This document shows, in pieces, positions 1 through 64,000 of a stretch of 64,000 nucleotides of DNA. How positions within the stretch are numbered: the stretch's first letter is position 1; every line of letters begins with the position of its first letter. A model generated the notes under the pieces. It was not told the DNA's origin. It saw only the letters and a list, made by a program, of their open reading frames with translations, and made no database searches. Origin of the DNA: Roseicyclus mahoneyensis (GTDB lineage Bacteria > Pseudomonadota > Alphaproteobacteria > Rhodobacterales > Rhodobacteraceae); assembly GCF_003148775.1 (NCBI RefSeq), contig NZ_QGGW01000008.1, positions 1 to 64,000 on the forward strand, written 5' to 3'. The translations under genes and the position numbers were made by a program.

Positions 1-141
1 GAGGTGGAGGAGATCGTGCCGACCGGCAGCCTCGACCCCGACACCATCCACCTGCCCGGCATCTATGTGCATCGCGTGATCCAGGGCGAACACGAGAAAC
101 GGATCGAACAGCGCACGGTTCGCCAGAGGGAGGCCCTTTGA
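1..141 (+). CDS. scoA: 3-oxoacid CoA-transferase subunit A, C-terminal end (partial)
   Basis: Only the last 46 codons are in the window; the frame is open from base 1 and ends at TGA 139-141. The visible tail ([20 protein letters not shown], then [20 protein letters not shown]) matches the conserved end of the alpha subunit of succinyl-CoA:3-ketoacid CoA-transferase, where a GxLDPdxIHtPGIyV block is typical. The enzyme moves CoA from succinyl-CoA to acetoacetate in ketone-body use. Its stop overlaps the ATG of the next gene (TGATG), the usual scoA-scoB translational coupling. The identity is supported mainly by this tail plus the adjacent beta subunit. Confidence 0.85.
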
Positions 142-692
142 TGGCTTGGGACCGCAACCAGATGGCCGCCCGTGCCGCGAAGGAACTGCGCGACGGGATG
201 TATGTGGACCTTGGCATCGGCATTCCGACGCTGGTGTCGAACTACATCCCCGACGGTATGACCGTAACGCTGCAATCGGAAAACGGGATGCTGGGCATGG
301 GCCCCTTTCCGATCGAGGGCGAGGAAGATCCCGACCTCATCAACGCCGGCAAGCAGACCATCACCGAATTGCCCCACACCGCCTATTTCGACAGCGCGAC
401 CAGCTTTGGCATGATCCGCGGCGGCAAGATCGCCATGGCGATCCTCGGCGCGATGGATCTGGTCGCGGGCGTGGGCCGCGTGGTGGTGGTGATGGATCAC
501 GCCAACAAGCATGGCGAGAGCAAGGTTCTGAAATCCTGCACCCTGCCGCTGACGGGCACGGGGGTGGTCGACCTGATCATCACCAACATGGGCGTGCTTG
601 AAGTGGTCGAGGGCGGCCTGAAGCTGCTGGAACTGGCAGATGGCGTGACCGAGGAGCAGTTGCGCGCCGCCACAGAGGCCATTTTGGTTTGA
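141..692 (+). CDS. scoB: 3-oxoacid CoA-transferase subunit B with an internal in-frame deletion
   Basis: The protein has 183 residues; the family usually has about 205-220. The N-terminal half is canonical, including the SENGMLGMG block that carries the catalytic glutamate (E47 here). The C-terminal half (CTLPLTGTGVVDLIIT, ELADGVTEEQL) is also canonical. After MIRGGKIAMAILGAM (residues 91-105) the sequence jumps straight to DLVAGV. In family members such as E. coli AtoA a stretch of about 25 residues lies here, containing the conserved ANW..PGKMV.GMGG segment. The junction falls on the GAM codons (about 447-455), as expected for a deletion between two short GAM/GGAM repeats. The frame is kept, but loss of this core segment probably abolishes activity. 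Start is ATG 141, overlapping the scoA stop. Confidence 0.85.
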   Translation: MAWDRNQMAARAAKELRDGMYVDLGIGIPTLVSNYIPDGMTVTLQSENGMLGMGPFPIEGEEDPDLINAGKQTITELPHTAYFDSATSFGMIRGGKIAMAILGAMDLVAGVGRVVVVMDHANKHGESKVLKSCTLPLTGTGVVDLIITNMGVLEVVEGGLKLLELADGVTEEQLRAATEAILV

Positions 693-1180
693 ATCTAATA
701 TGCCAGTGCGCCCATGGAATGATGGCGCATTGGTCTCATTTTGTGTCCACGAGTTGGGGCAGGTTCTATCTCAAACTGGATTGGGTGGAGGGGGCAACGT
801 CACCCCCCGATCTCATGGCCTGTCGCACTCACTGCCATGGGTATCAGTGCGCGTGGCGACTGTCCGCTTGCGCAAGATTGTTCGGCTGCCGTGCTGCGCC
901 GCCGCAAGGCCGATCTCCGCCCCTTGTGCTCGTGGACCCCGACGTGACGTACCCCGGCCCGGTGCGAAGGTGACAGTGTGGCCGTCGATCTTCGGGAAAA
1001 GCGTCAAGCTTGCCAAGAACATCCTTCCTGGTGACATCATCCGCCGCGGTGTTCTGGACCTTGCTCAGGCGGAATGCCGATTCACGAAATCGGACGTCCG
1101 GAGTTCGATGACCCCCTTCCATCCGGCAGATTGGCCAGAGGTGAGGCAGGAGTTGGAAGCCATGGGGTGGGCACCTAAAT
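693..1180. other. No recognisable gene; decayed DNA between scoB and the IS66 remnant
   Basis: Open frames exist on both strands, but none has a recognisable product, a convincing ribosome binding site or codon use like the neighbours. No left inverted repeat of the IS66 remnant (GTAAGCG-type) is visible. The stretch is probably the remains of deleted sequence next to the insertion element. Confidence 0.5.
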
Positions 1181-1663
1181 GACCGCCGCAAGCTGATCGA
1201 GATCACGCGCACCGGACCCGCGCCGATTGCCGAGGAAGGCGTGGCCCTCATCCGCGATCTCTACGCCATCGATGCCGGGATCCGCGGCAGCGACCCTGCC
1301 ACCCGCCTGTCTGTCCGGCAGGACCGCTCCGCCCCGATCCTCGCCCGCATCGACGACTGGCTGGCCCACCACCGTGCCCGCGCCTCGGCCAAATCGCCCT
1401 TGGGCGAGGCGCTCGCCTACATCGCGCAATACCGCGAGGGCCTTGACCGCTTCCTCACCGATGGCTGCATCGAGATCGACAACAACACCGTCGAACGCAC
1501 CATCCGCCCCATCGCACTGAACCGAAAGCACGCCCTCTTTGCAGGTCACGACGCCGGTGCCGACAACTGGGCCGTCATTGCCTCGCTCACTGCAATCGTT
1601 CAAGGCCACAAGCAGAGCCTGATCGACGACCTGCTCCCGTGGAATCACGCCGTCACGGTGTGA
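1181..1663 (+). pseudogene. IS66-family transposase (TnpC type), C-terminal fragment
   Basis: The reading frame starts abruptly with DRRKLIEITRTGPAPIAEEG, with no start codon in a sensible place, and ends at TGA 1661-1663. The DDE-transposase C-terminus of IS66 is clear: TRLSVRQDRSAPILARIDDW, then RFLTDGCIEIDNNTVERTIR with the conserved NN..ER that holds the last catalytic glutamate, then LNRKHALFAGHDAGADNWAV. Near the end, VIASL runs directly into TAIVQGHKQSLIDDLLPWN. Complete IS66 transposases carry about 18-19 residues (IETCKLN...AYL..VL type) at this point. So besides the missing N-terminal two thirds there is a small internal in-frame deletion. The fragment is inactive. Confidence 0.85.
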
Positions 1664-1670
1664 TTGGAAT

Positions 1671-1679
1671 ACCGCTTAC
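1671..1679 (+). repeat. IS66 right terminal inverted repeat tip
   Basis: ACCGCTTAC lies 8 bases after the transposase stop and fits the conserved end of IS66-family elements (GTAAGCG read inward). It marks the boundary with the flanking TniQ-like fragment, which begins in the same reading frame at the next base. Confidence 0.65.
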
Positions 1680-2239
1680 AGATCACCGAAAGACGGTTTC
1701 ACAACCTGCAGAGCCTGTCTGCCGAAGTTGGGATAGAACGGCCGCGCCTGTCCCGCCTCCTGAAAAAGATGGGTGAAATCCCCTAGCCGGTATCTGAGCC
1801 GCGATTGCGCAACATGGTGTTCGAGGTCGAAAGGACGATGCGTCTGATCGACGCCTTCAAGACCGCGGTGTCCTTGTCGGATGGTCTGGCGTACATCGAC
1901 GCCAGCAAGAGGCAGGTTGAGATCCTCTATCGCAACGGTATCCTCAAACCTCTTGTTCCCAGCACGAGCCGCGGATCCGTCCGTCATGAGGTCTTCGGCA
2001 GAGATCATCTGGATGACCTTCTGGAGCGGCTGGGTCGCCTGCCGAAACTTCCGCTTCCCAACCCTCCGGAGCATCACCCGATTGCCTACGCTTGTCAGCA
2101 TGGGGCAGGGCCTTTCGGCGAGTTGTTCGCTGGTGGTCTTTCGGGAGAGAGCGGCATTTGGCGCCATCCTGAAAAGGTCGGCATCCGGTGCGTCTATGTT
2201 GAGGCCAAAACCGTCGTACGGAAGAACGCCCGCGTCTGA
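1680..2239 (+). pseudogene. HTH-containing protein fragment, TniQ-like (tentative), with an in-frame amber
   Basis: From the IS66 tip an open frame reads ITERRFHNLQSLSAEVGIER then PRLSRLLKKMGEIP, looking like a helix-turn-helix. It hits TAG around 1784 and continues in the same frame through MRLIDAFKTAVSLSDGLAYI, DASKRQVEILYRNGILKPLV and HPIAYACQHGAGPFGELF to a TGA ending at 2239. The architecture (tandem HTH-like segments, then a short acidic and aromatic tail) recalls the C-terminus of TniQ-family proteins found near Tn7/Tn5053-like elements, but I cannot confirm the family by search. The N-terminus is missing, apparently cut by the IS66 insertion. The downstream portion could still be translated from TTG 1805 or ATG 1814, but I regard it as a gene remnant. 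A terminator follows it directly. Confidence 0.5.
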
Positions 2240-2265
2240 CCCTCTCTCGCGCCGACAGATCCAAG

Positions 2266-2285
2266 CCCGCTTCGGCGGGTTTTTT
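2266..2285 (+). terminator. Rho-independent terminator after the TniQ-like fragment
   Basis: CCCGC-TTCG-GCGGG forms a five-pair GC stem with a TTCG tetraloop and is followed at once by six T (2280-2285). It lies 27 bases after the pseudogene stop, so the remnant was once a complete transcription unit ending here. Confidence 0.85.
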
Positions 2286-2286
2286 G

Positions 2287-2620
2287 TTGTCTGGTGCATC
2301 GGTTTGCGAAATCCTTGCCCCGATTTCCGCTGGATCTGTGCACTGATTGCCATGTGGCGAAAAATAAGCCACGGTTATTGAATAATTATTCGGAATAGTT
2401 CGAGATAACTTTACCCGATCTTCAGGTTGTAGACGTCCAAGCGGTCGTGGGCCGACGTAAAGCCGACTGTCGGCTGTCTACGAGCGCCGCCCTGCTTTTT
2501 TTCCAAGATCGGCCCATCGCGACTTTCGCGGTTGTCCGAGCCGCATTCATAGCCCCGACCCGTCGAGGCCAAATCATGCGCTCGACGTCGGCGATACGAG
2601 GGCGTGACAAGGGAAAAAGT
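2287..2620. other. Non-coding stretch
   Basis: I see no gene here. An AT-rich patch around 2350-2420 contrasts with the GC-rich surroundings but carries no clear promoter. The region lies downstream of the histidine kinase operon (minus strand) and after the terminator of the plus-strand fragment. Confidence 0.5.
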
Positions 2621-5600
2621 TCAGCGGGAGACGCCGGGTGCGATTGCTGCCCGCTCGACTGCCGACATCAGGTCTTCGACACGCAAGGGCTTGCTCACGT
2701 AATCGTCCATTCCGGCCGCCAGATAGCGTTCCCTGTCGCCTGCCATCGCGTTAGCCGTCAGGGCAACGATCCAGGGACGTCCCGACTGCAGGTCCGCCCG
2801 AATGCGTTGCGTGGCGGTGATGCCGTCAAGCTCCGGCATCTCGATATCCATCAAGACTAGGTCGTAGGGCTTGGCGGCACAGGCTGCCACAGCCTCCAGC
2901 CCGTTCTCCCTCAGATCGATGTCATAGCCGAGCCGCGCAAGAACCCTGCTTCCGACCTTGCGGTTCATGGCGTTGTCGTCGACCAGCAAGATGCGCAGCG
3001 GGAAACGCAGGGCGAAGCTGGCTTCCAAAGGAGTTTGAGCGGGCGCGCGGGGGAGAGCCTTTGCCGCCTCGCCCTCGACCAGCCGCACCAGCGCCGCCAG
3101 AAGTTGGCGCGGCTTGATCGGCTTGACGAGAAGTTCCGCCCGCTCCAGCCGCTCCAGCCGCATCCGTTCCTCGGGCGACAGGAGTGCTACAGAACTGTAG
3201 AGCAGGATCGGCATGTCGCGCCCGCCCGGCATGGCGCGAAGCGCGTCGGCCAGTTCCAGTCCCGTCATTCCCGGCATCCGCATGTCGAGAATGGCCGCCG
3301 TCGGCGCGGGGCCATCTGCGAGCAGGGCGATCGCCTCGGACGGGGTCGCGGCGTCCAGCGCCGTGGCGCCCCAGGACTGGGCATTGCGGTGCAAGATCAG
3401 GCGGTTGGTCGCGGAATCGTCGACGAGAAGAAGCCGCGCCCCTGCGGGGAGGCTGCCGGTCGGAGTCGGTGCTGCGGGGGCCGCGACCTCGGCCGCGCGC
3501 AGGGTGAAGGCAAAGACCGAGCCTTTGCCGGCTTCGCTTTCGACGCGGATCGCCCCGCCCATCAGTTCCACAAGGCGGCGGCTGATCGCCAGGCCAAGGC
3601 CGGTGCCGCCGTAGCGCCGGGTGGTTGAGGCGTCGACCTGGCTGAAGGATTTGAAGAGCCGGTCCATGCGGTCAGCGGGGATGCCCGGGCCGGTGTCGCG
3701 GACCGAGATCTGCAAGTCCCACAGGGGCGCGGCAACGTGGCTGCCCGCCACCTTCGCGCCCTCCACGGTCAGCACCACCTCGCCCGCGTCGGTGAACTTG
3801 ACCGCATTGTTGAGCAGGTTCAGCAAGATCTGGCTCAGCCGCGTCGGATCGACAAGGATGGCAACGGGCAGGGCCGGATCAATCACATAGGCTAGGTCGA
3901 GCCCTTTCTCGGCGGCGCGCGACGCGATGAGGTCGAGTGACCCTTCGATGCACTGGCGCAGGTCCGTGGGCGTGGGATCGAGTTCCAGCTTGCCGGCCTC
4001 GACCTTGGAGAAGTCGAGGATGTCGTTGATGATCCGCAAAAGCGTCTCGGCGGCCTCGTCGATGGTGCCGCAAAAGTCGCGCTGTTCTGGCGTCAACTCG
4101 GTTTCCAGCATCAGCCGCGACATGCCGATGATCCCGTTCAGCGGCGTGCGGATCTCGTGGCTCATGGTGGCAAGAAAGGTGCTCTTTGCCTCGTTGGCGC
4201 TTTCGGCGGCATCCTTGGCGACGACCAGAGAGCTTTCCAACTCACGCATGCGGGCAAGGTCGGAGGCGGTGACGGCCAGAAGCCGCTCTGTCTCTTCGAC
4301 CAGTCGGGTGCGCTCCAGCGCCACGCTCATCGCGGCGGCGATGGAGGACAGGAGCCGGACATCATCCTCGTCAAAGGCATTCTCGCGGTCGAGGTTCTGG
4401 ATCGAGATCACCCCGCGCGTCTGCCCGTCGCGGGTCAGCGGCACGAAGACGAGCGATTTCGCAGGCTCGCCCTGCCGGACCGGCGGATTGCCGTAGGCGA
4501 CGCCGGCTGCCTCGACGTCGCTGCCGATCAGCAGCGGCGACCCGGTCGCAAGCACATGGGCGCGGAACCCGACGCGGGGGTAGGGTTCGTCGGGATAACG
4601 AATGCCGCGCTCGATCGTATAGGGAAAGCGGAAGGCATCGCTGGCCTCGTCGTAAAGGCCGATGTCCAGCACATGGGCATCGAAGATCTCGTTGATCTTG
4701 TCGCCCACCACCTCCGAGATCTGCGCGAGGCTGAGACCCGAGGCCAGAGCGGACTGGATGTCGGCCATGTAGGCCAGTTCGGCGTTGCGGCTTTCGGTCA
4801 GGCGCAGCAGGCGCTGCGTCTCGTCGAACAGCCGCGCACTGCGGATCATCACGCCAAGACTGCCGCACAGCGCCTGCAACAGCCGCACATCCACATCCGA
4901 GATCGCATAGGGGCGATAGGACTGCACACTGACGACCCCAATGGCTTTCCCATCCACAAGGATCGGAACCCCAAGGTAGCTTTCGGTGACGTCCTCCTCG
5001 AACAGGAGGTAGGAGATACCGGCCTGTTCCTCCTTGGTGTTCAGAAGCACCGGCTGACCTGTCGTCAGAACCTGCGAGGTCATCCCGAGGCCGAGGGGGA
5101 ACGGGTCGACCGTCATGTACCGTGTTTTGAAAAACGAGTAGTGGACGTGGATCATGCGGGTCTCGGGATCCAGCATCAGGATTTCGGTGGCATCGGCCCT
5201 CAGGGTATGGCGCACCCGGTCGCCCATCGCGCGGTACACGCCGTCAAGGTCGAGACCGGCGGTCAGAACCCCTTGGATCTCGGACAGGAACTCGATCTCG
5301 CTGCGTTGGGCGCTGACGGTCTCGGCCAATCGCGTACTGCGGATGCCCTCGGCGGCCAGCGCCGCGACCAGACGCGCCGCGTCGGTTTCAGCCGGGTCCA
5401 TGGCTGCGGCGGCGTGGCGGGCGACCGTCAGCACGCCGAGGTGTTCATCCCCGGAGCCGATGGGAAGGCAGATGCCGCCAAGGCCAGGCGCGTCGGCGGT
5501 TCCGAAGGGCAGTTCGGCTCCGGCCTCGTTGGTCCGTTCGGCAATCGGCACGGTGGCGGCCCGCGTGACCTCGGCCCCCTCCGGGCCCCCAAGCGGCGGC

Positions 5601-5743
5601 AGCGGGCGCAGCCGCCCGCCCTCGACAAGATCAACGAACAACCAGCAATCGGGCAACAGACGCCGTGCCGCCTCGGTCACGGGCGCGAACCGTGCCGGGA
5701 GTTGCGCAGGCCGCTCGTCATTCTGCGGCGTCGGCGTGTTCAT
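2621..5743 (-). CDS. Cytosolic GAF-domain hybrid histidine kinase with two receiver domains
   Basis: This is a 1040-residue sensor kinase without signal peptide or membrane helices. Domain order: a weak GAF-like N-terminus (about 20-135), GAF (about 160-305), GAF (about 330-480), a coiled linker with AKDAAESANEAKSTFLATMS, HisKA with phospho-accepting His529 in MSHEIRTPLNG, HATPase with the N box (LLNLLNNAVKFT) and G boxes (DTGPGIP, GGTGLGLAI), then two receivers with acceptors near Asp820 (ILDMRMPGMTG) and Asp966 (LMDIEMPELDG). Both receivers keep the acidic pair and the conserved Lys. The start ATG overlaps the stop of the upstream receiver-transporter gene (ATGA), so the two are translationally coupled. 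It is the last gene of the Hpt / receiver-transporter / kinase operon. The ligand of the GAF domains cannot be read from sequence. Confidence 0.93.
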   Translation of the reverse strand: MNTPTPQNDERPAQLPARFAPVTEAARRLLPDCWLFVDLVEGGRLRPLPPLGGPEGAEVTRAATVPIAERTNEAGAELPFGTADAPGLGGICLPIGSGDEHLGVLTVARHAAAAMDPAETDAARLVAALAAEGIRSTRLAETVSAQRSEIEFLSEIQGVLTAGLDLDGVYRAMGDRVRHTLRADATEILMLDPETRMIHVHYSFFKTRYMTVDPFPLGLGMTSQVLTTGQPVLLNTKEEQAGISYLLFEEDVTESYLGVPILVDGKAIGVVSVQSYRPYAISDVDVRLLQALCGSLGVMIRSARLFDETQRLLRLTESRNAELAYMADIQSALASGLSLAQISEVVGDKINEIFDAHVLDIGLYDEASDAFRFPYTIERGIRYPDEPYPRVGFRAHVLATGSPLLIGSDVEAAGVAYGNPPVRQGEPAKSLVFVPLTRDGQTRGVISIQNLDRENAFDEDDVRLLSSIAAAMSVALERTRLVEETERLLAVTASDLARMRELESSLVVAKDAAESANEAKSTFLATMSHEIRTPLNGIIGMSRLMLETELTPEQRDFCGTIDEAAETLLRIINDILDFSKVEAGKLELDPTPTDLRQCIEGSLDLIASRAAEKGLDLAYVIDPALPVAILVDPTRLSQILLNLLNNAVKFTDAGEVVLTVEGAKVAGSHVAAPLWDLQISVRDTGPGIPADRMDRLFKSFSQVDASTTRRYGGTGLGLAISRRLVELMGGAIRVESEAGKGSVFAFTLRAAEVAAPAAPTPTGSLPAGARLLLVDDSATNRLILHRNAQSWGATALDAATPSEAIALLADGPAPTAAILDMRMPGMTGLELADALRAMPGGRDMPILLYSSVALLSPEERMRLERLERAELLVKPIKPRQLLAALVRLVEGEAAKALPRAPAQTPLEASFALRFPLRILLVDDNAMNRKVGSRVLARLGYDIDLRENGLEAVAACAAKPYDLVLMDIEMPELDGITATQRIRADLQSGRPWIVALTANAMAGDRERYLAAGMDDYVSKPLRVEDLMSAVERAAIAPGVSR

Positions 5744-7302
5744 GGCATGCGCTCCTGTGCGGAAGACGGGTCTGCAGGCACCTCCGCGGGGGGCAGGCCT
5801 TGCCCCGTCCGTTTGCGGCGGGGAACAAAGCGCACCTCGACATCCTCGGCCTCGCGCTTTGGTCCGACCATCGCGAGGCCGATGAAGATCAGGGCCAGCG
5901 CGGTGAGCGTCACGAGGCTGAGCGCCTCGCCCAGCAGCAAGATGCTCCAGCCGATGCCGGCAGCGGTCGAGACATAGGCCGCCTGGCTGCCGAAGACGGC
6001 ACCCGCCACCGCGATCAGATAGACGAAGCTCACATAGACCGCCGCCGTGCGTAGACCCTCGAACACGATCAGAAACGCGCCCGGTCCCATGGCGGGGGAA
6101 AGCACGAAAAATTGCCCACCCAGCACAGCCACCGGAAATGTCAGCGCCGCCGAGATCAGCAACATCAGACCAACGCCCGCTGTAGGGTCCAGCGCCGCAG
6201 GGTGCCGCTGGTCCAACAAAACATCCATCAATCCGTACATCACCGGAATGGTCAGTGCGACAAGGATCCAGAGCCAGTCGTTCACGCCCTCGATCCGGTC
6301 ACGGGCAACCAGCAAGAACAGCACGCCCGCCATGCCCGCCAAAAGCCCCAGAAAGCGCCGGGTCGAGGTTTCTTCGATCCGCATCAGGGCCGCGATCAGG
6401 AAGACGGTAAAGGCCTCTAGCGCGAGGATGATGGACAACATGATACCGGTTACCCGCCCAGCCGCTTCCAGCATGATGACGGTGCTCAAGCCCTTCAGCA
6501 CTGCCCAGGCGAAAAGGAAAGCCAGCAACGTGTGCGTCAGGGGTCCGACCTTGCCGCGCGCAAGTGCGACACAGAAACAGATGAGGCCAGCTACGAGGTT
6601 GACCCAAAAGGCAAGGCCGAGCGCCAGTTCGGTCTCGGCATAGAGCAAGATCGAGATCGGCGCCTCCAACCCTGCCATTACTCCCATGAACAGCAAAAGC
6701 GCCGTGCCCTTGGCGGTGCGGATGTTGCGCTGCAACTGCCGCTCCCGGTCGTAGACCTGTTCGGCCATGTCGCGGAACACCCGGCCCAGCCGCCCGACCG
6801 CGTCCGCGCGCGCCGCCACCTCGGTCAGTCCCAGCCGGTCGGGGTGGAAGGTCGAGGATTCCATCCGTTCCGCCGCCGTGATCAGCCTGTCGACCTGCCG
6901 CAGATGGTCAAGCTCGGCCCGGCGCAGGCGTGCTTTCTCGATGCACGACTGCACCCGCGCGCGGAACACCGCAGGCTCGAACTGCTTGGGCAAGAAATCC
7001 GATGCGCCAAGCTCGATCGCCTGCGCCACACTGTCCGCGTCGCCATCGAGCCCCGAGATGACCAGAACGGGGATCTCGGCCAGCGCCGGGTCGGCCTGCA
7101 TGTGCCGCAGCACCGCGAAGCCGTCGATGCCCGGCATCAAGATGTCGAGCAGCACAAGGTCAAGTTCGGCCCCAGCCATCTGCGCCAGAGCCGCCTCGCC
7201 CGATGCGGCCTCGGTGGCATCGTGACCCAGATTGCGCAGCGCCAGCACCAGCTTTCTGCGGCTGGACGCGCTGTCATCGACGACAAGAACCCGCGCGCCC
7301 AT
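5740..7302 (-). CDS. Receiver domain fused to a DMT/EamA-like membrane protein
   Basis: The 520-residue protein starts with a complete receiver domain (residues 1-125: VLVVDDSASS, acceptor Asp53 in LVLLDILMPGIDG, Lys106 in FLPKQF). A helical linker follows; residues 165-195 (ADAVGRLGRVFRDMAEQVYD) resemble the HAMP/signalling-helix segment DELG.LARVF..MA.EV..RE. From about residue 198 to 478 there are roughly ten hydrophobic helices. The second half (SFVYLIAVAGAVFGSQAAYV, then LLLGEALSLVTLTALALIFI) has the look of the EamA repeat of drug/metabolite transporters. A charged cytosolic tail ends the protein. Its stop overlaps the kinase start, and the Hpt gene lies 9 bases upstream. I infer that phosphorylation of the receiver gates or modulates the membrane domain. 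Substrate and direction are unknown. Confidence 0.85.
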   Translation of the reverse strand: MGARVLVVDDSASSRRKLVLALRNLGHDATEAASGEAALAQMAGAELDLVLLDILMPGIDGFAVLRHMQADPALAEIPVLVISGLDGDADSVAQAIELGASDFLPKQFEPAVFRARVQSCIEKARLRRAELDHLRQVDRLITAAERMESSTFHPDRLGLTEVAARADAVGRLGRVFRDMAEQVYDRERQLQRNIRTAKGTALLLFMGVMAGLEAPISILLYAETELALGLAFWVNLVAGLICFCVALARGKVGPLTHTLLAFLFAWAVLKGLSTVIMLEAAGRVTGIMLSIILALEAFTVFLIAALMRIEETSTRRFLGLLAGMAGVLFLLVARDRIEGVNDWLWILVALTIPVMYGLMDVLLDQRHPAALDPTAGVGLMLLISAALTFPVAVLGGQFFVLSPAMGPGAFLIVFEGLRTAAVYVSFVYLIAVAGAVFGSQAAYVSTAAGIGWSILLLGEALSLVTLTALALIFIGLAMVGPKREAEDVEVRFVPRRKRTGQGLPPAEVPADPSSAQERMP

Positions 7303-7311
7303 GTCTCTGGC

Positions 7312-7659
7312 CTATCGGTCGAGTTCGGCTTCGAGCGCCGCGCAGACATCGGGCCAGAGCGCTAGCAGCGCCGCCACCCGCCCGGTCATGTCGCTGGCCG
7401 TCTGACCGGAGATAAGGTCGACCTCGATCGCGGCGCACAGATCGGCAAAGCCCAACGCGCCGAGCTCGCGCGCGTTCGACTTGAGGCTGTGCGCCGCGCG
7501 CTTGAGAACGACCTCGTCGCCCGTTGCCGCCGCGGCCCTGGCGTCGTCCAGCATCGTTTGACCTTCCTCGAAGAAGCCGCGCACGAGGTCTTCGAGGTCC
7601 TCGGGGCTGCCCCCGATAAGCTTCTGAAGAGTGTCGAGAGCCTCGCGACGGATCAGCAT
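7312..7659 (-). CDS. Histidine phosphotransfer (Hpt) protein
   Basis: This is a 115-residue all-helical protein with the Hpt signature AAHSLKSNARELGA; His57 would carry the phosphoryl group. The length fits a free-standing Hpt domain. It is the first gene of the operon, 9 bases before the receiver-transporter gene, and would pass phosphate between the receivers of the hybrid kinase and the receiver of the membrane protein. No DNA-binding regulator is encoded with it. ATG 7659 is the only well-placed start. Confidence 0.9.
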   Translation of the reverse strand: MLIRREALDTLQKLIGGSPEDLEDLVRGFFEEGQTMLDDARAAAATGDEVVLKRAAHSLKSNARELGALGFADLCAAIEVDLISGQTASDMTGRVAALLALWPDVCAALEAELDR

Positions 7660-8509
7660 GTCAAAGGCTGCCGATGGAGGGTTGCGGCCCTCTGGGCGCT
7701 CTGGGCGCCGCCGACCGCGGGCCGGTCATGGCAACGGTCGGGCGACAGGTCGAATCCGACCAGCGCCACCAAATTGGCACGATCCCATCCCCGAAATCGC
7801 GGCATCTGCTGCGACCGGAGTTGTGCCTATGTAGGTCGAATGGATGCAGTCCGGGCCACCCATGCATGCAGTGCAATGGCCTCGTGAGAGGTGAAATTCC
7901 TTTACCCGCAAGACTCATTACTACCCGCCTGACTCACCACTTGCCTGTGAAGCAATCAAAATTTTTTGGATATCGAAACTTTGATTCCCGGCAGTCCTGA
8001 ATGCATGCAGCGTTGATGCGCGCTGACCGGCTGTCAATTCTCCATTCGGTCGAACCTGAAGAAACTGGCCGTTCCGAGGTCATGGGGCAGTGGAAGTGCC
8101 ACACTCGTGAACATGCGTGTCGCGCCCTGCGCCGCGCTTCAAGGCCGCAACCATGCTATCCCGAAGCCGTCGTGAAGACCGAAGAAGGGGGTCGTTGGAC
8201 AGAAGGTTCTCCCATGCCCATCGGTCTTCTTCCCGCGCTCCGTCCTGCTCGGGTCGCCCGAAAACGGCTGTATCGTCGGTCAAGACCCTGCCTTGCCGCT
8301 CCGGTACGTCCGGATCCGTCTCGAAATGGCCTGCAATGGCGGTGCCCATACGCTGTTCAACATGGCCGCCGCGGCCCAAGTTGTATGGCTGCGACGTGGT
8401 CGCGGCTTGGGACATGCAAGAACGCGAGCCATTGCTCGCCCGCTCCTCGCAGCGAGATGAAAGGTCGATCGTAGGCCCGGCGCAAAAGCGCCGACTTGAA
8501 GCTGTCGGA
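7660..8509. other. 850-bp stretch without a recognisable gene
   Basis: Several open frames of 60-167 codons exist, but their third-position GC is low for this genome and none shows a motif. An AT-rich patch at about 7895-7990 could hold the promoter of the Hpt operon, which reads leftward from 7659. The string ATGCATGCAG occurs twice (about 7863 and 8001). Nothing else stands out. Confidence 0.5.
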
Positions 8510-9280
8510 TCATTCGTCCTTGTCGGTGCAGACGATCCTCGTGCCCCAGCCGCGGCAGGCCTCCAACAGCGCGGGCGGCGGGGGGGCGTCGGTGTAGAAG
8601 GTGGCGATCTGGGCCAATGACCCGATGCGCGCAGGGGCGCGGCGCTGGAATTTGGACCGATCCGCGACCAGAAAGCTGCGGCGCGACTGGCTCAGGATGG
8701 TCTGGCTGACCCCGACCTCCTGAATGTCGTAGTCCAGCATGTCACCATCCCCATCGAGGGCCGAGCAGCTGATCACGGCAAGGTCGAACTTGAACTGTCG
8801 GATCGCATGCGTCGTGATCGTGCCCACAAGACCGCCATCGGATCGCCGCAGCAGCCCGCCCACCACGATGATCTCGCAGGCCGGGTTCTCGACGAGGATG
8901 TTGGCCACATTCATGTTGTTGGTCAGGACCATGATGTCACGATGTTTCATCAGGGCATGGGCGACCGCCTCGGTGGTGGTGCCGATGTTGAGAAACAGCG
9001 AGGACCCGTTCGGGATGTCGCGCACGCAGCGCGCGGCGATGGCGGCCTTTGCGGCGTCATGCAGGCCGCGCCGGTCCTCGTAGCCGATATTGGTGATCGT
9101 CGACTGAAGCACCGCACCCCCGTGCACGCGTTCCAGTTTGCCCTGTGCGGCCAGTTCGGAGAGGTCACGCCGCACCGTCTGCAGCGTCACGTTGAAATGA
9201 TCCGCCAGCGCGTCGACAGAGACCCGCCCATCGCGCCGCGCGATGCTGAGGATTTCGGGCAGGCGCAGGCTTTGCGACAT
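8510..9280 (-). CDS. glpR: DeoR-family repressor of glycerol 3-phosphate genes (GlpR)
   Basis: The protein has 256 residues. The N-terminal DeoR helix-turn-helix (residues 1-57) contains VSVDALADHFNVTLQTVRRD and the family hallmark GKLERVHGGAVL. The C-terminal DeoRC sugar-phosphate sensor (about 75-235) contains GSSLFLNIGTTTEAVAHAL, LTNNMNVA and DLAVISCSALD. It is divergent from glpD-glpK with a 237-bp AT-rich gap. This arrangement supports it as the repressor that releases DNA when glycerol 3-phosphate binds. Start ATG 9280. Confidence 0.92.
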   Translation of the reverse strand: MSQSLRLPEILSIARRDGRVSVDALADHFNVTLQTVRRDLSELAAQGKLERVHGGAVLQSTITNIGYEDRRGLHDAAKAAIAARCVRDIPNGSSLFLNIGTTTEAVAHALMKHRDIMVLTNNMNVANILVENPACEIIVVGGLLRRSDGGLVGTITTHAIRQFKFDLAVISCSALDGDGDMLDYDIQEVGVSQTILSQSRRSFLVADRSKFQRRAPARIGSLAQIATFYTDAPPPPALLEACRGWGTRIVCTDKDE

Positions 9281-9403
9281 TGGAGGGCTCCGGGCGGCGG
9301 AATGATTCGCGCCGCTGGTCGCGTGTATTTTCGTATCGAGGGTATTTCCGCGGGCGTCGGTCAGGCAATACGGAACAAAAAAGAAACATTTAGACCGTTT
9401 TGG

Positions 9404-9424
9404 TTCGATTTATTGTATAGCGAA
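9404..9424. promoter_or_regulatory. Candidate GlpR operator in the glpR-glpD divergent region
   Basis: TTCG at 9404-9407 and CGAA at 9421-9424 form an inverted repeat with a 13-base AT-rich centre. DeoR/GlpR proteins commonly use TTCG..CGAA half sites. A second TTCG cluster lies at about 9436-9472. The whole 9281-9517 gap is the most AT-rich DNA of this region and must hold both divergent promoters. Confidence 0.35.
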
Positions 9425-9517
9425 AATATAACTGTGAAAATTCATTCGTTCTTGTGCGATATGGTTCGGTTTCGCTATTCTGCGTGTAGGAACGGACGCG
9501 GATCATAGGGGGCGCGG

Positions 9518-11146
9518 ATGGCACGGCATCACCACGCAAGTGACCCTTGCGACCTGCTGATCATCGGCGGCGGGATAAACGGGTGCGGGATTGCGCGCGA
9601 TGCTGCCGGGCGGGGCTTGTCCGTGGTGCTGGCCGAGAAGGGCGATCTTGCCGGCGCGACCTCGTCGGCCTCGACCAAGCTGTTCCATGGCGGGCTGCGT
9701 TACCTTGAGTATTTCGAATTCCGGCTGGTGCGTGAGGCGCTGATGGAGCGCGAGATCTTGCTGCGCGCCATGCCCCATATCAGCTGGCCCATGCGCTTCG
9801 TGCTGCCCTATCACGCCGAGATGCGGTTCGAGAGCGCAACGCCCACCTCAAGGCTCCTGTCCTTGGTCCTGCCGTGGATGAAGGGGCGGCGCCCGGCATG
9901 GCTCATCCGGCTGGGCCTGTTTCTCTATGACGGGCTCGGCGGGCGCAAGATCTTGCCCGCGACGCAGACCCTGTCGCTCAAGGGCACGTCCGAGGGGGCG
10001 CCGCTGCACGACCGCTTTGCCAAGGCTTTCGAGTATTCCGATTGCTGGGTCGAGGACAGCCGCCTTGTGGTCCTGAACGCCCGCGATGCCGAGGCGCGTG
10101 GCGCCACCATCCTGACCCGGAGCGAGGTCATCTCGGCCGAGGCACTGGACGGGCTGTGGCATGTCACAATTGCGCAAGGCGAGGAGCGCAGAACGATCCG
10201 CGCGCGCATGCTGGTGAATGCCGCGGGACCGTGGGTCGGCGATGTGATACATGGCAAGCTGCGTCTCAACATCCGCGAAACCGTGCGGCTGGTGCGCGGC
10301 AGCCATATCGTGACGCGCAAGCTTTACGATCACGACAAATGCTATTTCTTTCAGGGCAAGGATGGCCGGATCATCTTTGCCATCCCCTATGAGCAGGATT
10401 TCACGCTGATCGGCACGACCGATGCCGAACATCATGATCCCGCGCAAGAACCGGTCTGCACCGATGCGGAACGCGATTACCTCTGTGCCTTTGCCAGTCA
10501 GTATTTCAAGCGACCTGTCACGCCCGCGGATGTGGTCTGGTCCTATTCCGGCGTCCGCCCGCTCTATGACGACGGCGCAAGCTCGGCCACCGCCGCGACC
10601 CGCGATTACACGCTCAAGGTCGACCGGTCGACGGGGGCGCCGGTCCTCAACATCTTTGGCGGCAAGATCACGACCTACCGCCGTCTTACCGAAGCCGCGC
10701 TGGACAAGATCGGGGCGCACCTGCCGCTCGCCGCGGGCGCATGGACAGCGGGCGTGCCCTTGCCGGGCGGGGATTTTCCCCATGACAAGGTCGACGCCCT
10801 CATCGGGGACCTGATGCACGACTATCCGTTCCTGACCGATGTCTGGGCGCGCCGCCTGATCCGGGCATACGGGACGCAAGCGCGCGAGGTGCTGGGCGAT
10901 GCCAGCACGGCGGACGGGCTGGGGCGCGATTTCGGCGCGACCTTGACCGAGGCCGAGGTTGTCTGGCTCATGCGCCACGAATATGCCCGCTCGGCCGAGG
11001 ATATCTTGTGGCGTCGCAGCAAGCTTGGCCTGCGTTTGGACGCGGCCGAGGCGCGCGCGCTGGGGGACTGGATGGCTGGCCATCCGACGCAGGACGCAGC
11101 GGATCAGCCCCGAACCGCACGGCGCGCCGGCGGCGGGCTGGTGTGA
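9518..11146 (+). CDS. glpD: Glycerol-3-phosphate dehydrogenase (FAD, aerobic type)
   Basis: This 542-residue flavoprotein oxidises sn-glycerol 3-phosphate to dihydroxyacetone phosphate and passes electrons to quinone at the inner membrane. The FAD-binding Rossmann motif is at residues 11-30 (DLLIIGGGINGCGIARDAAG). The family blocks SSASTKLFHGGLRYLEY and FGGKITTYRRL are intact, and a GlpD-type C-terminal domain follows (RLIRAYGTQAREVL, HEYARSAEDILWRR). It is divergent from glpR and followed by glpK 66 bases later on the same strand, so the two probably form one GlpR-controlled operon. No glycerol facilitator or glycerol-3-phosphate importer is next to them. Confidence 0.96.
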   Translation: MARHHHASDPCDLLIIGGGINGCGIARDAAGRGLSVVLAEKGDLAGATSSASTKLFHGGLRYLEYFEFRLVREALMEREILLRAMPHISWPMRFVLPYHAEMRFESATPTSRLLSLVLPWMKGRRPAWLIRLGLFLYDGLGGRKILPATQTLSLKGTSEGAPLHDRFAKAFEYSDCWVEDSRLVVLNARDAEARGATILTRSEVISAEALDGLWHVTIAQGEERRTIRARMLVNAAGPWVGDVIHGKLRLNIRETVRLVRGSHIVTRKLYDHDKCYFFQGKDGRIIFAIPYEQDFTLIGTTDAEHHDPAQEPVCTDAERDYLCAFASQYFKRPVTPADVVWSYSGVRPLYDDGASSATAATRDYTLKVDRSTGAPVLNIFGGKITTYRRLTEAALDKIGAHLPLAAGAWTAGVPLPGGDFPHDKVDALIGDLMHDYPFLTDVWARRLIRAYGTQAREVLGDASTADGLGRDFGATLTEAEVVWLMRHEYARSAEDILWRRSKLGLRLDAAEARALGDWMAGHPTQDAADQPRTARRAGGGLV

Positions 11147-11212
11147 TCTGGACAGGGGCGGCCGCGTAAGCTGAAACCGGGTCACGGACCAATTCGGGGG
11201 AGGAGGACGGAC

Positions 11213-12700
11213 ATGGGGCATATTCTGGCGCTCGATCAGGGCACGACGTCGAGCCGCGGCATCGTTTTCGACAGCGCAATGCGGATCGTCGGCCTTGCGC
11301 AGGAGGAATTTCCGCAACACTATCCTGCCTCCGGCTGGGTGGAGCATGACCCCTCCGACCTCTGGGCCACCGCGGCCGCGACGGCGCGTGCCGCGATTGA
11401 GAAGGCGGGCCTGCATGCGTCTGACATCGCGGCCATCGGCATTACCAACCAGCGCGAGACGACCCTGATCTGGGACCGCTCGACCGGCAAGCCGATCCAC
11501 AACGCCATCGTCTGGCAAGACCGCCGCACCGCCGATTTCTGCGCCAAGCTGCGCGAGGGTGGCCATGAGCCGATGATAACCGCCCGCACAGGGCTTTTGG
11601 CCGATCCCTATTTCTCGGCCACCAAGGTGAAATGGCTGCTCGACCACGTGGATGGCGCGCGCGACCGGGCGCGTAAGGGGGAACTGGCTTTTGGCACGGT
11701 CGACAGCTGGCTGATCTGGAACCTGACGGGCGGGCGCGCGCATGTGACCGATGCCACCAATGCCGCGCGCACGATGCTTTACGACATCCACAAGGGCCGG
11801 TGGAGCCGCACGATCTGCGATCTTTTCGACATTCCCATGGCGTTGTTGCCCGAGGTGCGCGATTGCGCCGCCGAATTCGGGATGACGCGCGCGGATCTGT
11901 TCGGGCGCGAAATCCCCATTCTGGGCGTTGCGGGCGATCAGCAGGCGGCGACCATCGGACAGGCCTGTTTCACTCCCGGGATGATGAAATCGACCTATGG
12001 CACCGGCTGTTTCGCGGTTCTCAACACCGGGGATGCCGCCGTCGCCTCGACCAACAAGCTACTGACAACCATCGCCTACCAGCTTGACGGCAAGCCGACC
12101 TATGCGCTGGAAGGCTCGATCTTCATCGCGGGCGCGGTGGTGCAATGGTTGCGCGACGGGCTCAAGGTCATCCGTGCCGCCCCCGAGACGCAAGGGCTGG
12201 CCGATATCGCCGATCCCGCGCAGGACCTGATCCTTGTGCCTGCCTTCGTTGGACTTGGCGCGCCCTATTGGGCGCCCGAGGCGCGCGGGGCCATTTTCGG
12301 GATGACCCGCAATTCCGGCCCGGCGGAGTTTGCCCGCGCGGCGCTGCAATCGGTGGGCTACCAGACCCGCGACCTGCTCGAAGCGATGCAGGCCGATTGG
12401 GCGCGGGATGGCGCGCAGCCGTCCTTGCGCGTCGATGGAGGAATGGCCGCGAATGATTACGCGATGCAGTTCCTGTCCGACATCATCGGTGCCCCCGTGG
12501 ACCGGCCCGCTGTGCTGGAGACGACGGCGCTGGGGGCGGCATGGCTGGCGGGCACACGCGCCGGCGTCTGGCCCGACATGGACGGATTTGCCGCCACATG
12601 GGCGATGGAACAGCAGTTCACCCCTGCTATGGCCTGCGACACCCGTAACGCACGCTACACGCGCTGGAAGCGGGCGGTGAACGCCGTGCTGAGCGTCTAG
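11213..12700 (+). CDS. glpK: Glycerol kinase
   Basis: The 495-residue FGGY-family kinase phosphorylates glycerol to sn-glycerol 3-phosphate. The N-terminus [20 protein letters not shown] and the blocks [36 protein letters not shown] and STYGTGCF are diagnostic. Its length equals that of E. coli GlpK. A strong GGGGAGGAGG ribosome binding site lies 6-8 bases before ATG 11213. It acts directly before GlpD, which is encoded upstream. Confidence 0.97.
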
Positions 12701-12747
12701 GGTCTGTTTCGGGCTCTTGCCACCGGATAGACCAGTCGCCTTCCGGT

Positions 12748-14268
12748 TCAGGTCGTCTTGTCGGCCTTGCGCCCGCGCTGCAGCAGTTTCACCAAGGGCA
12801 GGAAAATCAGGATCAGGGCGATCACGGTGATCGGTCCGGCCACAGGACGGGTGAAGAAGATCGACGGATCGCCTTGCGACAGCAAAAGCGACTGCCGCAG
12901 CGTCGGCTCCGCGATCGGACCAAGGACGATGGCCAGAACGGCGGGCGCCAAGGGGTAATCCAGACGGCGGAGCACAAAAGCGGCGATGCCGAAGATCAAG
13001 ATCAGCCAGATGTCGAACATGTCCCGCGTCGCGGCATAGCCCCCGGCAACGGAGAGCACGAAGATCATCGGCGCAAGGATCGTGAAGGGCATGCGCAGCA
13101 TCCAGATGAAGACCGGGATGAAGGCAAGGTTGATGATCAGCGCCGCGATGTTCGAGATGTAGAACGATCCGATCAGGCCCCAGACAAACTCCGATTCCTC
13201 GATGAACAGGCGCGGGCCGGGCGTGAGGCCCCAGATCACCATGCCGCCGAGCAAGATCGCCGTCGTGGGCGAACCGGGGATGCCCAGCGTCAGCATCGGC
13301 AGCATCGATCCGGTCGAGGCGGAGTTGTTCGCAGCCTCAGGCGCGGCCACTCCGTCGGGCGTGCCGCGGCCGTAGTCCTGGGGATTGCGCGACATCATCT
13401 TGGCCACGCCATAGGACATCAGCGAGGCGGGTGTCGCGCCTGCCGCCGGCAAGATGCCCACGAAAAACCCGATGCACGATCCGATGGCCGTGCCGCGCCA
13501 ACCGCGCCGCGTGGCCTCGGCCGCGTCGGCGACCATGCCGCGCGCCGTCATCTTGGGGGGGGTGCTTTCGGCCTCGTCGCGGGATTGTTCGATCGTCCAG
13601 AGCATCTCGCCGATGCCATAGACACCGATCGCCAGCACCAGAAAGCCGATGCCCTGCAAGAAGCCGGTGATGTCGAACAGCACGAGACGCGGCGCCCCGG
13701 AAATCTGGTCGAATCCGACCGCCCCCAGCACCAGCCCCAGACAGATCGACAAGATCGTCTTGGGAATGTCGTCGCCGCCCAGACCGACGAAGGTGGCAAA
13801 GGCCAGCAGCATAAGGGCAAAGATTTCGGGCGGGCCGAAGGACAGGGCGACGCTGGCCAGAACCGGCGCGAAGGCGGTGAAGATCACGTTGGCGACCGTG
13901 CCGCCCACGAAGGAGGCCAGCGCCGCTGTGACCAGCGCAAGGCTGGCCCGGCCCTGTCGCGCCAGCGGTCTGCCGTCGAAGGTGGTTGCCACAGCGGTTG
14001 AGGCGCCCGGAATGCCCAGCGTGATTGACGAGATCGCCCCGCCATACATCGCGCCATAGTAGATCGCGGCCAGAAAGATGATCGCCCCGCTGGGAGGCAC
14101 GAGAAAGGTGATCGGCAGCAAGATCGCCACACCATTGACCGACCCAAGGCCCGGCATGGCGCCGATGAACAGGCCGACCGTCACGCCGATCAGGATCAGA
14201 AGAAGGTTCAGCGGCTGCAGCGCGACCAGCATGCCGCTGCCCAGCAGGGAGAGGATTTCCACGGTCAA
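12748..14268 (-). CDS. tctA: Tripartite tricarboxylate transporter, large membrane subunit TctA
   Basis: The protein has about 504-506 residues with about 12 membrane helices. TctA hallmarks are GLFIGAMPGLGSVNGVAILL near the N-terminus, FLAAIYYGAMYGGAISSITL, LGIPGSPTTAILLGGMVIWG and GTPDGVAAPEAANN. It is the channel-forming subunit that works with TctB and the periplasmic TctC to import a carboxylate. The start is TTG 14268 or, giving MEILSLLGSG, GTG 14262; an AAGGCGGG run precedes both. The upstream tctB stop is 7 bases away, so the order of transcription is tctC-tctB-tctA. Confidence 0.95.
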   Translation of the reverse strand: MTVEILSLLGSGMLVALQPLNLLLILIGVTVGLFIGAMPGLGSVNGVAILLPITFLVPPSGAIIFLAAIYYGAMYGGAISSITLGIPGASTAVATTFDGRPLARQGRASLALVTAALASFVGGTVANVIFTAFAPVLASVALSFGPPEIFALMLLAFATFVGLGGDDIPKTILSICLGLVLGAVGFDQISGAPRLVLFDITGFLQGIGFLVLAIGVYGIGEMLWTIEQSRDEAESTPPKMTARGMVADAAEATRRGWRGTAIGSCIGFFVGILPAAGATPASLMSYGVAKMMSRNPQDYGRGTPDGVAAPEAANNSASTGSMLPMLTLGIPGSPTTAILLGGMVIWGLTPGPRLFIEESEFVWGLIGSFYISNIAALIINLAFIPVFIWMLRMPFTILAPMIFVLSVAGGYAATRDMFDIWLILIFGIAAFVLRRLDYPLAPAVLAIVLGPIAEPTLRQSLLLSQGDPSIFFTRPVAGPITVIALILIFLPLVKLLQRGRKADKTT

Positions 14269-14275
14269 GCCCGCC

Positions 14276-14779
14276 TTAGTAGATGATTTCGTACAAGATG
14301 TCGAAGATCGGGTCGGTGAAGGGCATGCCCGACGGCATGGTGATCTGCATCGCGCCTTCGAAGAAGAAGAAGAACAGCAGCGGGACCGAAACCGCCAGCC
14401 CGAGGCTCAAGGCCCAGGAATGGCGGCCAAGAAACTTGAGGTAATAGAGCAAGAAGACCGCGATCGCGCCATACATAGAGATCACATCGATCAGCGCGAC
14501 AAACACGACCAGCCCGCCGCCGACCAGCCCCACCATGCGCCAACCGTAGCCGTCCAGAAACGGCTCGTCCGACTGCGAGGGGGGGCTGGTCTTGCGCCAC
14601 CAGTTGAAGGCGATGAAGCCGCAGCACACCAGCATGACCCCGGACAGCCAGAAGGGCCACAGACCGCCGCCGGGACCGCGCCCGCTGACAAATCCGATCG
14701 GCAGTTCCGTGCTCTTCACCATCAGGTAGATGGAAAACAGCGCAAGAACTCCGGCCGTCACGATTTCAGCGTAGCGCAT
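14276..14779 (-). CDS. tctB: Tripartite tricarboxylate transporter, small membrane subunit TctB
   Basis: This is a 167-residue membrane protein with four hydrophobic segments. It starts MRYAEIVTAGVLALFSIYLM, followed by the TctB-type G.GPGGGLWPFWLSGVMLVC stretch (residues about 35-55). It is poorly conserved in general, but its position between tctC and tctA and its size are typical. The gaps are 48 bases to tctC and 7 bases to tctA. Confidence 0.88.
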   Translation of the reverse strand: MRYAEIVTAGVLALFSIYLMVKSTELPIGFVSGRGPGGGLWPFWLSGVMLVCCGFIAFNWWRKTSPPSQSDEPFLDGYGWRMVGLVGGGLVVFVALIDVISMYGAIAVFLLYYLKFLGRHSWALSLGLAVSVPLLFFFFFEGAMQITMPSGMPFTDPIFDILYEIIY

Positions 14780-14827
14780 TCAGCCGCCCTCCCCCCTGCC
14801 GTCCTTCAGATCGTCATCGACGGGTGA

Positions 14828-15799
14828 TCAGCCGTCGAGCTGTGCCAAGAGCGCGCGGTGGGTTTCAACCTGCGTTTCCCAGTACCGGCGCTGCTCCTCG
14901 GCATCCATCCACAGGGGCGACATGCTTTCGGATTCGAGATAGGCCTGCCATTCCTCGGTCTCGTAGATCTGGGTGAAGAGCGTCTGATAATAGGCCGCCG
15001 CTTCATCGGACATGCCGGGCGCGCCGACGACCGCACGCTGGTTGTAGTACGAGAAATCATGGCCCAGTTCGCGCAGCGTGGGCACGTCGGGAAAGCCCGG
15101 CATCCGCTCGTCCGAGAAGGCGAGCAGGGGCACAACATCCCCGGATTCAAAGAAGCCTTTGGCCTCCGAGGGGTTGTTCACGGTCGCCATGACCTGCTGG
15201 CCGGCAAGGTCACGCGCCACGGCGCCACCGCCGTCATAGGGAATGTAGGTGACCTCGAGATCATAGGCGCTGGCCATGAAGGCGATCACGATCGAATCTT
15301 CCTGGCCCGTGCCCGTGCCGCCCATGACGTATTCGCCGTTCATCGACCGTGCCTGTTCGACGAACTGATCCATGGTGGTGATGCCCGAGTCGCGGTGCAC
15401 CCACAAGATGAACGGATCGACGCCCATCATCGCGATCGGCGTGAAGGTCTGGATGTCTATGCCGAGGTTTGCTTGCCGCAGCGGCGTCGTGAAGAACGAA
15501 TTGAGCGTCACGAGGATCGTGTGGTCGGGATCTGAGGTGTTGTTCAGATGCAAAAGCGCCTCGGCACCCGACCCGCCGCCCTGGTTGTTGGGCACAAGCG
15601 GGCGGTTCGTCAGGTCGTAGCGTTCCGCCACCGACTGGATGAACCGGGCGATCTGGTCGGCGCCGCCGCCCGGGCCCGCCATGATCACGAAATCGATCGG
15701 TCGCCGCGGTTGCCAATCTTGGGCAAGGGCCGCCATCGGTGTGGTTGCAAGAAGTCCCGCGCAGGACATGGTCAGGAAAACGCGTTTGGTGATCGACAT
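14828..15799 (-). CDS. tctC: Tripartite tricarboxylate transporter, periplasmic binding protein TctC
   Basis: The protein has 323 residues with a signal peptide (MSITKRVFLTMSCAGLLATT, cleavage after MAALA). The mature part shows the Bug/TctC fold signatures RRPIDFVIMAGPGGGADQIA and PNNQGGGSGAEALLHLN. I chose ATG 15799 because GGAGGAG lies 7 bases upstream and the signal peptide starts there; the frame stays open 87 bases further upstream without a better site. It captures the substrate, probably a carboxylate, for TctAB. The ligand cannot be told from sequence. Confidence 0.93.
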   Translation of the reverse strand: MSITKRVFLTMSCAGLLATTPMAALAQDWQPRRPIDFVIMAGPGGGADQIARFIQSVAERYDLTNRPLVPNNQGGGSGAEALLHLNNTSDPDHTILVTLNSFFTTPLRQANLGIDIQTFTPIAMMGVDPFILWVHRDSGITTMDQFVEQARSMNGEYVMGGTGTGQEDSIVIAFMASAYDLEVTYIPYDGGGAVARDLAGQQVMATVNNPSEAKGFFESGDVVPLLAFSDERMPGFPDVPTLRELGHDFSYYNQRAVVGAPGMSDEAAAYYQTLFTQIYETEEWQAYLESESMSPLWMDAEEQRRYWETQVETHRALLAQLDG

Positions 15800-15931
15800 G
15801 GCAACTCCTCCTCCATCGAAGACACGACCGCGCGACCCGAACTCCCCCCGGGCCGCTGCGGCTTCGTGAGGGTAATTATCTTTCAACAGAGTATGTTCAA
15901 GTATTATTTCCTTGCGTGACGAAATTTTATT

Positions 15932-16786
15932 TCAATGACCCATGACAACAGGGATGTTTGCTTTGTCCACAACGGATTGTGTGTTGCCTCCGAACAGCGT
16001 CTCGCGCTCGTGGCTTTGGCCATAGGCACCCATGATCAGCAGGCTCGCGCCAGCCTCGACGGTCTTGTCCAGTAGCGCCAGACCGGGATTGCGGGCCTCG
16101 AACCTGTGCACCTCTGCCGTGATGCCTCGAAGCCGGTAGTAATCCACGAGGTCCTCTGGGCTTGCCGTATGATGCTCGCCCCGCCCGGCAGTCAGGACCG
16201 TGACCTTTTCGGCGGCGCTGGCCAGATCGAGGGTCAGCGCCACCGTTCGCGCCGCCTCCAGCGATCCGTTCCAGGCGACAGCGACATGGGCCCCGAACTG
16301 CGGTCCGACCGCGGCATGGGGCTGGCACATGAGGATCGGACGACCCGTCTGGAAGAGCCCTGATTTCAAGGCATTGGTTCCAAGGTTTCGGTCTCGGTCG
16401 GGCTTGGCCACGACGATGAGATCGGCCAGCCGCCCGTTGTGCTTGATGACATCGGCCATGCGCCCGAATTCCTCGATGAACTGGACGCTGGCATGGCTGC
16501 CATCGGGCCGGTCGGTCTCGTTCAGGTCAAGAGCGCCCGCCATCTTGTGCAAGGCCTCTCGCAGCGCCGTTTCCTCCTGATTGGCCAACTCGGCCGCCTG
16601 CGCGACGATGTTGGCCCGTGCGAAGGACGGCAGCGACAGGCCCTGGGGCATCATGTCCTCGGGGCGCGCGCGGCAATGGGCGACGATGATGTGCGCCCGA
16701 TGCCTGTGTGCAAGCGATGCCGCATGAGCCAGTACGGTTTCGCCCATGCCATCCCCGCGCACGGGAACGAGTATTCGTGCAAGCAT
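15932..16786 (-). CDS. Universal stress protein, two-domain type
   Basis: This 284-residue protein has two UspA-like halves. The N-terminal half (MLARILVPVRGDGMGETVLA) is degenerate in its nucleotide loop. The C-terminal half (HVAVAWNGSLEAARTVALTL, then LLIMGAYGQSHERETLFGGN) carries a recognisable G..G.....G(S/N) ATP-binding loop. It lies 132 bases upstream of tctC on the same strand. The gap holds an AT-rich segment (about 15870-15925) that could serve as a separate tctCBA promoter. Its role is probably stress-linked, with no more specific evidence. Confidence 0.88.
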   Translation of the reverse strand: MLARILVPVRGDGMGETVLAHAASLAHRHRAHIIVAHCRARPEDMMPQGLSLPSFARANIVAQAAELANQEETALREALHKMAGALDLNETDRPDGSHASVQFIEEFGRMADVIKHNGRLADLIVVAKPDRDRNLGTNALKSGLFQTGRPILMCQPHAAVGPQFGAHVAVAWNGSLEAARTVALTLDLASAAEKVTVLTAGRGEHHTASPEDLVDYYRLRGITAEVHRFEARNPGLALLDKTVEAGASLLIMGAYGQSHERETLFGGNTQSVVDKANIPVVMGH

Positions 16787-16985
16787 CCCTGTTCCTCCCC
16801 TGTGGTGCCGCGCACCCTCCTCCGGGCGCCGGACAACCGTTTCACGTGCAAGGTATAGCGCGAATTTTCTGGGAGCGATGAGGAAAACTTGGCCAAGCTT
16901 CGCTGGGGCTCACGGCTTAGGCTGACCACCGCGCTCCGCCGGTCGGCGCGATGGTCCAGTTGACCTTGTTATGCGAAAGGATTTC

Positions 16986-17060
16986 TGGCTGGGGTGGTAG
17001 GATTCGAACCTACGGTACACGGTACCAAAAACCGCTGCCTTACCGCTTGGCTACACCCCA
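16986..17060 (-). tRNA. tRNA-Gln (anticodon TTG)
   Basis: On the minus strand a 75-base cloverleaf begins TGGGGTG and ends CACCCCAG with an encoded CCA. The D arm is AGCCAAGCGGTAAGGC. The anticodon loop TTTTGGT gives TTG. The T arm contains GGTTCGAATCC. All stems pair. It reads CAA and CAG codons. Confidence 0.97.
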
Positions 17061-17162
17061 ACCGTGCCGCGCTAGTTACGCTGCAAGCCGCGGGGGATCA
17101 AGACCCTGAAACGACAATTCTCACGCTTTCTAAACGCGGCTTTTCCAGCGCCCCGAGGTGGC

Positions 17163-17999
17163 TCAAATCCGGATGGGATCCGCCTTCGCCAGCCGGTCGA
17201 AGGCCATCAGGCTGGCGATCAGATCGGGCATGCGGGACAGGGGGATCATGTTCGGCCCGTCGGACGGTGCGTGATCGGGGTCTTCGTGGGTTTCGATGAA
17301 CACGCCCGCAATGCCCAGCGAAACTGCTGCGCGCGCCATAACCGGGGCAAACTCACGCTGACCGCCGGTGCTGCCGCCCTGACCGCCCGGTTGCTGCACG
17401 GCATGTGTTGCGTCCATGATGACGGGATAGCCCGTCTTCATCATCTCGGGCAGCGAGCGCATGTCGGTGACAAGCGTGTTGTACCCGAAACTCGCGCCGC
17501 GTTCGGTCAGAAGGATGCGGGTATTGCCGGTGGATTCGATCTTGGCCACCACATTGGGCATGTCCCAAGGGGCAAGGAACTGCCCCTTCTTGACGTTAAT
17601 CGCAGCCCCGGACTCGCCTGCGGCCAGCAAGAGGTCTGTCTGACGACAGAGAAAAGCGGGGATTTGCAAGATGTCGCAGACCTGCGCCACCGGTGCGCAG
17701 TGGTCGGGGGCATGCACATCGGTCAGGACCGGGCAGCCGATCTCGGCCTTGACGGCGGCCAGCACGGCCAACCCCTCGTCCATGCCAAGGCCGCGCTTGC
17801 CCGACAGGCTGGTGCGGTTGGCCTTGTCGTAGCTGCCCTTGAACACGTAGCCCGCGCCGACGGCCGCGCAGGCCTCGGCCATGGTGCGCGCGATCATCAG
17901 GGCGTGGTCGCGGCTTTCCAGTTGGCAGGGGCCCGCGATCACGGTCAGGGGCAGGTCGTTGCCAAAGCCCACCGGGCCTGCGTCAACGGTTTTCATCAT
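17163..17999 (-). CDS. kdsA: 3-deoxy-8-phosphooctulonate (KDO 8-phosphate) synthase
   Basis: The 278-residue aldolase condenses phosphoenolpyruvate with arabinose 5-phosphate to KDO 8-phosphate in the cytosol. Diagnostic blocks are VIAGPCQLESRDHALMIA, FKGSYDKANRTSLSGKRGLG, VLTDVHAP, QIPAFLCRQTDLLLAA, VKKGQF and MDATHAVQQPGG. It sits 22 bases after kpsE on the same strand, so it is probably the last gene of the capsule cluster. KDO is the linker sugar of Kps-type capsules as well as the core sugar of lipid A, which makes the linkage functional. ATG 17999 is followed by a second ATG. Confidence 0.97.
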   Translation of the reverse strand: MMKTVDAGPVGFGNDLPLTVIAGPCQLESRDHALMIARTMAEACAAVGAGYVFKGSYDKANRTSLSGKRGLGMDEGLAVLAAVKAEIGCPVLTDVHAPDHCAPVAQVCDILQIPAFLCRQTDLLLAAGESGAAINVKKGQFLAPWDMPNVVAKIESTGNTRILLTERGASFGYNTLVTDMRSLPEMMKTGYPVIMDATHAVQQPGGQGGSTGGQREFAPVMARAAVSLGIAGVFIETHEDPDHAPSDGPNMIPLSRMPDLIASLMAFDRLAKADPIRI

Positions 18000-18021
18000 G
18001 TGGCCTTCCGCGTCTGTCTGG

Positions 18022-19806
18022 TCAGGAACTGATCTGCTCGCGCAGGATCGAAACGGTCATCGAGATCATCAGATAGACGCCGGCAAAGACCAGAAACGCA
18101 AGCAAGGTGTTCTCGAAGGCGCGCGGATAGGCGGCGCGGTCTGGTTGCACCGGAAAGACGCCCATCGACAGGTACAAGGTCTGGCGGTTGGCCTCCATCC
18201 GGGCGGATTCCTGCGCTTGCAGGGCCTGGGCCAGCATCATCTGCCGCGTGTCCAGATCGGCCTGCGCGATCAGCAATTCCGACTGGATGCGTGCCAGCGA
18301 CGCGTCGCCGGTCTGGGTTTCGGTCAGGCCGCCGCGCAATTGTGCCAAAAGGGTTTCCAGCCGCGCGATGTTGTTCTCGGCGACCTGCACACGGGTCGCA
18401 TTGGGGCGTGAGGCGGCCATAATCTCGGCCAGCCGCAGGCGTTCTTGCTGGAGTTCAAGCTCGAAGGTCGAGATCTGCTGGAAGATGGTCGAAACCTCGG
18501 CCTCGGCCGACAGGACACCGCGCCGTTCCTGCAAGGCCAAAACGCGCGCCTGCGCCTCGGCCACGCGGGTCTCGGCCTCCTCGTAGCTTTCGCGCGCACC
18601 CGCCATCTGGTCCTCGCGCAGGCGCTGGCTCATCTGGTCGACGCGTTCTTCGGCGTAGCGGATCAGCGCCTCGGAAAACGCCTGGCTGGTGGCGGGATCG
18701 GTCGCCAGCATCTCCATCTTGATCACGCCCTCGGTCGGGTCGTAGCCGATGGTCAACTGGTTGCGGTACGTGCTGTAGACCGCTTCGACCGCGGCGTCCG
18801 GCGCCAGTCGCACCAGCGGGTCGATCGATGGGTCCGAGAAATGCGCGCGAAAGTTCAGGTCCTCGTCCAGCCGCAGCATCGCCTCGCGACTTTCAAGGTA
18901 GCTTTGCACCACGATGCTTTCTTGCACCGTGGCAAAGCTCGATCCCCCAAGCAGACCTCCAAGGCCTCCGGCCGACCCGGCGCTGCTTTCGGCTTTCTGG
19001 ATCACGAATTCGGTGTTGGTGGCATAAAGCGGGGTCGCGACGAAATAGAAGTAATAGGCAACCAGCAGCGTCGGAAGCAGGACGAAGATCGACAGGCGCG
19101 AGGCGAGCAGCACCAGCCGCTTGCGACGGCGCCGCGCGATGTCGCGCTGGACTTTCATGATCTCGACGGCGCGCTGGTCCGCACTGGGCGGTCGGGGCGG
19201 GGCCGGCGGGGCCATCGTGGCGGGCGGCTGCACCGGCTGGGTTGGCACGGGCAGGTTCGCGCCCCGTGCCATCTCGGGGCTGGGGGTGCCGCGCGCATCA
19301 TCCACGACCAGTTCCAGCATGTTGGATTGCGCGAAGGGATCGACGCCGCGCGCGCGCAACAGGCGGACCGCATCGAAGTCAGATGTCGGGTTCAGCCCGT
19401 GCTTTTGCGCCGTCCGCCGGGCCATGCGCAATTGCCGCCCGGTCAGGCCTTCGGCGCGGATGGCGGCCAGTTCCTGCGGTGTGGCGGCTGTGGTGCCGCT
19501 GGCTGTTCCTTGCGGCTGGAACTGTGGTTGAAGTTGAGGGCGTTCCTGCGGCTGAACGGTGGCGGCATCTGCGGTGTCCCTGCGGGCGGCCGCAGGTGAT
19601 CCGGGCAAGGCAAGATCGCCAAACCCATCTTCGGGGGTGGCCGGTTCAGCCAGCAGGTTCTCGGCGGTATAGGTGGGCTGCGCGCGCGCAGGCTGCGCCT
19701 GGACCGGCGATCGGGCGGGTGCGGCTTCAGCCGCCGGTTCCGACATGGGCTGCGGTGCGTCGCTGCGCCGGATGCGGAATTTACGCGCCTTGGGTCTGGT
19801 AGTCAT
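18022..19806 (-). CDS. kpsE: Capsule polysaccharide export inner-membrane protein, KpsE-like, with long N-terminal extension
   Basis: The protein has 594 residues, about 200 more than E. coli KpsE. Residues 230-594 form the KpsE/polysaccharide co-polymerase part: membrane helix 231-255, periplasmic domain beginning ATPLYATNTEFVIQKAESSA, long coiled coil (about 400-530), and a C-terminal helix at about 567-588. Residues 1-105 are Pro/Ala/Gln-rich and probably disordered. Residues about 106-172 (LRMARRTAQKHGLNPTSDFD, DPFAQSNMLELV) look like a small folded cytosolic module. The start overlaps the kpsT end by 26 bases; ATG 19746 is an alternative. With KpsT and an unlinked KpsM it would span the envelope for capsule export. 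Confidence 0.88.
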   Translation of the reverse strand: MTTRPKARKFRIRRSDAPQPMSEPAAEAAPARSPVQAQPARAQPTYTAENLLAEPATPEDGFGDLALPGSPAAARRDTADAATVQPQERPQLQPQFQPQGTASGTTAATPQELAAIRAEGLTGRQLRMARRTAQKHGLNPTSDFDAVRLLRARGVDPFAQSNMLELVVDDARGTPSPEMARGANLPVPTQPVQPPATMAPPAPPRPPSADQRAVEIMKVQRDIARRRRKRLVLLASRLSIFVLLPTLLVAYYFYFVATPLYATNTEFVIQKAESSAGSAGGLGGLLGGSSFATVQESIVVQSYLESREAMLRLDEDLNFRAHFSDPSIDPLVRLAPDAAVEAVYSTYRNQLTIGYDPTEGVIKMEMLATDPATSQAFSEALIRYAEERVDQMSQRLREDQMAGARESYEEAETRVAEAQARVLALQERRGVLSAEAEVSTIFQQISTFELELQQERLRLAEIMAASRPNATRVQVAENNIARLETLLAQLRGGLTETQTGDASLARIQSELLIAQADLDTRQMMLAQALQAQESARMEANRQTLYLSMGVFPVQPDRAAYPRAFENTLLAFLVFAGVYLMISMTVSILREQISS

Positions 19807-20443
19807 AAAGCTGCTTCGCCTCTTCGAGCGTGTCGAACTGGTACAATTGGCCGTCGCGCAGGACCGCGGCGCGGTGCGCGAATTTCTCCAGCGTCTGCGC
19901 CTGGTGGGACACGATCACCACCGTCGCATTCTTCAAACGTTCTGCAAGGATGCTGCCAGCCTTGCGGTTGAATTCGGCATCCGTGGTCTGCGGCATGCCT
20001 TCGTCGATCAGGTAGATGTCGAAATCCAGGGCCAGCAGCAGGGAAAAGTTGAACCTTGCGCGCATGCCTGCCGAGTAGGTGCCCACGGGCATGTCGAAAT
20101 ATTCCTCGATCCCGCAGACCCAGCGGCAGAAGGCTTCGACATAGTCGGGATCAAGGCCATAGAGCTGCGCGATATAGCGGCTGTTCTCGCAGGCGGTCAG
20201 CTTGGAGATGATGCCGCCCATGAAACCCAACGGAAACGATATGCGCGCGCCGCGGTAGATATGCCCTTCGTCGGGTTTCTCGAGGCCCGCCATCATCTTG
20301 ATCAGCGTCGTCTTTCCAGCGCCATTGGGCGCAAGGATGCCCAGCGACTGCCCAAGCTCCACCTTGAAGGAGGCTCGGTCGAGGATCACCTTGCGGCGCT
20401 CGCCCGTCCAGAAGGATTTCGAAGCCTCGACGAATTCCAGCAT
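19781..20443 (-). CDS. kpsT: Capsule polysaccharide ABC transporter ATPase, KpsT-like
   Basis: The 220-residue ATPase has Walker A GILAPNGAGKTTL, signature YSAGMRARFNFS, Walker B FDIYLIDEG and H-loop VIVSHQ. The KpsT/Wzt subtype is shown by the short length, the ISFPLGFMGGIISKLTACEN stretch after Walker A and the signature sequence. It would power capsule export with a KpsM permease, which is not present in this window; upstream of it lies a divergent gene. It is translationally overlapped with kpsE. Confidence 0.93.
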   Translation of the reverse strand: MLEFVEASKSFWTGERRKVILDRASFKVELGQSLGILAPNGAGKTTLIKMMAGLEKPDEGHIYRGARISFPLGFMGGIISKLTACENSRYIAQLYGLDPDYVEAFCRWVCGIEEYFDMPVGTYSAGMRARFNFSLLLALDFDIYLIDEGMPQTTDAEFNRKAGSILAERLKNATVVIVSHQAQTLEKFAHRAAVLRDGQLYQFDTLEEAKQLYDYQTQGA

Positions 20444-20559
20444 CTTTTGGTCTGCTTTGCCCTTGCCCGAGTCTGCCTGTCGACCGGATGGTCTGTCGCC
20501 ATCCCTTACTCTACCTTATCATCCCTGACAGGAATATGGGGCGGTATTATGTCCAATGC

Positions 20560-20577
20560 ATCCCGATTGAGCGGGAT
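20560..20577. repeat. Short inverted repeat in the kpsT / glycosylase divergent region
   Basis: ATCCCG at 20560-20565 and CGGGAT at 20572-20577 are separated by six bases. The site lies in the 211-bp gap between two divergent genes and could be an operator or a weak hairpin. No regulator is known for it. Confidence 0.25.
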
Positions 20578-20654
20578 TGATGACAATTTGCAAGGGCAAT
20601 GGGCCATGGGACCTGTCCGTTGTCTCTGTCCGCAGGGCGGCTAGCGTTGGATCG

Positions 20655-21242
20655 ATGAACGACCTGCCCGCCCGGATCGCTGCCTGCAGGCTTTGTGCCG
20701 ACCGTTTTGCCGCCACGGCGACAGCCCATGCGCCGCGGCCGGTCGTCTGGCTGCGACCCGGGGCGCGTATCTTGATCGCCGGGCAGGCGCCAGGTCTGCG
20801 GGTGCACAAGGCCGGGCGGCCCTTTGCCGACCCGTCTGGCGACCGCTTGCGTGACTGGATGGGGATCGGGCCCGAGGTCTTTTACGACATCGACCGCATC
20901 GCCATCGTGCCGATGGCGTTTTGTTTTCCGGGCTATGACACAAAGGGTAGTGACCTGCCGCCGCCGCCTGTCTGTGGGGCGACATGGCGGGCGCAGGTCA
21001 TGGACTGGCTGGGGCCCGTGGATCTGAAGCTGCTTGTGGGTGGCGCTGCGCAGGCGTGGCACATGGCGGGCAGCGCCAGCGTGACCGCGCGCGTGCGCGA
21101 CTGGCGCGACCATGCGCCTGCGGTCTTTCCCTTGCCGCACCCATCGTGGCGCAATACGGGGTGGCTCAAGAAAAACCCGTGGTTCGCAGCCGAGCTTGTG
21201 CCGGCGCTCAGGGCCCGCGTGCAGGAGGTGCTGTCCCCATGA
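20655..21242 (+). CDS. Uracil-DNA glycosylase family protein
   Basis: The protein has 195 residues. RILIAGQAPGLRVHKAGRPF matches the uracil-DNA glycosylase superfamily motif 1 (the GEAPG class seen in family 4/5 enzymes, here GQAPG). PLPHPSWRNTGWLKKNPWF gives the C-terminal HPS motif. A short Cys pair near the start (CRLCADRF) recalls the FeS-binding cysteines of family 4 enzymes, but only part of the four-cysteine set is evident. ATG 20655 begins the homologous part. Its stop overlaps the next ATG (ATGA). It may be a DNA repair glycosylase or an uncharacterised relative. Confidence 0.85.
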   Translation: MNDLPARIAACRLCADRFAATATAHAPRPVVWLRPGARILIAGQAPGLRVHKAGRPFADPSGDRLRDWMGIGPEVFYDIDRIAIVPMAFCFPGYDTKGSDLPPPPVCGATWRAQVMDWLGPVDLKLLVGGAAQAWHMAGSASVTARVRDWRDHAPAVFPLPHPSWRNTGWLKKNPWFAAELVPALRARVQEVLSP

Positions 21243-22021
21243 CCCCGCTCGATCAGGCGCATCAGGCGATGGAGGCCGCGCCCGAAGATGGCGCCCTGCG
21301 GTTGCGGTTCTACGACCGGCTTGCCGCGTCGGAACTGGTCTTGCTGCTGGAATCCGAGGCCAAGGGCGATCGTATCCGCCCGGCCGTCTTTCCCGTCGAT
21401 GGGCAGGAGTTCGTGCTTGTTTTCGACCGCGAGGAGCGTCTGACGGAGTTTTCCGGCGGTCCTGCGCCTTATGCCGCCCTGTCGGGTCGGCGTCTGGCCG
21501 AGATGCTGGCGGGGCAGGGGATCGGGCTGGGGGTCAACCTTGGCGTGGCGCCATCGTCGATCCTGATCGAGGCTGGGTCGGTCGACTGGTTGGCCGCGAC
21601 CTTGGCCGAAGCGCCCGAGGAGGTGGAGGAACGGCCAGAGGAACTGACGGCGCCCATTGGCGTGCCCGAGGCCCTCTTGACGGCCCTCGATGCGCGGCTG
21701 GCGGCGGCCGAGGGTCTGGCGCGAATGGCCTATCTGGTAGGCGCTGTCCATGCCGGTGGCAGACGCGGGCACCTGATGGCCTTCATTGATGCGGTGCCCG
21801 GCTCCGAGCCTGCGCTGGCCCGCGCCGTGGGGGCGGCGCTGACCTTTTCGGGGATCGAGGCTGGCAGCCTTGATGTGGGGTTTTTCCGAGCTTCCGATCC
21901 GATGGCGGCGCGGCTGGCGCGGGTGGGCCTGCGCTTTGACCTGCCCGAGGCCCCGAAGGCCGATCAGGTGCCGGGAGCGGCGCCGGGGATGGACCCGGAC
22001 CGCCCGCCCCGCCTGCGCTGA
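21239..22021 (+). CDS. SseB-family protein
   Basis: The protein has 260 residues. The N-terminal SseB fold spans about 1-125 (MTPLDQAHQAMEAAPEDGAL, RLRFYDRLAASELVLLLE, DREERLTEFSGG, SGRRLAEMLAGQGIGLGVNL). The second half (ARMAYLVGAVHAGGRRGHLM, AFIDAVPGSEPALARAV) matches the SseB C-terminal domain. The family is widespread and its function is unclear. It is translationally coupled to the upstream glycosylase-like gene by an ATGA overlap. Confidence 0.85.
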   Translation: MTPLDQAHQAMEAAPEDGALRLRFYDRLAASELVLLLESEAKGDRIRPAVFPVDGQEFVLVFDREERLTEFSGGPAPYAALSGRRLAEMLAGQGIGLGVNLGVAPSSILIEAGSVDWLAATLAEAPEEVEERPEELTAPIGVPEALLTALDARLAAAEGLARMAYLVGAVHAGGRRGHLMAFIDAVPGSEPALARAVGAALTFSGIEAGSLDVGFFRASDPMAARLARVGLRFDLPEAPKADQVPGAAPGMDPDRPPRLR

Positions 22022-22132
22022 AGGTGGGGGGCGCCGCGCGTCAGGCGCCGCTGGCGCCCTCCTTGCGGCGCATTGCCATGTCGGGCGGGCAGGGCGGTCA
22101 GATCACCCGCGGTGGCACCCTTTGACGCGGTC

Positions 22133-22170
22133 GGATGCCTCCGGCGGCCATATTTGGGGGATGAAGATGG
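22133..22170 (+). repeat. Intergenic repeat, copy A (CCTCCGGCGG..CATATTTGG..GATGAAGATGG)
   Basis: This divergent copy of an element that also occurs at 39902-39973 and, inverted, at 57558-57595. It shares the order CCTCCGG core, AT-rich ATATTT(T) run, then AAGATG. It lies in the gap between sseB and the convergent ghrA and might act in transcription termination. Confidence 0.5.
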
Positions 22171-22186
22171 AGGGGTCGCGTCCTGC

Positions 22187-23122
22187 TCAGTAACCCAGTG
22201 TCCGGTCGACGAGATGGCGGAACGGCTCGCCCGCCTCGCCGCGGCGGATGTTCTCGACGATGGTGCGCGACGCGCTCTCGGTCCGGGTCGCGGAGGCGAT
22301 GTGGGGCGTTACGGTGACCTTCTGGTGTGTCCAGTAGGGGTGGCCTTTCGGCAGCGGCTCGACGCGGAAGGTGTCGAGCGTGGCATGGCCGACCTGACCC
22401 GAGGCCAGCGCTGCCAGAAGCGCGTCATCGTCGATCAGTGCGCCCCGGCCGGGGTTCAAGATCACCGCGCCGCGCGGCAACAGGCCCAGTGTCTCGGTGT
22501 TGAGCGTGTTTTCCGTGGCGGGGGTGTTGGGCAGGAGTAGCACCACGATCTGCGCCTCGGACAGCGCGTCGCACAGGCCCTGCGCGCCATGGTGGCAAGC
22601 TACGCCGGGCACCGTCTTGGCGCTGCGCGACCAGCCCAGCGTGCGGAAGTTGAGCCGCGCGAGCATTTCGGCGCAGGCCGTGCCTAGTACACCCAGACCC
22701 AGCACCACCACGCTTCTGTCGCGGGCCAGCGGTGGCGGGGAGTCGCCGCGCCAGGTGCCATCTTGCCCCTGGATGTGGGTGTCCATGCCCAGATGGTGGC
22801 GCAGCACATGGCCGGTGACCCATTCGACCATGCCTTCGGTCAGACCATCGTCGACCATGCGCGCGAGCGGCACGGTGAGGGTCTGGTTGCCCACGACATC
22901 CTCGACCCCGGCCCAGAGGTTCAGCACCGCCTTTAGCCTTGTGTAGGGCGTGAAGTCGCTCAAGCTGCTGTTGGGCGCATAGACGATGTAGTCGACCTCG
23001 GCCGGATCGGCCTCGGTCGTCAGGCGCGCATGGCCAAGGCCCGCATCTGCGAGCGCCGCGCGCAGCGGGCCTTCATAAGCGGTCCAGCGCTCGGATTTTG
23101 CGGCGAAAAGGATCGTGGTCAT
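22187..23122 (-). CDS. ghrA: Glyoxylate/hydroxypyruvate reductase A
   Basis: The 311-residue D-2-hydroxyacid dehydrogenase reduces glyoxylate or hydroxypyruvate with NAD(P)H. The GhrA type is shown by MTTILFAAKSERW at the start, the Rossmann loop VVVLGLGVLGTACAEMLARL, the substrate/NAD block VVLLLPNTPATENTLNTETL, LNPGRGALIDDDALLAAL and the C-terminal RVEPLPKGHPYWTH catalytic region. I chose ATG 23122 because the homology begins there. It follows rodA with a 35-bp gap on the same strand, as the last gene of the cell-shape operon. Confidence 0.92.
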   Translation of the reverse strand: MTTILFAAKSERWTAYEGPLRAALADAGLGHARLTTEADPAEVDYIVYAPNSSLSDFTPYTRLKAVLNLWAGVEDVVGNQTLTVPLARMVDDGLTEGMVEWVTGHVLRHHLGMDTHIQGQDGTWRGDSPPPLARDRSVVVLGLGVLGTACAEMLARLNFRTLGWSRSAKTVPGVACHHGAQGLCDALSEAQIVVLLLPNTPATENTLNTETLGLLPRGAVILNPGRGALIDDDALLAALASGQVGHATLDTFRVEPLPKGHPYWTHQKVTVTPHIASATRTESASRTIVENIRRGEAGEPFRHLVDRTLGY

Positions 23123-23157
23123 TGCGGGTCCTGTCAGGTCTGGTGCGATGCCGCGCA

Positions 23158-24297
23158 TCAGCGCGGGCGGTGGATATGGGCTGATTGCACCAGACCGAAG
23201 GCCACCATCAAGACCAGCATCGCAGATCCGCCGTAGCTGACCAATGGCAGGGGCACCCCGACGACGGGCGCAAGACCCATGACCATGGCCATGTTGATTG
23301 CGAAATAGAGGAAGAACGCCACCGCGATCCCCATCACCAAGAGCGACGCATAGCGGTCGCGGTGTTGCAGCGCGGTCACGATGCAGAACACGAGGATGAG
23401 GACATAGAGCGCCAACAGCGAGGCTGCGCCGACAAAGCCGAATTCTTCGGCGAGGGTGGTGAAGATGAAATCCGTGTGCTTCTCGGGCAGGAAGTTCAGG
23501 CGCGATTGCGTGCCTTCCATGAAGCCGCGGCCGGTCCAGCCGCCCGAGCCAAGCGCGATCTGGCTTTGCGTGATGTGATAGCCAGCGCCCAGAGGATCGT
23601 TAGTGGGATCCAGGAACGTGTCGATGCGGCGATACTGGTAATCTTGCAGCAATTGCCAAGCCGTCCCGCGCGACGCGAACACGGCGCTGACGGTGCCTAC
23701 GCCCGCGGCGATCACGGCCACGAAATAGGCCCAGTGAACGCCTGCCACGAACATCACCGCCCCACCCCCCAGCGACAGCAAGATTGCCGTCCCCAGGTCG
23801 GGCTGCATCACCGTGAGAAAGGTCGGCACCAAGATCAATGCCAACGGGATTGCGACATAGAGCGGACGGGATTTCTTACCGAGATCCAGCCAATCGTAAT
23901 AGGCCGCAAGCATCATCACCAGCGTGATCTTCATGAGTTCCGAGGGTTGCAGCCGCATGAACCCGAGGTCGATCCAGCGCTGCGCGCCCATACCGACAGT
24001 GCCGAAGAATTCAACATAAAGCAGCAGCAGAAGGGACACTCCATAGGCCAGTGCCGACATGTTGCGCCAGAACCAGATCGGCACCATCGCCACCACGAAC
24101 ATGGCGGCAAGCCCAAGCGCAAAGCGTTTCATCTGCGGTTCGGCCCAGCGAGACAGCTGGCCGCCCGCGATGGAATAGAGCATCAGGAACCCGACGCTCG
24201 CCACCGCGATCAGCAGCAAGATCAGCGCCCAGTTCAGATAGAGCACCTTGCGCCAACCCGAGGGCGTGGTCTTCACATTGTATTCGAGAAAACTCAT
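23158..24297 (-). CDS. rodA: Rod-shape peptidoglycan glycosyltransferase RodA
   Basis: The 379-residue SEDS-family membrane protein has about ten helices. Family blocks are GMGAQRWIDLGFMRLQPSEL, QPDLGTAILLSLGGGAVMFV, GSGGWTGRGFMEGTQSRLNF, LPEKHTDFIFTTLAEEFGFV, and GVPLPLVSYGGSAML. It polymerises glycan strands with PBP2 in the elongasome. It overlaps the mrdA stop by 4 bases (24294-24297). Confidence 0.96.
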   Translation of the reverse strand: MSFLEYNVKTTPSGWRKVLYLNWALILLLIAVASVGFLMLYSIAGGQLSRWAEPQMKRFALGLAAMFVVAMVPIWFWRNMSALAYGVSLLLLLYVEFFGTVGMGAQRWIDLGFMRLQPSELMKITLVMMLAAYYDWLDLGKKSRPLYVAIPLALILVPTFLTVMQPDLGTAILLSLGGGAVMFVAGVHWAYFVAVIAAGVGTVSAVFASRGTAWQLLQDYQYRRIDTFLDPTNDPLGAGYHITQSQIALGSGGWTGRGFMEGTQSRLNFLPEKHTDFIFTTLAEEFGFVGAASLLALYVLILVFCIVTALQHRDRYASLLVMGIAVAFFLYFAINMAMVMGLAPVVGVPLPLVSYGGSAMLVLMVAFGLVQSAHIHRPR

Positions 24298-26246
24298 GCT
24301 TGGCTCCGGACCGTGCGCCCCGAAGGGACCAGCGGCGAGGGCAGGATCGGAAGCTCGCGGTGCATGCGTTCAATGTCGCGGCGCTGGTTGGACGGATAAA
24401 GCTCAGGCGGGGGGATCTCGCCCAGCTGCGCGCGCAGCAATATGTCGCGTGCGATAGGGGCGGCGACCGCCGAGCCTCCACCGCCATGTTCCACGATCAC
24501 GGCACAGGCATAGCGCGGAGTGTCATAGGGCGCGTAGCCGACATAAAGCGCGTGGTCGCGCCGTTCCCATGGCAGGTCGGCGTTAGAGATCACGCCCGAT
24601 GCGCGTTCGGCCGCCGAGATGTTGCGCACCTGGCTGGTGCCGGTCTTGCCCGCGACGCCGTAGGCGGACACATCCACGCGGCTGCCATAGGCCGTGCCGC
24701 GCCGGTCGTTGTTCACCTGCCACATCCCACGGTGAATGTAGTCGAGATGGGTCGGGTCAAAGCCCATGTCGGGGGCCGGGGCCGGCAACTGGCTGATGCC
24801 GTCGATGGAGCGGATGATCGAGGGCTGGACCGCGCGGCCGGTTGCAAGGCGCGCGGTCATCACCGCAAGGTGCAGCGGCGAGGACAGCACGAAGCCCTGC
24901 CCGATGGAGGCGTTGATCGTATCGCCCACCACCCATGCCGCGCCCCGGTTCTGCGCTTTCCATTGCATCGTCGGGGCCAGCCCCTCGGCGATGCCCGAGA
25001 GCGGCAGGTCGTGGCGCACACCGCAGCCGCACCGCCGTGCCATGGCCGAGATCGCTTCGATACCCACGCGCTGGGCGACGTCGTAGAAATAGACGTCGCA
25101 GCTTTGGGAAATGGCTTGCACCAGATCCATGCGTCCGTGCCCGCCGCGCCGCCAGCAATGGAACCGGCGGTCGCCCAGATCCATGTGGCCGGGACAGTTG
25201 ACGGTATCCCCGGGCGTCACGACGCCTGCCTCAAGCGCGGCCAGCGCCACGATCATCTTGTAGGTCGATCCCGGCGGATAGAGGCCCTGCGTCGCCTTGT
25301 TGGCAAGCGGCCGGTAGGGGTCGGCGTTCAGCCCGTTCCAGGCGGCGGTCGAGATGCCGCGCACGAAAAGGTTGGGGTCGAAGGTTGGCGCCGAGGCCAG
25401 CGCGAGGATCTCGCCGGTCTGGCAATCCATCACGACCGAGCCCGCGCTTTCGCCCGTTAGCCGCGCCTCGACGTAATTCTGCAGGCCGGCGTCAACGGTC
25501 AGCTGCACATCCGATCCGGGGTCGGGGGCGTCGACGTCAAGCTCGCGCATGACCCGGCCACCGGCATTCACCTCGACCCGCTTGGTCCCGGCGCTGCCGC
25601 GCAGCGTGTGTTCCAGCCGGGCCTCGACATTGTTCCGGCCAACCTGAAAATCGGGGATCTGCAGGACCGGGTCGGTGTCGCCGGTCTGTTCCAGATAGTA
25701 ATCAGACACCGGGCCGACATAGCCCACCACATGGCTGAAATCCCCGCCCATCGGGTAGATTCGGCTGAGGCCCACCTCGGGCGTGATGCCGGGCAGGGCA
25801 GGGGCATTGACCGCGACCGCGCTCAGTTCCGCCCAGGTCAGCCGGTCGGCGACGGTGACGGGCACGAAAGGAGGGCGGCGGGCGATCTCGGCCCGGGCAC
25901 GGTCCAGCGCCACCATGTCGAGGTTCACGATCCGGCCCAGTTCCGCCAGCACGGCATCGACATCGCCCGCATCCTCGCGCACCAGCGTGATGCGGTAATT
26001 CTGTTCGTTGCCGGCCACAATCACGCCGTTGCGATCGAAGATCAGCCCGCGGGCCGGCGGCAGCAGGCGTATGTTGATCCGGTTTTCCTCGGCCAGCAGG
26101 CGGAAATCATCGGCGCGCTCGACCTGAAGGTAGCGCATCCGGGCGGCCAGCACCGCGCTTGTGGCGACGAACAGACCGCCCACGACAAGGCTGCGCCGTC
26201 CGATCTGGCGGGCGCTGTCCTCGGTCTCTCGCTGGGTGCGCTTCAT
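24294..26246 (-). CDS. mrdA: Penicillin-binding protein 2 (elongasome transpeptidase)
   Basis: The 650-residue class B PBP has one N-terminal helix (RSLVVGGLFVATSAVLAARM, about residues 19-38), a dimerisation/linker domain and a transpeptidase domain. The active-site motifs are STYK in YPPGSTYKMIVALAALE, SCD in ISQSCDVYFYD (PBP2s often have SxD here) and KTGTS in VAGKTGTSQVRN. The start is ATG 26246 (MKRTQRETEDSARQIGRRSL); the frame is open further upstream but that part lies inside mreD in another frame. It forms the RodA-PBP2 pair with the overlapping downstream gene. Confidence 0.96.
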   Translation of the reverse strand: MKRTQRETEDSARQIGRRSLVVGGLFVATSAVLAARMRYLQVERADDFRLLAEENRINIRLLPPARGLIFDRNGVIVAGNEQNYRITLVREDAGDVDAVLAELGRIVNLDMVALDRARAEIARRPPFVPVTVADRLTWAELSAVAVNAPALPGITPEVGLSRIYPMGGDFSHVVGYVGPVSDYYLEQTGDTDPVLQIPDFQVGRNNVEARLEHTLRGSAGTKRVEVNAGGRVMRELDVDAPDPGSDVQLTVDAGLQNYVEARLTGESAGSVVMDCQTGEILALASAPTFDPNLFVRGISTAAWNGLNADPYRPLANKATQGLYPPGSTYKMIVALAALEAGVVTPGDTVNCPGHMDLGDRRFHCWRRGGHGRMDLVQAISQSCDVYFYDVAQRVGIEAISAMARRCGCGVRHDLPLSGIAEGLAPTMQWKAQNRGAAWVVGDTINASIGQGFVLSSPLHLAVMTARLATGRAVQPSIIRSIDGISQLPAPAPDMGFDPTHLDYIHRGMWQVNNDRRGTAYGSRVDVSAYGVAGKTGTSQVRNISAAERASGVISNADLPWERRDHALYVGYAPYDTPRYACAVIVEHGGGGSAVAAPIARDILLRAQLGEIPPPELYPSNQRRDIERMHRELPILPSPLVPSGRTVRSQA

Positions 26247-26250
26247 GGGT

Positions 26251-26781
26251 CTACAGCGCCTCGGCTTCGGCTGGCCCGATCTTACGCAGACCGAAGATGA
26301 ATTTCGAGATACCCACGACCAAAGGGTAAATCGCTGCAGTGACAATACCGTGAGCGAGCGACAGGCCAAGAGGGGCCAGATCGACCATCAGGACCCACAT
26401 CACGACACGCTCCAATACGATCATGGTCAAGATTGCGCCGGCAAAGGCCGACCATTCCACGAGAAAGGGAAACTCCGTCATGGTCAGCCGACGGTGCCGC
26501 AGGCTTTCGGATACCAGCAACACCAACAGCGTCCAAAGACCTGGGGGGCGCTGGAACAGGAAATCCGCCAACAAGAACACAACGAGGATCGACCCGATCG
26601 GTACCACCGCAGGCTGTCGCAGCAGCCACGCCAGTGTCAGCGCCAGCAACAGATCGGGGCCCGGCAGGTCCTGATCGTTCAGGCCAAGCGGCAGAAGCTT
26701 GTAGGCTATGATGACGGCGCAAAGCCCGAGAAACAGCGCCCGGTAGCCCCAGACATGGCGGGTGGAGGTCAGTGCCGTCAT
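26251..26781 (-). CDS. mreD: Rod-shape determining protein MreD
   Basis: A 176-residue membrane protein with about five helices, of the size and position of MreD between mreC and mrdA. Sequence conservation of the family is low. Supportive elements are YKLLPLGLNDQDLPGPDLLL near the N-terminus and the LADFLFQRPPGLWTLLVLL stretch. It overlaps mreC by 4 bases and ends 4 bases before mrdA. Confidence 0.88.
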   Translation of the reverse strand: MTALTSTRHVWGYRALFLGLCAVIIAYKLLPLGLNDQDLPGPDLLLALTLAWLLRQPAVVPIGSILVVFLLADFLFQRPPGLWTLLVLLVSESLRHRRLTMTEFPFLVEWSAFAGAILTMIVLERVVMWVLMVDLAPLGLSLAHGIVTAAIYPLVVGISKFIFGLRKIGPAEAEAL

Positions 26782-27731
26782 TCCAGCACCTCTTCACGTC
26801 TCAGGCCAGCGGCCTGGTCGGGGCGCTGAACCGGCTGCACACCGGGCGGCAACACAAACCCTTCTGGCGGTGGCCATGGCGGGCCGATCAGGCTGCCCGG
26901 ATCATCGAGCGACGTGCCGGGATGGCTGCGCAGCACGCGCAGAAAGCTGAGCCGGGCCAGATCCGCCGAGAGCCGCGCGCGCAGGCGGCGGTCGGTCGTT
27001 TCCACCACCTGACCCACAAGCAGGCCGGGCGGAAAGAGCCCGTCATCGCCCGAGGTCACGATCCGGTCGCCCGCGCTGATATCCTCGGGCGCCTCGATGA
27101 ATTCGAGGATCGGGGCCTGCGTGTTGTCGCCCATCAACAGCGCCTGTTGCCCCGAGGGTTGGATCGTCACCGGCACGCGGCTGTTCGAATCGGTCAGCAT
27201 GAGCACACGGGACGTCCGCTCTCCCACGCCTGCAATGCGGCCAACCACGCCCAGCCCGTCCATCGTGGCCCAGCCATCGAGGATGCCATCGCGCGCACCC
27301 ACGTTGATCAGAACCGAACGCCGAAACGGACTGCCCGCATCGGCCATGACGATGCCGGTCACAAAGGTCAGCTCCGGGTTCAGCTGCACCCGGTTCAGGT
27401 CGAGCAGTCGGGCGTTCTCCTGTTCCAGTTGCAGCGCCGCCTCGCGCCAGGCGCGCATTTGCTGCAACTCGCGCCGCAACTGCTGGTTCTGCTCATAAAG
27501 CCGCGCATAGCTCTGAAAATCGTCGAGCATCCGCGCAAGCCCCGTAACCGGCGCCAGCGCCCAGTCCATGTTGGGCACCACCGTGTCGACGACGGCCGCC
27601 CGCAGCCGCTCGATGCGCGGATTGTCGATCCGCCAGACCAACACCAACGCAAACAGACACAGCACCAGTACCGTGACCAGCAAGCGCCGGACGGGGCGGG
27701 AATAGGCGGCGTCTGCACTGTCGCGTGCCAT
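26778..27731 (-). CDS. mreC: Rod-shape determining protein MreC
   Basis: The protein has 317 residues: one N-terminal membrane helix (LLVTVLVLCLFALVLVWRID), a coiled coil (about 75-110, LYEQNQQLRRELQQMRAWRE), and the periplasmic beta-domain with VTGIVMADAGSPFRRSVLIN, DGLGVVGRIAGVGERTSRVL and LLMGDNTQAPILEF. It scaffolds the elongasome between MreB and PBP2. The Pro-rich tail is typical of alphaproteobacteria. It is followed by overlapping mreD. Confidence 0.94.
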   Translation of the reverse strand: MARDSADAAYSRPVRRLLVTVLVLCLFALVLVWRIDNPRIERLRAAVVDTVVPNMDWALAPVTGLARMLDDFQSYARLYEQNQQLRRELQQMRAWREAALQLEQENARLLDLNRVQLNPELTFVTGIVMADAGSPFRRSVLINVGARDGILDGWATMDGLGVVGRIAGVGERTSRVLMLTDSNSRVPVTIQPSGQQALLMGDNTQAPILEFIEAPEDISAGDRIVTSGDDGLFPPGLLVGQVVETTDRRLRARLSADLARLSFLRVLRSHPGTSLDDPGSLIGPPWPPPEGFVLPPGVQPVQRPDQAAGLRREEVLE

Positions 27732-27775
27732 GTCGCTCTTTCATCGAGGCGCGGTGCGAACCCGGGCGGGCGGTG

Positions 27776-28891
<1,116 letters not shown>

Positions 28892-29001
28892 TCATATAGG
28901 CGCTGACGCTTGGGGGCGTAAAGGCCCCCCGCCGCCGATGTTCAGCGCTATTCCGCCGGAGGAGGAAGCGGAAATGTCGAGATTTCCGGTCGAGGAAACT
29001 C

Positions 29002-29023
29002 CAGTTTTCCCAAGGGAAAACTG
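29002..29023. repeat. Ten-base-pair inverted repeat between mreB and leuA
   Basis: CAGTTTTCCC (29002-29011) and GGGAAAACTG (29014-29023) pair perfectly around AA. On the plus strand it is followed by CAGTTTTT. It lies 20 bases after the leuA stop (minus strand) and upstream of mreB. It may terminate leuA transcription or be a protein site. No T run follows it in the leuA direction. Confidence 0.5.
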
Positions 29024-29043
29024 CAGTTTTTCGGCCCTCCGCG

Positions 29044-30609
29044 TCAGCCTGCGTCCTTGTAGGACACTTCCTTGGCGTCCGATCCCAGCTTTTCGCGCCG
29101 CACAATCAGGCGGTTGAGCGCGTTCACATAGGCCTTAACGCTCGCCACCACCGTATCGGTATCCGCCGACTGACCCGTGGCGATGCGCCCGTCCTCCTCG
29201 ACCCGCACCGTCACGGTCGCTTGCGCGTCCATGCCTTCGGTCACCGCGCTGACCTGAAACAGCTGCAACACCGCCTCGTTTGGATAAAGCGCCTTGACCG
29301 CGTTGAAGGCCGCATCGACGGGCCCGTCGCCCTGGGCCGTCGCCTGCCGGTCCTTCTCGCCGACGCGCAGAGTGATGTCGGCCGATTGCGGCGCCTCGGT
29401 CCCGCAGATCACGCGCAGGAACTTCAGTTCCAGATGGTCGGCCTGGCCTGCGGCGGCGGCATCGGTCACCAGCGCGATCACGTCATCGTCGAAAACTTCC
29501 TTCTTGCGGTCGGCCAGCGCCTTGAACCGCACGAACAGGTCGTTCAGCTGGTTGTCGACCATGTCGAAGCCCAGCTCCCTGAGCTTCGCCCGCAGCGCGG
29601 CCCGGCCTGAATGCTTGCCAAGCGGCAGTGAGGTGCCCGACAGGCCCACGTCCTCGGGGCGCATGATCTCGAACGTGTCCGCGCTTTTCAGCATCCCGTC
29701 CTGATGGATGCCGGACTCATGCGCAAAGGCGTTCTTGCCAACGATGGCCTTGTTGGGCTGCACCGCGAAGCCTGACACGGTCGAGACCCGGCGCGAGATG
29801 TGCATGATCTTGGTCGTGTCGATGCCGGTCGTGTAGGGCATGATGTCATGGCGGACCTTCATCGCCATCACGACCTCTTCCAGCGCGGTGTTGCCCGCGC
29901 GCTCGCCCAGCCCGTTGATCGTGCATTCGATCTGCCGCGCGCCGCCAGCGACAGCGGCCAAGGCATTGGCCGTCGCCATGCCCAGATCGTTGTGGCAATG
30001 CGTGGCAAAGATCACGTCCTCCGCCCCGGGCACGTCCGCGATCAGGCGACGGATAAGGTCGGCCGATTCCACCGGCGCGGTATAGCCCACGGTATCGGGC
30101 ACGTTGATCGTCGTGGCGCCCGCCTTGATGGCGATTTCCACCACGCGCCTGAGGTAATCCCACTCCGTCCGGGTCGCGTCCATCGGCGACCATTGAACAT
30201 TGTCGCACAGGTTGCGGGCATGGGTGACCGTCTCGTGAATGCGTTCGGCCATCTGGTCCATGGTCAGGTTCGGAATCGCGCGGTGCTGCGGGCTGGTGCC
30301 GATAAAAGTATGGATACGCGGGGATTTGGCGTGGCGGACGGCCTCCCAGCAGCGGTCGATGTCTTTGAGGTTCGCGCGGGCGAGGCCACAGATCGTGGCG
30401 CGCTTGGCCAGTTTGGCAATCTCGGACACGGCGGCGAAATCGCCTTCGGAGGCGATGGGAAACCCCGCCTCGATAATGTCGACGCCCATGTCGTCAAGCA
30501 GCGCCGCGATCTCCAGCTTTTCCTCGTGGCTCATGGTCGCGCCGGGCGATTGCTCGCCGTCGCGCAGCGTCGTGTCGAAAATCAGGACGCGGTTCTTTTC
30601 GGTGGTCAT
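29044..30609 (-). CDS. leuA: 2-isopropylmalate synthase
   Basis: The 521-residue enzyme condenses acetyl-CoA with 2-oxoisovalerate, the first step of leucine synthesis. The HMG-CoA-lyase-type TIM barrel (about 8-275) has VLIFDTTLRDGEQSPGATM, RPEDVGLSG and the metal-binding HCHNDLGMATANALAAVAGG; GKNAFAHESGIHQDGMLK follows. The C-terminal LeuA dimerisation/leucine-sensing domain spans about 375-505. Length and domains are those of the long LeuA form with feedback inhibition. AAGGA lies 8 bases before ATG 30609, and a Leu-rich leader peptide lies upstream. Confidence 0.97.
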   Translation of the reverse strand: MTTEKNRVLIFDTTLRDGEQSPGATMSHEEKLEIAALLDDMGVDIIEAGFPIASEGDFAAVSEIAKLAKRATICGLARANLKDIDRCWEAVRHAKSPRIHTFIGTSPQHRAIPNLTMDQMAERIHETVTHARNLCDNVQWSPMDATRTEWDYLRRVVEIAIKAGATTINVPDTVGYTAPVESADLIRRLIADVPGAEDVIFATHCHNDLGMATANALAAVAGGARQIECTINGLGERAGNTALEEVVMAMKVRHDIMPYTTGIDTTKIMHISRRVSTVSGFAVQPNKAIVGKNAFAHESGIHQDGMLKSADTFEIMRPEDVGLSGTSLPLGKHSGRAALRAKLRELGFDMVDNQLNDLFVRFKALADRKKEVFDDDVIALVTDAAAAGQADHLELKFLRVICGTEAPQSADITLRVGEKDRQATAQGDGPVDAAFNAVKALYPNEAVLQLFQVSAVTEGMDAQATVTVRVEEDGRIATGQSADTDTVVASVKAYVNALNRLIVRREKLGSDAKEVSYKDAG

Positions 30610-30777
30610 GTCGTGTTTCCTTAGCGGTGTTTTGGCTGTCTCATCCGGCGCTGTCCCTCCCCTGAGCGGTCGCGCCGAAAGGCACGCTCAGAGGCGGCTA
30701 AGGAGCAGAAGGCCAAGCAGGGCGGTGCTGCGCGCAAAGGGCGCGGCACGGGTATCGATATGGGCCTGCATGGTCAT
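30610..30777 (-). promoter_or_regulatory. leuA leader: candidate translational attenuator
   Basis: The 168-bp leader contains a small ORF with a Leu-codon run. Its bases TCCTTAGC (minus strand, 30704-30697, in the Leu codons) are the exact complement of GCTAAGGA (30625-30618), which contains the leuA ribosome binding site. A competing hairpin forms from CTGAGCG (30691-30685, spanning the leader stop) and CGCTCAG (30668-30662), extended by GCC-TTTC-GGC. No T run follows the hairpin, so classical termination is not obvious. Sequestration of the ribosome binding site when leucine is ample fits better. This is inference from pairing. Confidence 0.6.
30688..30777 (-). CDS. leuL: Leucine-rich leader peptide upstream of leuA
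   Basis: The 29-residue frame MTMQAHIDTRAAPFARSTAL-LGLLLLSRL has seven leucines among the last eleven codons (CTG CTT GGC CTT CTG CTC CTT AGC CGC CTC), then TGA. It ends 78 bases before leuA on the same strand. Leader peptides rich in the end-product amino acid are the hallmark of attenuation. The start could be ATG 30777, the in-frame ATG 30771, or ATG 30795 upstream; none has a strong ribosome binding site. The symbol follows the E. coli leader by analogy only. Confidence 0.65.
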   Translation of the reverse strand: MTMQAHIDTRAAPFARSTALLGLLLLSRL

Positions 30778-30868
30778 GGCATTGAAATTACCCATCCGGA
30801 GACATTTGAAAACCCCCAATCGGGTCAAGGGGATTGACCGATCGCCACCGCGCCATAGCTGATCGGTC

Positions 30869-31534
30869 ATGGAACATGCACTCGTCATCGGCGCCTCGGG
30901 CGGCATTGGCCGCGCCGTAGCTCAAGAACTGCGCGCGCGCGGCGCGACCGTCACCACCTTGTCGCGCGCGGCGGACGGGCTTGATGTGACCGATGCCGCC
31001 AGTGTCGCGCAGGCAATGGGCAGGCTGGAGGGGCCGTTCCAGACCGTCTTCATCTCGGTCGGCATACTGGCCCCCGAGGGCGCCAGCCCCGAAAAGCAGC
31101 TCTCCGCCATCGACCCCGCGAGCATGGCGCGCGTCTTTGCCGTCAACACCATCGGCGTGGCGCAGGTTCTGTCAAACCTGCCACGTCTGTTGCCGAAAAA
31201 GGGGCGGTCCGTTACTGGTGTGCTGACCGCCAAGGTCGGATCCATCGGCGACAACAAGATCGGAGGCTGGCATTCCTACCGCGCCTCCAAGGCCGCGCTG
31301 AACCAGATCGTGCATGGTGCGGGCATCGAACTGGCCCGTTCCCACCGCGACGCGGTGATCGCGGCGCTCCACCCCGGCACGGTCGATACGTCCTTCACCG
31401 AAGGCTACAACCCCGGCTACGGCAAGACCGCGCCGGATGAGGCCGCGCGCAACCTTTGCGACGTGATGGCACGTCTGACGACCGCACAATCGGGCGGGTT
31501 CTACGACTATTCCGGCGCGGAGCTGCCGTGGTGA
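30869..31534 (+). CDS. Short-chain dehydrogenase/reductase
   Basis: The 221-residue NAD(P)-dependent SDR has the cofactor loop GASGGIG (residues 8-14), catalytic YRASK (YxxxK) and an upstream Ser in TAKVGSIGDNK. Compact length and sequence resemble the CsgA/C-factor-like SDRs. The substrate is unknown. Its stop overlaps the GTG start of the photolyase gene (GTGA), so the two are translationally coupled. Confidence 0.9.
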   Translation: MEHALVIGASGGIGRAVAQELRARGATVTTLSRAADGLDVTDAASVAQAMGRLEGPFQTVFISVGILAPEGASPEKQLSAIDPASMARVFAVNTIGVAQVLSNLPRLLPKKGRSVTGVLTAKVGSIGDNKIGGWHSYRASKAALNQIVHGAGIELARSHRDAVIAALHPGTVDTSFTEGYNPGYGKTAPDEAARNLCDVMARLTTAQSGGFYDYSGAELPW

Positions 31535-33057
31535 GCCGCCTCGTTCTGGTGCTGGGCGACCAGCTGACCGAAAGCCTGTCCGCTCTGCGCGAGGCCGACC
31601 GAGACCGTGACATCGTGGTGATGGCCGAGGTCATGGGCGAGGCCGCTTACGTCCCCCACCACCCCAAGAAGATCGCCTTCCTGTTTGCCGCCATGCGCAA
31701 GTTCGCCGCCCGGCTGGAAAGCCAAGGCTGGAGCGTCCGCTACACCCGCCTCGACGACCCGGACAACACTCAGACCATCCCCGGCGAGCTGATCCGCCGC
31801 GCCTCGGAAACCGGCGCGCATGAGGTGCTGGCCACTGAACCCGGCGAGTTCCGCCTGATCGCCGCGCTGGAGGAGTGCCCGCTTCCCGTCCACATCTTTC
31901 CCGATGACCGCTTTGTGTGCAGCCACGCCGAATTCGAGGCATGGGCCGTAGGGCGCAAGGAATTGCGCATGGAATGGTTCTACCGCGACATGCGCCGCAA
32001 GACCGGCCTGCTGATGGAGGGAGACAAGCCCGCGGGCGGCAAGTGGAACTATGACCACGACAACCGCAAGCCTGCCCCCGGCCAGATCACCTTTGACGGC
32101 CCGCTGCACTTCCAGCTCGACGCGGTCGTGATCGAGGTTCTGGACCTCGTGGAGGCGCGCTTTGCGGGCAACTTCGGCACGCTGCGCCCCTTCTGGTTCG
32201 CCACCGACCGCGACGGCGCGCGCGCCGCGCTCGACCATTTCATCATCCATGCCCTGCCGCGCTTTGGCGATTTTCAGGATGCGATGCTGGACGGCAACCG
32301 TTTCCTCTACCATGCCGTCATTTCGATGTATCTGAACGCGGGCCTTCTGGGCTGGCAGGAGGTTTGCGAGGCCGCCGAGCAGGCCTGGAAAGCCGACAAG
32401 GCCCCTCTCAACGCGGTCGAAGGCTTCATCCGCCAGATCATCGGCTGGCGCGAGTACATGCGCGGGGTCTATTTCCACGAAGGCCCCGATTACACACGCC
32501 GCAACGCCCTCGGGCATGATCGCGCCCTGCCGGAGTTCTACTGGACGGCCCAAACCGACATGCGCTGTGTCGGCCGCGCCGTCGAACAGACCCGCGACGA
32601 GGCCTATGCCCATCACATCCAGCGCCTCATGGTCACCGGCAATTTCGCGCTGCTCGCGGGCATCGACCCGCATCAGGTCCACGAATGGTATCTGGCCGTC
32701 TACGCCGACGCCTATGAATGGGTCGAGGCGCCCAATGTCATCGGGATGAGCCAGTTCGCCGATGGCGGTGTGGTAGGGTCGAAACCCTATGTCTCGGGCG
32801 GCAATTACATCCACAAGATGTCCGATTACTGCAAGCACTGCCGCTATAAGATTGGGGAAAAATCTGGGGATAAGGCCTGTCCGTTCAACTACCTCTACTG
32901 GGCCTTCCTGCATCGGCACCGCGACCGGTTCGGAAAGAACCCGCGCATGGCGCAGATGTACCGCACCTGGATGAACCTGCCCACCGAGCGGCGGCAGGCC
33001 ACGCTCGACAGCGCCGAGGCCTTTCTTTCAAAGCTCGATCGCGGCGCCCGCGTCTGA
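31531..33057 (+). CDS. FeS bacterial cryptochrome/photolyase (PhrB/CryB class)
   Basis: The 508-residue flavoprotein belongs to the iron-sulfur photolyase class (Agrobacterium PhrB, a (6-4) photolyase; Rhodobacter CryB). It starts SRLVLVLGDQL and has WNYDHDNRKPAP, the GNRFLYHAVISMYLNAGLLG region and FIRQIIGWREYMRGVYF. Cysteines at 346, 434, 437 and 450 (MRCVGRA, YCKHCRYK, KACPF) match the four [4Fe-4S] ligands of PhrB (350, 438, 441, 454) with a constant offset. GTG 31531 overlaps the upstream stop; no better start exists. Expected cofactors are FAD, the cluster and a lumazine antenna. Role is DNA repair or light signalling. Confidence 0.93.
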   Translation: MSRLVLVLGDQLTESLSALREADRDRDIVVMAEVMGEAAYVPHHPKKIAFLFAAMRKFAARLESQGWSVRYTRLDDPDNTQTIPGELIRRASETGAHEVLATEPGEFRLIAALEECPLPVHIFPDDRFVCSHAEFEAWAVGRKELRMEWFYRDMRRKTGLLMEGDKPAGGKWNYDHDNRKPAPGQITFDGPLHFQLDAVVIEVLDLVEARFAGNFGTLRPFWFATDRDGARAALDHFIIHALPRFGDFQDAMLDGNRFLYHAVISMYLNAGLLGWQEVCEAAEQAWKADKAPLNAVEGFIRQIIGWREYMRGVYFHEGPDYTRRNALGHDRALPEFYWTAQTDMRCVGRAVEQTRDEAYAHHIQRLMVTGNFALLAGIDPHQVHEWYLAVYADAYEWVEAPNVIGMSQFADGGVVGSKPYVSGGNYIHKMSDYCKHCRYKIGEKSGDKACPFNYLYWAFLHRHRDRFGKNPRMAQMYRTWMNLPTERRQATLDSAEAFLSKLDRGARV

Positions 33058-33161
33058 CACCCCCTTGACCGCGCGCAGGCGCATGATCAACTGGGCGCGC
33101 AGCCGGCGGGGTGGACGTCATCGACGCCACCCGCGCGCTGGACCTTCTGGAGAGCCTCATA

Positions 33162-33713
33162 ATGATCGCCGTCCATTCCGTGCGCGACGCCTTTTCGGGT
33201 GCAGATTGCGCGCGCCTGCTCGACCTGATCGAGGATGCCCCCGCCCGCGATGCCGGGCTGGTGCGACAGGCCCGCGACCACAACCTGCGCCGCGCCGATC
33301 TCGTCTGGCTCGACGAGGTCGAGGGGACCGGGTGGGTGATGGACCGCATGATCGACCTCGTGCGCAGCGCCAACCGCGATGTGTTCGACTTCGACATCAC
33401 CGATTTCGCCGAAAGCCCGCAGGTCGCCCGCTATGGCGCGGAACGCGAGGGGCATTTCGGCTGGCATTCCGACGTGGGCGAGGGCAGGCTGGCCGAACGG
33501 CGCAAGCTGACCATCGTGGTGCAGCTGTCCGACCCCGACACCTACAGCGGCGGCGATCTGGAGGTGATGCCGGGCGCGAACAGTCTGACTGCCGAGCGTG
33601 CGCGCGGCGCCGCCACCCTCTTTCCCGCCTTCGTGCTCCACCGCGTCACGCCCGTGACGGCGGGCCAGCGGCATTCGCTCACCGTCTGGTGCCACGGCGC
33701 GCCGTTTCGCTGA
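33162..33713 (+). CDS. 2-oxoglutarate/Fe(II) oxygenase, PKHD type
   Basis: The 183-residue double-stranded beta-helix protein has an HxD motif in FGWHSDVGEG, a distal His in FPAFVLHRVTPVTAGQRHSL and an Arg for 2-oxoglutarate in GQRHSL. The layout (ARYGAEREGHFGWHSDVG, TIVVQLSDPDTYSGGDLEVM) matches the PiuC/PKHD hydroxylase group. GGAGAG lies before ATG 33162. The substrate is unknown; relatives are linked to iron uptake or protein hydroxylation. Confidence 0.88.
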   Translation: MIAVHSVRDAFSGADCARLLDLIEDAPARDAGLVRQARDHNLRRADLVWLDEVEGTGWVMDRMIDLVRSANRDVFDFDITDFAESPQVARYGAEREGHFGWHSDVGEGRLAERRKLTIVVQLSDPDTYSGGDLEVMPGANSLTAERARGAATLFPAFVLHRVTPVTAGQRHSLTVWCHGAPFR

Positions 33714-33835
33714 GCGCAATCGCATAGGCCTGTGCGCCGCCGAACAGCGCGCTTGCGCCCGCGCGGAGTTGAGACCGCTGCACCGCAGCGACATGTCTGT
33801 CCCACACCGCAACCCGCGAACAGGGAGACAGCATC

Positions 33836-34426
33836 ATGTCCCAAGTCAAACTCGCCATCGTCTATTACTCGACCTACGGCACGAACCACCAGATGGCCGA
33901 AATCGCCGCCGCAGCCGCCCGCGCCGCAGGCGCCGAGGTGCGCGTTCTGCGTGTTGCCGAGACCGCGCCCGCCGATGTCGTCGCAGGTCAGGACGCCTGG
34001 GCCGCGCAGGCCGAGAAATCCGCCGACATTCCCGTTGCGACCCCTGCCGACATGGAATGGGCCAACGCCTATCTCTTCTCCGCCCCCACCCGCTTCGGCA
34101 CCGTGGCCAGCCAACTGCGCGCCTTCATCGACACGCTGGGCGGCCAGTGGTTCTCGGGCGCGCTTGCCAACAAGGCCGTCAGCGCGATGACCTCGGCCCA
34201 GAATGTTCACGGCGGGATGGAAACGACGCTGATGGGGCTCTACACCACCTTCATGCACTGGGGCGCGATCATCGTGGCGCCGGGCTATACCGACCCGTCG
34301 ATCTTTGCCGCTGGCGGCAACCCCTACGGCACCGTCGCCGTCGCGGGCAAGGTGACCGACGAGACCAAGGCCGCGATCGAGCATCAGGCCAAGCGTCTGG
34401 TCGAAGTGGCAGCCAAGCTCGCCTGA
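33836..34426 (+). CDS. wrbA: NAD(P)H:quinone oxidoreductase WrbA
   Basis: The 196-residue flavodoxin-like FMN protein has the phosphate loop [13 protein letters not shown] and WrbA blocks [60 protein letters not shown] and [12 protein letters not shown]. It reduces quinones by two electrons and protects from redox stress. A strong terminator follows at 34445-34473. Confidence 0.95.
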
Positions 34427-34444
34427 GCCATTCCCTGAAACGAA

Positions 34445-34473
34445 AAAGGGCCGCGCGATCCGCGCGGCCCTTT
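34445..34473. terminator. Bidirectional intrinsic terminator between wrbA and the MBL hydrolase gene
   Basis: AAAGGGCCGCGCG and CGCGCGGCCCTTT pair over 13 bases around ATC, with A and T runs on the outside. It lies between two convergent genes and can serve both. Confidence 0.9.
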
Positions 34474-34495
34474 GTGTTTGCGGATCTCTCGCCCC

Positions 34496-35419
34496 TCAGC
34501 CCATGAGCTGGCCTGCCTCGGGCACCCAGCGGAATTCCGCGCCATCGCTGCCCGGCGCGACATAGCCCACGGCAGGGAAGGGCATGTGGTAGCCCACCGC
34601 CGGGATGCGGTCGGCCGCGATCATGCCCAGCACGTTGCGGCGGCTTTGCGCGGCCATGGCCTTGTCGGCGTCAAAGCGCACCTCCCAGTCGGGGCGCGCC
34701 AGCGACCAGACCGGGTGGTTGGCGAGGTCTGCAAAGATCACAAGGCCCGCACCATTGCTGTCCAGCCGATAGACCATATGCCCCGGCGAATGCCCGAAGG
34801 CTGCCATGCCGGTGATGCCGGACACCACATCGCCGCCATCGCCGATGAAGGTCATCTGGTCTGCCATCGGGCGCACATTGGCGTCGAAGCCTTCGTTGCC
34901 CTGAGCCGCCCAATGGTCGAATTCGACCTGCCCGGTGACGTAACGCGCATTGGCAAAGGTCGGTGCACCATCGGTCATCATGCCGCCGATATGGTCGCCA
35001 TGCATGTGGGTCAGCACCACGATGTCGATCTGGTCGGGGCTGTAGCCCGCGCTTGCCAGCGCCTCGGTGGTTGCGGCGCCATTCAGGCCGGTGTCGAACA
35101 ACACCAGCTCCGATCCCGTGTTCACCACCGTGGGCGTAAAAAAGAATTGCGACACGGTCGTCGACAGGAAATTCGTCTCGCTCACGGCGGCGAATTCCTC
35201 GGGCGAGACGTTCAGGCCGAAGATGCCCTGCGGCTCCTCGCGCGGTGTGGTCCCGGCGAGGATTGTCGTCACCTCGAAATCGCCGATCATGAAGCGGCGG
35301 TGGCGCGCGAAGCTTGCCCCCATCAGGGGCGCCTCGGCGCCGGCGGGCCCGGCAAACGCGCCGGCAAAGGGCAGGGCAGCACCCGAGGTCAGGATCATGC
35401 GGCGGCTGAGATTGGTCAT
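34496..35419 (-). CDS. Exported metallo-beta-lactamase-fold hydrolase
   Basis: The 307-residue protein has a Tat-like export signal (MTNLSRRMILTSGAALPFAG, cleavage about AGPAGAEA). The metal site is HMHGDHIGG, followed by a second His in GHSPGHMVY and Asp in IFADLANH. The arrangement resembles the lactonase/organophosphatase group of the MBL superfamily (AttM/MPH-like), so a secreted lactonase or esterase is possible; the substrate is unproven. It converges on wrbA across a shared terminator. Confidence 0.87.
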   Translation of the reverse strand: MTNLSRRMILTSGAALPFAGAFAGPAGAEAPLMGASFARHRRFMIGDFEVTTILAGTTPREEPQGIFGLNVSPEEFAAVSETNFLSTTVSQFFFTPTVVNTGSELVLFDTGLNGAATTEALASAGYSPDQIDIVVLTHMHGDHIGGMMTDGAPTFANARYVTGQVEFDHWAAQGNEGFDANVRPMADQMTFIGDGGDVVSGITGMAAFGHSPGHMVYRLDSNGAGLVIFADLANHPVWSLARPDWEVRFDADKAMAAQSRRNVLGMIAADRIPAVGYHMPFPAVGYVAPGSDGAEFRWVPEAGQLMG

Positions 35420-35545
35420 TTTCTGTGCGCTCCCTTGGCTGGTGATGCACTAAGGATAGAGCCTCGGGCGGAAATTGTTCTCACGCCTGCGTGATCCGTC
35501 CGCGCCGCGGCGCAGGGCAGTTGTGCATCCGTGCCGAAGGCGCGC

Positions 35546-35962
35546 TCACTCCCACCACGGGTCGATGCGCGCGATGTCGTCATCCGACCAGCCGAAATGA
35601 TGCGCCAGTTCATGCACCAGCACATGGGCCACCATCTCGCCGAGGCTCACGTTTCCCCGGTCGGCCCATTCATCGAGGATCGGGCGGCGGAACAGCCAGA
35701 TCGTGTCGGGCCCCATCGGCTGATCCATCACCGATTTCTCGGTCAGCGGGATGCCGTCATAAAGGCCCGTCAACTCGAACGGATCCTCCATCTCGAGGTC
35801 AGAGAGCATGTCGGGGGCTGCGAAATCCTCTACCCGGATCAGCACCCGAAGTGCTGCGCCGCGGTATGGCTCCGGGATCGTCTCCAGCGCGGCCATGGCC
35901 AGCGCCTCGAAGGCGGCAAGATCGGGTGCGGTAAGGTCACTGAAGTCGGGTGTTTCGCTCAT
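35546..35962 (-). CDS. Small zincin-like metallopeptidase
   Basis: The 138-residue protein has the HExxH zinc motif in VLVHELAHHFG (residues 114-124) and a C-terminal DDDIARIDPWWE. This is the compact metallopeptidase family common in bacteria (formerly DUF1025). Start ATG 35962 begins the homologous region (MSETPDFSDLTAPDLAAFEA); the frame remains open far upstream only because the opposite strand encodes gltX. It is divergent from gltX with a 66-bp gap. The natural substrate is not known. Confidence 0.88.
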   Translation of the reverse strand: MSETPDFSDLTAPDLAAFEALAMAALETIPEPYRGAALRVLIRVEDFAAPDMLSDLEMEDPFELTGLYDGIPLTEKSVMDQPMGPDTIWLFRRPILDEWADRGNVSLGEMVAHVLVHELAHHFGWSDDDIARIDPWWE

Positions 35963-36028
35963 CCCCCCGATATGGACAATTCCGCCCCGATCTGAAAGAC
36001 CACCCCGCACCTGACCAAAGGCCGTGCC

Positions 36029-37354
36029 ATGACCGTCACCACCCGTTTCGCGCCCTCGCCCACCGGCTACATCCATGTGGGCAACCTGCGCACCGCGCTT
36101 TTCAATCATCTGATCGCGCGCAAGGCGGGGGGGCAGTTCGTGCTGCGCCTCGACGACACCGACGCCGAGCGGTCGAAGCAGGAATATGCCGACGCCATCC
36201 AGCGTGACCTCGAATGGCTGGGCCTGACGTGGGATCGGATCGAACGGCAGTCCGACCGTCTCGACCGTTATGCCGAGGCCGCCGATACCCTGCGCGAGAA
36301 AGGCCGCTTCTACGAGGCCTTCGAGACGCCCACCGAACTCGACCTCAAGCGCAAGAAGCAGCTGAACATGGGCCTGCCACCGGTTTATGACCGCGCGGCG
36401 CTGGCGCTGTCGGACGCCGACCGCACCCGCCTGCGGGCGGACCGGGGCGCGGGCGTCTGGCGCTTCTTGCTCGACCAGACCCGTATCGAGTGGACCGACG
36501 GCATCCTCGGGCCGCTCTCCATCGACGCGGCCTCCGTTTCCGACCCGGTGCTGATCCGCGCCGACGGTCAGGTGCTCTATACCCTCGCCTCGGTCGTAGA
36601 CGACATCGACATGGGCATCACCCATGTCGTGCGCGGTTCGGACCATGTGACCAACACGGCGACGCAGATCCAGATCATGGCGGCGCTCGGCCACGGCCAC
36701 CCGAGCTTTGCCCACCACTCGCTGCTGACCGGCGCGCAGGGCGAGGCGCTGTCCAAACGCCTCGGCGCGCTCTCCCTGCGCGACCTGCGCGCAGGTGGGG
36801 TGGAGCCGATGGCGCTCTTGTCGCTCATGGCGCGCCTCGGCTCCTCTCAACCGGTTGTGCTGGCGGGCTCTCTCGACGAGCTGGCCGAGGGGTTCGACCT
36901 GGCGCATTTCGGCTCTGCGCCCACCAAGTTCGACGAGGGCGACCTCTACCCGCTGACCGCCCGCATCCTGCACGAAACCCCCTTTGCCGAGATGGCCGCC
37001 GAGATCGCGGCGCTTGGCGTGCCCGAGGCCATCGCGCCTGATTTCTGGGAGGTGGCGCGCGCCAACATCACCACGCGGGCCGACCTGCCGGGCTGGTGGG
37101 CGGTGTTCCGCGATGGCGGTGTCCCGGTGGTCGAGGACGAGGATCGCGCCTTTGTCGCCGAGGCCTTCGGGATGTTGCCCGATCTGCCTTATGACGGCGA
37201 GACTTGGGGAAGCTGGACCAACGCGGTCAAGGAGGCGACGGGCCGCAAGGGCAAGGGTCTGTTCATGCCGCTGCGCAAGGCCGTGACGGGGCGCGCGTCT
37301 GGCCCGGAAATGGCCGATGTGATGCGGCTTTTGCAGAAAAAGCCGACGCTCTGA
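36029..37354 (+). CDS. gltX: Glutamate-tRNA ligase, short type (second GltX-like)
   Basis: The 441-residue class I synthetase has the HIGH-type motif PSPTGYIHVGNLRTALF and the KMSKS-type motif EALSKRLGALSL. DDIDMGITHVVRGSDHVTNT is the conserved Glu/Gln-RS block. At 441 residues it is shorter than standard GltX (about 470). Alphaproteobacteria often carry two copies, one of which charges tRNA-Gln with glutamate for the amidotransferase route; this one fits the shorter paralogue. Whether it charges tRNA-Glu, tRNA-Gln or both cannot be told here. Confidence 0.93.
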   Translation: MTVTTRFAPSPTGYIHVGNLRTALFNHLIARKAGGQFVLRLDDTDAERSKQEYADAIQRDLEWLGLTWDRIERQSDRLDRYAEAADTLREKGRFYEAFETPTELDLKRKKQLNMGLPPVYDRAALALSDADRTRLRADRGAGVWRFLLDQTRIEWTDGILGPLSIDAASVSDPVLIRADGQVLYTLASVVDDIDMGITHVVRGSDHVTNTATQIQIMAALGHGHPSFAHHSLLTGAQGEALSKRLGALSLRDLRAGGVEPMALLSLMARLGSSQPVVLAGSLDELAEGFDLAHFGSAPTKFDEGDLYPLTARILHETPFAEMAAEIAALGVPEAIAPDFWEVARANITTRADLPGWWAVFRDGGVPVVEDEDRAFVAEAFGMLPDLPYDGETWGSWTNAVKEATGRKGKGLFMPLRKAVTGRASGPEMADVMRLLQKKPTL

Positions 37355-37378
37355 CGGGAAAAGCCGACGCTCTGGCGG
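37337..37378 (+). repeat. 21-bp tandem duplication over the gltX stop codon
   Basis: Two adjacent 21-base units (37337-37357 and 37358-37378) share 19 positions; the core is AAAAGCCGACGCTCTG. The first unit contains the gltX TGA (37352-37354). In the second unit the equivalent codon is TGG. Confidence 0.8.
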
Positions 37379-37516
37379 GACGGGCGGCAACGACCACCCA
37401 GCGGTGTGCAGGGCAGGGGATGGCGGCACCAAGGCGGCTGGCCGAGGGGCCATCCGCTGCCCGGGCGGCTTTGCGGCTGTGTTCCGGGTGGGACGCAGTC
37501 CGAGGTTGCGGGCCAT

Positions 37517-37535
37517 GGTGGGCGGATTGCCCACC
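37517..37535. repeat. Hairpin GGTGGGC-GGATT-GCCCACC at the cyclotransferase gene end
   Basis: A seven-pair perfect stem directly follows the TAG of the minus-strand gene (37536-37538). On that strand it reads GTAGGGTGGGCAATCCGCCCACC. I have the impression that this string recurs after genes in Rhodobacterales genomes. It may be a terminator without a T run or a repetitive element. Confidence 0.6.
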
Positions 37536-38090
37536 CTACATCCCCAGATCCCGCAGGCCCGCATCAACCATCGCGCGGTCCGGTGCGGTCGTGACCTGCG
37601 CGCGCGGGTATTGCGGCGCGGCACGGTCATCCAGCACCCCCACCTCCCAGCCGCGCGTCGTCTCGAAGAACCGCGCCACGCCGCCCGGTCCGAATTCGCG
37701 CAGGTAGCCCTGTACCACGACGTCGAGATAGCTGAGCAGGATCGGATGCGGCCCGGCGGTGGAGACGTGGTGCGCCTCCACCTTGTAGATCATGACCGAA
37801 AGACGCCCCGGCAGGTCATGCTCGACCATGGCGAGCGGATGGCGGGCATAGGCTGCCTCGCGCCGGTCGAGCGCGCGCCAGTCTCCGCCCGGCACGGCCG
37901 CGATCAGCCCCTCGATCTCCACCCCCGGTGCTTCGGTCGCGGACAGATAGGCCACTTGCCTGAGCGATGTCCCCCGCCAGACCCGCGCCCAGCCCCGAAC
38001 CTTGGCCCGTGCTGCACGCGGATAGTCATGAGTCGCCCGGTTCACCAGGCTGCCGTAGCCGAAGAAAAAGGGGTCGCCTGCACGTTCCAT
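37536..38090 (-). CDS. Gamma-glutamylcyclotransferase-like (ChaC/AIG2 fold) protein
   Basis: The 184-residue protein starts with MERAGDPFFFGYGSLVNRAT; the FGYGSL motif is the substrate loop of gamma-glutamylcyclotransferase-fold proteins. A glutamate in RREAAYARHP could be the catalytic acid (the ChaC-type YL..RE..Y block). ATG 38090 is preferred; a TTG 36 bases upstream would add MCNPGALVIKTD. Probable role is turnover of gamma-glutamyl compounds such as glutathione. It is divergent from the riboswitch-controlled gcv operon. Confidence 0.8.
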   Translation of the reverse strand: MERAGDPFFFGYGSLVNRATHDYPRAARAKVRGWARVWRGTSLRQVAYLSATEAPGVEIEGLIAAVPGGDWRALDRREAAYARHPLAMVEHDLPGRLSVMIYKVEAHHVSTAGPHPILLSYLDVVVQGYLREFGPGGVARFFETTRGWEVGVLDDRAAPQYPRAQVTTAPDRAMVDAGLRDLGM

Positions 38091-38171
38091 GTCGGTTTTG
38101 ATGACCAAAGCGCCGGGATTGCACAAGGCCCCTTGCGGCCTGCCCGAAGCCTGTTATTTTCCCGCCATCGA

Positions 38172-38327
38172 CGCAGGGAGACGCTGGCCGGGAACGGTCA
38201 GGGCCGAAGGAGCAACCGCCCCGGTAAACTCTCAGGCAAAAGGACCTGCGCCGGTACGACAACTCTGGAGAGTGGTGCGCCAGACGCATCCGCCGACGGG
38301 ATAACGATCTCAGGCGACAGGACAGAG
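38172..38327 (+). promoter_or_regulatory. Tandem glycine riboswitch (gcvT leader)
   Basis: Two aptamers lie in series. The first (38172-38250) is closed by CGCAGG/CCTGCG and contains GGGCCGAAGGAGCAACCGCC and CTCTCAGGCAAAAGGACC. The second (38263-38327) is closed by CTCTG/CAGAG and contains CGCCGACGGGATAACGATCT and CAGGCGACAGGACAG. These match the consensus core of the gcvT glycine riboswitch. The gcvT ATG is 73 bases downstream. Known family behaviour is activation of the glycine cleavage operon when glycine is abundant. Confidence 0.95.
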
Positions 38328-38400
38328 GGGGCATCACCGTGGCGGCGCAAGCCGCGCAAACCGATGCCGGGCCATGCGCCCAAGACCGATACGGGGACCA

Positions 38401-39516
38401 ATGGCCGATACTGCCACCGACAGCCTGACCGAGTTGCCCTTGGCCGGGCTGCACACCGAGTTGGGGGCGAAGTTCGTGCCCTTCGCGGGATGGAACATGC
38501 CCGTGCAATATTCCGCCGGCGTGATGACCGAGCATCTGTGGACCCGCGACAAGGCGGGTCTTTTCGATGTCAGCCACATGGCGCAGGTTCGCTTGCCCAA
38601 GGGAGCTCTGGAGGGGCTGGAGGGGCTGGTGCCCGCCGACCTTCTGGGTTTGCCCGAGGGGCGGCAGCGCTACGGGGTATTCACCAATGCGGCCGGCGGG
38701 GTGCTGGACGACCTGATGATCGCGCACCGCGCGGCCGACGTGTTCCTTGTTGTGAACGCGTCGCGCCGCGCCCATGGCCTCGCCCATCTGCGCGCGCATC
38801 TGCACGGCGTGGAGGAGGTGACGGACCGGGCGCTTCTGGCGCTACAGGGCCCGCTGGCCGAGGCGGCGCTGGCCGCTTTGGTGCCCGATGTGGCCGCGAT
38901 GCGCTTCATGGATGTGGCGGTGGTGGATTGGCAGGGCGCGGATCTGTGGATCTCCCGCTCGGGTTATACCGGCGAAGACGGGTTCGAGATCTCCGTGCCG
39001 GCGGCGCAGGCCGAGGGTTTCGCCCGCGCGCTTCTGGCCGACGAACGCGTGGCACCTGTCGGGCTTGGCGCCCGCGACTCGCTCAGGCTCGAGGCCGGGT
39101 TGCCGCTCTACGGGCAGGAGATGGATGTGGGTATTTCCCCGGTCGAGGCAGGCCAGGCCTGGTCCATCGGCAAGGCGCGGCGTGCGGGCGGGGCGCGGGC
39201 GGGCGGCTTTCCCGGCGCCGATGTCATCCTCGACCAGATCGCCCATGGCGCGCCCAACCGCCGCGTGGGACTGAGCCCCGAGGGCCGCGCGCCGATGCGC
39301 GGCGAGGTCACGCTCTACGCCACGCCCGAGGGCGGAGACGCGGTGGGTCGCATCACGTCGGGCGGGTTCGGCCCGACGCTTGGCGCGCCCATCGCCATTG
39401 GCCTGATCACCGCTGACACGCCCGCCGATGCGACGCTATATGGCGACGTGCGCGGCAAGCGCCTGCCCGCCCGGCAGGTGCCGCTTCCTTTCGTTCCCCC
39501 TGGCTACAAACGCTGA
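38401..39516 (+). CDS. gcvT: Glycine cleavage system aminomethyltransferase (T protein)
   Basis: The 371-residue folate-dependent enzyme transfers the methylene group from aminomethyl-lipoyl H protein to tetrahydrofolate, releasing ammonia. Blocks seen are TELPLAGLHTELGAKFVPFA, GWNMPVQYSAGV, GLFDVSHM, SRSGYTGEDGFEISVP, GLGARDSLRLEAGLPLYGQE and VGRITSGGFGPTLGAPI. ATG 38401 is the start. The gcvH gene follows 14 bases after the stop. Confidence 0.96.
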   Translation: MADTATDSLTELPLAGLHTELGAKFVPFAGWNMPVQYSAGVMTEHLWTRDKAGLFDVSHMAQVRLPKGALEGLEGLVPADLLGLPEGRQRYGVFTNAAGGVLDDLMIAHRAADVFLVVNASRRAHGLAHLRAHLHGVEEVTDRALLALQGPLAEAALAALVPDVAAMRFMDVAVVDWQGADLWISRSGYTGEDGFEISVPAAQAEGFARALLADERVAPVGLGARDSLRLEAGLPLYGQEMDVGISPVEAGQAWSIGKARRAGGARAGGFPGADVILDQIAHGAPNRRVGLSPEGRAPMRGEVTLYATPEGGDAVGRITSGGFGPTLGAPIAIGLITADTPADATLYGDVRGKRLPARQVPLPFVPPGYKR

Positions 39517-39530
39517 GTGATGAGGCCCAG

Positions 39531-39893
39531 ATGAAATATACCGAAGACCATGAATGGCTGAGCCTGGATGGCGATATCGTCACCGTAGGGATCACCGAAT
39601 ACGCCGCGACCCAACTGGGCGACGTGGTGTTCGTCGAGTTGCCCGAAATCGAGACGCAGGTCGCCAAAGGTGACGAGATCGTCGTGATCGAAAGCGTCAA
39701 GGCGGCCTCCGACATCGTCGCACCCATCGACGGCGAAATCGTCGAGGTGAACGATGCGCTGGTGGCGAACCCCGCACTGGTCAATGAGGACCCGACCGGT
39801 GACGCTTGGTTCTTTCGGATCAAGGTCGACGATCCGTCGCTTCTCGACGAGTTCATGGACGAGGACGAATACAAGGACCACATCGGGGAGTGA
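39531..39893 (+). CDS. gcvH: Glycine cleavage system H protein (lipoyl carrier)
   Basis: A 120-residue lipoyl-domain protein that shuttles the aminomethyl group between P, T and L proteins. The lipoylated Lys57 lies in VIESVKAASDIVAPIDGEIV. The N-terminal MKYTEDHEWLSLDGDIVTVG and C-terminal DAWFFRIKVDDPSLLDEFMD are standard. GAGG precedes the ATG. Confidence 0.97.
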   Translation: MKYTEDHEWLSLDGDIVTVGITEYAATQLGDVVFVELPEIETQVAKGDEIVVIESVKAASDIVAPIDGEIVEVNDALVANPALVNEDPTGDAWFFRIKVDDPSLLDEFMDEDEYKDHIGE

Positions 39894-39901
39894 CGGCAAG
39901 A

Positions 39902-39973
39902 GGGGGCTCTGCCCCCGCCACGGCCCTAAGGGGCCGCGTCTCCACCCGGAGTATTTTTGAAGCAAAGATGGAG
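39902..39973 (+). repeat. Intergenic repeat, copy B: two hairpins plus CCCGGAGTATTTTTGAAGCAAAGATG
   Basis: GGGGGC-TCT-GCCCCC (39902-39916) and CGGCCC-TAAG-GGGCCG (39921-39936) are two perfect hairpins, followed by the GGAGTATTTTTGAAGCAAAG run (39948-39967). The tail is shared with copies at 22133-22170 and 57558-57595. From memory this composite is frequent between genes in Rhodobacterales. Inside the gcv operon it could reduce read-through from gcvH to gcvP. Confidence 0.7.
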
Positions 39974-40017
39974 CGGGTCAGGGTGTTGTGCCCGCCCGAA
40001 TGCATAGGACGACCCCG

Positions 40018-42855
40018 ATGCCCTGGACGCCCACCGCCTACGACCCGACCGATTTCGCCAACCGCCGCCACATCGGACCCTCGCCCGCCGAGATCGCGGC
40101 GATGCTGAAGGTGGTGGGGGCGGACAGCGTCGATGACCTGATCGACCAGACTTTGCCCTCCTCGATCCGGCAGAAGGAACCGCTCGACTGGGCACCGATG
40201 TCGGAGGCGGCGCTGTTGGACCACATGCGGGCGATCGCGGGCAAGAACAAGCCGATGGTCCAGATGATCGGGCAGGGCTACTGGGGCACCCACACGCCGC
40301 CCGCGATCCAGCGCAACGTGCTGGAGAACCCGGCCTGGTACACCGCCTATACCCCCTATCAGCCCGAGATCGCGCAAGGCCGGCTGGAGGCGCTCTTGAA
40401 TTTCCAGACCATGGTGGCGGATCTGACCGGCCTTGATGTCGCCAATGCGTCGCTGCTCGATGAGGCGACTGCCTGCGCCGAGGCGATGGTGATGGCCGAG
40501 CGCGTGGCGAAGTCCAAGGCCAAGGGGTTCTTCATCGACGAGAATTGCCATCCGCAGAACATCGCGGTGATGCGCACGCGGGCTGAACCCTTGGGGATCG
40601 AGGTGATCGTGGGCGCGCCCGAGACGCTCGACCCCGCGGCGGTTTTCGGCGCCATTTTCCAGGTGCCGGGCACCTTCGGTGGGCTGGAAGACCCGACCGC
40701 CCAGATCGCGGCGCTGCATGCCGCGAAGGCAGTGGGGATCGTCGTGGGTGATCTGCTGGCGCTGACACTGATCAAGGACCCTGGCAGCATGGGCGCGGAT
40801 ATCGCCGTGGGCAGCGCGCAGCGTTTCGGCGTGCCGCTGGGCTATGGCGGGCCGCATGCTGCCTTCATGTCCTGCCGCGATGCGCACAAGCGGGCGATGC
40901 CCGGCCGTATCGTGGGCGTGTCGGTCGACGCCCATGGGCGCAAGGCCTACCGCCTGTCGCTCCAGACGCGCGAGCAGCATATCCGGCGCGAAAAGGCCAC
41001 GTCGAACGTCTGCACCGCGCAGGCATTGCTGGCGGTGATGGCGAGTTTCTATGCGGTCTTCCACGGACCCGAGGGGTTACGCGCCATTGCGCAGGATGTG
41101 CATCTCAAGGCGGTGCGTCTGGCCGACAGCCTGCGCGCGGGTGGCTACGCGCCTGAGGCCAGCGCCTTCTTCGACACCGTGACCGTCCCTGTCGGTGACA
41201 GGCAAAGCCGCATCATGGCTGCCGCCGTTGCACGCGGCATCAACCTGCGCGACGTGGGCTCCGACCGCATCGGCATCTCGGTGGACGAGACCACGACCGA
41301 GGCGCATCTGGCGGCCGTCTGCGCTGCCTTCGACGTGGCGCTGGTCGCGCCCGCCACAGCGCCGGCCATCCCTGAGGCGTTGCTGCGCACGACCCCCTAC
41401 CTGACCCATCCGATCTTTCACATGAACCGGGCCGAGTCGGAGATGATGCGCTACATGCGCCGCCTCAGCGACCGCGATCTGGCGCTTGACCGCGCCATGA
41501 TCCCGCTTGGGTCGTGCACCATGAAGCTGAATGCCGCCGTCGAGATGATGCCGGTGACCTGGCCCGAGTTCAATTCCATCCACCCCTTCGCCCCCGCCGA
41601 TCAGGCGCAGGGCTATGCCGAGATGCTCAAGGACCTGTCGGAGAAGCTGTGCGAGATCACCGGCTATGACGCCATGTCGATGCAGCCCAATTCCGGCGCG
41701 CAGGGCGAATATGCGGGCCTTCTGACCATCGCCGCCTATCACCGGGCGCGGGGTGAGGGGCACCGGCGTGTCTGCCTGATCCCGGTGTCAGCACATGGCA
41801 CCAACCCCGCCTCCGCGCAGATGTGCGGGATGGAGGTCGTGGTGGTCAAGGCGGCCGAAAATGGCGATATCGATCTGGTCGATTTCCGCGCCAAGGCCGA
41901 GGCCGCGGGCGACAATCTTGCCGCCTGCATGATCACCTATCCCTCGACGCATGGTGTGTTCGAGCGCACGGTGCGCGAGGTGTCGGAGGTCACGCACCAA
42001 TATGGCGGGCAGGTCTATCTTGATGGGGCAAACCTCAACGCCATGGTGGGCCTGTCGCGGCCCGGCGACATCGGGGCCGATGTCAGCCACCTGAACCTGC
42101 ACAAGACGTTCTGCATTCCCCATGGCGGTGGCGGGCCCGGCATGGGCCCGATCGGGGTCAAGGCGCACCTGGCCCCCTTCCTGCCGGGCCATCCCGAGAC
42201 CGGGGGCAGCACCGGGCCGGTTTCGGGCGCGCCCTATGGATCGGCCTCGATCTTGCCGATCTCCTACGCCTATGTCCGGCTGATGGGCGGCGAGGGGATC
42301 ACGCGGGCGACCAAGGTGGCGATTCTCAACGCCAATTACATCGCCAAGCGGCTTGAGGGGGCGTTTCCGGTGCTTTTCACCGGCAAGTCGGGACGCGTCG
42401 CGCATGAATGCATTCTCGACACCCGCCCCTTTGCCGAGGCGGGCGTGACGGTGGATGACATCGCCAAGCGGCTGATGGATTGCGGGTTCCATGCGCCCAC
42501 GATGAGCTGGCCCGTGGCGGGCACCTTGATGGTGGAGCCGACCGAGTCCGAGACCAAGGCCGAGATCGACCGGTTCTGCGACGCGATGCTCGCCATCCGC
42601 GCCGAGATCGCCGAGGTGGAGGCGGGCCACATGGCCATCGAGGCCAGCGCGCTGCGCCATGCGCCGCACACGATGGAGGATCTGATCCGCGACTGGGACC
42701 GCGCCTATAGCCGCGAACAAGGGTGTTTCCCGCCCGGCGCCTTTCGTGTCGACAAATACTGGCCGCCGGTCAACCGGGTGGACAATGTCGCGGGCGACCG
42801 CAACCTGATCTGCACCTGCCCGCCGCTGGAGAGTTATCAGGAGGCGGCGGAATAG
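40018..42855 (+). CDS. gcvP: Glycine dehydrogenase, decarboxylating (P protein)
   Basis: The 945-residue single-chain PLP enzyme decarboxylates glycine and loads the aminomethyl group on GcvH. It has the typical start [20 protein letters not shown], a PLP lysine in [20 protein letters not shown], the C-terminal half start [20 protein letters not shown], and [13 protein letters not shown]. The full length of the fused two-domain form is present. ATG 40018 has AGGAC 8 bases upstream; earlier in-frame starts at 39988 and 40000 are less likely. Confidence 0.97.
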
Positions 42856-43016
42856 GGGGCGGCCGGGACACGGCGAGGGCTTTGGTCTTTCCGTGGCGAT
42901 GAACGCGCGAACGGTGCCACTTTAAGCAGGAAAGCTTGACCTGAAGCCCCTGATGGCCAAGCCTTCCCGTCAAAAATCCGGGTGTTGAGGACGTGTGCCT
43001 CGGTCCACAAGCGGGC

Positions 43017-43247
43017 ATGCAGGGATTGGAACAAGTCCTCGAAGCGAAATCGACCTACCTGTTTGTCGCGGTCGCTGTGGTTGTGGCCGCGGCCGTCTAC
43101 AGCCGGCATCGGGACAGGGTGCGGCGAAGATCGCTGAAAAGAGGCGAAGATGGTCTCTACACCTGGATCGATTGGCCTGGCGGCAGGCGGAGTTCTTTCA
43201 CGGATCCGTCCAAGCCAGGCGGAAAATGGGACAGGGAGGGCGAGTGA
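43017..43247 (+). CDS. Small membrane-anchored hypothetical protein
   Basis: A 76-residue frame with one N-terminal helix (STYLFVAVAVVVAAAVYS), a basic stop-transfer (RHRDRVRRR) and a hydrophilic tail containing YTWIDWPGGRRSSFTDPSKP. The pattern of helix, basic cluster and Trp/Gly-rich tail suggests a real protein, but I do not recognise a family. The ribosome binding site before ATG 43017 is weak. Confidence 0.5.
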   Translation: MQGLEQVLEAKSTYLFVAVAVVVAAAVYSRHRDRVRRRSLKRGEDGLYTWIDWPGGRRSSFTDPSKPGGKWDREGE

Positions 43248-43434
43248 GGCCATGGGTCTTGCTGACGTGACGTGTTGGCCGGGGTGAACCCAGCGGACGT
43301 CGGCCCATCGGCAACTCCCTCTGGCTTGTTCGAAAGGGGCGCAGTCAGACGCGTGTGCCTGACGCGCCCGACCCGAAAACCGCCAAGGCGTTCAAGCCAG
43401 ATCCAACGGCTTGACCCGAGGTGTTCTTCCGCCC

Positions 43435-43989
43435 TTACCGTGTCCGTCCGAACCGCGCGTAGAGACTGTCGAGCGTGTAGGTTTCCCCCACCGGGCCGAA
43501 ATCCTCGGCGCCGAACGCCTCGTCTACCGGCAGGCAGCCGCGTCCGCAGACCTGCCGCATGCTGCCTGTCTGGCCGTCCACGAACCACAATCGCCCGCCC
43601 GGCGTGCCAACCCAGCCGTTGACGCCCATGCGCATGTCTCCCTCTACGTCCTGGATCGAGGGCACTTCGCCATCATAGGCAGGGTCCCAGGCCGCGTGGG
43701 TGTGCCACGACGAGGCGACCTCCAAGCCGTCTTGTACGGGCAGCGACGCGCAAGATGCCTGCCCGCCCCAGCTGACTTTGGTCGAGGAATAGGCACCGTT
43801 CGAATGTCGCAGGACATAGCCGCAGACCTCGCGGTTGAACCGCACCGAGAGCGCGTTCATCGATTCCATCAAGCCCATGATGAAGGCGGTCTCCTGCGCG
43901 CTTTGCGCGGGGGCCTGAAGCGGCACGAGCGCCAGCAGTGCGGCGCAGAGCGTCGAGGTCATTTTGGCGGCTAGTCGCATCATCGGCAC
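43435..43989 (-). CDS. Secreted DUF4329-type protein
   Basis: The 184-residue protein has a signal peptide (MTSTLCAALLALVPLQAPAQ). The mature part contains EVCGYVLRHSNGAYSSTKVS, SSWHTHAAWDPAYDGEVPS and GWVGTPGGRLWFVDG, the pattern of DUF4329 domains, whose HTH...D arrangement resembles a JAB-like hydrolase site. Four Cys in the mature part may form disulfides. The start may be ATG 43989, 43980 or 43962. The role is unknown. Confidence 0.7.
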   Translation of the reverse strand: MPMMRLAAKMTSTLCAALLALVPLQAPAQSAQETAFIMGLMESMNALSVRFNREVCGYVLRHSNGAYSSTKVSWGGQASCASLPVQDGLEVASSWHTHAAWDPAYDGEVPSIQDVEGDMRMGVNGWVGTPGGRLWFVDGQTGSMRQVCGRGCLPVDEAFGAEDFGPVGETYTLDSLYARFGRTR

Positions 43990-44141
43990 ACTCCTGTCAC
44001 GGCATACTCACGCGGGATTGTTCGAAAGATACAGAGAATTTCCGCTCATTCCAGCAAAACGGATGCACGGCACTGGACCGGGCCGCCAAGGCCATTATGT
44101 TGGCGTCAGGAAACGGTCGCGTCAGCCAAGGAGGCACCCGG

Positions 44142-44318
44142 ATGTCCCGCATGGAATCCATTCTTATCGAAGCATCCACGCCCACGACGACAAACGCGGA
44201 GTTCGCAGCCGATCGTGATATCCAGCTGTGGCTCAAGATGGGCCGCGCGGCCTTTTTCTTCTGCCTCTGGTCGTCGATGGCGATCCCTGTCGCGCTGATC
44301 TACTACGCCCGGTTCTGA
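44142..44318 (+). CDS. Small single-helix membrane protein
   Basis: A 58-residue protein with a perfect AAGGAGG ribosome binding site 7 bases before ATG 44142. An acidic N-terminus (MSRMESILIEASTPTTTNAE) is followed by one membrane helix (AAFFFCLWSSMAIPVALIYY) near the C-terminus. I recognise no family. The strong translation signal and clean composition argue that it is real. Confidence 0.65.
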   Translation: MSRMESILIEASTPTTTNAEFAADRDIQLWLKMGRAAFFFCLWSSMAIPVALIYYARF

Positions 44319-44337
44319 CCGAAAGGATCGCGACGCA

Positions 44338-45522
44338 TCATGTGTTCGGGCGCGTTCTTCGCTGCCTGTAATGCTGCCAGAGCTTGAGCGGCAGGCGTCG
44401 CGCCAAAAGCCCAAGGATCTGTCCGTATTCGCAGTCACCCGCCAGCATGGCGAGATAGGCGTGTCGCATCGTTCCTGATGCCCCGAACCCGCCGAGGAAC
44501 ATGGGTGCCAGACCCGACGAAAACACGATCGGACGCAGCATTCGCGCGGTCGCAAGGCTATGCCTGAGATCACGGGTCGCCATACGATAAACGGCCGCCG
44601 CATCGCCTTGACGCCCCTCGCGCAGAGCCAAGACCGCAGCCTCGGCCGCAAGCCGTCCGGATGTCAGGGCATGGCCGATCCCTTCTCCGGTGATCGGATC
44701 TACAAAGCCCGCGGCATCGCCCGCCAGCAGCACATTGCCCCGCCCCGGCCTGCGGCGATGATCGCCAAACGGCAGGAAATGCCCCTTCATGCCATCGGCA
44801 TCGCCCTGTTGCAGTAAAGCGGCGTAGTCATGCAGCCGCGCCTTCATATCGGGGTTGAGCCGGTGGAGCCCGCCGACCCCCACGGTGGTCGAGGCCCGTT
44901 TCGGAAAGCTCCAGCCATACCCCCATTCGGCGGCCCCGAAATCGACCCGGACGGTACGCAGGACGTCCGCGTCGGTCTGGGGCGGCATCTCCTTTTCCAG
45001 CGCGAAGCCGATTTTTTTCGGATCGAAGGGGCGACCGAAGAGCGTGCGGGCAACGGCGGACGTGACGCCATCGGCCCCGATCAGCACGCGGTAGGCCAGC
45101 GTCGTGCCATCCTCCAGCACCACCCGCTCCGCCGCCAGATCAATGTCAGCGACACGGCAGCCCGTGCGCAACTCTGCCCCGGCCTGAGCGGCCAATGACA
45201 GCAGATGCGCGTCGAGGCTGCGGCGCATGGTCAGATACATGGGCGGAACATCCTCCATCCGGCTCAGGGTGCGGTCACCCAGATGGAAGGATATCGCGCG
45301 GCGTTCCTCGAATAGCCCGGGGTCCGGGGTGCACCCGAAAATCCTGACGTATTCGCCGCGCGCGCGGCCCGTGAACAGGCCCCCGCACAGCTTGTCGCGG
45401 GGAAAGCGTGCCTTGTCGATGACGACGACCCGCAGCCCCAGACGCGCGGCCGTGGTCGCAGCAGCAGATCCGGCGGGGCCGCCGCCAAGGATCACGACAT
45501 CATGGGACGCGGGCACAGGCAT
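44338..45522 (-). CDS. Geranylgeranyl reductase family FAD-dependent oxidoreductase
   Basis: The 394-residue flavoprotein has the dinucleotide loop DVVILGGGPAGSAAATTAAR, KARFPRDKLCGGLFTGRA (the PRDKxCGG motif of the family), LIGADGVTSAVARTLFG and the FAD block NVLLAGDAAGFVDPITGEGI. These define the GGR/BchP-like family that reduces isoprenoid chains. No photosynthesis genes are nearby, so the substrate may be a quinone or lipid side chain. It converges on the small membrane protein gene. Confidence 0.9.
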   Translation of the reverse strand: MPVPASHDVVILGGGPAGSAAATTAARLGLRVVVIDKARFPRDKLCGGLFTGRARGEYVRIFGCTPDPGLFEERRAISFHLGDRTLSRMEDVPPMYLTMRRSLDAHLLSLAAQAGAELRTGCRVADIDLAAERVVLEDGTTLAYRVLIGADGVTSAVARTLFGRPFDPKKIGFALEKEMPPQTDADVLRTVRVDFGAAEWGYGWSFPKRASTTVGVGGLHRLNPDMKARLHDYAALLQQGDADGMKGHFLPFGDHRRRPGRGNVLLAGDAAGFVDPITGEGIGHALTSGRLAAEAAVLALREGRQGDAAAVYRMATRDLRHSLATARMLRPIVFSSGLAPMFLGGFGASGTMRHAYLAMLAGDCEYGQILGLLARRLPLKLWQHYRQRRTRPNT

Positions 45523-45592
45523 GCACGCAGCATAGGCGGCTTTGGCGCCGGGAAAAGGGGCGGACTGCGTGGGTGGGGCGGGTCCCCGGCCC

Positions 45593-46036
45593 TCAACTGG
45601 CGCGGCGCTGGCCGTTCTGCCGCACGAAGGCTTCGATTTCCGCAGCCGGACGCGCCCCGGTCAGACGCCCGACCTCGTGCCCGCCCCTGAACAGGATCAG
45701 GAGCGGGATGCCCCGGATGCCGTAGCGTTGGGACGCGTCGCCATGGACCTGCGTGTTGACCTTGGCCAGCCGCGCCTGCGGGGCCAGCGCCTGTGCGGCC
45801 TTGGCGAATTCGGGGGCCATCGCGCGGCAGGGCCCGCACCATGGGGCCCAGAAATCCACCAACAAGGGCAGGGTGTCCTTCAACTCGGCCTTGCGCAGGG
45901 TGGCGGTGTCGATCTCATGGACCTTTGGCTCGACCAGTTTCGCGCCGCAGGTGCCGCATTTGGGATGGGCGGTCAGGCGCTCGGCGGGAACCCGGTTGAC
46001 GGTGCCGCAGTCAAAGCAGGTGATATGTTGAGACAT
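45593..46036 (-). CDS. trxC: Thioredoxin 2
   Basis: The 147-residue protein has an N-terminal zinc ribbon with two CxxC pairs (Cys7/10 and Cys27/30) and a thioredoxin domain with active site WCGPC (Cys67/70) and cis-Pro in GIRGIPLLILF. The zinc ribbon separates TrxC from TrxA. It reduces cytosolic disulfides and is typically linked to oxidative stress. It is divergent from the DUF2892 gene. Confidence 0.95.
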   Translation of the reverse strand: MSQHITCFDCGTVNRVPAERLTAHPKCGTCGAKLVEPKVHEIDTATLRKAELKDTLPLLVDFWAPWCGPCRAMAPEFAKAAQALAPQARLAKVNTQVHGDASQRYGIRGIPLLILFRGGHEVGRLTGARPAAEIEAFVRQNGQRRAS

Positions 46037-46162
46037 GGGGTGCTGGCCCTTTGTGTGACATTGCCAATGATCTGGGGCTGTGTATTGCGCTGCGCAAGCC
46101 CCCGGCCTGCGGCACTGGGGCGCTTGCGGTTGACCCTGTCAATATCCGATCCTCTCGTAGAC

Positions 46163-46182
46163 GGCGGGCGCGGACGCCCGCC
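46163..46182 (+). repeat. GC hairpin just upstream of the DUF2892 ribosome binding site
   Basis: GGCGGGCG-CGGA-CGCCCGCC is a perfect eight-pair stem with a four-base loop, 8 bases before the AGGAG of the next gene. It could influence translation or act as a pause or terminator for divergent transcription. Confidence 0.55.
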
Positions 46183-46203
46183 CGCGCAACAGGAGACCGC
46201 CCG

Positions 46204-46407
46204 ATGAGCCTTGACCGTGCCGTGCTGGCCTTTGCCGGAGTGATGATCCTCTTGAGCGTGGTGCTGACCGCCTTTGTCAGCCCGCTCTTTGTCTGGTTCA
46301 CCGTGTTCATCGGCCTGAACATGCTGCAATCGGCCTTCACCGGCTGGTGCCCCGCGGCGCTTGTGTTCAAAAGGCTGGGCGTGAAGGAAGGGTGCGCCTT
46401 CCGGTAA
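46204..46407 (+). CDS. DUF2892 (YgaP-like) small membrane protein
   Basis: A 67-residue protein with two membrane helices (AVLAFAGVMILLSVVLTAFV and PLFVWFTVFIGLNMLQSAFT) followed by the family tail GWCPAALVFKRLGV. This domain is the membrane anchor of YgaP-type rhodaneses and is also common alone. AGGAG lies 8 bases before ATG 46204. Proximity to trxC hints at redox or sulfur chemistry only weakly. Confidence 0.9.
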   Translation: MSLDRAVLAFAGVMILLSVVLTAFVSPLFVWFTVFIGLNMLQSAFTGWCPAALVFKRLGVKEGCAFR

Positions 46408-46440
46408 AGCCGCTCATGCACCCAAGGCCCAAGGGCCACG

Positions 46441-47502
46441 TCAGGCCGTGACCATCGGGGGCGCTGCCGTGATGCGAGACATCGACGGCAAAGGCTTGAA
46501 CCGGGGATAGTGCCCCCGGTTGAAGTCCGTGATCCCTTGGCCAAGCCACGGCGGCTGCCATGCGGCCCCCAGCCGTTCGTCCAGTTCCGCAGACCGGATC
46601 GGGCGCGTGGCCCCGTTGGGCACCATCCCGATCTCGCCCAGATAGACGCGGTCGTCCTTGAGGAAGAAGTCGACTCGGATGAAATCGAAGCTCTGGCCGA
46701 TGGCCTCTGCGACCTCGATCATCGTATCCAGCTGCGGCGGCATCTCGACCGGCGGGCCGCTGTCGAAGAACAGCTCCACCGGAAGGAAGGTGCCGTCGCG
46801 GTCGTAGAGCGTCTGGATATGGTTGGCGCTGCGGTCGATGTCGACCTGAAACACCTCGACCCGGCCGTTGCAGACAAAGAACTTCCAGTCGGGCGCATCG
46901 CGCATGGCACTGCCCAGATGCTCTTCGACAAAGACCTGCCGTTTGATCCTTTCATACCACCACAGCGACAGCCGGGGCTGGTGCGGATCAGCAAGCCAGC
47001 GCCCGGTCAGGCGCGTCAGGCGGCGCCCGGTCAGGCGCGTCAGGCGGCGCCGGGTCTGGGCGTCCATCGGCAAGGTGATCGGCCGATGCGTCGACCAGCC
47101 ATGGTTCGACTTGAAATAGTAGCGCCCGGGCGGCAGCGCGTCATCGGCGGGCACCTCGGGCCGGTCGCTGATCCAGTAGCGGTCGGGCAGCGTGACCAGA
47201 TGGCGATGGCTTTCGGGCACGAAACACGAGGCCAGCAGCTTGTCGCTGGGGACAGGGTCGATGGGGACGAGGCCGAAGAATTTGAAGAGCAGCTGTTTCT
47301 GGGTGAAGCCCTTGGGGTCGATCAGGTTTGGCTCGAACCCGTGATGGTGGGCGAAAACCTTGCAGGACTGGCGGAATTTTTCCTCCCAGCCGTCCAGCAC
47401 GTCTATTCCGCGCGCGAAGCGTGCGGGGACAGCCACCTCGATCCCGTGAAGCCCACGATCGCGGATTTCCGCGATCGCGGCCTTGATGGTGCCTTTCGAC
47501 AT
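46441..47502 (-). CDS. TupA-like ATP-grasp protein
   Basis: The 353-residue protein has KSNHGWSTHRPITLP near residue 140, VFVEEHLGSAMRDAPDWKFF, VEVFQVDIDRSANHIQTLYD and FDFIRVDFFLKDDRVYLGEI, which are the TupA-like ATP-grasp signatures known from teichuronopeptide and glycan-associated gene clusters. It might attach an amino acid or acyl group to a surface polymer. A 24-bp duplication repeats RRLTRLTG in the middle of the protein. ATG 47502 has AGGGGG upstream; ATG 47520 would add six residues. Confidence 0.8.
   Translation of the reverse strand: MSKGTIKAAIAEIRDRGLHGIEVAVPARFARGIDVLDGWEEKFRQSCKVFAHHHGFEPNLIDPKGFTQKQLLFKFFGLVPIDPVPSDKLLASCFVPESHRHLVTLPDRYWISDRPEVPADDALPPGRYYFKSNHGWSTHRPITLPMDAQTRRRLTRLTGRRLTRLTGRWLADPHQPRLSLWWYERIKRQVFVEEHLGSAMRDAPDWKFFVCNGRVEVFQVDIDRSANHIQTLYDRDGTFLPVELFFDSGPPVEMPPQLDTMIEVAEAIGQSFDFIRVDFFLKDDRVYLGEIGMVPNGATRPIRSAELDERLGAAWQPPWLGQGITDFNRGHYPRFKPLPSMSRITAAPPMVTA
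47000..47047. repeat. Perfect 24-bp tandem duplication inside the ATP-grasp gene
   Basis: Two identical 24-base units (47000-47023, 47024-47047) start CGCCCGGTCAGGCGCG. A partial third copy begins at 47048 with changes. In protein they give RRLTRLTG twice in a row. Being a multiple of three, the copy number can change without breaking the frame. Confidence 0.9.
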
Positions 47503-47632
47503 ATCTGCCCCCTCACCCATCTGCTCGGGGACAATTTGCAGATCGTGTCAGTCCCTGTCGAGCGGGCCGCCCCAAGGCGGCACCGCAGCGATGCACGAAA
47601 GACTCAGCGGTGCGCCCTGAGGCGCACCATGC

Positions 47633-49288
47633 TCAGCGGCTGAACTTCTTGTGCTTCAACCGTTTGGGTTCGACCGCGTCGGGGCCGAGGCGGCGCTTCT
47701 TGTCTTCTTCGTAGTCCTCGAAGTTGCCCTCGAACCATTCCACATGCGCCTCGCCCTCGAAGGCGAGGATATGGGTGCAGAGCCGGTCGAGGAAAAAGCG
47801 GTCGTGGCTGATGATGACGGCGCAGCCTGCGAAATCCTCCAGCGCATCTTCCAGCGCGCGGAGCGTTTCGACGTCCAGATCGTTGGTCGGCTCGTCAAGC
47901 AGCAGCACGTTGCCGCCCTCCTTGAGCAGCCTGGCCATGTGGACCCGGTTGCGTTCGCCCCCCGACAGCAGGCCGACCTTTTTCTGCTGGTCGGTTCCCT
48001 TGAAGTTGAAGGCCCCGCAATAGGCGCGGGAATTGATTTCGGTGTCACCAAGCTTGATCAGTTCCGCACCGCCCGAGATCGCCTCCCAGACGTTGTCGTC
48101 CTTGTTGAGGTCGTCGCGCGACTGGTCGACATAGGACAGCTTCACCGTGTTGCCGAGCTCGACCGTGCCTTCGTCAGGTTGTTCCTGTCCGGTGATCATC
48201 TTGAACAGCGTGGATTTCCCCGCGCCGTTGGGGCCGATCACGCCCACGATGCCGCCGGGCGGGATCGAGAAGGACAGGTTTTCGATCAAGAGCTTGTCGC
48301 CCATGTGTTTCTTGAGGTTCGTGACCTCGATCACCTTGGACCCAAGGCGTTCGCCATGGGGGATGACGATCTGGGCCTTGCCGACGCGTTCCTTAAGACT
48401 CTGGTCGGCAAGCTTTTCGTAGGACGAGATACGCGCCTTGGATTTGGCCTGACGCGCCTTGGCGCCCTGACGGATCCATTCCAGTTCGCGTTCCAGCGTC
48501 TTTTGCTTGGCCTTGTCCTCGCGGGCTTCTTGCGCCAGGCGCTTGGCCTTTTGGTCGAGCCACGAGGAATAATTGCCCTCGTAGGGGATGCCGCGACCAC
48601 GGTCGAGTTCAAGGATCCAGCCGGTGATCGAATCAAGGAAATAGCGGTCGTGGGTGACGATCAGGATCGTGCCCTTGTAGTCGATCAGGTGCTGTTGCAG
48701 CCAGGCGATGGTTTCGGCGTCGAGGTGGTTGGTCGGTTCATCCAGCAGCAGCATCTCGGGCGCATCCAGCAGCAGCTGGCACAGCGCCACGCGGCGGCGT
48801 TCGCCGCCCGACAGCGTGGTGACATCGGCATTGTCATCGGGGCAGCGCAGCGCCTCCATCGCGATGTCGATCTGGTTGTCGAGTTCCCACAGGTTTTCGG
48901 CGTCGATCTGGTCTTGCAGGGATGCCATTTCGTCGGCGGTCTCGTCCGAGTAGTTCATCGCCAGCTCGTTGTATTTGTCGAGGATGGCCTTTTTGGCGGC
49001 GACACCCAGCATGACGTTTTCGCGCACGGTCAGGTGCGGTTCGAGATGCGGTTCCTGCGGCAGGTAGCCGACGCGCGCGCCTTCTGCGACCCAGGCCTCG
49101 CCCTGAAAATCCTTGTCCATGCCGGCCATGATCCGCATCAGGGTCGACTTGCCCGAGCCGTTGACGCCGACAACACCGATCTTCACGCCGGGCAGGAAGT
49201 TCAGCTTGATGTTTTCAAAGCATTTCTTGCCACCCGGATAGGTCTTGGAAACGCCATCCATGTGGTAGACATATTGATAGGAGGCCAT
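47633..49288 (-). CDS. ettA: Energy-dependent translational throttle protein EttA (ABC-F)
   Basis: The 551-residue soluble protein has two ATPase domains: Walker A GVNGSGKSTLMRI and GPNGAGKSTLFKM, signatures LSGGERRRVALCQLLL and LSGGERNRVHMARLL, Walker B LLLDEPTNHLD and LLLDEPTNDLD. The linker between them (AKQKTLERELEWIRQGAKAR) is the P-site tRNA interaction motif. The EttA subtype is shown by YVYHMDGVSKTYPGGKKCFE at the start and the 555-residue size of the E. coli protein. It gates the ribosome according to energy charge. Start ATG 49288; upstream in-frame codons are not homologous. Confidence 0.96.
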   Translation of the reverse strand: MASYQYVYHMDGVSKTYPGGKKCFENIKLNFLPGVKIGVVGVNGSGKSTLMRIMAGMDKDFQGEAWVAEGARVGYLPQEPHLEPHLTVRENVMLGVAAKKAILDKYNELAMNYSDETADEMASLQDQIDAENLWELDNQIDIAMEALRCPDDNADVTTLSGGERRRVALCQLLLDAPEMLLLDEPTNHLDAETIAWLQQHLIDYKGTILIVTHDRYFLDSITGWILELDRGRGIPYEGNYSSWLDQKAKRLAQEAREDKAKQKTLERELEWIRQGAKARQAKSKARISSYEKLADQSLKERVGKAQIVIPHGERLGSKVIEVTNLKKHMGDKLLIENLSFSIPPGGIVGVIGPNGAGKSTLFKMITGQEQPDEGTVELGNTVKLSYVDQSRDDLNKDDNVWEAISGGAELIKLGDTEINSRAYCGAFNFKGTDQQKKVGLLSGGERNRVHMARLLKEGGNVLLLDEPTNDLDVETLRALEDALEDFAGCAVIISHDRFFLDRLCTHILAFEGEAHVEWFEGNFEDYEEDKKRRLGPDAVEPKRLKHKKFSR

Positions 49289-49430
49289 GTGCCGCTCCGT
49301 TCCGGTGATGCGTGGTTTGAACGCCATGTAAGCCTTTGGGCGGCGATGGGCAATCGGGGGCGGGCGGTGGCGTTGACTTGACCCGCGCGACACCCCATCA
49401 AGGCACGCCATGCCCTTGTAAAAGGCCCAC

Positions 49431-50033
49431 GTGCCCTTGCGATCCGATCTGCCCCTAGCGCTGCCCGGCCAGACCATCGGTCTGTTCGGTGGTTCCTTCG
49501 ACCCGCCGCATGCTGGTCATCTGCATGTCAGCCGCGAGGCGCTGAAACGGTTCGGGCTCGACCGGGTGTGGTGGCTGGTCAGCCCTGGAAATCCGCTGAA
49601 GACCAATGGGCCGGCGCCGCTCGATCGCCGGATGGCGGCCGCGCACGCGCTGGTCACGCATCCGCGCATCGAGGTGACCGACATCGAGGCGCGGATCGGC
49701 ACGCGCTACACGGCCCAGACGCTCGATCGGCTGATCTCGCTTTACCCCGGTGTGCGCTTCGTCTGGCTCATGGGGGCCGACAATCTGGCGCAGTTCCATC
49801 GTTGGCAACGCTGGGACTGGATCATGCGGACCGTGCCGATCGGCGTTCTGGCCCGCCCCGGTCAACGGATTTCGGCCCGAACCGCCAAGGCTGCGCAGAT
49901 TTTCGCGGCGCAGAAACTGCCTGCAAGCCACGCCCCGCTTTTGGCGCGCGCCCGCGCGCCCGTCTGGTGCTTTCTGAACCTTCCCATGGTCGACCTGTCG
50001 TCCAGCGCGATCCGCGCCCGGGGGGATTGGTAG
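49431..50033 (+). CDS. nadD: Nicotinate-nucleotide adenylyltransferase
   Basis: The 200-residue nucleotidyltransferase has T/HxGH motifs in [20 protein letters not shown] and the C-terminal [21 protein letters not shown] and [16 protein letters not shown] are NadD blocks. It makes nicotinate adenine dinucleotide in NAD synthesis. The start is GTG 49431 with AAAAGG 5 bases upstream. A three-codon ATG CCC TTG TAA frame sits just before (about 49410). Confidence 0.94.
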
Positions 50034-50163
50034 AGCCCCCGCTATCCCCTTGCACCGCGTCAGAAAAACAGCCGCTCACACAGCTGTGAGATGGCGAATC
50101 CCTTGAGTGCGCCCACGCGCTGAGGTTTAGTCGGCGGTGATTTGAACCAGATGGCCTTTTTTG

Positions 50164-51645
50164 ATGCAGTCACGACGCGCATTTCTGACATGTGCCGCAG
50201 GGCTTGTGGCTGCGCCTGCCTTGGGTGGAGCGCCCGAGACATCCTTGAGGCCGATCCTTCGCCCCGAAGGCTTCTTTCGCCGCGCGATCCCGACAGGGGT
50301 CGATCTGGTCGCACAGGCGCGGCTTGGCGGGCGTGTCGGCTATGCGGTCGCGGATGCCGCCACGGGCCAGATCCTCGAGGTGATGCATCCCTATTACGCC
50401 TTGCCGCCCGCCAGCGTCGCCAAGGCGGTGACCTGCGCCTACGCGCTGGACCGGCTGGGGCCGGGCTACCGGTTCCGCACCCGGATCGTGGCCGATGGCA
50501 CCATGGCGGATGGTCGTCTGGACGGTGATCTGTGGCTGGTCGGCTCGGGGGACCCGCTGCTGGACACCGACACGCTGGCCGCAATGGCGGCCGAGCTGCG
50601 AAACCTTGGCTTGCGCGAGGTCACCGGGCGGCTGCTGCTGGCCGAAGGGGCCTTGCCGCAGATCTTTCAGATCGATTCCGAGCAGCCAGAGCATGTCGGC
50701 TACAACCCGGCGATCTCGGGGCTGAACCTGAATTTCAACCGCGTCCATTTCGAATGGGCACGGCAGTCAGGGGATTACGCCGTCACCATGGATGCCCGGT
50801 CCGAGGCCTTGCGACCGCAGGTGCAGATTGCCCGCATGCGGATCGAGGATCGCAGCGATCCGGTCTATACCTATGCGCAGGTGGAAGGGCGCGATCACTG
50901 GACCGTCGCGCGCGGTGCGCTGGGCGATCAGGGTGCGCGCTGGCTGCCGGTGCGCAGGCCCGGTGCTTATGTCGCCGAAGTGTTCGAGACCTTGGCCCGC
51001 GCCAACGGCCTGACCTTTCGGGGCGTCGAACTGGCCGATGCCCCGCCCGAGGCACCGACGGTTCTCGTGGAACATGTCAGCGAGCCGATGGAGGAGATCT
51101 TGCGCGGCATGATGCGCTGGTCGACCAACCTGACGGCCGAGGTGGTGGGGCTGTTGGCCACGCAGGCGGGCGGGACAAGGCCCGGGGACCTGAGGTCCTC
51201 GGCCGATGCGATGTCCGTCTGGATGCGCGACCAGCTGGGCGCGCGGCAGGCGCAGTTCGTCGATCACTCTGGCCTTGGCGATCAAAGCCGTCTCAGGCCG
51301 CATGACATGGTGGCGGCCCTTGTCAGCGCCGGGCCGAACGGCATGCTGCGCCGCTTGATGCGCGACATCCCGATGCGCGATGCGCAAGGAAACCTCCGCG
51401 AGAACCACTTCGTCGAAGTGGTGGCCAAGACCGGCACGCTGAATTTCGTCAGCACGCTGGCAGGCTATGCCCGGACCCGGACGGGCCGCGACATGGCCTT
51501 TGCGATCTTTTGCGGCGATGTCGATCGGCGCGCGGCGCTGAGTGTGGCCCAGCGCGAACGGCCCGATGGTGGGCGCGACTACAGTGCCCGCGCGCGGCGT
51601 CTGCAGCAGCAATTGGTCGACCGCTGGGCCATCATGTACGGATGA
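50164..51645 (+). CDS. dacB: D-alanyl-D-alanine carboxypeptidase/endopeptidase (PBP4 type), Tat-exported
   Basis: The 493-residue class C PBP has a Tat signal (MQSRRAFLTCAAGLVAAPAL with SRRAFL). The catalytic motifs are SVAK in PPASVAKAVTCAYALD, STN in MMRWSTNLTAEVVG and KTG in VVAKTGTLNFVSTLAG. GDLWLVGSGDPLLDTDTLAA marks the PBP4 insert domain. It trims or cleaves periplasmic peptidoglycan cross-links. ATG 50164 is preceded by an in-frame TTG. Confidence 0.94.
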   Translation: MQSRRAFLTCAAGLVAAPALGGAPETSLRPILRPEGFFRRAIPTGVDLVAQARLGGRVGYAVADAATGQILEVMHPYYALPPASVAKAVTCAYALDRLGPGYRFRTRIVADGTMADGRLDGDLWLVGSGDPLLDTDTLAAMAAELRNLGLREVTGRLLLAEGALPQIFQIDSEQPEHVGYNPAISGLNLNFNRVHFEWARQSGDYAVTMDARSEALRPQVQIARMRIEDRSDPVYTYAQVEGRDHWTVARGALGDQGARWLPVRRPGAYVAEVFETLARANGLTFRGVELADAPPEAPTVLVEHVSEPMEEILRGMMRWSTNLTAEVVGLLATQAGGTRPGDLRSSADAMSVWMRDQLGARQAQFVDHSGLGDQSRLRPHDMVAALVSAGPNGMLRRLMRDIPMRDAQGNLRENHFVEVVAKTGTLNFVSTLAGYARTRTGRDMAFAIFCGDVDRRAALSVAQRERPDGGRDYSARARRLQQQLVDRWAIMYG

Positions 51646-51739
51646 TCGGCCGTCGTCATCGCAGTGACTCAGAATTGTCACGCCACTTTCACCGATCTGG
51701 GTCACGAGACAGGTGCCGCACCCCGTACGGAGCCTGGGA

Positions 51740-52165
51740 ATGCTAATTCGCAAGCCGATTGTGACTTTTGGCATTGACGTGATCCCGGCCGGTGCCGGGC
51801 TGGAGCAGGATTTCGATCCGTTGCCGGGCTTTGCCATGGCGCTGAAAATGGCCCGTCATTCCGAACCGCAATGGGTTGACGGGACCTTGAACGGAGACAT
51901 CCGCGAAGAGCGGTCCGTGAACATGGGCGTGGTGTCCGAGGGCGGGGATGCCGCCAACGTCTGCGGCGTGGCGGTGACGGCCCTGCAGGCCAAGCGCGAC
52001 GCGGTCATCGGCCCTGACGAAATGACCGCGACCGGTGGGCATGTGCTGGACACGGTCGGCGGTCTGGCCATCGCGGCCGATGTCATGATCTGGCTCTCGA
52101 CCGACGTCGACGAGGTCGTCTTCCGTTCGGGTCGGACGATGCCTTCCGCGAGCCCGCCGATGTGA
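51740..52165 (+). CDS. Hypothetical protein
   Basis: The 141-residue frame starts MLIRKPIVTFGIDVIPAGAG with GGAG 7-8 bases upstream. It has the high third-position GC of real genes here, and is followed 57 bases later by a strong terminator. No signal peptide or membrane helix is visible. The sequence is rich in Val, Asp and Ala (VMIWLSTDVDEVVF). I recognise no family. It lies about 95 bases after dacB on the same strand with its own possible promoter. Confidence 0.55.
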   Translation: MLIRKPIVTFGIDVIPAGAGLEQDFDPLPGFAMALKMARHSEPQWVDGTLNGDIREERSVNMGVVSEGGDAANVCGVAVTALQAKRDAVIGPDEMTATGGHVLDTVGGLAIAADVMIWLSTDVDEVVFRSGRTMPSASPPM

Positions 52166-52222
52166 CGGCGACACGGCATTTCAGCCCCGCATTTCAAGGC
52201 GCGTATTTCAGCACGAAACAGA

Positions 52223-52250
52223 CCCCTGCGGCCCGTCCGCAGGGGTTTTT
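52223..52250 (+). terminator. Rho-independent terminator
   Basis: CCCCTGCGG and CCGCAGGGG pair over nine bases around CCCGT and run into TTTTT (52246-52250). It closes the hypothetical gene ending at 52165. Confidence 0.93.
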
Positions 52251-52329
52251 CGATTTCGCCACGAACGTGCGAACAGTCTCCGACATGCTGCCGTTGCCCA
52301 CCCAAAAAGCAAATGGCGCAGGGACAAGC

Positions 52330-52443
52330 ATGCGACGCATCAGTCACGACACCCCTGGTAAGGAAGACCGCAAGCTTCAAGCCGCCGCGCAGGCATTGGG
52401 GATGTTGGCTGTCGCGCTTTTCTGGGTCTCTGACTTGCCGTGA
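52330..52443 (+). CDS. Possible 37-residue small protein with one helix
   Basis: The frame MRRISHDTPGKEDRKLQAAA-QALGMLAVALFWVSDLP follows a GGGA a few bases upstream. A charged first half and one short hydrophobic segment resemble small membrane proteins, but length and weak signals make it uncertain. It converges on the cupin gene. Confidence 0.3.
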   Translation: MRRISHDTPGKEDRKLQAAAQALGMLAVALFWVSDLP

Positions 52444-52461
52444 TCATCCTGAGGCGATCGT

Positions 52462-52800
52462 TCAAAGGCGGATCACGAAATCCTTGGTCGTGGTCTCGAC
52501 CACGTCCCATGTTCCGGTGAAACCCGGACGGATGACCCAGGCATCGCCTGCCACCAGGCGGATCGGCGCGCCGCCGTCGCGTGTCAGGATCGACACGCCT
52601 TCAGTCAAGCGGAAGTACTCCCACTCATCATAGATAACGCGCCATGTGCCCGGCGTGGATTGCCATACGCCGCACCACAGTCCCGGTGCCTCGTCGGTCA
52701 GCCATGTGCGATGTTCGGGATCGCCCGCGATAAGCCGCGCGGGATCAGGTCGCGAGACCTCGGGTTGGCCATCGGGCCGGACGGGGCGGACGAACGACAT
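52462..52800 (-). CDS. Cupin-fold protein (DUF861/EutQ-like)
   Basis: The 112-residue single-domain cupin has GVWQSTPGTWRVIYDEWEYF, RLTEGVSILTRDGG and DAWVIRPGFTGTWDVVETTT. These match the Cupin_3 pattern where W, E and G.G.W.V take the places of the usual metal motifs. Function is unknown. The preceding region on the same strand holds a broken secreted-protein gene that ends just before its ATG. Confidence 0.85.
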   Translation of the reverse strand: MSFVRPVRPDGQPEVSRPDPARLIAGDPEHRTWLTDEAPGLWCGVWQSTPGTWRVIYDEWEYFRLTEGVSILTRDGGAPIRLVAGDAWVIRPGFTGTWDVVETTTKDFVIRL

Positions 52801-52809
52801 GGGATCAGC

Positions 52810-53267
52810 CTTGAAGCGGGCGCAGGACGCCTGTTGAACTCTTGCGGTAGCGGCTGGCCCCAGCGTTGGTCAAGCGTGGTCAGCCGCGCGACTTGCAACC
52901 CACCAAGGACCGGCGTGACACAGACTTGATGCGCTGGTCCGGTCAGGCCTGGGTCGAGCCGGATGTTGCGGTCAATTTCGATCTCGGCAAGGTGCACGCC
53001 TCCCGCTGACAGGGCAGCTGTCGCAATCGCCCCGGTTGTGGTGTAAAGGCAGCCGTCGCCGCGATCGCAGGCCTCGTAATCCAGCGTCAACGGGCTGGAC
53101 TAGACTGGGTCCATTCCGTCGCCCGTGATCCGCAGGGGCAGGTAGCGCGGCACGGCCAAGTCGAGCCAGGGCTATGCTGCCAGCACGAAATCGCCATGCG
53201 GCAGCGGGTCGGCAAAGCTTGTAAAGCCCGACAGGCCAGCAAAAGCGACAGCAAGACTGCGTGTCAT
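52810..53267 (-). pseudogene. Secreted-protein pseudogene with two in-frame amber codons
   Basis: From ATG 53267 the frame reads a signal peptide (MTRSLAVAFAGLSGFTSFAD), then PLPHGDFVLAA, TAG at 53174-53172, PWLDLAVPRYLPLRITGDGM-DPV, TAG at 53102-53100, then a long open stretch (DYEACDRGDGCLYTTTGAIA, IEIDRNIRLDPGLTGPAHQV, PVLGGLQVARLTTLDQRWGQ). The frame then runs on into the cupin gene to a stop at 52698. A TGA in another frame just before the cupin ATG suggests an additional frameshift. Each TAG is one change from CAG or TGG. The protein family is not recognised. Confidence 0.6.
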
Positions 53268-53332
53268 GGCCGCGCTTCGGTTTCTCATCCGGGTCAAGAC
53301 CTCGCCGAGGGACCCACCCCGGCGAGGGGAAG

Positions 53333-54805
53333 TCACTGGGTCCAGCGCACACCAGTCAGGTCATTGGCCTGTGTGGGCGAGTTTTCCCATAGGCCTTCGA
53401 TGCTGGCATTGGCGACGCCCGTCTTGGCCAGCTGGAAGAGGTAGCCATTGACATAGTCAGCCGCGATCATCTGTTGCATTTCGGCCAAGAGGGCTGACCG
53501 TGCCTCGGGTGCGGTGGTGCGCGCCAGCTCGTCGTTCAACGCCACGAATTCGGGCCGCGCATACTGGAAGTAATAGTCTTCGCGGGCGTAGATGCCGATG
53601 TCCATCGGCTCGGTGTGGCTGATGATCGTCAGGTCGAAATCACGGCCCCGGAACACCCGTTCCAGCCAGTCGGCCCATTCCATGTTGGTGATCTCGGTCT
53701 CGATCCCCACCTCGCGCAATTGCGCCGCGATGATCTCGCCGCCACGGCGCGCGTAAGCGGGCGGCGGCAGGGCCAGCCGCAGGGTCAGCCCGCCCGGCGC
53801 GGCCTCGGCCAGCAGGGCGCGCGCGGTGTCCGGGTCGAAGGCCGATTGGCCGGTCAGGTCGACATAATCAGGGTGATGGGGCGCGAAATGTGTGCCGATG
53901 GGCGTGCCATAGCCGAACATCGCCCCGTCGATGATGTCTTGCCGGTTGATGGCATGCGTGATCGCCTGCCTTATACGGATGTCGTCCAGCGGGCCGGCGC
54001 CGTTGTTCATCGCCAGAATCGTTTCGCCCTCGGTCGAGCCGACGATGACGGAAAACCGCGGATCGGCCTCGAACTGCGCCAGCGTCTCGGTGGCGGGAAA
54101 GTTCGGAAAGGCATCGACATCGCCCGCCATCATGGCGGCAAAGGCGGCATTCGGATCTGTAATGAATCGGAAGGTCACGGCCTCGAGCGCCACGGGGTCA
54201 CCCCAATAGGCGTCGTTGCGGACCAGATCCACCCGGTCGCCCTGCGCCCAGTTGGCAAAGCGGAACGGGCCGGTGCCGACGGGGTTGGTCGCGTTCGTCT
54301 CGGCGCTTTCGGGGGCCACGATCACGGCATCCCCCCAGGCCATGTCGAAGGGAAAGGCCCCGTCCGGCCCGTCTAGCGTGACCACCACGGTCAGATCATC
54401 GGGCGCGTCCACGCTGACGATATTGGCGAACAATCCGGGCTGGGCATTGGTCGATCCCTCGGCGCGCGCGCGATCGAGGGTAAAGACCACATCCTCGGCC
54501 GTCATCGCGCTGCCGTCATGGAAGGTGACGCCCGCGCGCAAGGTAAAGGTGTAGGTCGCACCATCCTCGGACACGGTCCAGCTTTCGGCCAAGGCAGGCA
54601 GGATCGCCCCGTCGGGGCCAAAGCGTGTCAGCCCCTCGAAGACATTGGCATAGACCACCTCGTCGATGGCGGCGGCCGCGCCCGAGGTCGGGTCAAGGTT
54701 CGGCGGTTCCAGCACCATGCCGATCGAGATGTCGGTCTGCTGCGCCAGCGCCGACCCGGCGCAGAGCGCCCAGATCGCCACGCCCCGGCGAAGGTGATGG
54801 ATCAT
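53333..54805 (-). CDS. Solute-binding protein family 5 (peptide/nickel-type ABC transporter)
   Basis: The 490-residue periplasmic protein has a signal peptide (MIHHLRRGVAIWALCAGSAL-AQ). Signature blocks are LEPPNLDPTSGAAAAIDEVV, NVFEGLTRFGPDGAILPALA, ESWTVSEDGATYTFTLRAGV, TFHDGSAMTAEDVVFTLDRA, NPVGTGPFRFANWAQGDRV and DIRIRQAITHAINRQ. ATG 54805 has GGGAGAG upstream. No permease or ATPase genes adjoin it, so partners must be elsewhere. The ligand is unknown. Confidence 0.92.
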   Translation of the reverse strand: MIHHLRRGVAIWALCAGSALAQQTDISIGMVLEPPNLDPTSGAAAAIDEVVYANVFEGLTRFGPDGAILPALAESWTVSEDGATYTFTLRAGVTFHDGSAMTAEDVVFTLDRARAEGSTNAQPGLFANIVSVDAPDDLTVVVTLDGPDGAFPFDMAWGDAVIVAPESAETNATNPVGTGPFRFANWAQGDRVDLVRNDAYWGDPVALEAVTFRFITDPNAAFAAMMAGDVDAFPNFPATETLAQFEADPRFSVIVGSTEGETILAMNNGAGPLDDIRIRQAITHAINRQDIIDGAMFGYGTPIGTHFAPHHPDYVDLTGQSAFDPDTARALLAEAAPGGLTLRLALPPPAYARRGGEIIAAQLREVGIETEITNMEWADWLERVFRGRDFDLTIISHTEPMDIGIYAREDYYFQYARPEFVALNDELARTTAPEARSALLAEMQQMIAADYVNGYLFQLAKTGVANASIEGLWENSPTQANDLTGVRWTQ

Positions 54806-54981
54806 GATCTGTCTCTCCCTGGAGGTGTTCCTGCCCGCATCATGGCGGTGCCGGAAGAAAAAATCCCGCAAAAAATGCCATGCATCGGCTGGCGATTGCC
54901 CTCTCCGGCCCGCGTTGCGGCATGACCGTCAAAGCCGCCGCCGCGGGCGAAACGGTGTCGCAGTTTCATCAAACGTTAACA

Positions 54982-54999
54982 CGCGATTGCCGAATCGCG
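54982..54999. repeat. Perfect seven-base inverted repeat in a divergent promoter region
   Basis: CGCGATT-GCCG-AATCGCG lies between the divergent binding-protein gene (start 54805) and the 65-codon gene (start 55044). It could be an operator or a short stem-loop. Confidence 0.4.
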
Positions 55000-55043
55000 C
55001 TATCGGCTTCATCCATAGATAGAAGCGGACGCTTGGGGGACAC

Positions 55044-55241
55044 ATGCGGTTGCCGAATTCCAACGACATCTTGTCGATCGCGCCCGATGCGGTGGGCGAT
55101 TTTATCATGCAGCATGCGAGCGAAAAGACCTTGAGCCGTCTGGTCAAGGGCCTGAACGAGGACCTTCTCGAGGGTGACGAGACCGCCAGCGCCATGGCAG
55201 AACGCGCCTTGGGTCATCTGGGTCTGATGGTGCGCGGCTAA
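55044..55241 (+). CDS. Small conserved-looking hypothetical protein
   Basis: A 65-residue acidic helical protein (MRLPNSNDILSIAPDAVGDF, EKTLSRLVKGLNEDLLEGDE) with a GGGGGA ribosome binding site 4-5 bases before ATG 55044. Its TAA overlaps the TAG of the convergent M20 gene (TAA 55239-55241, TAG complement 55238-55240). No family is recognised. It could be a small regulator or adaptor. Confidence 0.7.
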   Translation: MRLPNSNDILSIAPDAVGDFIMQHASEKTLSRLVKGLNEDLLEGDETASAMAERALGHLGLMVRG

Positions 55242-56530
55242 GAGACCCTGTCCGGCACCAGCAATTCGGCCAGCGTCAACGCCATGACCTTTGCACTGTC
55301 GACCATGTCGCGCACGCCCACCCATTCATCGGGCTGATGCGCCAGATCCAGAATGCCCGGTCCATAGGCGATGCAGTTCTTCAGCCGCCCGATCCGGTCG
55401 ATATGTTTCTGGTCATAGGTGCCGGGGGAGACCACGAAGTCTGCCTGCCGGTGCAGCACCCGCTCGATCGCGGCGGCGACCGTCTTGACGATGGGCGCAT
55501 CGCGTTCAGTCATCACAGGCTGCACTTCGAACAGGTCGCGCACCTCGTAGGCAAAACCGGGACGGCGGGCGCGCACGCGCTCCATCATCGCGGTGATCTC
55601 GGCCTTCACCTCGGTGATATCCTCTTCGATCAGGAAACGGCGGTCGATGGTGATGCGGCAACGGTCGGGCACGCAAGGGGCGGGCAGGCCGGTGTAATCC
55701 GCGTCCTGCACCGGCTCGCCGCCGTGAATCGCGTTGATGTTGAGCGTCGATTGCTTCGCGCCTTCGGGCACGACCGGCATGGTCGTGCGTTTGCCTGCCA
55801 GCAGCGGGAACAGCGTCGCCTCCATCTCGGCCAGAACGGCCCCCATGTGGCGCACGGCGCAATCGCCCAGAAACGGCATCGAGCCATGGGCGATGCGGCC
55901 TTGCGTCTCGATCTCGGCCCACCAGACGCCGCGATGGCCAAGGCAGATCCGGTCCTTGTTCAGCGGCTCCGGGATGATGACATGCTGCACGCGCGCCGGG
56001 TCGAAATACCCCCGTTCCGCCAGCCATGCGACGCCGCCATAGCCGCCCGATTCCTCATCGGCCGTCGCGCTGATCTCGATCGCGCCCGCGAACTCGGGGC
56101 AGACCTCCAAAAAGGCCTCGGCGGCGATGATGCTGGCCGCAAGCCCGCCCTTCATGTCGCAGGCCCCGCGCCCGTAGACGCGACCATCCCGCAACGCGCC
56201 GCCGAAAGGGTCGACGCTCCAGCCATGCCCGGCCTCGACCACGTCGTGATGGCTGTTGAAATGCACGCAATCGCCGGGCCGCCCCCCCTCGCGCCGCGCG
56301 ACAAGGTTCCAGCGCGGATAGAGATCGCTGTCGGCGGGGGCGCCATGGGCGCGTATCATCTCGACCGCAAAGCCGGATCCCGCCAGCCGCGCGGCCAGCA
56401 TCTCGCAGATCTCAAGGTAGTTGCGCCCCGGCGGGTTCAGCGTGGGGATGCGGATCAGATCCTGCGTCAGCGCGACCAGATCGTCCTCGCGCGCCTCGAT
56501 GGCCGCGATCAGCCTCGTGTCATTCCCCAT
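55238..56530 (-). CDS. M20-family amidohydrolase (ArgE/DapE type)
   Basis: The 430-residue di-zinc peptidase-fold enzyme has the first metal block VHFNSHHDVV followed by GRGACDMKGGLAASIIAAEA, catalytic TADEESGGYGG and EPLNKDRICLGHRGVWWAEI of the dimerisation domain. The last metal His is in PGTYDQKHI or DLAHQPDEWV. It hydrolyses an N-acyl amino acid such as acetylornithine or succinyl-diaminopimelate; the subtype is uncertain. ATG 56530 (MGNDTRLIAAIEAREDDLVA) begins the homology. Confidence 0.9.
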   Translation of the reverse strand: MGNDTRLIAAIEAREDDLVALTQDLIRIPTLNPPGRNYLEICEMLAARLAGSGFAVEMIRAHGAPADSDLYPRWNLVARREGGRPGDCVHFNSHHDVVEAGHGWSVDPFGGALRDGRVYGRGACDMKGGLAASIIAAEAFLEVCPEFAGAIEISATADEESGGYGGVAWLAERGYFDPARVQHVIIPEPLNKDRICLGHRGVWWAEIETQGRIAHGSMPFLGDCAVRHMGAVLAEMEATLFPLLAGKRTTMPVVPEGAKQSTLNINAIHGGEPVQDADYTGLPAPCVPDRCRITIDRRFLIEEDITEVKAEITAMMERVRARRPGFAYEVRDLFEVQPVMTERDAPIVKTVAAAIERVLHRQADFVVSPGTYDQKHIDRIGRLKNCIAYGPGILDLAHQPDEWVGVRDMVDSAKVMALTLAELLVPDRVS

Positions 56531-56630
56531 GACCCACAGACTGCGACGTCCTTTGCATGACCGCAAGCCCTGCCAATTCGCCGCACAATCCCCTATATGG
56601 GAAGCGGAGCAAGAAAACGGGGTGAACCGC

Positions 56631-56894
56631 ATGATCCTTGGGCTTGGACGGATGCTGCTGATGATGCTGGTCCTTCTGACTGTCGTCTATGTCAGCCTGT
56701 TTCTCTACTGGCGCGCGGGCGTGCGGATGCGGCTGGAAGAGGATTGGGTGATGCAGGGCCGCCCCGGCGACCGCGACGACTGGATCGAGGACCGCATCGC
56801 CCCAACCGCGCGACGCATCCGCACATGGCTGATCTTTCTCGTCTACGTGCTGCCCATCGCGGGTCTGTCCCTGTATATCTATCTCACGAATTAA
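56631..56894 (+). CDS. Two-helix membrane protein
   Basis: The 87-residue protein has helix 1 at residues 5-25 (GRMLLMMLVLLTVVYVSLFL), a charged loop (RMRLEEDWVMQGRPGDRDDW) and helix 2 (WLIFLVYVLPIAGLSLYIYL). GGGGTG precedes ATG 56631; a GTG nine bases upstream is possible. It lies 12 bases before the DUF1523 gene, so the pair is likely an operon. No function is known to me. Confidence 0.75.
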   Translation: MILGLGRMLLMMLVLLTVVYVSLFLYWRAGVRMRLEEDWVMQGRPGDRDDWIEDRIAPTARRIRTWLIFLVYVLPIAGLSLYIYLTN

Positions 56895-56906
56895 GGAGCG
56901 CGCCCC

Positions 56907-57545
56907 ATGCGCTGGCCCCGGATCATCTTCATCGCCCTGCTCGTCCTGATCTTCGGGGCCTTCCTGCATTACACCCTGCCGCAGCGCGACATCGTGCGGA
57001 TCACCGGAACCGAGATCATCCGGCAGGATTTTTCGGGGCTCAACCGCATCTTCTACGCGCAAGGTGACAGCGGCAACGCCCAGCCCGACAGCCGCGACCT
57101 GCGCCTGATCAACGCCGTCTTCCCCGACAGGGTGAACGAGGCGGGCGAGGTGACGCGCGCGGGGTCCGTGATGGTCTACCGCAACGAGGATACGGGCTTT
57201 GGCTGGCCGCCCTATTTCAAGCTCGACAGCGCCGATCTGCATGCCGAGGCCTCGAACCTGACCTCGACCGGGGCAGACCCGCGCTGGGTGGCGATCACCC
57301 ATTACGGCTGGCGCTCGCGGCTGCTCACGACCTATCCCAACGCCGTCGAAATCCGGCTGGTTGACGGGCCGGACGTGACGCTGATCCCGTGGCTCAGCAT
57401 CTTGATCTTGCTGGGTCTGGCCTTTGTCGCCTTCATGGCTTGGCGCATCTGGGAAAGATTCGAAGACCGCGTGATCGACCCGATCCGGGATCGGCTGGCC
57501 GTGCAATGGGCCAAGCTCAAGGATCGCGCCGCCGGTCGCGGCTGA
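56907..57545 (+). CDS. DUF1523 family membrane protein
   Basis: The 212-residue protein has an N-terminal helix (IIFIALLVLIFGAFLHYTLP), a soluble domain with DIVRITGTEIIRQD, RLINAVFPDR and VMVYRNEDTGFGWPPYFKLD, and a C-terminal helix (WLSILILLGLAFVAFMAWRI). This matches DUF1523, a family I associate with Rhodobacterales. The function is unknown. It pairs with the two-helix protein upstream. Confidence 0.85.
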   Translation: MRWPRIIFIALLVLIFGAFLHYTLPQRDIVRITGTEIIRQDFSGLNRIFYAQGDSGNAQPDSRDLRLINAVFPDRVNEAGEVTRAGSVMVYRNEDTGFGWPPYFKLDSADLHAEASNLTSTGADPRWVAITHYGWRSRLLTTYPNAVEIRLVDGPDVTLIPWLSILILLGLAFVAFMAWRIWERFEDRVIDPIRDRLAVQWAKLKDRAAGRG

Positions 57546-57557
57546 TCGTGACCAGAG

Positions 57558-57595
57558 CTTCTTCGTTTCAAAAATATCCCCGCCGGAGGCATCCC
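57558..57595 (-). repeat. Intergenic repeat, copy C (GCCTCCGGCGGGGATATTTTTG..ACGAAG)
   Basis: Read on the minus strand it is GATGCCTCCGGCGGGGATAT then TTTTGAAACGAAGAAG. It lies between DUF1523 and the convergent aldehyde dehydrogenase gene. It shares the CCTCCGG..ATATTT core with copy A and GTATTTTTGAA with copy B. Confidence 0.65.
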
Positions 57596-57624
57596 GCATC
57601 CTGCCACAGGTCGCGTCGGTTGCC

Positions 57625-59985
57625 TTATTCGCCGTAGGGCACCCAGATCGTGCGCACCTCGGTCGCCTGATCGAGGAACGCGCGCCCCTCGGCGTTGCGC
57701 GCCAACCAGTCGGGCGCATCGCTGTTGATCCATGTCCGCTTGAGGTTGCCGCTCGAGGCCGCCTCCAGCCGCGCCGCATCGACCCCGCCCGCGAAACTCC
57801 ACAGCGCGTCGACATCGGCATGCGCGGCCAGCGTCTGGCCCAGATCCTGCACATCGCCGGTCACCATGTTGACCACCCCGCCCGGCAGATCCGAGGTGTC
57901 GAGCACCTGGTAGAGGTCGGTCGCCGCCAGCGGATAGGCGCGCGAGGGCACCACCACCACCCGGTTGCCCATGGCGATGGCAGGCGCGAACAGCGACACC
58001 AGACCCAAAAGCGGTGCCTCGTCGGGCGCCAGCGCTCCGATCACGCCCACAGGCTCGCGCATCGCCAGCGCCACGCCCCGGATCGGCACCTGCGCCACGC
58101 GCCCGTCCATCTTGTCGGCCCAGGCGGCATAGCTGAACAGCCGCTCGATCGTGGCGGCGACTTCGGCCTCGGCTCTGGCCTGCGCACAGGCGGTCAGGTC
58201 GCGCAGGCGGCGGGCAAATTCGTCGCCGCGCGCCGACAGGTTTTCGGCGATGAAATACAGCACCTGCGCCCGGTTGTGCGCGGTCGCCTTGGCCCAGCCG
58301 CCTGCACCCCGCGCCGCCTCGACCGCGTTGCGGATGTCCTTGCGGTTGCCGATGCCTGCATGGCCCAGCAGCTTGCCGCGCCTCGACCAGATGGCTTGCG
58401 AATAGCCGCCATCGGGGCGGGCCTGCTTGCCGCCGATGTACAGCTTTGCGGTGCGGTCAATGCCGGGGGCCTCGGGGGCCGTCGATGCCTCAGGCGCGGG
58501 GAAGGGGGCGATGGGCCTGATCGGCGCCTGCTTGGCCGTAGGCTTGAGATAGGCCGAAAGCCCCTCCCAGCCGCCTTCGCGCCCGAACCCGCTTTCGCGC
58601 ACCCCGCCAAAGGGGGCGGCCGCGTCGAACAGGTTGGTGGCATTCACCCAGACCACGCCCGCCGCCAGTTTCGGCGCGATATCGAGCGCAAGGTTGAGGT
58701 TTTCCGTCCAGAGCGTCGCGGCCAGCCCGTAGCGGGTGTTGTTGGCAATCTCGACCGCCTCAACCGGCGTGCGGAAGGTGGTGGACACCAGCACCGGGCC
58801 AAAGATTTCGTCCTGCATCAGGGGTGATGCCGTCGACAGGCCGGTGATCAGCGTGGGCGGGTAGAAGCAACCGCCGTCTGGCAGGGCGACAGGCGCGTGA
58901 TGGGTCTGCCCTTCGGTATTGGCATCGACCATGCGTTTGATCGCGGCAAGCTGTACGGGGTCCACCAGCGCGCCCATGTCGATGCATTTGTCGAGCGGGT
59001 CGCCGACGCGCAGTTTCGCCATGCGGGCCTTGAGCCGCGTGTGGAAATCTCCCGCGATGCCTTCTTGCACCAAAAGCCGCGAGCCCGCGCAGCAGACTTG
59101 GCCCTGATTGAACCAGATGGCGTCGACCAGCCCTTCGATGGCGCTGTCGATATCGGCGTCGTCAAAGACGATGTAGGGGGATTTGCCGCCCAGTTCCAAG
59201 GTCAAGGACTTGCCCATGCCTGCGGTCTGTTCGCGGATGCGGCGGCCCACGGCGGTCGATCCGGTGAAGGCGATTTTCGCCGTGCCCGGATGGGTCACGA
59301 TGGCCTCGCCCGTGCGCCCGTCGCCGGTGACGATGTTGACGACGCCTTTCGGCAACCCCGCCTCCTGACAGATCTGGCCGAACAACAAGGCTGTGAGCGA
59401 GGTGTATTCGGCGGGTTTCAGAACCACCGTGTTGCCTGCGGCCAGCGCCGGCGCGATCTTCCACGCCAACATCAGGAGCGGGAAGTTCCACGGGATCACC
59501 TGCCCGCAGACGCCAATGGGAGCGTGGCCGGGCAATTCCGCGTCGCGCAATTGGGCCAGCCCTGCGTGGTGGTAGAAATGCCGTTGCGCCAGCGGGATAT
59601 CGATATCGCGCGCCTCGCGGACAGGCTTGCCGTTGTCGAGCGTTTCCAGCACCGCGAACAGGCGCGCATGTTTCTGCAACAGGCGGGCCAGCGCATAGAG
59701 ATATTTCGCGCGCGCATGGCACGACAGTTTCGCCCATTTGGGAAAGGCTTTTGTCGCGGCCGCAATGGCGGCATCCACGTCATCTTGCGTGCCTTGGGTG
59801 ATCTGCGCCAGCTCCACGCCCGTGGCGGGGTTGCGGGTGGCGAAGGTCTGGCCGGGGCGGGTGAAGCCCCCGTCGATGAAATGGCCAAAGGCCGGGCCGC
59901 GCGTGGCGATCCAGTCCAGCGCCTCGGCAGCACTTTCGGGGGCGGGGCCGTAGTCCATCGTCTCGAAGATCTCGCGGGTGGTCAT
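57625..59985 (-). CDS. Two-domain aldehyde dehydrogenase
   Basis: The 786-residue protein has a complete first ALDH domain (about 30-500): NAD site VIPWNFPLLM, GSTAVGRRI, catalytic Glu264 in LELGGKSP and Cys298 in FNQGQVCCAGSR. A Pro-rich linker (about 490-515) is followed by a partial second ALDH domain (about 515-786) that has AKLYIGGKQARPDGGYSQAI and VGVIGALAPDEAPLLGLVSL but no catalytic Cys and ends early. It starts 7 bases after the deoC stop on the same strand. This supports a role in oxidising acetaldehyde released by DeoC. The second domain may be structural. Confidence 0.92.
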   Translation of the reverse strand: MTTREIFETMDYGPAPESAAEALDWIATRGPAFGHFIDGGFTRPGQTFATRNPATGVELAQITQGTQDDVDAAIAAATKAFPKWAKLSCHARAKYLYALARLLQKHARLFAVLETLDNGKPVREARDIDIPLAQRHFYHHAGLAQLRDAELPGHAPIGVCGQVIPWNFPLLMLAWKIAPALAAGNTVVLKPAEYTSLTALLFGQICQEAGLPKGVVNIVTGDGRTGEAIVTHPGTAKIAFTGSTAVGRRIREQTAGMGKSLTLELGGKSPYIVFDDADIDSAIEGLVDAIWFNQGQVCCAGSRLLVQEGIAGDFHTRLKARMAKLRVGDPLDKCIDMGALVDPVQLAAIKRMVDANTEGQTHHAPVALPDGGCFYPPTLITGLSTASPLMQDEIFGPVLVSTTFRTPVEAVEIANNTRYGLAATLWTENLNLALDIAPKLAAGVVWVNATNLFDAAAPFGGVRESGFGREGGWEGLSAYLKPTAKQAPIRPIAPFPAPEASTAPEAPGIDRTAKLYIGGKQARPDGGYSQAIWSRRGKLLGHAGIGNRKDIRNAVEAARGAGGWAKATAHNRAQVLYFIAENLSARGDEFARRLRDLTACAQARAEAEVAATIERLFSYAAWADKMDGRVAQVPIRGVALAMREPVGVIGALAPDEAPLLGLVSLFAPAIAMGNRVVVVPSRAYPLAATDLYQVLDTSDLPGGVVNMVTGDVQDLGQTLAAHADVDALWSFAGGVDAARLEAASSGNLKRTWINSDAPDWLARNAEGRAFLDQATEVRTIWVPYGE

Positions 59986-59992
59986 GTTGTCC

Positions 59993-61009
59993 TCACGCCA
60001 TCGGATGCCGCCAGCCCGCCGAATAGGCGCCGGTGACGTGGTGTTCGAGTTGCCGTTCGATATCGCCCAGAAGGCTTGAGGCGCCGAAGCGGAACAGGTC
60101 GGGGCGGAGCCAGTCGTCGCCCAGTTCTTCCTTCATCAGTGACAGATAGACCAGCGCGTCCTTGGCCTTGGAAATGCCGCCCGCGGGTTTGTAGCCGATC
60201 TTGATCCCCGTCGCGGCCTCATAGGCGCGGATGGCGCGGATCATCGTCAGCGAAACCGGCAGCGTGGCGTTGACGCCTTCCTTGCCGGTGGAGGTCTTGA
60301 TGAAATCGGCCCCTGCCATCATGCAGACCAGCGAGGCGCGCGCGACATTGCGCAGCGTGCCAAGCTCGCCCGTGGCCAGGATCGCCTTCACATGCGCGGG
60401 CCCGCAGGCGGCCCGAAACTCCCGCATCTCGTCGTAAAGCGCCTGCCAGTCGCCGGTCAGGACATGACGGCGGGAGATGACGATGTCGATCTCTGCCGCG
60501 CCCGCCTTGACGCTTTCCCCGATCTCCTGCACCCGCAGGTGGTAGGGCGACAGGCCAGCCGGAAAGCCGGTGGAGACGGCGGCGACCGGGATGCCCGTGC
60601 CCGCCAGCGCCTCGACGGCCACTTCGACCATCTCGTGATAAACGCAGACAGCGCCCGTGGTGATGGCGGGCAGGCCAAGGGCCGACAGCAGATCGGCGCG
60701 CACCGGCTGGCGCGCCTTGGCGCAGAGCCGCCGCACGCGCCCCGCCGTGTCGTCGCCCGCCAGCGTCGTCAGGTCGATGCAGGTCACGGCGCGCGCCAGC
60801 CATGCCGCCTGATACGCCTTTTTCACCGTGCGCCGACCGGGCAGGGTGGCAGCCCGCCGTTCGATGGCCGACGTGTTGGCCTGCACCCGCGCGACCCAAT
60901 CCAGATCGAGCGGCAGCCCCGGATTGCGCGGGCGGTGCAGTTGCGGCAGGTGGTCCTGCGCTGTGGTGTCGTGAGGCGCTGTCATGGCGGTATCGGCGGT
61001 CTGGGACAT
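59993..61009 (-). CDS. deoC: Deoxyribose-phosphate aldolase
   Basis: The 338-residue class I aldolase splits 2-deoxyribose 5-phosphate into glyceraldehyde 3-phosphate and acetaldehyde. The Schiff-base Lys lies in ADFIKTSTGKEG, and GIKIGYKPAGGI holds the second Lys. VKAILATGELG and AAEIDIVISRRHVLTGDW are conserved. The long form with an N-terminal segment fits the eukaryote-like DeoC class. The start is ATG 61009 or ATG 60985 (MTAPHDTTAQ); neither has a good ribosome binding site. It forms an operon with the aldehyde dehydrogenase. Confidence 0.94.
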   Translation of the reverse strand: MSQTADTAMTAPHDTTAQDHLPQLHRPRNPGLPLDLDWVARVQANTSAIERRAATLPGRRTVKKAYQAAWLARAVTCIDLTTLAGDDTAGRVRRLCAKARQPVRADLLSALGLPAITTGAVCVYHEMVEVAVEALAGTGIPVAAVSTGFPAGLSPYHLRVQEIGESVKAGAAEIDIVISRRHVLTGDWQALYDEMREFRAACGPAHVKAILATGELGTLRNVARASLVCMMAGADFIKTSTGKEGVNATLPVSLTMIRAIRAYEAATGIKIGYKPAGGISKAKDALVYLSLMKEELGDDWLRPDLFRFGASSLLGDIERQLEHHVTGAYSAGWRHPMA

Positions 61010-61129
61010 GGGCAAAACCGTGTCACGCGGCCCCACGCTTGGCAAGCGTGACCCGGCGGCGGGGATGGCCCCGTGACAGGGCGCGGCGAAGGGGCTAACA
61101 GGGCGGCGATTGCCAAAGGGGTGCCGCCG

Positions 61130-61807
61130 ATGCCGTTCGACCGTTCCATCAAGATCGCGCCGTCGATCCTGTCTGCCGATTTCGCAAATTTTGGCGCCGA
61201 GATCCGCGCGATCGAGGATCAGGGCGCCGATTGGGTCCATGTCGATGTGATGGACGGGCATTTCGTGCCGAACCTGACCTTCGGACCCATGGCGGTCAAG
61301 GCGTTCCGCCCGCATGTGAAAACGGTGATGGATGTCCACCTGATGATCGCCCCCGTCGATCCCTCTATCGACGCCTATGCCGAGGCAGGCGCCGATGTGC
61401 TGACCGCCCATGTGGAGGCCGGGCCGCATATCCACCGCACGCTGCAGGCGATCCGCACGGCGGGCATGAAGGCGGGCGTGGCGCTGAACCCCGGCACGCC
61501 GGCCGAGGCGGTGGCGCATCTGATGGACCTGACCGATCTGGTCTGCGTGATGACGGTAAACCCCGGTTTCGGCGGGCAGAAATTCATCGACATGACGGCC
61601 AAGGTGCGCACCTTGCGCGACATGATCGGGGACCGCCCCATCCATATCGAGATCGACGGCGGGGTGGATGTCACGACCGCGCCGCTGGTTGTGGCGGCGG
61701 GGGCCGATGTGCTGGTTGCGGGCTCGGCCGTGTTCAAGGGCGGATCGGTCGACCGGGCACAGGTCTACGGCGCGAATATCGCGGCGATCCGGGCCGCCGT
61801 GGCCTGA
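61130..61807 (+). CDS. rpe: Ribulose-phosphate 3-epimerase
   Basis: The 225-residue TIM-barrel enzyme interconverts ribulose and xylulose 5-phosphate. Signatures are KIAPSILSADFANFG, DWVHVDVMDGHFVPNLTFGP, VMTVNPGFGGQKFI and IEIDGGVDVTTAPLVVAAGA. ATG 61130 starts the homology. It is divergent from deoC with a 120-bp gap. Confidence 0.97.
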   Translation: MPFDRSIKIAPSILSADFANFGAEIRAIEDQGADWVHVDVMDGHFVPNLTFGPMAVKAFRPHVKTVMDVHLMIAPVDPSIDAYAEAGADVLTAHVEAGPHIHRTLQAIRTAGMKAGVALNPGTPAEAVAHLMDLTDLVCVMTVNPGFGGQKFIDMTAKVRTLRDMIGDRPIHIEIDGGVDVTTAPLVVAAGADVLVAGSAVFKGGSVDRAQVYGANIAAIRAAVA

Positions 61808-61954
61808 CCGCGCCGGCCGGGGCGCGCCCCTCTGCATCGCGCGCAAGCGTGGCGCGGCAACTGGGCGCGGGTCTTTTCGCCAGTGGGTGCTGGACGCGGC
61901 GGGTTTGGTGTACTATCGCATACCAAAATTCCTGAGCCTCCGAGGGACACCCCG

Positions 61955-64000
<2,046 letters not shown>

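Follow-up and report, generated by a model that had tools for sequence, protein, structure and literature searches.

The gene for 2-isopropylmalate synthase, leuA, is preceded in Roseicyclus mahoneyensis by a small reading frame rich in leucine codons, and the locus raises the question of whether, and at which level, this frame governs the gene. Here, we address this question for a stretch of 64,000 nucleotides (contig NZ_QGGW01000008.1, positions 1 to 64,000, henceforth the window) and for the leuA loci of its relatives. The leuA gene (29044..30609, minus strand; 521 aa; Pfam HMGL-like and LeuA_dimer) is the sole full-length match within its own genome. On the same strand, the leader peptide frame MTMQAHIDTRAAPFARSTALLGLLLLSRL, read from the sequence and kept in relatives, occupies 30688..30777 including its stop codon and comprises 29 codons, 7 of them for Leu, with a spacer of 78 nt between the stop and leuA. 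The last Leu codons contain TCCTTAGC (30697..30704, minus strand), which is complementary in 8 of 8 positions to GCTAAGGA (30618..30625, minus strand), including the likely leuA Shine-Dalgarno sequence TAAGGA located 8 nt before the ATG. We refer to this helix as the base stem; both of its strands were assigned from sequence and shuffles, and the 5' strand also from covariation. Additionally, an alignment of 94 sequences defines a hairpin, S1, with the 5' strand CCTCTGAGCG (30685..30694, minus strand), which holds the leader stop TGA, and the 3' strand CGCTCAGGGG (30659..30668, minus strand). Pairing counts against shuffles further point to a pseudoknot stem, S2, between CGGCGC in the S1 loop (30672..30677, minus strand) and GCGCCG (30646..30651, minus strand). 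According to our covariance model of the element, R1, the leader element is single-copy in its own genome. The first-pass annotation of this DNA had described the 29-codon frame with its seven Leu codons 78 nt before leuA, the 8-of-8 pairing around the leuA ribosome-binding site and a second hairpin enclosing the leader stop, and all three are present in the sequence as described.

The putative promoter of the leader lies remarkably near the start codon. A candidate -10 hexamer, TAATTT (30785..30790, minus strand), ends 7 nt before the leader ATG and keeps its spacing in relatives, and a candidate -35 hexamer, TTTTCA (30807..30812, minus strand), proposed from the sequence only, lies 16 nt further up; a CTTTTC-like stretch is found at about the -35 distance in many of the relatives. 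A strict sigma-70 consensus scan of the window returned no site at the leader promoter. With the leader ATG picked by peptide pattern or length and not by the hexamer (2 of 94 loci were dropped), the end of a TAnnnT hexamer falls 7 or 8 nt upstream of that ATG in 67 of 92 loci, and each other single spacing accounts for 0-4 loci. Because TAnnnT stands so close to the leader ATG, the 5' end of the mRNA is expected at the AUG or beside it, and from this promoter spacing a leaderless start of the leader is likely within the order. A divergent open frame (window 30869-31534, plus strand), which looks by its motifs like a short-chain dehydrogenase, starts about 90 nt from the leader start and would share the intergenic stretch with the leader promoter.

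The leader does not belong to the familiar classes of attenuators and riboswitches. As the first-pass annotation had stated, no T run follows the hairpin; a scan of the window found no terminator-like site, and TTTT occurs within 20 nt of S1 in only 2/94 loci (order) and 6/63 loci. Classical transcription attenuation of the leu/trp type, from which the proposed control had been said to differ, was thus rejected, as there are hardly any T runs and no terminator hairpin followed by one. Neither the window leader nor 13 related loci matched Rfam at the gathering score, and at E values up to 10 the region 30500-30900 gave only three matches, all far below the gathering score; a known riboswitch or Rfam leader was rejected on these grounds. 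Elsewhere in the window, Rfam identified a glycine riboswitch aptamer (38165-38257, plus strand; RF00504, 59.5 bits) and a tRNA gene (16989-17060, minus strand; RF00005, 65.3 bits).

Taken alone, the pairing seen in the window is unlikely to be of chance origin, but chance would not be astonishing. Of all 8-mers that the final nine codons of the leader contain, only TCCTTAGC finds its exact complement in the spacer. When the last 30 nt were shuffled by mononucleotides, 210 of 20000 shuffles gave an exact complement of 8 nt, and when the linker was shuffled by dinucleotides, 1 of 200 shuffles gave an equally good helix. Some of this complementarity is easily come by, as the Leu codons CTC and CTT resemble an anti-Shine-Dalgarno sequence. 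The folding energy of the whole region in the window is ordinary compared with shuffles (z -0.18) and not informative. For these reasons we turned to the relatives, and the evidence for more than chance is comparative.

The small frame proved to be conserved in close relatives. The leader with its stop hairpin was present in 110/110 leuA loci first examined in the order, under a search pattern that asked for at least three Leu in the last nine codons and a TGA inside TGAGCG...GCTC, so that this string is itself part of the pattern. These loci, representing 101 distinct element stretches, consist of the best 80 named ones and 30 from a second, overlapping set that includes the window; by title, the named loci are nearly all Rhodobacterales, with a few labelled only 'Proteobacteria' or 'Alphaproteobacteria' and one Maritalea. 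Six further, divergent leuA places of the same family fit the pattern in 2 cases and match R1 in all 6 (36.5-74.6 bits). After removal of 16 of the 110 loci as near-duplicates, 94 sequences formed the alignment A1, in which Leu occupies codon -4 of 94/94 sequences, codon -6 of 91, codon -5 of 85 and codon -7 of 74, the third bases varying, and the last leader residue is mostly Leu (73/94). The element is also found on a 17.9-kb plasmid of Phaeobacter inhibens (NZ_CP081282.1), where leuA and its leader element (L235 1391-3072; R1 70.3 bits) occur together, and the switch can thus travel with the gene.

Among the aligned sequences, covariation is shown in all three helices, S1, S2 and the base stem, to differing extents. 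In S1, 97.0% of cells are paired, with two-sided changes at 4 of 10 pairs and 4 pairs invariant; in one locus outside the alignment (L240 840-920), the stop inside S1 is TAA and a T replaces the opposite C, which preserves the pair; this two-sided change falls at a pair that is invariant in the 94 aligned sequences. S2 is an H-type pseudoknot between the S1 loop and a stretch after S1. Here, 94.1% of cells are paired, 22 cells carry two-sided changes compared with 5.3 in shuffles (0/500 shuffles as high), and 58/94 sequences of the order beat their shuffles at 0.05. Two of five count measures for S2 alone were not above shuffles, namely the number of pairs with two-sided change (83/500 shuffles as high) and the number of pair types (431/500). 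An internal hairpin that excludes S2, S3 (TGCC:GGCG), is 98.9% paired but almost invariant, and RNAalifold as run drew S1 together with S3. In columns 25-34 and 46-59 of A1, TGAGCGTGCC and GGCGCG..GCTC are more invariant across the 94 sequences than base pairing requires.

For the base stem, the leader strand and the start region downstream change together. Of the loci with TTAGC in the leader, 38/65 carry GCTAA in the linker, compared with 0/28 other loci, and leaders with TAAGC have GCTTA downstream in 8/12 loci, compared with 2/81 others. Among the rarer leader types, the partner is found for TAACC:GGTTA in 1/1 (L105), for TGAAC:GTTCA in 1/2 (L077) and for TTAGT:ACTAA in 1/2 loci, and an exact 5-mer partner is absent for seven rarer types (11 loci of 93). 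In total, 49/93 loci have an exact 5-mer partner in their own linker, compared with a mean of 28.4 and a maximum of 37 in 1000 permutations; since related sequences are not independent, these counts stand for a few events and not dozens. The duplexes between leaders and their own ribosome-binding sites average -14.0 kcal/mol, compared with -11.2 after permutation, with 0/5000 permutations as low (n=93, the 94 aligned sequences minus L070, in which no start was found). Dinucleotide shuffles were beaten at 0.05 by only 47/93 loci, 7 linkers being too short because of a wrong start.

The pairing proposed by the first-pass annotation thus covaries across relatives, and direct masking of the Shine-Dalgarno sequence is predicted for the window, but is not a general rule. 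Under the energy model, 57/93 loci pair 4 nt or more of the stretch from -14 to -5. The end of the best contiguous stem lies no more than 12 nt from the ATG in 34/93, 13-20 nt away in 29, 21-31 nt away in 23 and more than 31 nt away in 1/93, with no stem scored in 6/93. In loci whose stem ends beyond 12 nt, the Shine-Dalgarno sequence is separate from the helix, which runs next to it or upstream of it.

A natural transplant is provided by 8/93 loci (L023, L025, L026, L036, L055, L065, L074 and L105), in which a gene of 117-118 codons is inserted between the leader and leuA. The inserted gene encodes a Cupin_2 protein (Pfam) in L065, the translations of L023 and L105 look alike, and in L025, L026, L036, L055 and L074 it is known by ORF length. 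In 6/8 of these loci (L023, L026, L055, L065, L074 and L105), the base stem ends 4-8 nt before the ATG of the inserted gene and not that of leuA, although about 7% of shuffles give a stem as good in L023 and L074; no convincing base stem was found in L025 and L036. Comparison of these loci shows that the pairing mostly follows the first gene downstream. In the six loci the inserted gene has taken over the paired start region, and such a gene with a masked start region represents a natural test of the mechanism.

Related leaders appear to extend well beyond the order, in a form that differs from that of the window. R1 matched in 8/387 alphaproteobacterial genomes, 2 of those 8 outside the family, and in small searches four distant leaders were matched weakly (E 4e-4 to 0.01). 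Two alphaproteobacterial loci outside the family have model matches upstream of leuA (L121 1501-1585 and L122 1501-1581), and in L122 the stop is TAG with the hairpin pairing preserved. The class sample covered the stretch directly upstream of leuA at 111 of 120 other leuA places, 3 of them from the window's own family. A related leader with stop hairpin was present at 64/111 loci, compared with 67/2220 shuffles, under a criterion of two or more Leu among the final six codons together with a hairpin starting exactly 4 nt before the stop, this offset having been fixed after a run with open offset had shown it. The hairpin is mostly CCCCTGA...TCAGGGG, and the leaders end in LLLLIRP, LRLTRP, LRLIVP and the like, with Pro before the stop in 57/64; one of the 64 (L232) looks like chance. 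By the strict pattern, 47/111 loci are without the element; some of these (L123 and L124, whose leader is more distant, and L143) carry it in a form that the pattern or the distance limit misses, and others appear to lack it.

Further comparisons used 56 of the 64 loci, after removal of L125 (same family), L232 and 6 near-duplicates. In these distant loci, the duplexes between leader and ribosome-binding site average -11.5 kcal/mol, compared with -9.6 after permutation (0/5000 as low), and only 13/56 loci surpass, at 0.05, shuffled versions of their start region. The pseudoknot reached 0.05 in 1/56 of the distant loci and was rejected as a class-wide feature; the same holds for the leaderless leader, since only 5/56 have TAnnnT at 5-9 nt upstream of a leader ATG in frame. 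The form found elsewhere in Alphaproteobacteria is simpler and perhaps older.

Based on these comparisons, we consider it probable that the leader is a ribosome-mediated translational attenuator of leuA, with the response to leucine, the stalling, the control at translation initiation and the role of the pseudoknot as a latch all being what we infer. The first transcribed nucleotide would be that of the leader AUG or a neighbouring one, and translation of the leader would be leaderless. With ample charged Leu-tRNA, ribosomes would pass the Leu codons, stop inside S1 and leave, whereupon S1, the S2 pseudoknot and the base stem could form and the base stem would tie up the leuA Shine-Dalgarno sequence. 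With scarce Leu-tRNA, ribosomes would dwell on the Leu codons and cover the 5' strand of the base stem together with part of S1, and the leuA site would stay open. The core of this mechanism had been put forward in the first-pass annotation, and it is well supported by the comparison of relatives.

Folding predictions, in which a stalled ribosome was modelled by blocking 30 nt around each Leu codon and the pseudoknot was left out of the calculation, are consistent with this mechanism to a variable degree. For the window, blocking the Leu codons lifts the predicted unpaired probability of the Shine-Dalgarno sequence from 0.22 to 0.59. Across 87 of the 94 loci (7 were skipped), the predicted mean rises from 0.42 to 0.55, compared with 0.39 when an equal stretch is blocked elsewhere; the value rises in 64/87 loci, and by at least 0.2 in only 32/87. 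For the wider stretch from -20 to +3, the predicted mean changes from 0.50 to 0.57, with a gain of 0.2 in only 5/87 loci. With the ribosome placed at the stop codon, the predicted unmasking of the Shine-Dalgarno sequence equals that with a ribosome on the Leu codons (0.55), and the masked state would thus need prompt release. The extra conservation of TGAGCGTGCC and GGCGCG..GCTC is something that the proposed mechanism does not explain.

Other ways of using the same leader have to be weighed against these data. Nascent chains of the TnaC kind slow or arrest ribosomes, and the leader peptide itself might act in this manner at its end or stop codon, with the held ribosome opening the structure. 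The proline before the stop in most of the class-wide leaders (as in LRLTRP) and the predicted unmasking by a stop-codon ribosome would suit such an arrest, and PMC9973294 describes for CutF of Rhodobacter capsulatus how slowed translation opens a shielding stem and so controls cutO. However, the last residue in the window's order is mostly Leu and not Pro, the residues before the stop differ (SRL, IRP, RCP, IVP, SSA), and the identity of the last codon may be set by RNA pairing, since this codon belongs to the S1 strand; we regard arrest by the peptide as quite improbable. Control of transcription without a classical terminator, in which a freed ribosome would expose the untranslated leader to Rho while stalled ribosomes or structure would prevent termination, is a somewhat better candidate, yet still unlikely. 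It would fit the near lack of T runs, none of them terminator-like in the window, and the untranslated gap of 78 nt, which is partly C-rich in some relatives, and Rho is raised for cys leaders of Actinobacteria in PMC1262725. However, it leaves unexplained both the covariation of the Leu-codon strand with the start region of the first gene and the position of the helix at the start of the inserted gene.

Least probable, in our assessment, is that a regulatory protein or leucine itself is bound by the element and that the leader peptide is incidental. PMC1262725 proposes a protein for the actinobacterial LEU element, and the strong conservation of TGAGCGTGCC..GGCGCG..GCTC beyond pairing needs in the 94 aligned sequences would fit this reading. 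However, the Leu codons are kept though their third bases vary, distant relatives keep the leader and stop hairpin but not S2, and close homologues of the candidate protein are stated in that source to be found only in Actinobacteria. The translational attenuator remains the reading that we prefer, and it can be set beside the systems already described. Among the literature matches listed, titles and abstract openings describe no alphaproteobacterial leader of this kind; Vitreschak 2004 and Lopatovskaya 2010, which may have dealt with leuA of Alphaproteobacteria, lie outside that scope.

In erm-type translational attenuators, stalling on an upstream frame opens a stem over the Shine-Dalgarno sequence of the next gene, and the signal is a drug acting via the nascent chain. 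The proposed leuA mechanism resembles this type, and likewise the CutF-cutO system, in that stalling or slowing on an upstream frame opens the stem that shields the next Shine-Dalgarno sequence. In the published account of CutF (PMC9973294), the signal is copper through the nascent chain, whereas in the leuA leader the control codons for the end product are the masking strand itself. The Leu leader attenuators of Gammaproteobacteria, as given for Shewanella in PMC2659441, likewise place a leader with Leu codons before leuA; unlike the leader studied here, where a terminator is absent, they are described there as ending in terminator and antiterminator stems.

The nearest known system is the actinobacterial LEU element (Seliverstov et al. 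2005, PMC1262725), the mechanism of which is unsettled. As outlined in that paper, a leader with a Leu run has its Leu codons paired with the leuA Shine-Dalgarno sequence and forms a pseudoknot; the authors were doubtful of attenuation and put forward a protein. The paper reports for leuA of Streptomyces coelicolor that leader changes gave effects not fitting classical attenuation, and elsewhere mentions that Leu-codon mutations were without influence on regulation, which counts against translational attenuation. The leuA leader of Streptomyces lividans, MRFGLLLLSCRGEGL, is described in PMC8079986 as leaderless and without a typical terminator. The window and its relatives share with the LEU element the Leu-run leader directly upstream of leuA, the stem between Leu codons and leuA Shine-Dalgarno sequence (in relatives only partly, as the stem ends more than 12 nt from the ATG in 53/93 loci) and a pseudoknot closed by the base stem with other attenuator parts missing, seen here as S1 and S2 in 94 sequences of the order. 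For the alternative hairpin on the base stem of the LEU element, the almost invariant S3 would be the candidate counterpart. In contrast, the LEU element is actinobacterial and belongs to another phylum, and in the distant Alphaproteobacteria sampled, leader, stop hairpin and pairing occur but the pseudoknot was not seen.

The likeness was followed in one actinobacterium, Nocardia farcinica, where the leuA upstream region (L234) holds the leader MQRALLLGRRDGV, an S1 of 10 bp, an S2 of GACCGGC:GCCGGTC (2/100 shuffles as good) and then the ribosome-binding site, with 77 nt from the leader stop to the leuA ATG. The order of elements (Leu codons, S1, S2, ribosome-binding site) is the same as in the window's order, whereas the leader stop lies inside S1 in the latter and in the S1 loop in Nocardia, and the Nocardia base stem is weak by our scoring (TTCTTC:GGAGAA). 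In this single actinobacterium compared, R1 gave no match at the leader (788 on), and its sole weak match in L234 (1389-1449; 12 bits, E 0.22) falls inside leuA. As no sequence homology to this actinobacterial example was recognised, we class the leader as working like the LEU element and not as a member of it.

By sequence comparison, the leader is real, conserved and covarying, and it works like the LEU element in a different phylum; the pseudoknot after the stop, the likely leaderless start, the spread through the class and the LEU element precedent are new beyond the first-pass annotation. Since no Rfam family matched, the element could become a new annotated family. We regard as evenly balanced the broader proposition that one ancient translational leuA switch, in which the hungry codons serve as the anti-Shine-Dalgarno strand, runs across Alphaproteobacteria, and that Rhodobacterales added a pseudoknot latch at the stop of the leader and a leaderless start and so reached the three-helix architecture of the LEU element. 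If this were true, the LEU element would also work by ribosome position and need no special regulatory protein. The plan of a pseudoknot with a base stem recurs here in a phylum reported, in the account of PMC1262725, to be without close homologues of the proposed LEU protein, and the unsettled actinobacterial element would become testable in tractable laboratory bacteria. Further, if the proposed attenuator is what it appears to be, a gene central to amino-acid synthesis would, across a large part of a bacterial class, be under translational control, and not under that of a textbook transcription attenuator.
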